Shown here: piece by piece, positions 1-41,887 of the stretch
Position numbering within the stretch: the stretch's first letter is position 1
Layout: each line of letters opens with the position of its first letter
Assembly (NCBI GenBank): GCA_027485045.1
Contig: JAIXRU010000104.1
Coordinates: 1-41,887, forward strand
Length of the DNA: 41,887 nt
Direction: 5' to 3'
Origin: Opitutaceae bacterium
Lineage (GTDB): Bacteria; Verrucomicrobiota; Verrucomicrobiia; Opitutales; Opitutaceae
Notes under the pieces: model-generated
The model's database searches: none
The model's input: only the letters and a program-made list of their open reading frames with translations
What the model was told of the DNA's origin: nothing
Made by a program: the position numbers and the translations under genes

Positions 1-2
1 AT

Positions 3-503
3 CTCTATCCGCAGGTTATCCGTATCGTGCGGGCCCGACTGCCGCGGCGCGGGGGAGAAGAAGACCTGGCCCAGGACATCTTTCTGAAAATGTTTACCCG
101 TCTCGATCAGTATCAAGGTCAGGTGCCGCTGGCCCACTGGGTTTCACGGATCGCGGTGACTACTTGTATCGACGCCTTGCGCGCCCAGCAACGCCGGCCG
201 GAGTTGCGCTGGGCGGACTTGTCGGACACGGAGGCGGAGATGCTCGACGCGGTGATCACCCGCGATGATTCGGCGGACACGGCCAATGCGCTGGCCGCGC
301 ACGAGCTGGTCCACAAGCTACTGGATCAACTCGCACCGGCGGACCGAATGGTGCTGCAAATGCTGGATATGGAGCAAAAAACCCTGATCGAAATCCGGGA
401 ACTCACCGGCTGGAATATCACCCTGATAAAAGTCAGGGCCTTTCGTGCGCGTCGCAAATTGCACAAACTTTTTCAGAAACTAGGAAAACAGGAGCATATA
501 TGA
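3..503 (+). CDS. ECF-type RNA polymerase sigma factor (sigma-70 family), 5' truncated by window edge
   Basis: The frame is open to the window start (LYPQVIRIVRARLPRRGGEEDLAQDIFLKMF...), region 2-like; C-terminal region 4-like HTH (LDMEQKTLIEIRELTGWNITLIKVRAFRARRKL). Confidence 0.85.
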   Translation, partial: LYPQVIRIVRARLPRRGGEEDLAQDIFLKMFTRLDQYQGQVPLAHWVSRIAVTTCIDALRAQQRRPELRWADLSDTEAEMLDAVITRDDSADTANALAAHELVHKLLDQLAPADRMVLQMLDMEQKTLIEIRELTGWNITLIKVRAFRARRKLHKLFQKLGKQEHI

Positions 504-847
504 ATAATCCCACTACATCCGTCTGGACACGCTTGACCGCAGCGGCAAGGCGAGTGCCCGCGACCAAAGACTCCGTGCAAATGGCCGACGACATGATGCC
601 GGCAGGGTTTGCCACACGGGTTGTGGCTCTGGCCGAGTTGAATCGCGACGCCGGTATTTTGGGGGGGGCCTTGTTTGAGCGCATCGCCACGCGAGCCTTG
701 GGGCTGGCCGCGATCTGCGCGTTCGCCCTGGCCCTCTGGAGTGGACTACCCGTTAAAGTGCAGCCAGGCGCGTCCAGTGATGGGGCTCTGGCTTCGGAAA
801 CTTATCTGGATCCGGTCGGTTCGCTTCTGGAGGCGGTGGAGCTATGA
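500..847 (+). CDS. Small membrane protein, possible anti-sigma factor-like partner of the upstream ECF sigma
   Basis: Overlaps the sigma stop (ATGA-type); one predicted TM segment (GLAAICAFALALWSGL); operon position. Confidence 0.6.
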   Translation: MNNPTTSVWTRLTAAARRVPATKDSVQMADDMMPAGFATRVVALAELNRDAGILGGALFERIATRALGLAAICAFALALWSGLPVKVQPGASSDGALASETYLDPVGSLLEAVEL

Positions 848-1335
848 ATCGTTCACTGAAAATATCGTTGATTTTTACCGGGGTGTTTTTGTGCGGAGCC
901 GTGGTCGGCGGGGTGGCCACGCACCGGTTTTATCGCCCGACTCCGCCGTTCAACCGGGCGGGAAATGCGGAGGATGCTTTTTCAACACATATTGTGCGTA
1001 AGTTGGATGCCGATCTGGGTCTGACTGCGGAACAGCGGACTTTGATCGAGCCCATCGTGAAAAAGACGGGGGAGGTTCTTCGTCGATTGCGTAAGGAAAG
1101 TACGCAGCAGACCTCGATAGTTTACGAGGAGATGAATACGCGGCTGGCGGAGCATTTGACTCCTGAGCAACGCGTACGTTTTGCGGAGCTCCGGGCGGCC
1201 CAGCGCCAGCGTATGAAGTCTTTTATGGAAGAGCGGCAGCGTGCGGTTGGCGGAGCGGATCGTCGTGAGGGCGCGGAGCGGCCTCGCCGGCCGGAGGGTT
1301 CACCGCCGCCGCGCGAAGAAAAAGATTCTCGTTGA
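844..1335 (+). CDS. Periplasmic Spy/CpxP (LTXXQ)-like protein
   Basis: N-terminal TM/signal followed by helical LGLTAEQRTLIEPI... and HLTPEQRVRFAELRAAQRQRM (LTxxQ-like repeats); overlaps previous ORF. Confidence 0.6.
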   Translation: MNRSLKISLIFTGVFLCGAVVGGVATHRFYRPTPPFNRAGNAEDAFSTHIVRKLDADLGLTAEQRTLIEPIVKKTGEVLRRLRKESTQQTSIVYEEMNTRLAEHLTPEQRVRFAELRAAQRQRMKSFMEERQRAVGGADRREGAERPRRPEGSPPPREEKDSR

Positions 1336-1361
1336 TCCGCAGCACCTGGCCACGCACGGTG

Positions 1362-1466
1362 CGCACGGCCAGGCGCCATGCATGGGCAGGCGCGTGAACT
1401 CCGCCAGGGCCGGAAGGCAGCAACGGTGACGACGTTCTCTCAGTGCCGTGGAAGGCCTGGCCACTT
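1362..1466 (+). ncRNA. ffs: Bacterial small SRP RNA (4.5S-type)
   Basis: Conserved apical loop CCGCCAGGGCCGGAAGGCAGCAACGG; closing helix GGCCAGGC (1367-1374) with GCCTGGCC (1455-1462); directly upstream of dnaX, a common bacterial arrangement. Ends approximate. Confidence 0.9.
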
Positions 1467-1535
1467 TACTTTCGCCCGATGCGTTTTTCGGGTTTGCGCT
1501 TCGCGCCGGGACGCGTGCTTTGCTGAGTCTTTCCC

Positions 1536-2693
1536 GTGTCTCAAGCCGCCTACCAAGTTATCGCCCGCAAGTGGCGCCCCCAGACTTTTGACGATGTCGT
1601 GGGGCAGGATCACGTTGTCCGCACGCTGCGCAATGCGATCGCACGGCAGCGCATCGCCCACGCCTACCTGTTCGTCGGTCCGCGCGGCACGGGCAAGACC
1701 TCGACCGCGCGTATTTTTGCCAAGGCCCTGAATTGCACTGACGGACCCAAGGCGGATTTCGATCCGGCGGATCCGGCTTGTTTGGCAATCGCGGCAGGCA
1801 GTCATCTCGACGTGATCGAGATCGACGGCGCCTCCAACAACGGCGTGGACCAGGTGCGTGATCTGCGTGAAACGGTGCAGTACACCCCGGCGCAGGGTAA
1901 GTTCAAAATCTACATCATCGACGAGGTGCACATGCTCTCGGCGGCGGCGTTTAATGCCTTGCTAAAAACGCTCGAGGAGCCGCCGGCGCATGTGAAATTC
2001 GTCTTTGCGACCACCGATCCGCAAAAAGTCCTGCCAACCATCATTTCGCGGTGTCAGCGCTTCGATTTAAAGCCGATTCCCGCTCCGCTGATTATCGAAC
2101 GGTTGAAGAAAATCGCCGCGGCCGAGAGCATTCAGGTGACCGAGGCGGCGCTCTCGTGCGTGGCGCGCATGGCGGATGGCGGCATGCGGGATGCGCAGTC
2201 GATTTTTGACCAGATGATCTCGTTTTGCGGGCTTAAAATCGACGAAGCCGACGTGCTGGATGTGTATGGTCTGGTCTCGGCCGAGAAACTGGCCGCTCTT
2301 GCGGCCGCGCTGGCGGCGGGCGACCACGCCGAGATCATTCGGCTGGTGGACGAGTGTGATGCCGCCGGCCGCGATCTGGCGCGTTTGCTGGCGGATTTGC
2401 AGGGGCATGTGCGCGAGAGTTTGTTGCACGCCATAGCGCAAGGCGGGCGATCAAACGCGTTGGGCGGAGTGCCACTCACCACCGAGCAAATCACCCGCAT
2501 GCTGGATGTGCTGCGCCAAGGCGAGGACAGTGTGAAGCTGGGGCTGTCGGATAAAATCAATCTGGAAGTGACCTTGCTCAAAGCGGTCGATGCCTCGCGT
2601 GCCCGGGCGATCGATTCGTTGTTGAAGGAGCTGGCTGCGCTTTCCGCCGAACTGCCCGCCGATGGCGCGGCGGATCAAAAAAAAAAGCTCTGA
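1536..2693 (+). CDS. dnaX: DNA polymerase III subunit gamma/tau, in-frame (short, gamma-like) product; GTG start
   Basis: [30 protein letters not shown]; Walker [45 protein letters not shown]; sensor-2 region. Ends ...DQKKKL* just after an A10 tract. Confidence 0.95.
2677..2693 (+). promoter_or_regulatory. Candidate programmed frameshift / transcriptional slippage site (A10, CAA AAA AAA AAG CTC TGA)
   Basis: A10 at 2677-2686 followed by G; contains A-AAA-AAG in the 0-frame phasing X-XXY-YYZ; stop codon one codon downstream. Confidence 0.6.
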
Positions 2694-3196
2694 TTGATCG
2701 TCTGGAGACTGCGGTGGTGGCCTATGTGGCTGCCTCGGCGGCGAGCGCACCTCCCAAGCGTGGGTTGCCCCTGGCGGCCTTAGCCCCGGCTCGAAACTCC
2801 TCGGCGGTGCAGGCACCAGCCCCGTCTACGGCGGCGGGTGCGGATGAGGCTGCTTCTGAGTGGGCGGAGGCAGTTTCCGCCTCGGCACCGGCGGTGCATT
2901 CGGTTGAGGAAGACGGTCCATCCCTGGAGGAATTGGAGGCGCAGATGGGAGCGGAAAGCGCGGCCAAAGAGATTACCCCGCCGGTTCGGAAAAAAGCCGT
3001 TGGCACGATTCGTGGCACCGAGTCCGAGCCCGACGGGCAGGCCAATTCCGGTCCCTTGCCTGAGCTGGACACCCTCATAAACCGTCTGCCGGCGGAATTG
3101 CGCGAAAACGTGGAGGAGCTGCTGAGGGTGCGATTCACGGCGGTGAAACGCGTGCCGGGCAGCGCGCTCAGTAGCTTGGCCAAGCGCAAATCGTGA
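2678..3196 (+). CDS. dnaX: dnaX tau-specific C-terminal extension in the -1 frame
   Basis: The -1 frame is open from the A tract: [29 protein letters not shown]...[36 protein letters not shown]. The Ala/Pro-rich linker plus helical tail is tau-like. Needs frameshift, slippage or a base correction. Confidence 0.7.
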
Positions 3197-3287
3197 GCGA
3201 ATTTTTACGGCGTTGAGCCCGGTTTCTCTGCGTTTGCATTGTCGCGCGCATCGGTGCTCTCTTGCCCGCCACAAGTTTCGTTAATAC

Positions 3288-4847
3288 GTGAAAATCTCAT
3301 CATTCAAATCTCTTGTTCTGGCTGGCCTTGGCTGGAGTGCCGCTTGGTTGCTCCTGCCGGTATCACCGGTTACCGCTGCGATCGAACGCCTGGAGGTCAC
3401 CTATGATTATGTCGGTGGTCTGGCGGCGGAACGCGCCGCCGCACCCTATAAGGAGCCGGATCGTGAGCTGCCGAAGCGGCTCGCCGAACTAAACTACGAC
3501 GAGATTCGCGACATCCGCTTCCGGCCTGACCAGGCGCTCTGGCGTAACGAGGCTCTCCCGTTTCAATTGCACCTCTTCCATCGCACGGCGGCGGTGCGCG
3601 AGGCGGTGCAGATACGCGAGTTCAGCTCCACCCATGTGCAGACGATTCCGTTTATCCGGGACTTTTTTGATTACGGAAAACTGGGCAACATGGGTTCCCT
3701 GCGGTCCTCTTTGGGTTACTCCGGGTTTCGTCTGCACTACCCGTTGAACCGGCCGGACACCTTCGATGAAGTGGTGGTTTTCCATGGCGCGTCCTATTTC
3801 CGTGCGCTGGGGGCGGGGCAGATTTACGGGCTGTCGGCCCGCGGTTTGGCGGTGGATTCCGGCGTGCCGGGGGTGACCGAGGAGTTTCCGGTGTTTACCG
3901 ATTTTTGGATCGGGAAACCGCGTCTGGGTGCGACCAACATCACGGTTTATGCGTTGCTTGACAGCAAGCGTATCACCGGGGCTTACGAATTCATCATCCG
4001 GCCCGGGCACCCTACGGTGGTGGACGTGCGCGCCCGCCTTTATGCGCGTGAAGCGATCGGACTGCCGGGCATGGCGCCGCTGACCAGCATGTTTTGGTTT
4101 GGGAAAAACTCGGATCGTCCTTCCGGGGACGTACGTCCGCAGGTGCACGATTCGGATGGTTTGTTGCTGCACACCGCAGACGGGGCGCATCTGTGGCGTC
4201 CCTTGCAGAATCCCCGCTTCATCTTGAACACGGATTTGCGGGCGGTGAAGCCGACCCGTTTCGGGTTGATCCAGCGCGAGCGCGCGATTTCGGCCTACGA
4301 GGATTTTGAGGCGCGTTATCACGAGCGCCCGAGTTGCTGGATCGAACCGGTGGGGGATTGGGGTGGCGGGCAGGTGCGGTTGGTCGAGTTGCCCACGGTC
4401 AACGAATATGGCGATAACGTAGTGGCTTATTGGGTGCCGGATAAGAAGCCGGAGCCGGGTAAACCGTTTGAGTTGGCTTACCGGATGAAGTGGTCGCTGG
4501 AGCAACCCGGCGATGATAACCTCGCCCGGGTGGTGTCCACCCGCATCGGCCATCTGCCGGACGGCGGTTGGGGACAACTCTTCTGGATCGATTTTGCCGG
4601 GGCGGGAATCGGGCAGCGGAATCCCGCGAACCTTACGCCTCAGATCGACCTCGCGCCAGGGGCGAAGCTGCGGCACCAGACCATTATTCCCCATCCCGGT
4701 ATCGACGGCTGGCGCGTGGCTTTGCAGATCGAAGGTGAGAACCCGCCCCCTCCCGGGGAGAAACCCAAGCCGGTGGAACTTCGCGTGCGTTTGCGGGATG
4801 GCTACGAGCCGATCTCAGAGACCTGGGTTTACACCTGGCTGCCATGA
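3288..4847 (+). CDS. opgG: Periplasmic glucan biosynthesis protein, OpgG/MdoG family
   Basis: Signal peptide, then MdoG-type motifs (LFHRTAAVREAVQIREFSS, NEYGDNVVAYWVPDKKPEPGKPFELAYRMKW, GDWGGGQVRLVELPT). GTG start. Confidence 0.9.
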   Translation: MKISSFKSLVLAGLGWSAAWLLLPVSPVTAAIERLEVTYDYVGGLAAERAAAPYKEPDRELPKRLAELNYDEIRDIRFRPDQALWRNEALPFQLHLFHRTAAVREAVQIREFSSTHVQTIPFIRDFFDYGKLGNMGSLRSSLGYSGFRLHYPLNRPDTFDEVVVFHGASYFRALGAGQIYGLSARGLAVDSGVPGVTEEFPVFTDFWIGKPRLGATNITVYALLDSKRITGAYEFIIRPGHPTVVDVRARLYAREAIGLPGMAPLTSMFWFGKNSDRPSGDVRPQVHDSDGLLLHTADGAHLWRPLQNPRFILNTDLRAVKPTRFGLIQRERAISAYEDFEARYHERPSCWIEPVGDWGGGQVRLVELPTVNEYGDNVVAYWVPDKKPEPGKPFELAYRMKWSLEQPGDDNLARVVSTRIGHLPDGGWGQLFWIDFAGAGIGQRNPANLTPQIDLAPGAKLRHQTIIPHPGIDGWRVALQIEGENPPPPGEKPKPVELRVRLRDGYEPISETWVYTWLP

Positions 4848-5452
4848 ACGACGCCGGTATTTCCCCGACGATGAAGGGCAACACGCTGGACGACGCCATC
4901 GGCCCGGCCTGGGATGAGGCATTTCTCCGGGTGGAGAGTTATCTGCGTGCGCACCAAATCGAAAGCCGGCTGGTGTTGAATCGCCTGACGATGGAGATCG
5001 TACGTTCGGCGGTGCGTGCCGCGGAAGTGGATACGGTTGCGGGTGGCAAGCTCGATCCGGTGGCGTATGCGATGCACGAGGCGGAGCGCCGCACCACCTC
5101 TTGGTTTCAAAAGGTACTGGGTGACGCCGCCGATCCCGAGGATGAGCGCCTCGGCACCCGAGGCCGCATCGCGCTGGTGATGGCGGATGTGCCGGCGCGC
5201 TGGCCCCAGCATTTCCTGGCCGAGACCCGGCCCCCGACGGAACTGATCGAGGCGATGCGGGCCGCCTACATCGAGGCGGGACCGGAGATGGAGCTGACGC
5301 GCATGGTGCCGCGGCCCTTGGATTTCGGCCCGATTGCCAACGTGGCCGACGAGGCCTGGAAAACGTTTGCGCGCTGGCCCATCCTGCGCGCGGTTTTGGG
5401 CTGGATCCTGTTTCTTGGCCTGCTCGCGCTGATTTGGCATTTCACCCACTGA
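4844..5452 (+). CDS. Hypothetical protein with C-terminal TM, between opgG and opgH
   Basis: ATGA overlap with opgG; C-terminal hydrophobic helix (VLGWILFLGLLALIWHFTH). Confidence 0.75.
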   Translation: MNDAGISPTMKGNTLDDAIGPAWDEAFLRVESYLRAHQIESRLVLNRLTMEIVRSAVRAAEVDTVAGGKLDPVAYAMHEAERRTTSWFQKVLGDAADPEDERLGTRGRIALVMADVPARWPQHFLAETRPPTELIEAMRAAYIEAGPEMELTRMVPRPLDFGPIANVADEAWKTFARWPILRAVLGWILFLGLLALIWHFTH

Positions 5453-5493
5453 CGGCGCGTTTTTCCGCATTTGAATCAATCCTTTTATTGCCC

Positions 5494-7647
5494 ATGAGCG
5501 TTCCGCGCTTTGACCCCGCCCTACTTGACGGCACCCGAATCACCCAGCGACGCATTCTGGTCGCCACCCTCACGCTGCTCCTGACCGGACCGGCGGTGTT
5601 GCTGATGGCTGATTTGCACTGGCGGGTGGACGCCATCGACGGGCTGAAAATCTTCCACCTGGTGCTGTTCGCGATCTTGTTTTCGCTGGTCTCCTTTGGT
5701 GCGGTGCAAGCGGTGATCGGCTTTTTTTGCCGGGCGGGAAAGGGGGATCCCAACCGTATCATGGCGAGCCTTACGCCCGAGGACGAGGCTAGGCCGGTGG
5801 ATGCGCCGACGGCGATTGTGATGCCGATTTTTAACGAGGATACCTCCCGTATCATGGAGGGTTTGCGGGTGATTTACCGTTCGCTGGAAGCCACGGGACA
5901 GTTGGAGGCGTTCGACTTTTTCATCCTCAGCGACACGACCAATCCGAATCGCTGGATCGAAGAGGAATCGGCCTGGGTGGCCCTGACGCGGCAGCTCGGG
6001 GCACGCGGTCGTATTTTCTACCGCAAGCGTCGGGTTAATTTGAATAAAAAGGCCGGCAACCTGGCGGATTTTTGCCGCCGCTGGGGTCGGCGATATCGCT
6101 ACATGGTGGTGCTGGACGCGGACAGCGTGATGAGTGGGGACGCCATCGTGAAGCTGGTGCGTTTGATGGAGCGCAATCCGGGGGCGGGCATTATCCAGAC
6201 CGTGCCTCGATTGGTTAACGGAGAGACGGTTTTCGCACGACTTCAGCAATTTGCCTCGCGCCTATATGGGCCGATTTTTGCGGCGGGCTTGAACTTCTGG
6301 CAGCAAGGCGAGGCCAATTATTGGGGTCACAACGCTATCATCCGCGTGGCGCCCTTTATCGATCAGTGCTCTCTGCCCGAGCTGCCCGGGGTGGAGCCTT
6401 TTGGCGGGCGTATTTTGAGCCACGACTATGTGGAGGCAGCTTTGATGCGTCGGGCGGGCTGGTCGGTCTGGCTGGCGGTCGGTTTGGAAGGCAGCTACGA
6501 GGAATGTCCCGGGAATTTGATCGATTTCGCCAAACGTGACCGGCGTTGGTTGCAGGGGAATTTACAGCATTCCTGGCTGGTTACGGCGCGAGGTTTACAC
6601 GCGGCCAATCGTCTGCACCTGGCGCTTGGGATACTGGCTTACCTGGCCTCGCCGCTCTGGTTGACGTTTTTGTTGGTATCGTCGGTCATCGCCTGGCGCT
6701 ACGCGGCTACCGGCTTGACGCCCTTGCCGGTCGATAGTTTTGCGCGGTATCTCCGCCTCGATTTTAATTCGCAGGCCTTGCTCTTGTTTGCGGCGACGAT
6801 GGGGCTTTTGTTTTTGCCCAAGGTTCTCGCTTTGATTGACCTGCGCCGTATTCCGGGAGAGGTGCAGCGTTTTGGCGGTTGGTTACGGGTTATTGGCAGC
6901 GTGATCACCGAGACGCTGGTATTTACCCTTATGGCGCCGGTGCTTATGTTGTTTCATTCCAAGTTCATCGTTCTGACTTTGGCGGGTCGGGGGGTGGCTT
7001 GGGTGGCGCAGCGACGCGGGGCTGATGGGGATCCGGAATGGCGCGAGGCTATTCTTACTCATGCGGGGCATACGGTGGTTGGGTTGGGTTGGGGGTGGTT
7101 TGCGCTTTGGGTGAACCCCGCGTTCGCGGCCTGGATGGCTCCGATTTTGCTGGGGATGATGAGTTCGATACCTATCTCACTGGTCACCGGTCAGTTGGCG
7201 GCCGGGCAGTTTATCCGTAAACTGCGTTTATTCGTGACGCCGGAGGAATCGGCTGAACCGCCCGAGTTGACGCGTCTGGCGCGCAATTTGGAGGCCTGCC
7301 GTCGCCATACCCCGCCTTTGCCGGAACTCGCGGCCGATTATGGTCTGATGCAGGCGGTGCTGGATCCATACGTAAATGCCGTTCATTTAGCGCTTTTGCG
7401 TGAACGTGATCTTACCCCGGTGGCGGAGGGGCGATTCGGGCCTTTGCGGGAAAAACTGCTGGGCGAGGGTCCGTCGGCGCTGGCTTCGCGCGATAAATTA
7501 GCGCTGATGTTGGATGCGGATTCTATGGCGATCCTGCATCGCGAGCTTTGGTCGAGACCGGCGGACCGCTTGGCTGCTTGGTGGCGCACATCGATCCGGG
7601 CTTACAACGTGATCGCGCCCGCGCCTCAGACTGCGCTTTATCGATAA
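5494..7647 (+). CDS. opgH: Membrane glucosyltransferase, OpgH/MdoH family
   Basis: GT2-like core (IVMPIFNEDTSRIMEGLRVIYRS, LDADSVMSGDAIVKLVRLMERNP, KRDRRWLQGNLQH) with multiple TM helices. ATG at 5494 preferred over 5434. Confidence 0.92.
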   Translation: MSVPRFDPALLDGTRITQRRILVATLTLLLTGPAVLLMADLHWRVDAIDGLKIFHLVLFAILFSLVSFGAVQAVIGFFCRAGKGDPNRIMASLTPEDEARPVDAPTAIVMPIFNEDTSRIMEGLRVIYRSLEATGQLEAFDFFILSDTTNPNRWIEEESAWVALTRQLGARGRIFYRKRRVNLNKKAGNLADFCRRWGRRYRYMVVLDADSVMSGDAIVKLVRLMERNPGAGIIQTVPRLVNGETVFARLQQFASRLYGPIFAAGLNFWQQGEANYWGHNAIIRVAPFIDQCSLPELPGVEPFGGRILSHDYVEAALMRRAGWSVWLAVGLEGSYEECPGNLIDFAKRDRRWLQGNLQHSWLVTARGLHAANRLHLALGILAYLASPLWLTFLLVSSVIAWRYAATGLTPLPVDSFARYLRLDFNSQALLLFAATMGLLFLPKVLALIDLRRIPGEVQRFGGWLRVIGSVITETLVFTLMAPVLMLFHSKFIVLTLAGRGVAWVAQRRGADGDPEWREAILTHAGHTVVGLGWGWFALWVNPAFAAWMAPILLGMMSSIPISLVTGQLAAGQFIRKLRLFVTPEESAEPPELTRLARNLEACRRHTPPLPELAADYGLMQAVLDPYVNAVHLALLRERDLTPVAEGRFGPLREKLLGEGPSALASRDKLALMLDADSMAILHRELWSRPADRLAAWWRTSIRAYNVIAPAPQTALYR

Positions 7648-7863
7648 CGCATAAGACTGATCTTTGATGCCGGACGGCCTGCGTTCTTGGGCTTAATTCA
7701 AGCTACGCTCTCGCGAAGCACGGACTGATTTATTGCATAGCAATGTACCGATATACTTGAACTTAATTTTCTTTGGTTTCCATTTGCTGAGGATCTATTT
7801 TCTACTTCAGAGTGATTGTCCGCTTAACCCCTTTTAAGGCGGAAAAATCCCATCTCTGCGTCC

Positions 7864-10782
7864 GTGTCTGCGAAAATACTTTTAGTCCGTACAGGTCCCA
7901 GTGTCTTCAGCGCCAAGGCTTACGTGGCGGTGGAGAGTGGTTTGTATGCCCGCGACATAGAATCCCCGAGCGACTTGGAAAGTTCGCTTAAGTCGGAGCA
8001 GTTCGACTTGGTTATTCATGATGGTTCCAAGCTAGGCAAAGAGCCCTTGGGTTTGGCCGAAAGTGTACGCGCGCATCAACGTAGCGCGCCGATTTTGTTG
8101 CTCTGCGATAAGCAGGATATGGACGTGATCGTGCGGGCGATCCGGTTGGGTGTACGGGATTTGTTTAACCCGCCAATTAATCTGACGGCGTTTTTCGCCA
8201 GAGCGACGGAACTACTTCAACCGCGGTTAAACGGGCACGCCAATGTAGTCGCGCAGCATTGTCGTCAGGAGATGACCCTGTTTTTGGCGGGGGAAGCACG
8301 GCCGCCCTCCACCCAGCCCTTTGTGCAGAAAGGCGTTGCCAACGCAGAGCTCACTTCGCTCCGCGCAGAGTGCGACCGTTTACACCAGCAACTTAAACAA
8401 GAGAGCGACCGGCATGCCGAGGTCGAGCGCACTTTTAAAATTCAGCAAGAGACGCTCGATAAGCGGGAAAACGAGCTCGCTTTGGCCGATGCCGAAATCG
8501 CGACTGAACGGGCTCGGATTGATACCGAGCGGGCGCAGGCAGTGGCCGCGATGGCGCAAGTCGAGACGCGAAAGCTGGAGCTGCAACGCCGCGCTGATGA
8601 GTTGGTAAATGCCGACAAGTCCCTCGGTCCCTTGCGTCAAGAGATTGAGCGGGCGAAGGCTGCCTTGGTTGAGGATCAAGCGAAGTTGGAGACCGAGCGG
8701 CAGCAGCTCACGGAGCGCGAAATGGAGTTGGAGGCCGCGCAAATCGCGGCCGCGCAAGCCAAGGCGGCGGCGGACAAAGTAGCGCAGCTTCGCCTGGCGC
8801 TGGAAGCTGAGCGAACGGTTTGGCAAAAGGAGCAGCGCGCGGATCGCCAAGCAATCGCCGCCGAGGAGACGCGTCTAGCGGCGGAGGCTGAGGAACTGAA
8901 AACGGCTCAAGCGAATGCGGCGGACGCTTTGGCGGCGCATAAAAAGCGTCTCGCGGAGATAACCAAAGCCGAGCGCGAGTTGGAGGATCGCGAAACGGCC
9001 ATTATCGAAGCACAGCGCGGCTTGGAAACCGAGCGGCAACGTCTCACCGCACAGGAGACTGCGCTTAGCCAACGCGAGATCAAAGCCGCTCAGTCTCTCA
9101 AAGAAGCAGAGCTAGCAGCCCAAAAATTAGGGGCCGATTTAAAGCGTCTGGAACAGCGCCAGGCCGAAATCTCGGACAGCGAAGCCTTGTTGCGAAAAGA
9201 ACAAGCCCGCATCGAGGACGAACTCGCCGCCCTTAAAGCCGATCAAAAATCGTTTAAGGTAGAAAAAACTCAGGCGGATAAAACGTTCAAACAAGCGGCG
9301 GAGACGGCGGTAGAGCTTGATGCCAAGAGTGCCGAACTGAAGGCGTTGGAGAAGCGGCTGGCCGAGGCTGAGGCCGCCCAAACCAAGGCGCTGAGCGAGC
9401 GCGAAGCCAAGCTGGTGGTCCGTGAAGCGGCGGCGGAGAAATTTGACCAAAGAGAAGCCGAGCTGGGAGCGGCCGAGGCCGAGATGTCGAGCCAGCGCGC
9501 GGCCAGCGAAGCCGAGCGCAAAAAGCTCAAGCAGCAAGCAGCGCAGATCGAGTCCGAGGGCGAAGCGCTTACGGTGAAGAAGGCCGACGCGGCCCGGACG
9601 CTCGCCGAGGCGGCTGAGCTTGAGGCCCAGCTCAATAAGAAAAATGCCGAACTGACGGCGTTGGAGAAACAGTTGGCCGAGGCGGAGGCCGCCCAAACCA
9701 AGGCGCTGAGCGAGCGGGAAGCCAAGCTGGTGGAGCGTGAAGCGGCGGCGGAAAAATTTGACCAAAGAGAAGCCGAGCTGGGAGCGGCTGAGGCCGAGAT
9801 GTCGAGCCAGCGAGCGGCCATCGAAGCCGAGCGCCAAAAGCTCAATAATCAAGCGGCGCAGATCGAGTCCGAGGGCGAAGCGCTTGCGGTGGAGAAGGCC
9901 GACGCGGCCCGGACGTTTGCCCAGGCTTCCGAGCGTGAGGCCCAGCTCAACCAGAAAGGTGCCGAACTGGCTGCGCTGGAGAAACGGTTGGCCGAGGCGG
10001 AGGCCGCCCAAGCCAAGGCGCAACATGAACGCGAAGCCAAGCTGGTGGCGCGTGAGCAAGCGGCGGAAAAACTCGACGAACGCGAAGCGGCGCTGGGTTT
10101 GGCCGAGGCTGAGATTTCCGCCGCGAAGGCCGAGCTAAAGGGGGCGCGCCAGAAGCTGCAGCAAGAACAAGAAAGTTTCACCGCCGAGCATGCCGAGCTG
10201 GAGGCCGCCCAGGCCGCTCATCGGACGCTCGTGCAGAGCCAGTCCGCCCGGGAAAAGGCGCTGGCTCTCCGGGAAAAGGAAGTCACCCAGCAAGCCGCAG
10301 CCTTGGCGGCGTCAGCACAAGCGCAGGAAGAAGCCGCGACGGAGTTGGTTAACCGGGAAAAACTCCTGGCCGAACGCGACGCTCCCTTGAACGCAAAGGC
10401 GGCTGAATTGACTGCATTGGAGAAACGGCTGGCGTCCGAGAAGTCCGCCTTGGCCTCGGAGCGTGCGCGGTTTGAGGCTGATCTGGCCGGTATCGAGGAA
10501 GCCCAGACTGAAATCGCTCTGCGCGAAAAGGCGCTTAAGCGGGCCAAGGACCAATTGGTGGTGGCAGAGTCGGAAATCTCCGCAGGTAACGAGGAATTGG
10601 GCGCGGCGCGGGAGGCGTTTGCGGCCGAACGCGCCAGCTTGAACAAGCGGGCCATGGAGCTGAGCATGGAACGCGAGGCGTTCGAGGCGGAAGTGGCGAG
10701 CATGGCCGTTCGCGAAAAAGAATTCGCGGCCAAGCGCCAGCAATTGCAGGAGACGATGAAGTCTTTGCTTAAGTCTGGCTAA
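7864..10782 (+). CDS. Giant coiled-coil protein with N-terminal degenerate receiver-like domain; GTG start
   Basis: N-terminus KILLVRTGP...FDLVIHDGS...APILLLCDKQDMDVIVRAIRLGVRDLFNPP resembles CheY fold; residues ~160-970 are Ala/Glu/Gln/Lys-rich coiled coil. Confidence 0.8.
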   Translation: MSAKILLVRTGPSVFSAKAYVAVESGLYARDIESPSDLESSLKSEQFDLVIHDGSKLGKEPLGLAESVRAHQRSAPILLLCDKQDMDVIVRAIRLGVRDLFNPPINLTAFFARATELLQPRLNGHANVVAQHCRQEMTLFLAGEARPPSTQPFVQKGVANAELTSLRAECDRLHQQLKQESDRHAEVERTFKIQQETLDKRENELALADAEIATERARIDTERAQAVAAMAQVETRKLELQRRADELVNADKSLGPLRQEIERAKAALVEDQAKLETERQQLTEREMELEAAQIAAAQAKAAADKVAQLRLALEAERTVWQKEQRADRQAIAAEETRLAAEAEELKTAQANAADALAAHKKRLAEITKAERELEDRETAIIEAQRGLETERQRLTAQETALSQREIKAAQSLKEAELAAQKLGADLKRLEQRQAEISDSEALLRKEQARIEDELAALKADQKSFKVEKTQADKTFKQAAETAVELDAKSAELKALEKRLAEAEAAQTKALSEREAKLVVREAAAEKFDQREAELGAAEAEMSSQRAASEAERKKLKQQAAQIESEGEALTVKKADAARTLAEAAELEAQLNKKNAELTALEKQLAEAEAAQTKALSEREAKLVEREAAAEKFDQREAELGAAEAEMSSQRAAIEAERQKLNNQAAQIESEGEALAVEKADAARTFAQASEREAQLNQKGAELAALEKRLAEAEAAQAKAQHEREAKLVAREQAAEKLDEREAALGLAEAEISAAKAELKGARQKLQQEQESFTAEHAELEAAQAAHRTLVQSQSAREKALALREKEVTQQAAALAASAQAQEEAATELVNREKLLAERDAPLNAKAAELTALEKRLASEKSALASERARFEADLAGIEEAQTEIALREKALKRAKDQLVVAESEISAGNEELGAAREAFAAERASLNKRAMELSMEREAFEAEVASMAVREKEFAAKRQQLQETMKSLLKSG
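9331..10140 (+). repeat. In-frame tandem repeat, 315-bp period (105 aa), about 2.6 copies, within the coiled-coil gene
   Basis: Unit starts at GCCGAACTG at 9331, 9646 and 9961 (spacing 315 each); shared ALEKxLAEAEAAQtKAlsEREAKLVxREaAAEKfDqREAeLGaAEAEmS. Confidence 0.85.
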
Positions 10783-10812
10783 GCACTAACGTTTTTCTTT
10801 TTTCTAACCCCA

Positions 10813-13029
10813 ATGGCCAACCCCGCTCCATCTGCCGTATTTATTGAGTTAGCTCCTCGTTCATTGAAGCTGCTGGTTATGGTCGGCGGCAGAGTATCGG
10901 CGATGCGATCCTTCCCGCTTGATGCCAAGGCCGATCTGACCGCGTTTGTCGCCGAGAACAGTGTGGCGGGATCGACCCGTGCTTCGCTGATCGGCCCCAA
11001 ATCATTTTTGCACGTTTCGGACGAAACGGAGTGCGCCTCATTCCGGCAACCCGGTCAATTGATCGAGCACGCTGCGAAACTCCCGCATGGATTTGAGGGA
11101 GTGCCCGTGGCGGTTGCGGTGGATGCTTTTACCGGAGGCGCGCCTCTGGCGACCCCAGCGAACCCCTGGGTTTTGACCATGGTGGATGGGGCTGTTTACG
11201 CCGCCGCCAAGCAGCAGTTGACGGAGCTTGGCCTGGCTCCGGCCGAATTGACCTTGGCTGCTCCCATTCAATTCGGAGCCGTCGCAGGATCTCTCACTGC
11301 GGACGAGAGTGCATTGGTAGTCATGCTGGGCGAGGAGGAGTCCCAGTTGGTCTGGGTAACGGCAGGAGGGTTGTCGCAATGCTCCAGCGCTCCCATCGGT
11401 TACGCTTCGATTTACACTGCGATTCAGCAAGGCTTGGGGCTGAAATTCAAAGCGGCGGCAGGCAAGTTGTTTTTCAACGAAAACTACGATTTCACCGGTT
11501 CTGTATCCAAAATCGTCGAACCTTTGGCGGCGGTCCTGAAACCCGTGCTTGATGCCAGTCCCGCGACTTATCTGCACATCGTGGGGCTTACGGAGGGACA
11601 GGTTTGGTTCGCGAGCGCGCTGGCGGAAGCGAGTGGATCGCGCGTTTGGGCGCCACGGGCTGATCAAATTGGTGCCGGGCTCGCGGGTTTAGAGGCCAAG
11701 CCGTCGTTTGCGGGATTATTGAAGTTGGCTGCCGCCGGGGCGCTTGACGCGGCCTGGGTGCAAGCTCCGCTTGATCGTATCGTGGCCAAGGCTGCTCAAG
11801 CGAAACCGGCCTCCGTCGCCGTTGCGAAACCGGTGGTGCTGCCAAAGCCGGTTGCCATACCACACCCGGCGAACCAATCCCAAACGATCCCGCCCACGCC
11901 TTTGGCCGCGCCGGCTGCTGCGCCAACGCCGGCTGCTTCAGTGGCAACTCCCGCGGTTAAGCCATCCAGTCCCGGCACTGTGGCTCCGGTAAAGCCTTCA
12001 GGTGCGACCAAAGCGCCTGCTTCCACTAAGTCAGCCGCACCTTTCCCACCCAAACCGGCAGCCACAGCCACCCGCCCCCCTGTGTCGGCCAAAGCAACTA
12101 CCGGCTCGGCTACGATCCCGCCAGTGGCAGTCAAAGGGGTTCCTGCCCAGTCCGCGCCCGCCAAGCCGCAAGCGGTGGCTCCATCAGGAGCTGCACCGAC
12201 TAAAAAGAGCCCGATTCTGGTGATTGCCGTTGTCGTCGTATTGGCTGCGGTGGGTGGAGCGGTATTCTTTTTCCGGGGTGGCGCGAAGGCACCCGAAGGA
12301 GCGGCTGCTCCGGTCGCCACGAACCCAGTGGCGACGAATGCGCCTCTAGCTCCTGCACCGATTCCCGAGGCACCAGCAGTGTCATCCCCGCCAGGAACCA
12401 AGGACTTGTTAGCCGCAGAGAAGTTGAAATATAAAAACGACCGTTATGCCTTTGAGGTCACCGCGAAAGGTGTGGTTCAATCTCTTACGGGAGCGCGAAA
12501 CGAAGTGCTGGTGGAGTCTGTGGCCGACATCAGTTTGCAGGGCAGTTACACGGGGGCGGATGGCCGGAGAAAATGGTTTAATGTCGGGGGCGTGGACGAT
12601 ACCGGCTATCAAGCTGTGGTGAAAAAGTCGTTACGGGAAGGGATCACGGTCTTTGAGATAAAAGTCACGCATCCTCGTTTCGAGATCGAACAAACCATTA
12701 GTTGCTACGCGGAATCGATAAAAGTATCGGCACGTTTTAAACCAATCAACCTTAGGGACCCCAGAGGAGCTATCGCCGCAGTTCACTCCATTCGTTTGGC
12801 ACCGGTGGCATTGAATCCATCCGCGCGCATGCGCCCCACGGCTGAAAGTTTTAACTATACGATGAAGAACGGTAACTTGCGGGTGATTTTTGATCCCGCA
12901 AAGTGGGCTCGGGATGGAGCGAACGAGCTTCAATCCATAATAGCGGGCGAGAACAGCGTCGCGTTTCAATTTAGCGATAAATCGACCGCCGACGCAAATC
13001 AGCTCGATTACGAGTTAACGGTGCCGTGA
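10813..13029 (+). CDS. Hypothetical protein: possible ASKHA/PilM-like N-terminal domain, Pro/Ala linker, single TM, C-terminal extracytoplasmic domain
   Basis: Single long ORF; N-term SAVFIELAPRSLKLLVMVGGRVS...SALVVMLGEEESQLVWVTAGGLSQCSSAPIGYASIYTAI; low-complexity PA linker; TM ILVIAVVVVLAAVGGAVFFF. Confidence 0.65.
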   Translation: MANPAPSAVFIELAPRSLKLLVMVGGRVSAMRSFPLDAKADLTAFVAENSVAGSTRASLIGPKSFLHVSDETECASFRQPGQLIEHAAKLPHGFEGVPVAVAVDAFTGGAPLATPANPWVLTMVDGAVYAAAKQQLTELGLAPAELTLAAPIQFGAVAGSLTADESALVVMLGEEESQLVWVTAGGLSQCSSAPIGYASIYTAIQQGLGLKFKAAAGKLFFNENYDFTGSVSKIVEPLAAVLKPVLDASPATYLHIVGLTEGQVWFASALAEASGSRVWAPRADQIGAGLAGLEAKPSFAGLLKLAAAGALDAAWVQAPLDRIVAKAAQAKPASVAVAKPVVLPKPVAIPHPANQSQTIPPTPLAAPAAAPTPAASVATPAVKPSSPGTVAPVKPSGATKAPASTKSAAPFPPKPAATATRPPVSAKATTGSATIPPVAVKGVPAQSAPAKPQAVAPSGAAPTKKSPILVIAVVVVLAAVGGAVFFFRGGAKAPEGAAAPVATNPVATNAPLAPAPIPEAPAVSSPPGTKDLLAAEKLKYKNDRYAFEVTAKGVVQSLTGARNEVLVESVADISLQGSYTGADGRRKWFNVGGVDDTGYQAVVKKSLREGITVFEIKVTHPRFEIEQTISCYAESIKVSARFKPINLRDPRGAIAAVHSIRLAPVALNPSARMRPTAESFNYTMKNGNLRVIFDPAKWARDGANELQSIIAGENSVAFQFSDKSTADANQLDYELTVP

Positions 13030-13172
13030 GCGAACGACGGAGCTTGAGTGCCCGGCACACGCAAAGAGGCAGGCGAGCGACAAGATGAGTTGAGCTCCAT
13101 GCACCGTTGAAGAGCGGCTCAATGGTGATTTTTTTCGTGGGCTTTTGGGCGTTTTCGTAACCTATCGTAAGC

Positions 13173-14183
13173 ATGCCAAAGAAAGTTGATCCGGACGCCC
13201 CTAAGAAAATGGCGACCTACACCCTCAAGCTCACTGAAGAGCAACTGGAGATGTTGGATGCGTTATTGTCCAAGCGCGGCTGGGAGCGGGTGGAGGTGGC
13301 CTATGCGCGGTTTGGTTATCGCAACGATGCGGCCAAGGTGAACGTCACCGGTTACGAGAGTCGCAAACTGGTGGTCGCAGGCAAGGGCACCGAGGAGTTT
13401 GTGACCATGGTGTTGGAACCTGAGATCACCGGAGCGGCAAAACTCGGCTACGACGAGGTGCTGCATCCGGATTGGTTTGAGGAGCACGCGGGGCTGGACG
13501 AGTCGGGCAAGGGTGACTTTTTCGGGCCCTTAATCGCAGCCACCGTAATCGCATCCAAACCGATGATCGAAGGCTGGCGGGCGGCGGGTGCACAGGATTC
13601 CAAAAAGATGGCGGAGTCCAAAATCCTGGAGTTGGACCGGCTTATTCGGGCGACTCCCGGAGCGGTGGTGAAGACGATTCAGGCGACGAGTATGACTCAG
13701 TACAACAGCCTCATGGGGACCCGTTTTCGGAGTCAGAACATGATCCTGGCTTTTCAACACGCGCGCGCCTTGCAGGAGGCGCTGAAGGAGAAGTCGACCA
13801 AGTGGGGGCTCCTCGACCAATTCACGGAAACGCCGCTGGTTCAGCGCGAATTGGTGAAGCTGGGTATCGAGGGTTTCGATCTGCGTATGCGCACCAAGGC
13901 GGAAGAAGATCCGGTGGTGGCGGCGGCTTCTATCGTGGCGCGGGCAGAGTTCGTGCGGCAGATGCAGGTGCTGTCAAAAAAGTTTGGTGCCAAGCTACAA
14001 AAGGGCGCAGGCCCGGCGGTAAAGGTGCAGGCTCGGGAGATTATCGACCGGTTCGGCGCCCGGGCCTTGGGCGAATTTGCCAAGCTGCATTTCCGCACTG
14101 CTTACGAGGTGGTAAGCGATGCGGGTAAACTCAACGAACTGCCACTTCGCCCGCCGCCTCCTAAGCAGGAGTGGGGTAGCTAG
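13173..14183 (+). CDS. rnhC: Ribonuclease HIII
   Basis: GLDESGKGDFFGPLIAATVIAS catalytic motif; N-terminal substrate-binding-like domain; AQDSKKMAESKI; KAEEDPVVAAASIVARAEFV. Confidence 0.93.
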   Translation: MPKKVDPDAPKKMATYTLKLTEEQLEMLDALLSKRGWERVEVAYARFGYRNDAAKVNVTGYESRKLVVAGKGTEEFVTMVLEPEITGAAKLGYDEVLHPDWFEEHAGLDESGKGDFFGPLIAATVIASKPMIEGWRAAGAQDSKKMAESKILELDRLIRATPGAVVKTIQATSMTQYNSLMGTRFRSQNMILAFQHARALQEALKEKSTKWGLLDQFTETPLVQRELVKLGIEGFDLRMRTKAEEDPVVAAASIVARAEFVRQMQVLSKKFGAKLQKGAGPAVKVQAREIIDRFGARALGEFAKLHFRTAYEVVSDAGKLNELPLRPPPPKQEWGS

Positions 14184-14284
14184 GGAGCTGGGGGCTGACG
14201 GAGCTAGTAAGGCTAGTAAGCGAGTATAGGTCGGAGGCTGTAGTGGGGAGGGGGCGGAGTCTTCGGAGTGGAGGGGAGCGGCAA

Positions 14285-14307
14285 CCCCGCCTTCAACGAA
14301 GGCGGGG
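14285..14307. terminator. Perfect 10-bp stem hairpin between convergent rnhC and ilvD
   Basis: CCCCGCCTTC-AAC-GAAGGCGGGG; no clear U-tract on either side. Confidence 0.45.
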
Positions 14308-14322
14308 AGAGCGCTGCGGAGC

Positions 14323-16047
14323 TCAGAGGTATTTGTCGGTCACAGCGCCTTCGGAGGCGGAGGCGACTAGTTTGGCGTATTTGGCCAAGACGCCGCGCGA
14401 TTCCTTGGGCGGACGGGGCGTGTAGGCGGCCATGCGCGAAGCGTAGTCGGCGTCGGGTATGAGCAGGCTGATGGTGTTTTTTACCGCGTCGATTTCGATG
14501 AGGTCGCCGTTACGCACTATGCCGATGGGGCCGCCTTTGGCGGCTTCGGGAGTGATGTGGCCGACATCGAAACCGTGCGAGCCGCCGGAGAAACGACCGT
14601 CGGTGATGAGGGCGACATCCTTGATGAGGCCTCGGCCGGCAATGGCGCTGGTTGGGGATAGCATCTCTCTCATGCCCGGGCCGCCGACGGGGCCTTCGTT
14701 GCGGATGACCACGACATCGCCTTTGACAACGTCGCCGCTGAGCACGCCTTGGAGGGCTTCTTCCTCGCCTTCGTAAACTTTGGCGGGACCCTTGAAGTAG
14801 AGGCCCTCCTTTCCGGTGATCTTGCCGACGGCAGCGCCCGGGGCGAGGTTGCCGCGCAGGATGCGAAGGTGCGTCTCGGCCTTGATGGGCTGATCGAAGG
14901 GGTGAATAATGTCCTGCTGATCAGGATACGAGGGGTAGGGCCCGACGTTGGCGAGGGACTCGGCCAGAGTCTCGCCGGAGACGGTGAGGCAGTCGCCGTG
15001 CAGCAGGCCGCGGTCGAGGAGCATCTTCATCAAGGGGCGGATGCCGCCGATGCGGATGAGGTGGGCCATGCCGTATTTGCCGAAGGGTTTAACGTCGGCG
15101 AGGAGGGGGACGCGGGCGCCGATGGTTTTGAAATCATCAATGGTGAGCGGGACCTCGGCGGAGTGGGCAATCGCAAGCAGGTGGAGGACGAGATTAGTGG
15201 AACCGCCGAGCGCGGTGCAGACGGTGATGCAGTTCTCAAAAGCCTTTCGAGTCAGGATGTCGCGGGGCTTGATGCCTTTCTTTAGCATCGCCATGACGGC
15301 GGCACCGGCGCGTTCGCAGTCGTCGCGCTTTTCCTTGCCGATGGCGAGCTGAGCGGAGCTGTTGGGCAGGCTGAGGCCAAGGACCTCGATGGCGCTGGCC
15401 ATGGTGTTGGCGGTGTACATGCCGCCGCAGGAGCCGGGGCCGGGTATGGCGCACTTCTCGACTTCCTTGAGGCCGGCGTCGTCGAGTTCGCCTTTGGCAT
15501 GTTTGCCGACGGCTTCGAAGACGGAGACGATGTCGAGGGGCTTCTTTTTCTCGGAGTCCGAAGTAAGGAAACCGGGGAGAATGGTGCCGCCGTAAATGAA
15601 GACGGCGGGGCGGTTGAGGCGGGCGATGGCGATCATCGCGCCGGGCATGTTTTTATCGCAGCCGCCGATGGCGATGACGCCATCGAAGCCCTCGGCGGCC
15701 ACAGTGGTCTCGATGGAGTCGGCAATCACATCACGGGAAACGAGACTGTAGCGCATGCCGAGCGTGCCCATGCTGATGCCATCGGTTACAGTGATGGTAT
15801 TGAAGTAAACGGGTTTGCCACCTGCTTCGGCTACGCCCTTGCGGGCATGGTCGCTGAGGTCGCCGAGGTGGACATTGCACGGCGTCATGTCGCTGGCGTT
15901 GGAGACGACGGCGATCTGGGGTTTTTGAAAGTCTTCGTCGGTGAAGCCGACCGCGCGCAGCATGGAGCGGGCGGGGGCGCGGTCGTTGCCATCAACGACG
16001 ACAGAAGAGTGGGGGCGGGGGAACGAGGCGGAGTTCGTTTGGCACAT
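14323..16047 (-). CDS. ilvD: Dihydroxy-acid dehydratase
   Basis: [92 protein letters not shown]. Confidence 0.97.
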
Positions 16048-16217
16048 GGAGGGAAAAGGTTCGGAAGCAACCAGCCCGGCAGGGTGCGGGCAAGCCTTGG
16101 TGACGAGGGTGAAGTAAATGAAGCGATGGAGGGGAACGTCGAGTTTGCGTGTGTTTGCCCTCGCCTCGCGCGGGGCGCGGTGACTTTGCTCCCATCCGAC
16201 GATCTTCGCCGACCCGC

Positions 16218-17435
16218 ATGGCCCATTGGTTAAAACGTAAACTCAACGCTTTCGAGCAGTTCACCATTGATGTGATTTTTGGCCGCCGCGAAGGCGTGGG
16301 GCCGACCTTGTTTGCGGGGTTTCTGCACGGGCTTTCCTGGCTTTTTAGCGGTGTGGTGCAGGCACGGGTCTGGCTGTATCGGAAGCGTATTTTGCACGAC
16401 CAGCCGCTGGGTTGCCTGGTGGTGGTGGTGGGGAATTTGACCGTCGGTGGCACGGGCAAGACGCCGGTGGTGGAGATGCTGGCCCGAGCTTTGCGGGATC
16501 GCGGACGAAAAGTCGCCATCCTGTCGCGCGGCTATCGGAGCAAGGCTCCACCGGCGTGGAAAAAGGCGCTCTGGTGGTTTACCCACACCAGCGCCCCGCC
16601 GCCGCGCATCGTCAGTGACGGGCAGGACGTTTTGCTCGATTCGGAAAAAGCCGGGGACGAGCCGTATATGTTGGCGCGCAATTTGCCGGGCGTGGTCGTG
16701 CTGGTGGACAAGGACCGGGTGAAGGCAGGGGTTTTTGCCATCAAACGCTTCCGTTGCGACACGCTGATTCTCGACGACGGATTCCAATATCTACCGCTGA
16801 AGGGGCGATTGAACTTGTTGCTGGTGGACAAGACCAACCCCTTCGGAAACGGCCAGCTCCTGCCGCGCGGCATCTTGCGCGAGCCGATCAAGCATTTGAA
16901 ACGCGCAAGTTATGTTTTTCTGACCAAGTCGGATGGGCGGCGTGATCCCGAGCTCGAGGATCTTATCCAGCGGCATAATCCCGGTGTACACATGATCGAG
17001 TGCGCCCACCGTCCGCAGTATTTGCAGCGGCTCGGGGGCGACGAGCGAAGGGCCTTGATTGATTTGCAAGGCAAGCGGGTAGGGGCGTTTTCCGGCATCG
17101 CGGTGCCGGAGAGTTTCGAGGCCTTCGTGCGTGATCTCGGCGGACGCATTGAGTTTACCCGGCGCTTTCTGGATCACTATCGTTTTTCCTATGAGGACTT
17201 TGTGGAGATTTTCTCCGAGGCGCTGGCGCGCAAGGTGGAGTATATCGTGACCACTGAGAAGGATGCGGTGCGCATTCCGGAGGGCATGCCCTGTCCGGTG
17301 CCGATTTTTTATCTGCGCTTGGAGATTGAGATTCTGCGCGGGGCGAACGGATTCGACGACGCGGTGGGTCGTATCTGTTTTCCCGTTACGGGAGCGCTGC
17401 CTGCGACGGAGGCGGCAGGATCGGCCGCGAGTTGA
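16218..17435 (+). CDS. lpxK: Tetraacyldisaccharide 4'-kinase
   Basis: [71 protein letters not shown] at 16218 preferred. Confidence 0.93.
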
Positions 17436-17515
17436 GCTAAATTGGGTTTACGCGAGCGGTTTTCGCCCTTGCGAGCGGGCGGCGGGTGATTGTCTTTAGT
17501 CCACCTTTTCACCTG

Positions 17516-18634
17516 ATGCTCTCCGATACTCGTTTTGATCAACTTGCCGCCGGACTATCCGGCTTTTCCTGCGACCTGCAAAAAGGCGAACGTATACTTA
17601 TCGACGCCTTTGACGTGCCCGATGCCATGGTCATTTCCCTGGTGCGTGCTGCCCGGAGCCGAGGAGCGTTCCCCATCGTGCAGATTCATCGGGCCCGCAT
17701 CACCCGCGAGTTGATGCTGCACGCCGAGGAGGCGCAATTCGCGCCGCAAGCGGAGGTCGAGTTGAAGCGCATGCAGAAAATGGATGCCTACATCGCGCTG
17801 CGTGGCTCGGACAATATCTTTGAGTCTTCGGATGTGCCCTCGGCACGCGTGCAACTCTACGCCCGTTTGATGAAGCCGGTGCTCGACCACCGGGTTAACA
17901 AAACCAAGTGGGTCGTGCTGCGTTGGCCAACCTCCGCCATGGCCCAGCAGGCAGGTATGAGCACCGAGGCCTTTGAGGATTTTTACTTCCGCGTTTGCAC
18001 CTTGGATTACGCGCGAATGATTCCCGGTATGAAGGCACTCAAGGCGCTGATGGAAAAGACCGACCGGGTGCAGATCAAAGGCCCTGGCACGGATCTGACC
18101 TTTTCGATCAAGGGCATCGGGGCGCGTGAGTGCGGCGGCCAGCGCAATATCCCTGACGGCGAGGTTTTTTCCTGTCCGGTGAAGGATTCGGTGGAGGGCG
18201 TTATCCAATACAACACCCCCTCGGTTTACCTCGGCACTTCGTTTGAAAACATCCGTCTAGTCTTCAACAAGGGGCGCATCGTTGAAGCCACGTCCAACAA
18301 TACCAAGCGCCTTAACGAGATACTGGATAGCGATGCCGGATCGCGTTATGTGGGTGAGTTCGCGTTGGGTTTTAACCCCCATATTCGCGAGCCGATGCGA
18401 GATATTCTCTTCGATGAAAAAATCGCCGGCTCCTTTCACTTCACTCCAGGCCAAGCCTATGAGGGTGTGGGCAACGGCAACAAGAGCCAGGTGCACTGGG
18501 ACATGGTCAATATCCAGCGTCCGGAATACGGCGGCGGTGAGGTCTGGTTCGACGGCAAACTCGTTCGCAAGGACGGTATATTCGTGCCCAAGACCCTGCA
18601 TAAGTTGAATTCAGAGTATTTGCTGGGTGTATAG
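17516..18634 (+). CDS. Aminopeptidase, M29 family (thermophilic-type metallopeptidase)
   Basis: [94 protein letters not shown]. Confidence 0.88.
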
Positions 18635-18661
18635 TTTAATACACTCCAAGCCTTAGTCGCT

Positions 18662-18690
18662 GGCCTGCAACCTTTTGCCCGGTGCAGGCC
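18662..18690. terminator. Hairpin between convergent M29 peptidase and sigma factor genes
   Basis: GGCCTGCA (18662-18669) pairs with TGCAGGCC (18683-18690). Confidence 0.45.
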
Positions 18691-18717
18691 GCTTAATTTC
18701 ACGGCACGGCCAAAAAA

Positions 18718-19962
18718 TCAGCGACCACCGTAGAGCTTTGCGCCGAGGCTACCAATTGCCTTGGGTGCGAAAGGCGAGCGGGCGATGGCCGGCTTGGCAG
18801 GTTGGGAGCCGGTCTTGCCAGTGGATGAGGGATGGCTTGCCTCTTTGGCCGCAGCAGCAGCTAAACGTGCGGCGGTAGAGGGGTGGGTTTTCGCCGGAAC
18901 GGAAGCGGTGGTGCGGTTGGAGCTTGGCGCAGACTTTTCGATCTCGCCGGTGCGTGAGGAGATAAACTCGCGAATGATTTCCTCTCGGGCGCGTTGCTTG
19001 TCTTCGATTTCAATTTCCTCGGAGGTGCGCTGCTCTTCCAGCTCGGTAATGGCTTTACGCATTTTGGATAGAGCCAGGTTTTGAAGCTGGCGCACGCGTT
19101 CGCGGGTTACGCGGAACTTGGCACCGACTTCTTCGAGGGTGAGTTCGTCACGGTTATCCAGACCGAAACGGTAACGGATGATCTCTGCTTCGCGAGGGTC
19201 GAGAGAGTTTACCAAGCTGCTAAGCGCGGCGTTCTGAGATGTGTCGCGCAGTTGCTCGAAGGGGCTGGCGGCGTTTTCGTCGCCGACGATTTCGCCAAAG
19301 GTGGTGGAGTCGCCGTCTTCCCCGATGGGGGCGTCGAGAGAGGCGGGGCGAACGCTGACCGATTTAAGATGGGCCACTTTGCTGGTGGGAACCTGGAGCT
19401 CGATGGCGATTTCCTCGTCGGTGGGTTCGCGTCCTAGTTCTTCGGTGAGGGCCATGGCGGTGCGCCGCATTTTCGAGATTTTATCCACCAAGTGAACCGG
19501 GAGGCGGATGGTTTTCGACTGGTTGGCGAGAGCGCGTTTGATGGACTGCTTGATCCACCAAGCGGCGTAGGTGGAGAGCTTACCGCCCTTGTCCGGGTCG
19601 AAGCGCTCAACGGCCTTGATCAGACCTATGTTTCCCTCGCTGATGAGGTCGAGCAAGGGCAGACCGAAATCCTTGTAATCCATGGCAATCTTCACCACCA
19701 GCCGTAGATTTGCCGAGATCATGTGATCGCGTGCCGCCTTGTCGCCCTTGAGGATGCGTTTAGCCAAGCGAACCTCCTCGTCGATGGTGAGGAGCGGGGT
19801 TTTGCCTATTTCCTGCAGGTAAAGCTGGAGGTTATTGCGTTCCGGGGTTTCGGAAGGGGCGGCAGTCGCGCGCGCTGGCTCCAGAAACGAAGGCACGGAA
19901 TCGACGGCCATGGCGTTGTTGGTCGAACCACTGGTCTCGCTGGAATAGGTGTTTGCAGACAT
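18718..19962 (-). CDS. RNA polymerase primary-type sigma-70 factor (RpoD/SigA-like) with long low-complexity C-terminal tail
   Basis: LQLYLQEIGKTPLLTIDEEVRLAKRI; LRLVVKIAMDYKDFGLPLLDLISEGNIGLIKAVERFDPDKGGKLSTYAAWWIKQSIKRAL; region 4.2 TLEEVGAKFRVTRERVRQLQNLALSKMRK. Confidence 0.92.
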   Translation of the reverse strand: MSANTYSSETSGSTNNAMAVDSVPSFLEPARATAAPSETPERNNLQLYLQEIGKTPLLTIDEEVRLAKRILKGDKAARDHMISANLRLVVKIAMDYKDFGLPLLDLISEGNIGLIKAVERFDPDKGGKLSTYAAWWIKQSIKRALANQSKTIRLPVHLVDKISKMRRTAMALTEELGREPTDEEIAIELQVPTSKVAHLKSVSVRPASLDAPIGEDGDSTTFGEIVGDENAASPFEQLRDTSQNAALSSLVNSLDPREAEIIRYRFGLDNRDELTLEEVGAKFRVTRERVRQLQNLALSKMRKAITELEEQRTSEEIEIEDKQRAREEIIREFISSRTGEIEKSAPSSNRTTASVPAKTHPSTAARLAAAAAKEASHPSSTGKTGSQPAKPAIARSPFAPKAIGSLGAKLYGGR

Positions 19963-20281
19963 TTTATTGGGAATTGAAGTGTGGTCTAATTAGAATTTTT
20001 CGAGCCAACTGCTTTGAATTAACCGACCTATGTTCTGAGTCGCTTTACCGGAATTGGTTCCAGATTTTCTCTGAGCTTAATCTTGATTGGGCGCTGACGG
20101 AACCAAGGCGAAACCTGAGTCTACTTGTCTCAGTTATGAGCTAGAACTGGGCGATATATGTCAAAATAGCCTTCGGCTTACGTCTAAAGTCCAGGGTCTG
20201 CTGGTAATGCCTGTGCCATTACCACCTTAGAGCCTTTCGGCGGCTGGGTTGCCAAGTAACACTTGAGCAACGCAAGGAGTT

Positions 20282-20842
20282 TTGCCCACGCTGAAGGGGA
20301 TGTCTTCTCGATTTCCGCCGTGCCCGTTCTTGCCCGAGCCCTCGGCTGCCATGACCGCGAGTGCGCTCTCCGCGCATGGGAACGAGCGAGGTGGGGCGTT
20401 TTATCTCACCGCGCTGACATATGGGCATTTTCTTTGGCGACAAGGATTTGCGGCCCGTTCGGTGCTTTCGCTGGATCGTGCACTGGGGGCGGATTTGCGG
20501 GGTGGGGAACCCGAGTTGCGTGCATGGCCCTTGCCCTACGCGGCGCAGGCGTGGTTGCTTCGAAACACCCCTTCCGATGTCTTTATCGGGAATCCCCGCG
20601 TGCACTTTCAGCATCTGGCCGACCGCATGAACGAGCCCCGCCGCGAGCAGCGGCGCTGGCGCATCTGGGCCTGCTGGGCGCTATGCCGCGTGGTGTGTCC
20701 GGACTTACCCGCTGATCCTAAACACATCGTTACCGAACCTACCTTTGACGAAATCAGTCTCCGCTTAACTCAGTATGGTATCGAGGGAGAGCAAGAGATC
20801 TGGGCCGCAGTCCTAGCTGAGATGTCTAAGGCGTCGGGTTAA
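20282..20842 (+). CDS. Hypothetical protein
   Basis: Longest of several overlapping ORFs here; Trp/Arg-rich helical sequence (AFYLTALTYGHFLWRQGFAARSVLSLDRAL...). Start uncertain. Confidence 0.5.
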   Translation: MPTLKGMSSRFPPCPFLPEPSAAMTASALSAHGNERGGAFYLTALTYGHFLWRQGFAARSVLSLDRALGADLRGGEPELRAWPLPYAAQAWLLRNTPSDVFIGNPRVHFQHLADRMNEPRREQRRWRIWACWALCRVVCPDLPADPKHIVTEPTFDEISLRLTQYGIEGEQEIWAAVLAEMSKASG

Positions 20843-20933
20843 AAACGCATCACCATGTTTTAAGTTAGACCGTGGATCAGCCGGGTCGGAGTGGAGATTA
20901 GGGGTGTAGCATTTCGTAGTTAATGATTATTCC

Positions 20934-21762
20934 ATGAAAATGCGCATAGGATCGAACATCGACCCACGCCGCTTCCGTCTAATCGTAGCTTTAAGTGCGT
21001 TAGCTAAACGCCTGCTCCTTCAGGTCACGTTAGCCGTAATGGTGTCATGTTTTGCCGTCTCTTTTTCCGCCGCTGCTGAGCTCACGGTGTTCGCCGCCGC
21101 CAGCCTCGCTGATTCGATTGAGGCGCTCTCTCCGCTCTATGCCAAAGCCTCCGGTAACACCGTTCGTTTCAACATCGGGGGTTCCGGTACTCTTGCCCGC
21201 CAGATCAAAGAGGGGGCTCCCGCCGATGTCTTTCTGTCGGCCGATGAACTTCGACTGGACCAGCTCGACCGCGATGGACTACTTCTGCCGGGCACTCGTC
21301 GCACGCTGCTGGCCAATACCCTCGTGCTTGTCGTCGCAGCCGACAATACCACGATTGCCACGCTCGACGACCTGTCCCTGCCCGCAGTGCGCCACCTCGC
21401 TTTCGGTGAACCCGCCACGGTCCCTGTCGGCACTTATGCCAAGACTTACCTAGCTGGATTGAGCCGCTGGGAGCCGTTGCAAGCGAAGGCGGTGTTTTTG
21501 GAAAACGTGCGTGCCGTGCTCTCCGCCGTCGAGGCAGGCAACGCCGATGCGGGTTTCGTGTACAAGACCGACGCTCTGCGCTCCAAAAAAAACGCGCATC
21601 GCCCTTGAGATTCCCCGGTGTGAGGGCCCGTCCATTACGTATCCCGCAGCCGTGATCAAGACCGCCAAATCTGCCGATGCCGCCAAGGGTTTCATCCTTC
21701 GGCTCGCAACGTCCGAGGCACAATCTGTGTTCGCGAAGCACGGTTTCCTGCCTCCAAAGTAA
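20934..21762 (+). pseudogene. modA: Molybdate ABC transporter substrate-binding protein, frameshifted at an A8 tract
   Basis: ELTVFAAASLADSIEALSPLYAKASGNTVRFNIGGSGTLARQIKEGAPADVFLSAD... to DALRSKKNAHRP* (21608). Homology continues in the +1 frame after A8 (21585-21592): TRIALEIPRCEGPSITYPAAVIKTAKSADAAKGFILRLATSEAQSVFAKHGFLPPK*. Confidence 0.85.
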
Positions 21763-21768
21763 GGGCGC

Positions 21769-22443
21769 ATGTCCGCTGATCTTCTGCGCATCACGCTGTT
21801 TACCCTCGGGGTAGCGACGCTTGCCACCTTGGTGATTCTTCCTCCCAGGGTGGCCCTTGTCTGGCTGCTGGCCCGTCGCGTCTGGCCGGGCAAAGCCGTG
21901 GTCGAAACCCTGGTCGCACTGCCCTTGGTTATTCCCCCGGTCGCCACCGGACTTATCTTGTTAAAACTTTTTGGACGGCGCGGGCCCATCGGACAGGCGC
22001 TGGAAAAAATGCTCGGCATCGAGATCGTTTTCACTTGGAAGGCCGTGGTGCTCGCCACTGCCGTCATGTAGTTTCCACTACTCGTGCGCACGGCTCGCGT
22101 GGCCGTCGAGGAGGTGAATCTGCGGCTCGAAGCTGTTGCTCGCACACTGGGCGCAGGTCCCTGGCGCGTGTTTTTTACCATTTCGCTGCCCCTGGCCGCT
22201 CGCGGGCTCGCTGCCGGAGCACTACTCGCGTTTGCCCGTGCGCTGGGCGAATTCGGCGCCACCATGATGATCGCGGGCTACTTCGTCGGCGACACGGCCA
22301 CGCTTTCTCTTGGTATTTATCACTTGGTGCAACTGGGCCGCGACGAGGAGGCTTTCGTGTTGCTGGGCGTTTCCGTGCTGCTCGCTTACGGCGCGGTATT
22401 TGCGGGTGAACACCTGCTCCGCCGCACGTCTCGCACCCTATGA
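21769..22443 (+). pseudogene. modB: Molybdate ABC transporter permease, interrupted by in-frame TAG (22069-22071)
   Basis: Same frame on both sides of TAG: ...KAVVLATAVM*FPLLVRTARVAVEEVNLRLEAVARTLGAGPWRVFFTISLPLAARGLAAGALLAFARALGEFGATMMIAGYF. Confidence 0.85.
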
Positions 22444-23162
22444 TCACGATCGAAAATCTTTCCTGGTCCGCTGGGGCGTTTTCTCTGGTAATGGAGGTTC
22501 GCCTAGCGCGGCGCGTCACAGGGCTCTACGGCGTCTCCGGATCAGGCAAAACCACGTTTTGGGAACTGGTTGCCGGGCTTCGACGTCCCAGCACCGGCGT
22601 TATACGGATGGATGCGAATACCTTTGTAGATTGCGCCGCCCGCATCCACCTCCCTCCCGAGGGCCGGCACATCGGCTACGTGCCGCAGGATGGAGCACTT
22701 TTTCCCCATTTGAACGTCGCGCAAAATCTACGCTACGGCCTGCCCCGCGCCCGCGCCGCTTTGACCAATACCGCCGAAGCTGACTCACGTTTTGCCTTTG
22801 AGCATATCTGCGACTTGCTCGGCATCACCGGGCTCCTAGCGGCAAGGATTGCGGGGCTTTTGGGTGGCGAACGCCAGCGAATCGCGCTGGCCCGCGCCTT
22901 GTTATCACACCCCAGACTGTTGCTGCTGGATGAGCCTATCGCCGGTCTCGATGCGGAGCGCAAAGCCGCGATTCTGCCCTACTTGCGCCGGGTGCGAGAC
23001 GAGTTCGAACTCCCTATGCTCTACGTGAGTCATGCCGCTGAGGAACTGGTCGCGCTTTGCGACGACGTGCTTGTGCTCGCCGGAGGGCGTCTCGTTGCCC
23101 AAGGTTCGCCCGAAAGGGTATTCCAGCGCCACGATGCGATAGCTTACAGCCTGCGCGCCTGA
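22440..23162 (+). CDS. modC: Molybdate ABC transporter ATP-binding protein, short (no Mop/TOBE domain visible), altered signature motif
   Basis: Walker A GVSGSGKTT, Q-loop VPQDGALFPHLNV, Walker B RLLLLDEPIAGLD; signature reads LLGGERQR. Confidence 0.85.
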   Translation: MITIENLSWSAGAFSLVMEVRLARRVTGLYGVSGSGKTTFWELVAGLRRPSTGVIRMDANTFVDCAARIHLPPEGRHIGYVPQDGALFPHLNVAQNLRYGLPRARAALTNTAEADSRFAFEHICDLLGITGLLAARIAGLLGGERQRIALARALLSHPRLLLLDEPIAGLDAERKAAILPYLRRVRDEFELPMLYVSHAAEELVALCDDVLVLAGGRLVAQGSPERVFQRHDAIAYSLRA

Positions 23163-23288
23163 GCGAATCCTAGGAGCCGATATCATCTGAAACTCAGGGT
23201 GTCTTTTCCTTTTAACTTCGCGAAAAGGCCTTGTTTTCAAGATTGCGCGAAGACGGGGGCGGCGGACTTACTCAGCGTTTTTCCGCGC

Positions 23289-24215
23289 ATGGCGTTTAAT
23301 CTCAAACTGGTTCTTAAGGCCCTGCTTTTTTCTTCGAGCCAACCGCTCACGATTAAAGACATCCAAACCGTATTTGCGCGTTATCACGAACAGACCCTGC
23401 GGCCGGGGGCGGAGTTGTCCTTTGAGCCCGGTGCGAACGCACTCGCCGGCACAGAGCTGGAGGCTGGCGCGGTGGAGGCGGGCGCGTTGACGCCGGTAGA
23501 TGTTGAACCTGAAGAGCTGGTCGCGCCCTTGGATGATGAACTCTATTCCGAGGTGCCTTCTCTGGTTACGGCCACGCAGATTCGCGAGGCGATGGAGCAG
23601 CTCGCAGCCGAGTTAAAGGGGCAGAACGACATCTACTTGATGGTGGAGGGAGCGCAAGGCTACCGCCTCGTGATCCATCCGCGTTTCGCCAAATGGATAC
23701 GCACCCAGCGCGACGAACCGCCACCGGTGAAGTTAACTCCCTCCGCGTTGGAGACATTGGCGGTGGTCGCCTACCGGCAACCGGTGACTCGCTCCGAAAT
23801 CGAGGCGATTCGAGGCGTCGCGGTGGAGAACGTGCTGAACAAGTTACTCGAGCGTGAGTTGATTTACGTGGTGGGTCGGGCCGATCTACCCGGGCGCCCC
23901 ATTCAATATGGGACAACCGACAAGTTTCTGGAGTTCGTGGGCATAAAGTCGCTCATCGAGCTGCCTTCCTCGGATGTGCTGTCGCCGCGCCAGATCGACG
24001 AATGGCTGAACCGCTCCGTCAATGTCACCCCGCCGGCAGATGCCGAGATGGGGCTGCCTCTGGAGGCCGGAGAGGGAGATTCTCCTTCTTTTAACCCGGT
24101 GGAAATCGCCGGCCCGGTCGCTGCTGAAGCAACGCCCAGTACACTGGCGGCCGATGGTGAGTCGCCGAGCTTGCCTGAGGATGTTGCATTGAACCCAAAG
24201 TCCGTTGCTGAGTAA
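23289..24215 (+). CDS. scpB: Segregation and condensation protein B
   Basis: LTPSALETLAVVAYRQPVTRSEIEAIRGVAVENVLNKLLERELIYVVGRADLPGRPIQYGTTDKFLEFVGIKSLIELP. ATG at 23289 preferred. Confidence 0.9.
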   Translation: MAFNLKLVLKALLFSSSQPLTIKDIQTVFARYHEQTLRPGAELSFEPGANALAGTELEAGAVEAGALTPVDVEPEELVAPLDDELYSEVPSLVTATQIREAMEQLAAELKGQNDIYLMVEGAQGYRLVIHPRFAKWIRTQRDEPPPVKLTPSALETLAVVAYRQPVTRSEIEAIRGVAVENVLNKLLERELIYVVGRADLPGRPIQYGTTDKFLEFVGIKSLIELPSSDVLSPRQIDEWLNRSVNVTPPADAEMGLPLEAGEGDSPSFNPVEIAGPVAAEATPSTLAADGESPSLPEDVALNPKSVAE

Positions 24216-24233
24216 TTTTTACCGATAACACGT

Positions 24234-25322
24234 ATGTCCGCCGACCCCCTGCAGCCCATCCGCGAAGGTATTGACCGGCTTGATCGCGAGCTTGTGCGAA
24301 TCCTGAATGAACGTCTCACCCTGGCTTGCGAGATAGGCCGACTTAAACGCAGTGCTGGTGGCCAGATTTATGTGCCTGAGCGTGAAGACGCGGTTTTCCG
24401 CAAGGTGAGCGCGCTCAATAGCGGACCGATCAAACAAGAGGCTTTGCACGCGATTTATCGCGAAATCATGTCGGCGGCCATCGCCTTGGAGAAGCCTCTG
24501 CAAATCGCCTATCTCGGGCCTGAGGCGACCTATACCCACGCCGCCGCGATCAAAAAATTTGGCGCGAGCGTGGCGTATCACCCCATCGCCACCATCGGCG
24601 ATATTTTCACTGCGGTGGAGAAAGGGGAGGCGGATTACGGCATCATCCCCATTGAAAACTCCACCGAGGGTTCGGTGCGGGAGGCCTTGGATGGTTTTGT
24701 GGAGAGCGATTTAAAGGCCGTGGCGCAGATTTATCTGGAGATAAATCACGCGCTGATTTCGTCCACCCCGCTGGAGAAAATTGAAAAGGTTTACTCCAAA
24801 GATCAGGCGCTGGCGCAGTGCCGGGCGTGGTTGCAGCGGCATTTGCCACACGCCCAGTTGATCGAGACCGCGAGTACTGCGCGGGCGGTGGAAATCGCCC
24901 GTGCCGAGCCAGGCGCGGCGGCGATCGCGGCCGAGCTGGCTGCGCAGGTTCAGGGAGTCCCGGTGCTGGCGCGGAACATTCAGGATCGGAACGACAATAC
25001 CACCCGCTTTTTTGTGATCGGTAAAAAAGCCTCCGGTGCGGTCGGCGGCGGACGTGATATGACCAGTCTGGTGATTTCGCTGGGTGAAGCGGCGGCGGCC
25101 AATTCCGGAGCCTTGATGCGCATGCTTACACCGTTCGGGCAGCGCGGGTTGAATCTTTCCAAAGTGGAATCGCGCCCGAGTAAACGGCGTCCCTGGGATT
25201 ACTTGTTCTTCATCGACATCTCGGGGCACTATGAAGACGCGCCCGTGCAAGAGGCGGTAACCGAGCTGCGGGCGTTTTGCCCCTTGGTCAAATGGCTGGG
25301 CAGCTACCCCAGTGTGAGTTGA
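24234..25322 (+). CDS. pheA: Bifunctional chorismate mutase / prephenate dehydratase
   Basis: N-terminal chorismate mutase (IREGIDRLDRELVRILNERLTLACEIGRLK), PDT (IAYLGPEATYTHAAAIKKFG, YGIIPIENSTEGSVREALD, NTTRFFVIGKK), ACT (NLSKVESRPSKRRPWDYLFFIDISGH). Confidence 0.95.
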   Translation: MSADPLQPIREGIDRLDRELVRILNERLTLACEIGRLKRSAGGQIYVPEREDAVFRKVSALNSGPIKQEALHAIYREIMSAAIALEKPLQIAYLGPEATYTHAAAIKKFGASVAYHPIATIGDIFTAVEKGEADYGIIPIENSTEGSVREALDGFVESDLKAVAQIYLEINHALISSTPLEKIEKVYSKDQALAQCRAWLQRHLPHAQLIETASTARAVEIARAEPGAAAIAAELAAQVQGVPVLARNIQDRNDNTTRFFVIGKKASGAVGGGRDMTSLVISLGEAAAANSGALMRMLTPFGQRGLNLSKVESRPSKRRPWDYLFFIDISGHYEDAPVQEAVTELRAFCPLVKWLGSYPSVS

Positions 25323-25329
25323 GCTGCGG

Positions 25330-25743
25330 CTAGCGCTTGTAGTGGAAATAATACCACACCGCGAAAATACCTACCAGGACCAGTCCGGCACCTATCGCGA
25401 GCAAGATGCAGCCCCGCTTGGTGGCGGACGGATCGAAGCGATCCGCCGTGCTGTAGGAGGCGATGATTTGATCGGCTTTTTGGTTGGCTAAGGAGACCGA
25501 ATCTTCGGCGCCTACGGCAAGGGCGGGCGTGGGTGTTTCAGTAAAGGACACCTGAGCCTTTTCATTGCCGCCCGGACCGATGCTGACGTTGGCCGCCGTT
25601 AAACCGCTTGAAGGGGGGATTGCGGTTGTTTGCGTGTCAGGGGTCTCACCGTGGGCGGATGCGATTTCCGCATCGAGCCAGGCGAGATGTTGAGAGAGCA
25701 GGGCGCGCTGCCGAAGCAGGGTGGAGAGACGGTCAGGGGGCAT
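25330..25743 (-). CDS. Hypothetical protein with C-terminal TM
   Basis: ORF with TM CILLAIGAGLVLVGIFAVWYYF; convergent with pheA and downstream of rpmA. Confidence 0.6.
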   Translation of the reverse strand: MPPDRLSTLLRQRALLSQHLAWLDAEIASAHGETPDTQTTAIPPSSGLTAANVSIGPGGNEKAQVSFTETPTPALAVGAEDSVSLANQKADQIIASYSTADRFDPSATKRGCILLAIGAGLVLVGIFAVWYYFHYKR

Positions 25744-25836
25744 GGTGGGGTAGGAGAAAATTCAGCCGCTTATTGGCTCATGGTCAATGCCGCCAATGCA
25801 GGCTGGTCCAAACCCAAGCGTGCGAAATTCGGGCAC

Positions 25837-25872
25837 AAAAAAAGCGCCGAACCCATGAGGAATCGGCGCTTT
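25837..25872 (-). terminator. Rho-independent terminator of rplU-rpmA
   Basis: On the minus strand: AAAGCGCCGA-ttcctcatgggt-TCGGCGCTTT followed by a T-run (7 A on + at 25837-25843). Confidence 0.9.
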
Positions 25873-25893
25873 AAGAGATGGGAAGCGGGCGGT

Positions 25894-26133
25894 TTAGACC
25901 ACGGCCACGCGGCGGCGGGCTTTATCGAACTTCACCACGCCATCCTTGAGGGCGAAGAGGGTCCAGTCGCGGCCGGTGCCGACATTGTCGCCAGCGTGCA
26001 GCTTGGAGCCGCATTGACGCACGATGATGTTACCGGCGATGACGGCTTGGTCGCCGAACTTCTTGACGCCGCGACGCTTGCTATGGCTCTCGCGGCCGTT
26101 GGTTGTTGATCCTGCACCTTTTTTATGGGCCAT
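25894..26133 (-). CDS. rpmA: 50S ribosomal protein L27
   Basis: [62 protein letters not shown]. Confidence 0.98.
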
Positions 26134-26180
26134 GACTTAGGTCTCCTATTAGGGTTGTGGTTGTAAAGAGGACGTGGGGC

Positions 26181-26495
26181 TTAGGCCGAGATGGTCTCGA
26201 TCTTGATGACGGAGAGCTCCTGGCGGTGGCCGCGCTTGCGCTGCATGCCCTTGCGCTTGCGCTTTTTAAACACGATGACTTTGTCGCCGCGTTTGTTTTC
26301 GAGGATCTTGGCGGTGACTTTAGCACCGGCGAGGGTGGGCGTGCCGACTTTGAAGGATACGCCTTCACCGGAAGAGAGCACCTCAGTGATCTCGACGATG
26401 GAGCCGGCCTCGGTGTTCGGGTAACGGTTAACGAAAAGGACGTCGCCTTCGGTGACGGCGAACTGCTGACCCTGAGTTTTGATGGTCGCTTTCAT
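26181..26495 (-). CDS. rplU: 50S ribosomal protein L21
   Basis: [25 protein letters not shown]...[31 protein letters not shown]; internal ATG at 26495 gives the 104-aa L21. Confidence 0.97.
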
Positions 26496-26609
26496 GGAAA
26501 TAAAGGCGAGAAGACAGAGTTTCATGTGAACGCGTGCAAGGACAATCTCAGATAAAAAAGCAGGAATTTTCACGTGGCAGTCTGCACCGTCTTTTGCAGA
26601 GTGAGTATT

Positions 26610-27293
26610 ATGACCCACCCCGGTTACCCCTTGCGTCGTGCCTTTCAGCTTTTTGGCTTCGGTTTTCTCGCTTGCTCGGGACTAAATTGTTTGGAGGCCC
26701 GGATAGGCGACAACATCGATCAGATGAATGGCCGTATGCTTCAGCCTTCCATCGGTAAATTTTTTAGCTGGCCCAAGGATATGGATGAACGGGCAAAGGA
26801 ACGGGCCTTAAAGGAAAATCCCCTCTATCCTTTTGCGTCCCTTTTGCCGACGGCGGAAGATGATTGGCGCGAGCAAATTTACTGGAAGAGCGCTATGAGC
26901 AAGCAGTTGAGTAACGAAGATGGCTGGCGGGTACACGTCTATTTTCTTCGCGGAAGCTCGGTTTTGGAGTGTTACCGCCGGGTGGGAAACTCGCTGAACG
27001 AATTTGAAATCAACGCCCTTCTTGCGCGAGTGCGCGGTAATCAAACGTGGCGGAAAATACCTCGAAAAGAAAATGGAGAAACCGTGCTGGGGTTTGAATA
27101 CGAGTTAGGCGAAAACGGCCAGGAAAGCTTACGTGCGCGGCGTCAAGGCGACTGGTTTATAATCTACCATAAACGTCTGGATGACCTTCTAGTGGCTCGC
27201 AAAGCCAAGTGGGACGCCTTGGAAGAAAAGCGTAAGGCCGAAGAACGCGCCATTCACGAGAAAACGGCCCCGGTTAGTGTAGATGGTTTCTGA
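26610..27293 (+). CDS. Hypothetical exported protein
   Basis: Hydrophobic N-terminus ([22 protein letters not shown]); no recognised family. ATG at 26610. Confidence 0.65.
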
Positions 27294-27302
27294 GTCGAAA
27301 CC

Positions 27303-27354
27303 CTGCGGCGGGCAATGCGACTGTCGAGGCACTGTGACAGGCGCCCCGCCGCAG
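27303..27354. terminator. Nested hairpin between convergent genes
   Basis: Outer CTGCGGCGGG (27303-27312) with CCCGCCGCAG (27345-27354); inner CTGTC (27321-27325) with GACAG (27336-27340). Confidence 0.45.
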
Positions 27355-27382
27355 CATGCAACTTACCGATTTAACGCCCGGC

Positions 27383-28009
27383 TTAACGCACGATTACGTT
27401 CCAACGCAGAGAATTGCGTGTGCCAGCCAGGGTGATGATGTGCTCACCCGGGTTGAGTAAGCCCGGGGGCAAGGTGAGTAACACTGTGCTATTCCTCGTG
27501 CGGATTTTGAGTTCTCCGGGCACGGGCTCGAAGGTGGGCACGATCACGACCGAGCCGTTGTGAATGTAGATCTCCGCCCCGCCAAGTTGTTCGTGGTCGG
27601 ATTCCAGTTTGGCGGTGAATTGAACCCGGGTAGGCATCAATGCGGTGATCTCGGCCGGCGCGAGCAGATCTTGGTAGTCGGCCGGCAGGCGCGGTATCTC
27701 GACCAGAGTCTGGCCAAGTGGATCAGGCAGGCCACCGGGCAGTGACGTGGCTTTTGCAGCGGAACCGCGGGTGATTTCTTTCGCGGGCAGGGCTGGGAAG
27801 GGCCGCTCGGCACGAAGGTTCGATCTGACGTAGCCAGCCTCGATCAGGCGCTTCACGTTCGCCTGATTCTTCATATCTGCGTACGGCTCGAAGGGTTTTT
27901 CGGGTTTGCGGTATTTGAAGGTGATATAGGTGTACGGCACCAAAAAGAGGATGATCGATGCGACGACCCAACGCATGGGCCAGGGTTTACGGGAAGCGGC
28001 GGCGGACAT
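27383..28009 (-). CDS. Hypothetical membrane-anchored protein
   Basis: N-terminal TM (MRWVVASIILFLVPYTYITFKY) and beta-rich C-terminal region. Confidence 0.65.
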   Translation of the reverse strand: MSAAASRKPWPMRWVVASIILFLVPYTYITFKYRKPEKPFEPYADMKNQANVKRLIEAGYVRSNLRAERPFPALPAKEITRGSAAKATSLPGGLPDPLGQTLVEIPRLPADYQDLLAPAEITALMPTRVQFTAKLESDHEQLGGAEIYIHNGSVVIVPTFEPVPGELKIRTRNSTVLLTLPPGLLNPGEHIITLAGTRNSLRWNVIVR

Positions 28010-28133
28010 AGTGAGTTTAAAATCGTCCTATGACGCGGGACTAAGGGCCAATGACGAGCGGAGAATGCACACTTAGACTGGGAAATACGATTGCGAGGGC
28101 GGGGCGCGCGGGTTTGGTAACGCGACTCAACGC

Positions 28134-29924
28134 ATGAAACGCTGGTCCCACTATTTTGTCCCTACGCTCAAGGAAAGCCCCGCCGACGCCGAGATCGCCT
28201 CGCATAAGCTCTTGGTTCGCGCCGGGCTGGTGCGCAAGTTAAGCGGCGGTCTTTATACGTTCATGCCGCTCGGTCTGCGCGTCATGCAAAAGCTCACCGC
28301 GATTTGTCGCGAAGAACTGGAGCGCGAGCAGCCTGCCCATGGCCGGGCCGGGGCGATCGAGCTCTGGATGCCCCATATCCATCCGGTGGAACTCTGGGAG
28401 CAGGGGCCTCGCTGGGCCGCCGCTCGCGAGATCATGTTTCGCACCGACCACGCAGGCGCGGGTAAGGGGCGGGCCAAGGAGCCGGAGTTTGTGCTCGGGC
28501 CGACGCATGAGGAGATCATCACGCCGCTCGTAAAACAGGAGATCACCAGCTACCGGGATCTGCCGAAAAATTTTTATCAAATCGCGACCAAGTTCCGTAA
28601 CGAAATCCGTCCCCGCTACGGGCTGATGCGAGCGCGCGAGTTCGTGATGATGGACGCCTACTCGTTCGATGCCGACGATGCCGGCGCAGTGAAGAGCTAC
28701 CTCGCGATGAAGGCTTCCTACGAGGCGTTTTTCAAACGCATCGGCGTCAAGGCCATCGCGGTCGAGGCCGATACCGGCGTGATGGGCGGCAGTTATTCCC
28801 ACGAGTTCATGGTGCCGGCCGAGATCGGCGACGATGACGTGATCTACTCCGATGCCGGCTACGCGGCCAATCGCGAGAAGGCCTCGAGTGCGCTCGTACC
28901 TCAGGACCTCGTCGACGCCGCTCCTCAGGGCGAGGTGGAGAAATTCGCCACTCCGGGTGTCGTAACCATTGCCCAGTTGGGGGCGGCGCCGTATTCCATA
29001 TCTGGTGACAGCCAGTTCAAGACCCTCGTTTACATGGGCGACGGCAAGCCCTTCCTGGTTATTCTGCGTGGCAACGATGAATTGGAGGAGGCCAAGCTGG
29101 GTTCGCTCGGGTTCACTCTTTTCCGCCCGGCCACGGCCGAGGAGATCGAGCCTGTGCTCGGGGCCAAACCCGGTTCGCTGGGCGCGGTCAAGGGCACGAT
29201 CAAAGCCCCCGCCACCTTGGTCGGCGTGTATGCGGATAATGCCATCCGTCTGATCGGCAACGGCGTGACCGGCGCCAATGAAGACGGCTTCCACCTGAAG
29301 AACGTCAATGTGAGCCGGGATCTCGCCATCACGAAGTTTGGCGATTTCCGCCGCGTGCGCACCGGCGAGCCCTGCCCGGTATCCGGTTTACCCTTGCAGT
29401 CAAAGCGAGGCATCGAGGTCGGCCATATTTTCAAACTCGGCACAAAATACTCCGAGAAATTCGGCGCGGTCTACACCGACGATCAGAAGCAGTCCCACCC
29501 CATGGTCATGGGCTGTTATGGAATCGGCGTCAGCCGCACGATGCAGGCGATTATCGAGCAGAGCCACGATGCCGACGGCATCATCTGGCCCTGGGCAGTC
29601 GCGCCATTTCAGGTGCTTATCTGCCTGCTGGATCCCAAGCTTCCCGAGGCTTTGGAAATGGCGGAAAAACTCGCCTCTGCCGCCGAACTGGCCGGGGCCG
29701 ATGTGCTGCTTGATGATCGTGAGGAGCGTCCGGGCGTGAAATTCAAGGACGCCGATTTGATCGGCATCCCGTTGCGCATCGTTATCGGCGGCAAGGGGCT
29801 GAAGGACGGTGTTATCGAACTGAAGCCCAGGGCGTCCAAGGAAGTGCAAAAAATCGCGGTGGCCGATGCGCCCGCCAAAGTGGCCGAATTGGTGCGTGCA
29901 CACGCGCAAGGGGTGTCTGCCTGA
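28134..29924 (+). CDS. proS: Prolyl-tRNA synthetase (bacterial type with INS editing domain)
   Basis: MKRWSHYFVPTLKESPADAEIASHKLLVRAGLVRKLSGGLYTFMPLGLRVMQKL; LGPTHEEIITPLVKQEITSYRDLPKNFYQI; VMGCYGIGVSRTMQAIIEQ. Confidence 0.97.
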   Translation: MKRWSHYFVPTLKESPADAEIASHKLLVRAGLVRKLSGGLYTFMPLGLRVMQKLTAICREELEREQPAHGRAGAIELWMPHIHPVELWEQGPRWAAAREIMFRTDHAGAGKGRAKEPEFVLGPTHEEIITPLVKQEITSYRDLPKNFYQIATKFRNEIRPRYGLMRAREFVMMDAYSFDADDAGAVKSYLAMKASYEAFFKRIGVKAIAVEADTGVMGGSYSHEFMVPAEIGDDDVIYSDAGYAANREKASSALVPQDLVDAAPQGEVEKFATPGVVTIAQLGAAPYSISGDSQFKTLVYMGDGKPFLVILRGNDELEEAKLGSLGFTLFRPATAEEIEPVLGAKPGSLGAVKGTIKAPATLVGVYADNAIRLIGNGVTGANEDGFHLKNVNVSRDLAITKFGDFRRVRTGEPCPVSGLPLQSKRGIEVGHIFKLGTKYSEKFGAVYTDDQKQSHPMVMGCYGIGVSRTMQAIIEQSHDADGIIWPWAVAPFQVLICLLDPKLPEALEMAEKLASAAELAGADVLLDDREERPGVKFKDADLIGIPLRIVIGGKGLKDGVIELKPRASKEVQKIAVADAPAKVAELVRAHAQGVSA

Positions 29925-30277
29925 TGCCGGTGACGCTGCCAGTCTTGCTGCCTGGGCGTACTCCTCTGCGCGAAGCGGCCGCGCGTCCCGATATCGCTCC
30001 GCACGAGGTGGTGGATACCGATACGGTCCTTTCGCCTCACGGGCCTTGGCGCGTGGTCGTGTTGAACGATCCGGTAAATACGATGAGCTATGTCGTGCTG
30101 GTGTTTCGCAAGGTTTTCGGTTTTTCCGAGACCCTCGCTCGTAAACACATGATGGAAGTTCATGAGCGCGGACGCTCGGTGGTCTGGTCCGGTCTGCGTG
30201 AGCAGGCCGAGCTGTACGCCTTCGCGTTGCAGCAATGGCATCTGACGGCGGTACTCGAATCCGATGAAACGCATTGA
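29924..30277 (+). CDS. clpS: ATP-dependent Clp protease adaptor ClpS
   Basis: WRVVVLNDPVNTMSYVVLVFRKVFGFSETLARKHMMEVHERGRSVVWSGLREQAELYAFALQQWHL. Confidence 0.93.
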   Translation: MPVTLPVLLPGRTPLREAAARPDIAPHEVVDTDTVLSPHGPWRVVVLNDPVNTMSYVVLVFRKVFGFSETLARKHMMEVHERGRSVVWSGLREQAELYAFALQQWHLTAVLESDETH

Positions 30278-30809
30278 AGTAAAACTCAGCTTACCGGTCG
30301 TGGCCCCGTTGCTCGATTTAATGAAGGCTTCCAGCGATGTGCTCGAAGCCCAGATCGCCGCACCGTTAACGCTGGAGGATATCGATGCCGATTTTCGCGA
30401 CGAGTGGAAGGCCGAGTTACTCAAGGGCCAGCACGATGAACTGCATGCGCTGATGGGGTTGTTTAACAGCGAGTTTTTCGTGAACGGCGTGGTGGCGTTT
30501 GACGAGGATAACGCCGAGGTCATCGTCCGGGCCTGTTCCGCGCTGCGCCTGCGCCTGCGCCGGCATGATTTGAAGGTGCTGGATGATGAGCAGTTGGAGA
30601 GCGGCAGCGTCGATTTGGAGGACATCACCGTGCCGCTGCAAAAACCCTACATGTGTTATGTATTTCTCGGCACCATACAAGAGTTGGTGATTCAACATTT
30701 GGACGGCGCGATTTTACGCGGGCCCGAAACGGACAAGTCTGCGGCGGATGAAAAAGACGAGACCGACGAAGGCGAGGCTGGCGGCAGATTCGACGACAAG
30801 ATCGACTAA
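30264..30809 (+). CDS. DUF2017-like protein (tentative), downstream of and overlapping clpS
   Basis: Overlaps clpS; helical, with FRDEWKAELLKGQHDELHALMGLF and VAFDEDNAEVIVRACSALRLRLR reminiscent of actinobacterial DUF2017. Confidence 0.55.
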   Translation: MKRIEVKLSLPVVAPLLDLMKASSDVLEAQIAAPLTLEDIDADFRDEWKAELLKGQHDELHALMGLFNSEFFVNGVVAFDEDNAEVIVRACSALRLRLRRHDLKVLDDEQLESGSVDLEDITVPLQKPYMCYVFLGTIQELVIQHLDGAILRGPETDKSAADEKDETDEGEAGGRFDDKID

Positions 30810-30831
30810 ACCCGAAAGCGGGTTTCGCCTC

Positions 30832-31314
30832 GTGAAGGTAATCTGCGAACACTGCGCGCTGCCCTTTTCGGTTACGCGTCTCGCGCCGGGAAGACCGGTT
30901 TACTGTTGTTCGGGGTGCGCACTGGCGGCCCGGGTGCCGGTGGATGCGCAGGGGCAGTTTCCGGTCAATGCGGCGTTGGGCGCCGCGCTTACTCTGGCCT
31001 TTGTTGGTTTTAATCAGGTGCTGTTCTGGTTGCTTTCCACGCTGTTGGCCAGAGAAGCGGATTCTTGGGTGAATGCCGTGCGCTTCGGGTGGGCTTCGCT
31101 TTGCACCGCAGGGATGTTTTGGGTGGTCGTGGCGGCCACGCAGTGGCGACTTGGGGCCCGCAGCGGGGCGGACACGATGGTTTTGTTCTTAAGCGGTTCT
31201 GGTATGGTAACCGGTCTGCTTAACACGTCCCCGGCGTATGCGGCGCTGGCCAATCTGGTGCTGGCGGCTTGGTCGCTACGCGGGCTACGCCGGAAGCGAC
31301 TGCCCGTAGTTTGA
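30832..31314 (+). CDS. Small membrane protein with N-terminal CxxC...CCxGC metal-binding module
   Basis: VKVICEHCALPFSVTRLAPGRPVYCCSGCALAARVP then several TM segments. GTG at 30832; ATG at 30748 is an alternative start. Confidence 0.65.
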   Translation: MKVICEHCALPFSVTRLAPGRPVYCCSGCALAARVPVDAQGQFPVNAALGAALTLAFVGFNQVLFWLLSTLLAREADSWVNAVRFGWASLCTAGMFWVVVAATQWRLGARSGADTMVLFLSGSGMVTGLLNTSPAYAALANLVLAAWSLRGLRRKRLPVV

Positions 31315-31390
31315 AACACGTTTAAGCCGGATATGCTTTGTTTGAGCCTAAGCCGTATGAACACGGCCGGGCTTAGCGCAGGAAGGGGGC

Positions 31391-32431
31391 TTACTCCAAA
31401 AACGTTTCCTGGCGGCCGGCGCTTTGGGGCGGTTTGGAAGAGGCGCGCTGGGCGGCGACTTCCTCCGGAGTGAGGTTCAGGTGACGCGGCGGCCGGACCA
31501 CGCGTGCCGCCACCGCGCTTTCGCGGTCGGCCACGATTCGGTCGCAAAGCGAGTGGATTTGCAGACGCAGCCAAAGCGCCGTGCTGCTCTCGGGGCGATA
31601 GTCAGCCGGGCCGTAGTGGTCGATGCGGCCGGAGGAGCGCAGGCGGTCGTTTTGCGCAAATTCGTCCGAACGTGCCGGGTTGTAAACGCCGTAGGCCAGG
31701 CCGCCGCCTTTCTTGGTAACGGAAAAGCTGGGGACATCGCTGGGACCATCGGCGATGTAGATCATGTTCTGAAAAGGGATGCGGCGATCCTCGGGCGCGA
31801 TGTTGGCGTTCACGTCGAGGGCGGAGTCCTTGTTGGTGCCCTTGTTTATCTCGAAGAGGGCGCGGGTCTTGGTGGTGTTGTCGATCACGAGCCCGATCTG
31901 GGCGAGCTCGGCCTCGGCCTCGATTTCCAGATTACCCTGTTCGAGGAAGCCGGGCTGGAGCGGATTTTCCACGAAGCCGCAGCCCCAAATCCCGTCCACG
32001 TAGGGCGCGATCTTGCTGCCGCGTATCATCTCGGCCAGCCCGGTGCTAACGATGTAGTGTTCGAGGCGGATGTCGTGTTTCCGGTAGGCTTCCTTTTCGG
32101 CGACGTAGCCCTGGGCGATGCGGAAAAAGTCGGGAAGGCCCGGGTAAAACTGAATATCTGCGCCGCACTCGCGCAGCACCTTGTTGCTGAGCTTGGGCAT
32201 GCGGCCGGCCAGCACGTAGGTGAGCAGGTGGTTGAGGTAGGCTATCTCGGAGGAGAGCTGGTAGCCGCGACGTTGGTAGTGGGAGACGAGGTTGTTGGTC
32301 TCGTTCCAGAATACGGCCTCGTCCACCCCGTAGCGCCGAAAAAGCGGCGACTGCATGTATTCAGGGATAAGGGTCTTGTCGAAGTCCCAGATGCAGGCGA
32401 TGATGTTCTGTGTGAAAAGAGTCTTGGCCAT
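31391..32431 (-). CDS. HAD-family hydrolase/phosphatase
   Basis: IACIWDFDKTLIPEYMQSPLF (DxDxT motif), IVSTGLAEMIRGS, MIYIADGPSDVPSFSVTKKGGG. Confidence 0.85.
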   Translation of the reverse strand: MAKTLFTQNIIACIWDFDKTLIPEYMQSPLFRRYGVDEAVFWNETNNLVSHYQRRGYQLSSEIAYLNHLLTYVLAGRMPKLSNKVLRECGADIQFYPGLPDFFRIAQGYVAEKEAYRKHDIRLEHYIVSTGLAEMIRGSKIAPYVDGIWGCGFVENPLQPGFLEQGNLEIEAEAELAQIGLVIDNTTKTRALFEINKGTNKDSALDVNANIAPEDRRIPFQNMIYIADGPSDVPSFSVTKKGGGLAYGVYNPARSDEFAQNDRLRSSGRIDHYGPADYRPESSTALWLRLQIHSLCDRIVADRESAVAARVVRPPRHLNLTPEEVAAQRASSKPPQSAGRQETFLE

Positions 32432-32582
32432 GGCGGATCAGCACCTTTAGCGCGGACCAGATTTTGGTCCGTGCGCGGAGCCTTTTCTTAAAGCAAGGCC
32501 CGCCGAGCCCCGCGCGCAATGCGCAAACCGTCTCGCCCGCCGGTTCTTGCCGGGCTCCTCAGCCTCTTTCCCCTTTTTCTCC

Positions 32583-33713
32583 ATGGTTACGCTTCCCGAT
32601 ATCACTCCTTTTCGCCGCCGCCTCGATGAACTCGATGCGCAGATACGCTCGCCTTCGTTCTTCACCAACGCCCGCGCCGCCGCCGACGTGACCCGCGAGC
32701 ACCAGCGCCTCGGCGTCCTTTTGGCCGACCACACAGCCTTGCAGAAAACCCAGGCTGACCTCGCGGAGATGCGCGCCCTACTGCGCGATTCCGGCGGCGA
32801 CGCCGGTCTGCGCGAACTCGCCGAGGCCGAGGTGCCCGAGTTGGAGAAACGCGCCGAGGACCTGCATGCCACCGTGCTTCGACAGATGATCCCTCCCGAG
32901 GCCACGGATTCGCGCAACACCGTGGTCGAAATCCGGGCCGGCACCGGCGGCGAGGAGGCGGCGCTTTTCGCGGCCTCGCTTACTCGCATGTATCAACGTT
33001 ATTGCGAGGCCCGCCGTTGGACGATCGAGCCCATGGGCAGCTCGCCTTCCGAACGGGGAGGTTTCCGCGAAATCAGCTTTTTGGTGCGAGGTCAGGATGT
33101 TTACCGGCAGCTCAAATTTGAGAGCGGGGTACACCGGGTGCAACGAGTGCCCAGCACCGAGGCCAACGGACGCATCCATACCTCAACCGTGACCGTGGCG
33201 GTGCTCCCCGAAGCCGAAGAGGTGGACATCCAGATCGATCCGCAGGATTTGGAAATCACCGTGCAACGCGCCAGCGGCCCCGGCGGGCAAGGGGTCAACA
33301 CCACCGACTCGGCGGTGCGGATTATTCATAAGCCCACCGGGCTCATGGTGTTTTGCGCCGATGGACGTTCGCAGATTAAAAACAAAGCTTCAGCCATGTC
33401 GGTGCTGCGCGCCCGCCTGCTTCAGCGCAAACAGGACGAGGAGCAGGCCAAATACGCCGCTCAACGCAAAACCCAGATCGGCACCGGGGACCGCAGCGAA
33501 CGCATCCGCACTTATAACTTCCCGCAAAGCCGCCTGACCGATCATCGTATCGGACTTACGTTACACAGCCTGGCCCAGGTGATTGAAGGCGCCATCGACC
33601 CGGTGATCGAGGCTATGCAAAAGGCCGACATGGAGCGTAAATTGGCCGAGTTGACCGGCCAGCCCTACGATATGAAACGCTCGGCTTCGGCGGGCTCGGA
33701 TGACGACGAATAA
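32583..33713 (+). CDS. prfA: Peptide chain release factor 1
   Basis: [55 protein letters not shown] (PxT), [23 protein letters not shown] (GGQ). ATG at 32583 preferred. Confidence 0.95.
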
Positions 33714-33766
33714 GAGCGTTGGTTTCACAGTGCCAGCGGGCTCCAGCCGCCTGTCGCAAAGCCGGT

Positions 33767-33813
33767 CCCGCCGTGCGCCACGGGTTCTTCCTGGGGCCGT
33801 GGCGACGGGCGGG
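33767..33813. repeat. Long GC-rich inverted repeat between convergent prfA and aminotransferase
   Basis: CCCGCCgtgCGCCACGG (33767-33783) vs CCGTGGCGacgGGCGGG (33797-33813): 6+8 bp with a 3-nt internal loop; then palindrome GGGTTTAAACCC (33812-33823). Confidence 0.6.
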
Positions 33814-33841
33814 GTTTAAACCCAAGCGCGCGTCAAGCTTG

Positions 33842-34987
33842 TCAGGCTGTCAGGATTTTTTCTACGGCGGCGCTCGCGATAATCATTTCCTCCGGCGTGC
33901 CGATGGTCAGCCGCGCCCAATCGGTCATCTGCGGGTAGCCTGCGTTGATGACGATGTTTTCGGCCCGCATCTTCTGCGAAAAGTCCTTTGCCGGCATGCC
34001 GACATGGAAAAAAACAAAGTTACCTTGGGGCGGGGCGAATTTGCGGCCGAGCTTACCAAGCAAGGTGCAAAATTTATCGCGCTCGGTTTTCAACTTAACG
34101 CGGGTTTCTTCGACAAAGCCGGTGTCGCCCAAGCTGGCGGTGGCGGCGAGCACCCCGAGCATATTGACGCGAAATCCGTTTTGCAGCGGATAAGCACCAA
34201 AGACCTCTTTGGCGACGGCGACGGGCATCACGCCGTAGCCAAGGCGTTCGCCGGCTAACGCGTAAATTTTTGAGAAGGTGCGGGTGATGATGACGTTGTG
34301 GCCTTCCTGGACCAGGCCTACGAGCGTGCTGCCGGCAAAGTCGTCGGCATATTCCAAGTAGGCTTCGTCCACCACGACCGGGCATGTTTTCGCCATCTCG
34401 ATCACGATCGCGCGCAGTTTGGCGGCGGGGAGCAGGGTGCCGGTGGGATTGTTGGGATTTACGAGGTAAACACAGGTCGTGGCCGGGGTGACTTTGGCCG
34501 CCATGGTATCGATGTCGTTGAAGAGATCGGCGGTAAGCGGGACTTCGATCAATTTTGCCCCGCGACGTTTGGCGGCGGTGGCGAAAAAGTTAAAAGTAAA
34601 GGCCGAGGTGACGACCTCGCCCTGCTTGGCACCGATCCAGTTGGCGAGACCTTCGAGCACGTCGGCCGAGCCTGTGCCGAGGAAGAGATTGTCCTTGGCC
34701 ACGCCTTCTTTGGCCGCGATGGCGGCGAGCAGGCGGTCGCTCTCGGTATGCGGGTAGCGGAGCATGCGTTTGGTGTTTTGCATGACCGCCATGATCGCCA
34801 GCGGGGAGGGGCCGTAGTTGTTTTCGTTGCTGCCGAGGCGGATCGGTTCAGCGGCGGACGTGCTGCGGCCGGCGTCGCGTTGTTGGGCGTCGGCGCGATT
34901 GGGCAGAGCCGAAGTCAGCGCGAGTCCGGCGACCAGCGACCCGGTTTTTTTGATAAAGTTACGACGATTGAGCGCGGAGGTTTTCAT
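33842..34987 (-). CDS. HisC-like PLP-dependent aminotransferase with Tat-type signal
   Basis: NRRNFIKKTGSLVAGLALTSALPNRADA signal; LGSNENNYGPSP, YLVNPNNPTGTLLP, VVDEAYLEYADDF, ITRTFSKIYALAGERLGYG. Confidence 0.88.
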   Translation of the reverse strand: MKTSALNRRNFIKKTGSLVAGLALTSALPNRADAQQRDAGRSTSAAEPIRLGSNENNYGPSPLAIMAVMQNTKRMLRYPHTESDRLLAAIAAKEGVAKDNLFLGTGSADVLEGLANWIGAKQGEVVTSAFTFNFFATAAKRRGAKLIEVPLTADLFNDIDTMAAKVTPATTCVYLVNPNNPTGTLLPAAKLRAIVIEMAKTCPVVVDEAYLEYADDFAGSTLVGLVQEGHNVIITRTFSKIYALAGERLGYGVMPVAVAKEVFGAYPLQNGFRVNMLGVLAATASLGDTGFVEETRVKLKTERDKFCTLLGKLGRKFAPPQGNFVFFHVGMPAKDFSQKMRAENIVINAGYPQMTDWARLTIGTPEEMIIASAAVEKILTA

Positions 34988-35064
34988 TTGATGAAGACCC
35001 CGGTAAGCAGTTAACGGGCCGCATCCGGACGCGCGACGGAGGCGAATGAATCTGAAACTGGCGG

Positions 35065-35931
35065 TTAGAGCGCGAGTCGGGTCCACAATTCTTCGGGAGT
35101 GGTTCCGTTCGCGCGCAAAGTGGCGAGAGAGAGGGCGGCGTGGCGTTTGGCCAGTCGGATGCCATGTTCGTCGGTGAGCAGCGGGGCGTGGCAGTAAGCG
35201 GGCGCGGGGGCGTCGAGGGCCTCGAACAGGAGCAGTTGGCGAAAGGTGGATCGGATCAGATCCGCGCCTCGCACGACCTCGGTGATGCCGAGGTCTGTGT
35301 CGTCCACCGCGCAGGCGAGTTGGTAGCTTGGCAGACCATCTTTGCGCCAGACGAGGAAGTCACCAAAGCTGCGCCCGCAGGTGGCGGTTTGCGGGCCAAG
35401 CAGGGCGTCGTCGAAGCGGAGTTCGCGTTTGTCGGGCACACGGAAGCGCCAGTTTAAGGCGAGTCCGGAGGCGTCGAGCGCCGGGAGCGCCTGGTCTGCG
35501 GCAGGGCGCCAGGCGGCAGGGTAAAGCGGTTCGTCGTCGGCGGCTTGGCCGGGTTCGATACTTTCGTGAGGGGCGGAAACCGCTTCGGCGAGATCGCGGC
35601 GTGAGCGATCGCAAGGGTAGATGAGTCCGGCGTCGTGGAGACGGGCTAGGGCTATTCGGTAAAGCGGAAGGCGTTCGGATTGAGTAATGACAGGGTTTTG
35701 CCAGTGGAGGCCGAGCCAGGTGAGGTCTTCGAGCGCGGCGGCGGTGAATTTGGGGCGGCAGCGGTCGAGGTCGAGGTCGTCGATGCGCATGAGCAGGGTG
35801 CCGCCCGCAGCCTGGGCACGAGCGGCAGCGAGGGCGAAGGTTCGGGCATGCCCGAGGTGCAGTAATCCGGTGGGTGATGGTGCCAGCCGACCGATGTAAG
35901 ACGGCTTTGGGGAATCCTGCTTAAGTTGCAC
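35065..35931 (-). CDS. gluQ: Glutamyl-Q tRNA(Asp) synthetase / truncated GluRS paralog
   Basis: YIGRLAPSPTGLLHLGHARTFALAAARA...LLMRIDDLDLDRC; SYQLACAVDDTDLGITEVVRGADL; no anticodon-binding domain. Confidence 0.88.
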   Translation of the reverse strand: MQLKQDSPKPSYIGRLAPSPTGLLHLGHARTFALAAARAQAAGGTLLMRIDDLDLDRCRPKFTAAALEDLTWLGLHWQNPVITQSERLPLYRIALARLHDAGLIYPCDRSRRDLAEAVSAPHESIEPGQAADDEPLYPAAWRPAADQALPALDASGLALNWRFRVPDKRELRFDDALLGPQTATCGRSFGDFLVWRKDGLPSYQLACAVDDTDLGITEVVRGADLIRSTFRQLLLFEALDAPAPAYCHAPLLTDEHGIRLAKRHAALSLATLRANGTTPEELWTRLAL

Positions 35932-36090
35932 TGATTGAGTGGATAAGATAAGGCATCGGACAATGATTGAGTCAGAAGCTCGGACAAAAAAACTTTACAG
36001 AGCATTACTTTATAAAAGACGATCACGATGTTGTCATATTTGTGAAAACGCCGAAAAGTTTCTCACTAGGCAAAGGGGTTTAATTATAAA

Positions 36091-36109
36091 GGATTATTTC
36101 AAATAATCC
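36091..36109. promoter_or_regulatory. Perfect 19-bp palindrome, operator-like
   Basis: GGATTATTT-C-AAATAATCC; 9-bp arms with 1-nt centre in the AT-rich intergenic region upstream of the chemosensory-like cluster. Confidence 0.5.
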
Positions 36110-36145
36110 CGGGGGTTTCGTAACGCAATCATCACATTCAGCGGG

Positions 36146-36176
36146 TTGACGCATTTTTCCCGGTGCGTTGTCATAA
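36146..36176 (+). promoter_or_regulatory. Possible sigma-70 promoter
   Basis: TTGACG (36146-36151) with TCATAA-like -10 (36171-36176, 19-nt spacer; GTCATA at 18). Confidence 0.3.
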
Positions 36177-36219
36177 GCTGTCTAGCGAATCAGCCTCGGT
36201 TTGCCTGACATGTTAGTTT

Positions 36220-36411
36220 ATGGATTTTATTAATTTTAACTCCGAAAAATTCCTGGCGTTCAAATCTCTTTGGATTTGGGGTCTCTTCGCCTCCAGCGTG
36301 ATCGTGGAGACAGCTTCTTTAGTGGTGGTTTTTTGCTTCGGTGTTAACGTTATACAATGCCTGCCTGATAAAACACGTCTGAATTGCCGGAGCGTATGGC
36401 GTTTTCTATAA
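36220..36411 (+). pseudogene. Remnant paralog of the N-terminus of the downstream kinase
   Basis: MDFINFNSEKFLAFKSLWIWGLFASSVIVETASLVVVF aligns with MKFIKFLSERLKALKSPWILGFYIPCAVLATASIVGTL of the 36513 ORF. Confidence 0.55.
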
Positions 36412-36512
36412 TTAGATTAAATGATCATTGGACAAGCATTATTCTGCATGATTCGTTTTATGGACACCTCGCCTAACGGATTATCGACGCTTCGCAGGGT
36501 TTTTATTTATTT

Positions 36513-38756
36513 ATGAAATTTATTAAATTTTTATCTGAAAGGTTAAAGGCACTTAAATCCCCTTGGATCTTGGGGTTTTATATTCCTTGTGCAGTCTTGG
36601 CGACGGCTTCTATAGTCGGAACCCTGCATTATACTGGTATTATTAATAAGTCGTTGTCCACCGCTCAAGGCACGACTGGCGTGGCCTCGCGTATTAGTTC
36701 ATTAGGGGAGCAAATAACTAAGTCTGTACTATTGATTGAGAAGGCCGTTCGTGACGAGCAGCCCGTGTCCAAGCCAGTTTATGAATTGCAAGTCGCGGCT
36801 GACCGGCTCGACCAAATCATCAATGCCTTTAATGAAGGTTCCGAAACGGTGGCTCCTGATGGCATGAGGTTTATGCTTGAGGCAGTTTCTGATGAGGCGA
36901 ATATGGCTGTTTTGCAGGAGATGAATGTAATCTGGGTCGGTATTAAAACCCGGGCCGACGCCGTTGTTCTGGCTTCAGGACCTAAGAAGGCCGTGACAGA
37001 CGCGATGTCATTCGATCAAAAAACGTTATCTGAAGCAGCTAGTTTCGTGGCTGCTCAACAAACGCGTTTGGCTGAGAGCAGTCTGGCATTCAGCCGGAAT
37101 TTGGAAAAGCAGTTTACAACCCGGGCATTGCAATTAGAGTTTTATCGTAATACATTAACTATATCGGGCGTTGTTTCTCTATTGGCGCTTCCCGCTGTAT
37201 TTATCGTTAATCGGGCGAGAAGAGCGCGCAACGCGGCGAACCGTCTGGCTGCTGAGTTGAGTATTAATCAGGGCGAGTTGGAGACGAAATCTCGGGCCTT
37301 AGCGGTTGCTAAAGTGGAGACTGATCGAATCATGGAAACGATTCAGGAGGGCTTGATGCTGGTGGATGCGCAAGGAGTGATCGGAGCGCAGCACTCGCGC
37401 GAGCTGGAAGTGATTCTTCGCAGTGATAATTTATCCGGAGCGAACCTGCTGCATATCTTGCAACGCTTGCTTTCGGAGAAAATGTATAAAACCACGAAGG
37501 ATTACTTCGAGCTGCTTTTTGATGCGCGACGCAAGGAAAAGGCGGTAATCAAGGTCAATCCGCTTAGTGATATAGAAGTTAGTTTCGCCAATCCTGAAGG
37601 AGGCTTTATTCACCGCCATTTAGGCTTTAGCTTCCGACGGATTATTGAGGGCGATAAGGTGGACCGAGTCTTCGTGGCGGTGCGCGACATCACGGGACAG
37701 GTCGAACTGGAAAAACGTTTGCGGGATGCGGAAAAGCTCAAGGAACGCCAGTTGGAGATTCTACTCGGGATTGTACATGCCTCCTCGGAGGATTTGGTGG
37801 GCTTTACCGAGTTGGCCGAGCGCGAGTTGAATGCGATTAACGCAGCTTTGCGGGCCGAGGACTTCGCCTCTCCTGTCCCCGATCGTCAGAAGCATCTGCA
37901 TGAGCGTCTTATGGTGGTGTTTCGCTCCATTCACAACATCAAGGGCAATGCCAGTTTCCTCCGGCTCGAGTACTTCCAGAAAGCGGCTGATGCGTTTGAG
38001 ACCAAGGTCTCTGAATTGCTGCAACGTCCCATCTTGGGCGGGGACGACTTTTTATCGATCGTAGTGGCGCAGGCAAATTTACGGACAGATCTGAGTGATT
38101 TGCTTGAGCTACAAGGCAAGCTCACCGGATTGCGTTCCCAGGGCGGTGTATCCACCGTTTCCGCCAGTCCGGCGGTAAATCAAGAGGGTATGTCGGAAGG
38201 GCTGCGTAAACTTGCGCAACAGTTGGCCTCCGAGTTGGGTAAGGAAATCGATTTTCAAGTGGATGCGCATGCAGTTCAGGCAGTAGCGGCTTTCCGTTGC
38301 GATCTGGTGCGTGATATTTTGATCCAGTTAATTCGCAACTCTTTGGCGCACGGGATTGAGCTTCCGACCGAACGCGAGGCGGCGGGTAAGCCCCGTGTCG
38401 CCCGGCTGTGGTTGCGTGCCGCGCCACGTCGGGATGATGGCTTGGTGGGGCTGGCGTTGCGGGACGACGGTCGAGGCCTTGATATCAAACGGATTCGGGA
38501 ACGCGCCCGAAGCGCTGGTTTGATTACCGAGGGGATTGATCTACCGGCTGGCGAGCTGGCCCGACTAATCTTTTCCGCTGGTTTTTCCACCGCCGAGAAG
38601 GCGGATCTCAATGCCGGTCGTGGCGTTGGATTGGACCTGCTGAAAACCCGTGTTGTCGACGAAATTGGTGGTGAAATCGAAGTCACCACCAGTGCGGGAC
38701 GTTTTTGTGAGTTTACCTTCCATTTGCCTGAAATCCCTGAACTGAGCGTTGTATGA
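36513..38756 (+). CDS. Membrane-bound CheA-like histidine kinase (2 TM, PAS-like, Hpt, CheA-type HATPase)
   Basis: Hpt motif RSIHNIKGNASFLRL (His codon 37932-37934); N-box ILIQLIRNSLAHGIELPTEREAAGK; ALRDDGRGLDIKRI; FSTAEKADLNAGRGVGLDLLKTRVVDEIGGEIEV. Ends right after HATPase, no CheW-like P5 domain. Confidence 0.88.
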   Translation: MKFIKFLSERLKALKSPWILGFYIPCAVLATASIVGTLHYTGIINKSLSTAQGTTGVASRISSLGEQITKSVLLIEKAVRDEQPVSKPVYELQVAADRLDQIINAFNEGSETVAPDGMRFMLEAVSDEANMAVLQEMNVIWVGIKTRADAVVLASGPKKAVTDAMSFDQKTLSEAASFVAAQQTRLAESSLAFSRNLEKQFTTRALQLEFYRNTLTISGVVSLLALPAVFIVNRARRARNAANRLAAELSINQGELETKSRALAVAKVETDRIMETIQEGLMLVDAQGVIGAQHSRELEVILRSDNLSGANLLHILQRLLSEKMYKTTKDYFELLFDARRKEKAVIKVNPLSDIEVSFANPEGGFIHRHLGFSFRRIIEGDKVDRVFVAVRDITGQVELEKRLRDAEKLKERQLEILLGIVHASSEDLVGFTELAERELNAINAALRAEDFASPVPDRQKHLHERLMVVFRSIHNIKGNASFLRLEYFQKAADAFETKVSELLQRPILGGDDFLSIVVAQANLRTDLSDLLELQGKLTGLRSQGGVSTVSASPAVNQEGMSEGLRKLAQQLASELGKEIDFQVDAHAVQAVAAFRCDLVRDILIQLIRNSLAHGIELPTEREAAGKPRVARLWLRAAPRRDDGLVGLALRDDGRGLDIKRIRERARSAGLITEGIDLPAGELARLIFSAGFSTAEKADLNAGRGVGLDLLKTRVVDEIGGEIEVTTSAGRFCEFTFHLPEIPELSVV

Positions 38757-39112
38757 AACTTCTTATTGTTGATGATTCCCTGATTGTACGTCGCGCCATC
38801 GAGCGCACTCTGGCGCGAAGCCGGTTCACCGAGCTAAGGACGGCCAGTAACGGGCGTCTGGCGCTTGAGGAATTTGACCGGTTTCAACCCGATGTGGTTA
38901 CGATGGATATTACCATGCCTGAGATGGACGGCCTTGCCGCGGTTGATGCTATCATCCGACGCGCCCCCGCCACAATTATTCTCGTCGTATCGGCCCTGGC
39001 CGACAAGTCGACTGCGGTGGAGGCGATCAAGCGAGGTGCATCAGGATTTTTGCTCAAGCCCGTCACCGCCCAATCTATTCAAGAAGCCATGGAAGAAGTG
39101 CTTACTGATTGA
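38753..39112 (+). CDS. CheY-like response regulator
   Basis: LLIVDDSLIVRRAIERTL, VVTMDITMPEMDGL, VVSALADKSTAVEAIKRGASGFLLKPV; ATGA overlap with kinase. Confidence 0.95.
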   Translation: MKLLIVDDSLIVRRAIERTLARSRFTELRTASNGRLALEEFDRFQPDVVTMDITMPEMDGLAAVDAIIRRAPATIILVVSALADKSTAVEAIKRGASGFLLKPVTAQSIQEAMEEVLTD

Positions 39113-39155
39113 ACCACAACTTTCTTTGTTTTGCCACCCGCAGTAACTGACTCCT

Positions 39156-39623
39156 ATGGAAGAAAATATTTTAAAGGTATTTGCCTTAAGCACAGCTCGT
39201 TATTTCGACCAAGTCGCTGCTGGCGGAGCGATTCTTGGCACACCCTATCTTCGTGCAGAAGGGGAGCTTGTGGCGCTCGATTATGCCGCGATTATTGGCA
39301 TCTCCGGTGCCTACCATGGAGGGGTTTATTACACGGCCCCTCACGCAAAACTGGAAAAATTATTACCTATAATCGGCGAGGTAACCCCTGATTCGCAACT
39401 ATGTGCGGATTTGATTGGTGAGATTGCCAACAGTATCGCCGGCAATGCGCGCGAGCATTTGGGAGCAGGCTTTATGATTTCCCCGCCGTTTGTTTTGACC
39501 GGACGTTCCGGGGATGTGCAAACACCCAAAGGCACTCCTTGTTATGTATTACCGGTCACGTGGAATGGCCATGTTTCGCGCGTTCTTGTAACGATTGAAT
39601 CAGTCGAGAGGGGCGGCACATGA
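39156..39623 (+). CDS. CheX-like phosphatase family protein, ExxN retained
   Basis: LIGEIANSIAGNAREHLGAGFMISPPFVLTG fits the CheC/CheX/FliY ExxN helix. Confidence 0.75.
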   Translation: MEENILKVFALSTARYFDQVAAGGAILGTPYLRAEGELVALDYAAIIGISGAYHGGVYYTAPHAKLEKLLPIIGEVTPDSQLCADLIGEIANSIAGNAREHLGAGFMISPPFVLTGRSGDVQTPKGTPCYVLPVTWNGHVSRVLVTIESVERGGT

Positions 39624-40081
39624 GTCCGGCTGTATCGGTTGAGCGGGATGCGGGTGTGTTTGTGGATATGGTGGCACGCTGCTTTGAAGTGAGTGGCGGG
39701 GTCGCCCCCGAGCTTACCCCGGCTTCGCTTGAGTGGTCCATGCCCGAGCCCTTGGACACAACGGGTTACATGGCGGTTTCCGGTAACCTGCATGGGTGGA
39801 TTGCCCTGAGTCTTTCGGATGAACTGGCGATTGCGTTACTCGAGGTGATGGGTGAGACGCAGCACGATGAAACGGCCTTGCTGGATCTCACGGCGGAGTT
39901 GACGGGGGTGATCACGTCCAATGCACGCGAGCATTTCGGTGCTCGACTGCAAGTCCTTCCACCCCAGTCCACCCGGACGCGGGGTTTGCCACCGGGATTC
40001 GTGGCTCCGCCGATTTTTTTCAAACTACCGTTTCATTGGCGTGGGGACGAAGCGTTTTTGCTCGTAGCATTCTATTCTTGA
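39620..40081 (+). CDS. CheX-like paralog, ExxN degenerate
   Basis: LTAELTGVITSNAREHFGARLQVLPPQ parallels the upstream CheX but has Gly at the catalytic Asn position; ATGA overlap. Confidence 0.7.
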   Translation: MSPAVSVERDAGVFVDMVARCFEVSGGVAPELTPASLEWSMPEPLDTTGYMAVSGNLHGWIALSLSDELAIALLEVMGETQHDETALLDLTAELTGVITSNAREHFGARLQVLPPQSTRTRGLPPGFVAPPIFFKLPFHWRGDEAFLLVAFYS

Positions 40082-40097
40082 AATCCGTACCGCTACC

Positions 40098-40943
40098 ATG
40101 AAGAAATCTCCTGTAAAAAACTCTAATCAAGACGCTTACGTTCGCGTTCCGGATTACGAGGCCCGGTTGGACGGTTTGGAGTTTCCGCCCGAGGTATGGG
40201 CGGTGTTTGCGCTAATGGAGCGTGCCGTTACCACGCCGGTCTTGGCTGAGAAACTAGGCTTGGAGCCCGATGTGGTGGCCAGTGCGATCCGTCGTTTAGT
40301 GAGGCGCAAGTTAGTGCGGAAGCAGTTGTTGAACTGGCGTGATTATCTGGCGCAGGCACAGCTCTCGCCGAGCAGTGAAGTGACTGAGCCGAAAACGTTT
40401 GAGCCCGCTCCACCCGCCCTGAGTCCGGTCGCGGAATCGCAGCTTGTTTCGGTTTCTTCGGGTGAAGTGATCACGCCGGAGTCTACAGTTGAGGGCTCTG
40501 CTATATCTGAGACCATAGTTCCTAAGGAAGAGCAGCAAGAGGTGATCGTTTCGGTGCGTATCGTGGATGAAGCTGCCACCCAAAAACGGCTTAAGGAGCG
40601 GTCGGATCTGGTGCGGGTGCATCTGGCGGCAGAGCGGACCAGCATTCCACGCATAGCCGCAAAGTCATCGAGTCACGTCGCGACGACAAGTTCTGACACA
40701 GCGGGGTGGCGTTTGAGGCCGTTGCTGGATGCGATTATCGCTCGGTCGGGTGGATTGGCGGGCCAGTTTTTGGTTTACCGCATTTTTCTGCGACTTCCGG
40801 CTGAATTGGTGGCGGCAGCGGGCATTAAATCGCTGAGTTTGGTATCTGATGATTTTAAGATTTATGACCCCCAGCTGAGGGAGGCCATTTGTGAAGCGGC
40901 CCGGGAGATGGCTGGTTTGGAGTTGGCCGAGATTAAGGCCTGA
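40098..40943 (+). CDS. Hypothetical protein with N-terminal winged-helix-like domain
   Basis: EVWAVFALMERAVTTPVLAEKLGLEPDVVASAIRRLVRRKLVRKQLLNW resembles a wHTH; variable linker; conserved-looking C-terminal domain. Confidence 0.6.
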   Translation: MKKSPVKNSNQDAYVRVPDYEARLDGLEFPPEVWAVFALMERAVTTPVLAEKLGLEPDVVASAIRRLVRRKLVRKQLLNWRDYLAQAQLSPSSEVTEPKTFEPAPPALSPVAESQLVSVSSGEVITPESTVEGSAISETIVPKEEQQEVIVSVRIVDEAATQKRLKERSDLVRVHLAAERTSIPRIAAKSSSHVATTSSDTAGWRLRPLLDAIIARSGGLAGQFLVYRIFLRLPAELVAAAGIKSLSLVSDDFKIYDPQLREAICEAAREMAGLELAEIKA

Positions 40944-40969
40944 GAATTGCTACAACTGTTTCTGCCGTT

Positions 40970-41803
40970 ATGAGACTTACCTTAATTCAGCAGCCGATTA
41001 AGGGGGAAGTATGTGATGCTGGCTATGCCGTCCGGCATTTTTGGTTTGGCGACCAGTTCGATCCACCCCGTGGAGGAGCATTGGATTTGTTGTTGTTGGA
41101 TGCGCGTCTGTTAACGCCGGAAGCACTACGCGCCGCGCTGCTACACGTGGCGGCCATTCGTCAGGCGCACTCTTTTCGCTTGGCGGTCATGATTTGGCCT
41201 TCGCCGACGCTGGAGTTGACGGTCTTGGCTTTGCGTTCCGGGATCCGCGACGTTTTGGTTTCCTTGCCTACATTACGGAAGACCTTGCGGCTGCTGAGGA
41301 AGGCGCTGCCCCCTGGGCGGCGTTCGCGTTCTCACATCCATACACTGTTGGACGCGGGTAGAGTTTTGATTCGGCCCATTTCCGTATCCTCAGAGATCGA
41401 AATGATTTCACGGGATAAACGTGAGACTCAGCGTAAACTCGATGCCTTGGCTCGTGAGGAATTGCGTATTCAGGGCTTACGCGCCTCCATGGAGGCACGG
41501 GAGATTCATTTGAAACGACAGGAGAGCATGTTGAAAAATGAGTTACGCGATTTACAGGAAATGCGGGTCGATTCTCAAAATAATTCCGCAGCGGAGTTGG
41601 GACGTTCTTTTGAGAAGCAGTTGCAGGATTTGTCCGTCTCCTTGGAGCGGAAGGCCCGCGCGCTTGAAGCCCGCGAGCAAATGCTACGCGAGATGGAGGA
41701 GTTAGTGGAAAACGCTGCTTCGCGTGGCTTTTCTGTTCGGAGTGTTACGGGCTCCCCATTCCCATCGACGCAACGAATCAGCAAGCAGCCTACGGCGGCT
41801 TGA
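40970..41803 (+). CDS. Pseudo-receiver plus coiled-coil protein
   Basis: ALDLLLLDARLLTPEAL...VLALRSGIRDVLVSLPTLRKTLRLLRKAL (receiver-like, no KP) then coiled coil RDKRETQRKLDALAREELRIQGLRASMEAREIHLKRQ. Confidence 0.7.
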   Translation: MRLTLIQQPIKGEVCDAGYAVRHFWFGDQFDPPRGGALDLLLLDARLLTPEALRAALLHVAAIRQAHSFRLAVMIWPSPTLELTVLALRSGIRDVLVSLPTLRKTLRLLRKALPPGRRSRSHIHTLLDAGRVLIRPISVSSEIEMISRDKRETQRKLDALAREELRIQGLRASMEAREIHLKRQESMLKNELRDLQEMRVDSQNNSAAELGRSFEKQLQDLSVSLERKARALEAREQMLREMEELVENAASRGFSVRSVTGSPFPSTQRISKQPTAA

Positions 41804-41887
41804 GTGCTGCCGCAGCACCTGCACCAGCGCTAGGGTTTGATGGCTTGGTTCGAGTTTCTCTTCAGACCGTGACGGTTTTGAGCGAGG
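41800..41887 (+). CDS. Possible next gene, truncated by window end
   Basis: Open frame from TTG at 41800 overlapping the upstream TGA: (M)SAAAAPAPALGFDGLVRVSLQTVTVLSE to the window end. Confidence 0.3.
   Translation, partial: MSAAAAPAPALGFDGLVRVSLQTVTVLSE

Follow-up and report, generated by a model that had tools for sequence, protein, structure and literature searches.

What kind of signalling system is encoded where a membrane kinase with a CheA-like core is followed directly by CheY and two CheX genes? The question is raised by a six-gene cassette at the end of the window, by which we mean the whole stretch of DNA analysed, namely the entire 41,887-base contig C108 of an Opitutaceae draft genome (3.45 Mb, 84% complete). 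The original prediction had read these genes as a self-contained phosphorelay unlike any named system and possibly with a non-motility output.

The cassette and its sensor kinase

All six open reading frames were present in the predicted order on the + strand, with ATGA overlaps between the kinase and CheY (at 38753) and between CheX1 and CheX2 (at 39620). With one further ORF upstream, the locus comprises:

36220..36411, + strand: probable kinase-start remnant, a 63-codon ORF similar to the kinase N-terminus over its first 35 residues
36513..38756, + strand: sensor kinase, with a TM segment, PilJ-like helical sensor, second TM segment, linker/PAS-like region, Hpt (His474) and CheA-type HATPase
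38753..39112, + strand: CheY, a single-domain response regulator (Pfam Response_reg E 2.3e-27)
39156..39623, + strand: CheX1 (Pfam CheX E 1.2e-16), catalytic pair E89/N92 intact
39620..40081, + strand: CheX2 (Pfam CheX E 3.3e-9), Glu kept and Gly at the catalytic Asn position
40098..40943, + strand: wHTH protein, with a wHTH, a disordered linker and a conserved C-terminal domain (~201-281)
40970..41803, + strand: pseudo-receiver/coiled-coil protein, a receiver-like domain followed by long helices

The Pfam matches bear out both earlier CheX labels. The last cassette gene stops 84 bp short of the contig end at 41887, and the genes upstream, on the opposite strand, encode an aminotransferase and a class I tRNA synthetase-like protein. 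Promoter and terminator scans of the cassette gave results at chance level only. The cluster had been described as lacking MCP and CheW, which held for the window contig, where neither gene was found, but not for the genome, which carries MCP and CheW genes on other contigs and CheA genes as well.

The kinase has two TM segments, at about residues 17 and 213, and the motifs Hpt His474 (HNIKG), N-box N609, DDGRG 651 and GRGVGLD 702. Because only 45 residues separate GRGVGLD from the C-terminus, it has no CheW-like P5 domain; 23 of 24 local matches had at least 137 residues after P4, which is room for a CheW domain. A CheA-like kinase in a same-genus genome (L037) departs from the other local CheAs in having only 4 residues beyond P4. 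Pfam matches in the window kinase were limited to HATPase_c and a weak Hpt, both of which were found in all homologues (10/10 each), while the Hpt profile weakly matched CheA P1 structures and the NCBIfam CheA model covered P4 only. No Pfam match to the P3 family was detected in the window kinase or its homologues. The spacing from the phosphoacceptor His to the N-box was 134 residues, versus 237-268 in three local CheA-like kinases, and therefore leaves little room for P3; by these measures the kinase appears to lack a P3 dimerisation domain. The predicted TM segments, Hpt, CheA-type HATPase and absence of P5 were thus recovered, but the 'PAS-like' label was not, as no PAS model matched residues 262-400.

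The sensor is better described as PilJ-like. Pfam PilJ matched the sensors of two sister kinases (best E 5e-6) and profile comparison indicated homology between the window-type and PilJ-type sensors (E 8.6e-15), with the window kinase's own sensor falling below the Pfam PilJ match level. The nearest named records of the kinase were one from Opitutaceae and one from a Verrucomicrobia MAG.

Conservation and history of the gene order

In a search across the family, 10/252 Opitutaceae genomes proved to carry the kinase core; ORFs in the GC-rich homologous loci were called by codon usage. The complete six-gene order was present in the window and in L048, L049, L050, L051 and L053; L049 carries the whole cassette in two intact tandem copies. 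Other copies were reduced: L052 has five genes, the last gene not being found, L054 and L080 are without CheX2, and the sequence of L056 breaks off within the kinase. L055, the second copy in genome G135 (kinase at 3241-5406), looks degenerate because the kinase DDG box, CheX2 and the last gene are missing and the wHTH protein is shortened. Outside Opitutaceae, in loci from families f10, f99, f96 and f110 of the same class, the order was kinase-CheY-CheX-wHTH (L079), kinase-CheY-CheX1-CheX2-wHTH (L115, L117 and also L116, whose contig begins inside the kinase) or kinase-CheY-[REC-DUF4388]-CheX-wHTH (L119, L121, L123). L117 has a REC-DUF4388 gene 5' of its kinase as well.

Among the Opitutaceae loci the gene order is conserved, and at least three further families of the class have it too, with unrelated flanks. 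When the flanking genes, which vary among loci, were inspected by eye, no che, fli or pil genes and no MCP were recognised beside the Opitutaceae copies, and no conserved gene followed the last cassette gene in homologous loci. Extending the locus through its homologues therefore revealed a stable gene order and no recognisable standard che/fli genes or MCPs, in keeping with a self-contained kinase-CheY-CheX unit. An ordinary chemotaxis operon was rejected because the kinase has no CheW domain, the contig no MCP and the loci no recognised che/fli neighbours.

The history of the cassette in the window genome may be legible in its composition and upstream sequence. GC3 was 0.45-0.62 in the cassette compared to ~0.72 in the two flanking genes, a thin baseline of two genes only. 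The ORF at 36220-36411 is probably what remains of another copy once in tandem, comparable to the intact tandem cassette in L049: its segment at 36220-36324 aligns with kinase residues 1-35 (BLOSUM62 score 77), and the likeness extends to the DNA. The low GC3 and the kinase N-terminal remnant together suggest that the cassette was acquired and that one tandem copy has since been lost. Taken with the patchy distribution and the degenerate cassette in G135, the same two features could also describe a recent acquisition that does little and is perhaps decaying. We regard this as improbable, since all six window genes are open, the motifs of the kinase, CheY and CheX1 are intact, and homologous copies are under purifying selection. 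Elsewhere in the window, at 6001-10000, AT skew shifts strongly between adjoining 2 kb blocks, from -0.245 to 0.276.

The CheX pair and the proteins encoded beside it

CheY retains D7/D8, the acceptor D52, S80 and K102, and the CheX family profile matches solved CheX structures. In CheX phosphatases the catalytic Asn positions the water for its attack (PMC3035606). Across 35 aligned CheX sequences, Glu and Asn were both kept in 18/18 copies that stand next to a kinase as its sole or first CheX, whereas Asn was lost in 16/16 copies that are either second (n=11) or lone and wHTH-adjacent (n=5), with Asp replacing Glu in three of the five lone copies. Like the T. maritima and B. burgdorferi CheX proteins of the CheX/CheC/FliY phosphatases, CheX1 has the Glu/Asn pair; CheX2 differs from them in being without the Asn. 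With Glu present and Asn changed to Gly, the window CheX2 does not carry the catalytic pair of a CheX phosphatase, and the second CheX is apparently disabled as such an enzyme. It is nonetheless under purifying selection in the homologous copies compared: pN/pS was 0.17-0.46 for CheX2 versus 0.24-0.34 for CheX1 in four comparisons among other genomes' copies, the window copy being left out.

The lone CheX-wHTH pairs were found at L060, L118, L120, L122 and L124, although the upstream sequence is too short to exclude a kinase at L120 and is under 3 kb at L122. A CheX tree, built from a smaller set with L060 as its only lone copy, placed CheX2 in one clade (99/98) that the L060 CheX joins (98/98). 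Further CheX genes occur in other settings. The window genome has a third, standalone CheX (L005:10357-10863; GELTN), adjoining ORFs that by eye are HAD-hydrolase-like and DNA polymerase IV-like; a genome from another family of the phylum encodes a CheX, a CheX-kinase fusion and a CheY (L081:5512-8531); and a Deferribacter plasmid CheX had no adjacent kinase among annotated genes.

Structure prediction gave the wHTH protein two confident modules, at residues ~10-90 and 201-277, joined by a disordered linker. Its wHTH label was upheld by the confident predicted fold of residues 10-90 together with a weak Pfam MarR_2 match at the N-terminus of 10/10 homologues. The C-terminal domain, which belongs to no Pfam family, was present in 16/384 genomes of the class, and the gene lay directly 3' of a CheX in all loci examined, including ten further loci. 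A wHTH-protein homologue used as a query against plasmids returned no match.

These properties bear on whether the output is transcriptional, with CheY~P acting via CheX2 to control DNA binding by the wHTH protein as a gene-expression switch. The confidently predicted wHTH fold, the weak N-terminal matches of all 10 homologues to wHTH models of DNA-binding proteins, MarR-type ones among them, and the constant adjacency of the wHTH gene to CheX would suit such a switch; however, its best Foldseek matches, none of them significant, were wHTHs of protein interaction (SEA/GATOR1 subunits, FAM91A1), and the conserved C-terminal domain falls into no known family. We consider a switch of this kind rather unlikely. 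The apparently disabled CheX and the wHTH/C-domain protein form a candidate output module. It is a tentative possibility that CheX2 is a former phosphatase that now reads CheY~P without hydrolysing it, with the wHTH/C-domain protein as its partner, and that the two make up an effector module also found kinase-free elsewhere in the class.

The last protein of the cassette was predicted to contain a receiver-like fold followed by long helices (mean pLDDT 74.5), in agreement with its earlier pseudo-receiver/coiled-coil label. It is without the acid pair and Lys of receivers and has one invariant Asp44; its best Foldseek matches, HP1043 and the pilus proteins CpaE/TadZ among them, all fell short of significance (E >=0.02).

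Proposed signalling and its relation to known systems

On balance we favour a class III histidine kinase (HKIII)-type sensory system with CheX1 as phosphatase, CheX2 and the wHTH protein as a reader or adaptor step, and the type IV pilus as likeliest target. The sequences themselves show the architecture, the conservation of gene order, the retained catalytic residues and the Asn loss; the direction of phosphate flow, the part played by CheX2 and the pilus as output are inferred. In this scheme the membrane kinase would use a PilJ-like helical domain of its own in the periplasm for sensing, with neither chemoreceptors nor CheW, and its CheA-type ATPase domain would phosphorylate His474 of its Hpt, from which phosphate would move to Asp52 of CheY. 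CheX1 would take the phosphate off CheY. The Asn-less CheX2 probably does not hydrolyse it and may instead bind CheY~P or pair with CheX1, serving with the adjoining wHTH/C-domain protein as the reader or adaptor step, while a role as scaffold or polar adaptor is probable for the pseudo-receiver/coiled-coil protein.

The suggested non-motility output is possible, but the balance of evidence favours type IV pili, which are probably the output rather than flagella. The PilJ-like sensor, the REC-DUF4388 genes of sister cassettes and the existence of carriers without detectable FliG all support the pilus, without proving it. DUF4388 corresponds to the PATAN domain. In cyanobacteria, PATAN domains bind PilB, the motor of the pilus (PMC10519157, PMC12288463, PMC7690835). 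On the other side, the window cassette itself is without a PATAN gene, inspection by eye recognised no pilus gene adjoining any cassette copy, and a wHTH could just as well point to DNA binding. PilT was found in the window genome and in 149/150 Opitutaceae genomes and, being near-universal in the family, discriminates nothing. FliG was not found in G000, G539, G135, G035 and G492. Completeness is 95-96% for three of them, but since these are draft genomes, its absence is no proof.

FliG was present in 6/10 Opitutaceae carrier genomes, and this, with the CheA, CheW and MCP genes elsewhere in the window genome, would be compatible with an accessory branch of ordinary chemotaxis that feeds a shared CheY pool or the flagellum. 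Such a branch is very improbable given that the cassette also occurs where FliG is not detectable, has its own CheY and phosphatase, encodes a kinase without a CheW-binding domain and, in the loci seen, has no che or fli genes recognised beside it.

The HKIII-type reading rests on comparison with a class that Adebali et al. 2017 (J Bacteriol 199:e00218-17) are said to have proposed as modulators of type IV pili. HKIII systems reportedly combine a sensory domain, an Hpt and CheA-type ATPase, no dimerisation domain, a single-domain response regulator and CheX, and many members are said to have a soluble chemoreceptor, which is not obligatory. The link between HKIII and type IV pili is repeated, with the HKIII paper cited, in a passage of PMC6501615. 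In the cassette, two TMs around the PilJ-like region give the kinase its own membrane sensory domain, an Hpt phosphoacceptor is joined to a CheA-type ATPase with no CheW-like P5, and a single-domain response regulator and CheX are present. As judged from domain content, the layout matches this description of HKIII; because that description fits, the combination is not unnamed, contrary to the original prediction. That prediction also did not pick up the missing catalytic Asn of CheX2, the PilJ-like character of the sensor or the remnant of a second kinase start upstream.

Relatives occur on Ideonella, Burkholderia and Caballeronia plasmids, where kinases cover 90-95% of the PAS-like/Hpt/ATPase region (the Burkholderia locus being known as ORFs only). 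The clusters of Ideonella dechloratans (L061) and Caballeronia sp. SBC2 (L063) share the TM sensor, Hpt, HATPase and lack of CheW, with CheX-like proteins downstream, but differ in having a soluble MCP 3' of the kinase (MCPsignal E 6e-15 and 1e-15) and no wHTH protein that could be seen. The Ideonella sensor, which was scanned, is of HAMP + 4HB type, unlike that of the cassette. The Caballeronia downstream protein matches CheX, with a receiver-like-CheX fusion there; the corresponding Ideonella protein has no Pfam match and is CheX-like by position and resemblance only. Near the Ideonella Hpt-kinase cluster lie the reverse transcriptase and Avd genes of a diversity-generating retroelement (L061:12500-15899). 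In a P4 tree, in which the HKIII-like status of comparison kinases was assigned within this analysis, the cassette kinases formed a clade (100/99) that grouped with the beta-proteobacterial kinases at 63/85, and the wider union was not rejected (AU 0.54).

The cyanobacterial PATAN-CheY (PixG, PixE) and Pil-Chp systems likewise connect chemosensory signalling to type IV pili, and it is the sister cassettes that have REC-DUF4388. Those systems use an MCP, CheW and a CheA with a CheW domain, and to our knowledge they have no CheX pair. Compared to HKIII, the cassette shares the sensory domain, the Hpt and CheA-type ATPase, the apparent absence of a dimerisation domain, the single-domain regulator and CheX; it is without the soluble chemoreceptor of many members, none being present on the contig or recognised beside the Opitutaceae copies. 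We know of no established account of how HKIII systems act on their target, and the cassette offers a conserved set of candidate downstream parts for this type of signalling, in which an intact CheX beside an Asn-less one makes a clean natural contrast of phosphatase and putative reader. Relative to HKIII as described above, the cassette adds the CheX pair with one Asn-less member, the wHTH/C-domain protein and the pseudo-receiver/coiled-coil protein, and the new part looks to be this accessory set rather than the cassette overall, which is not categorically new.
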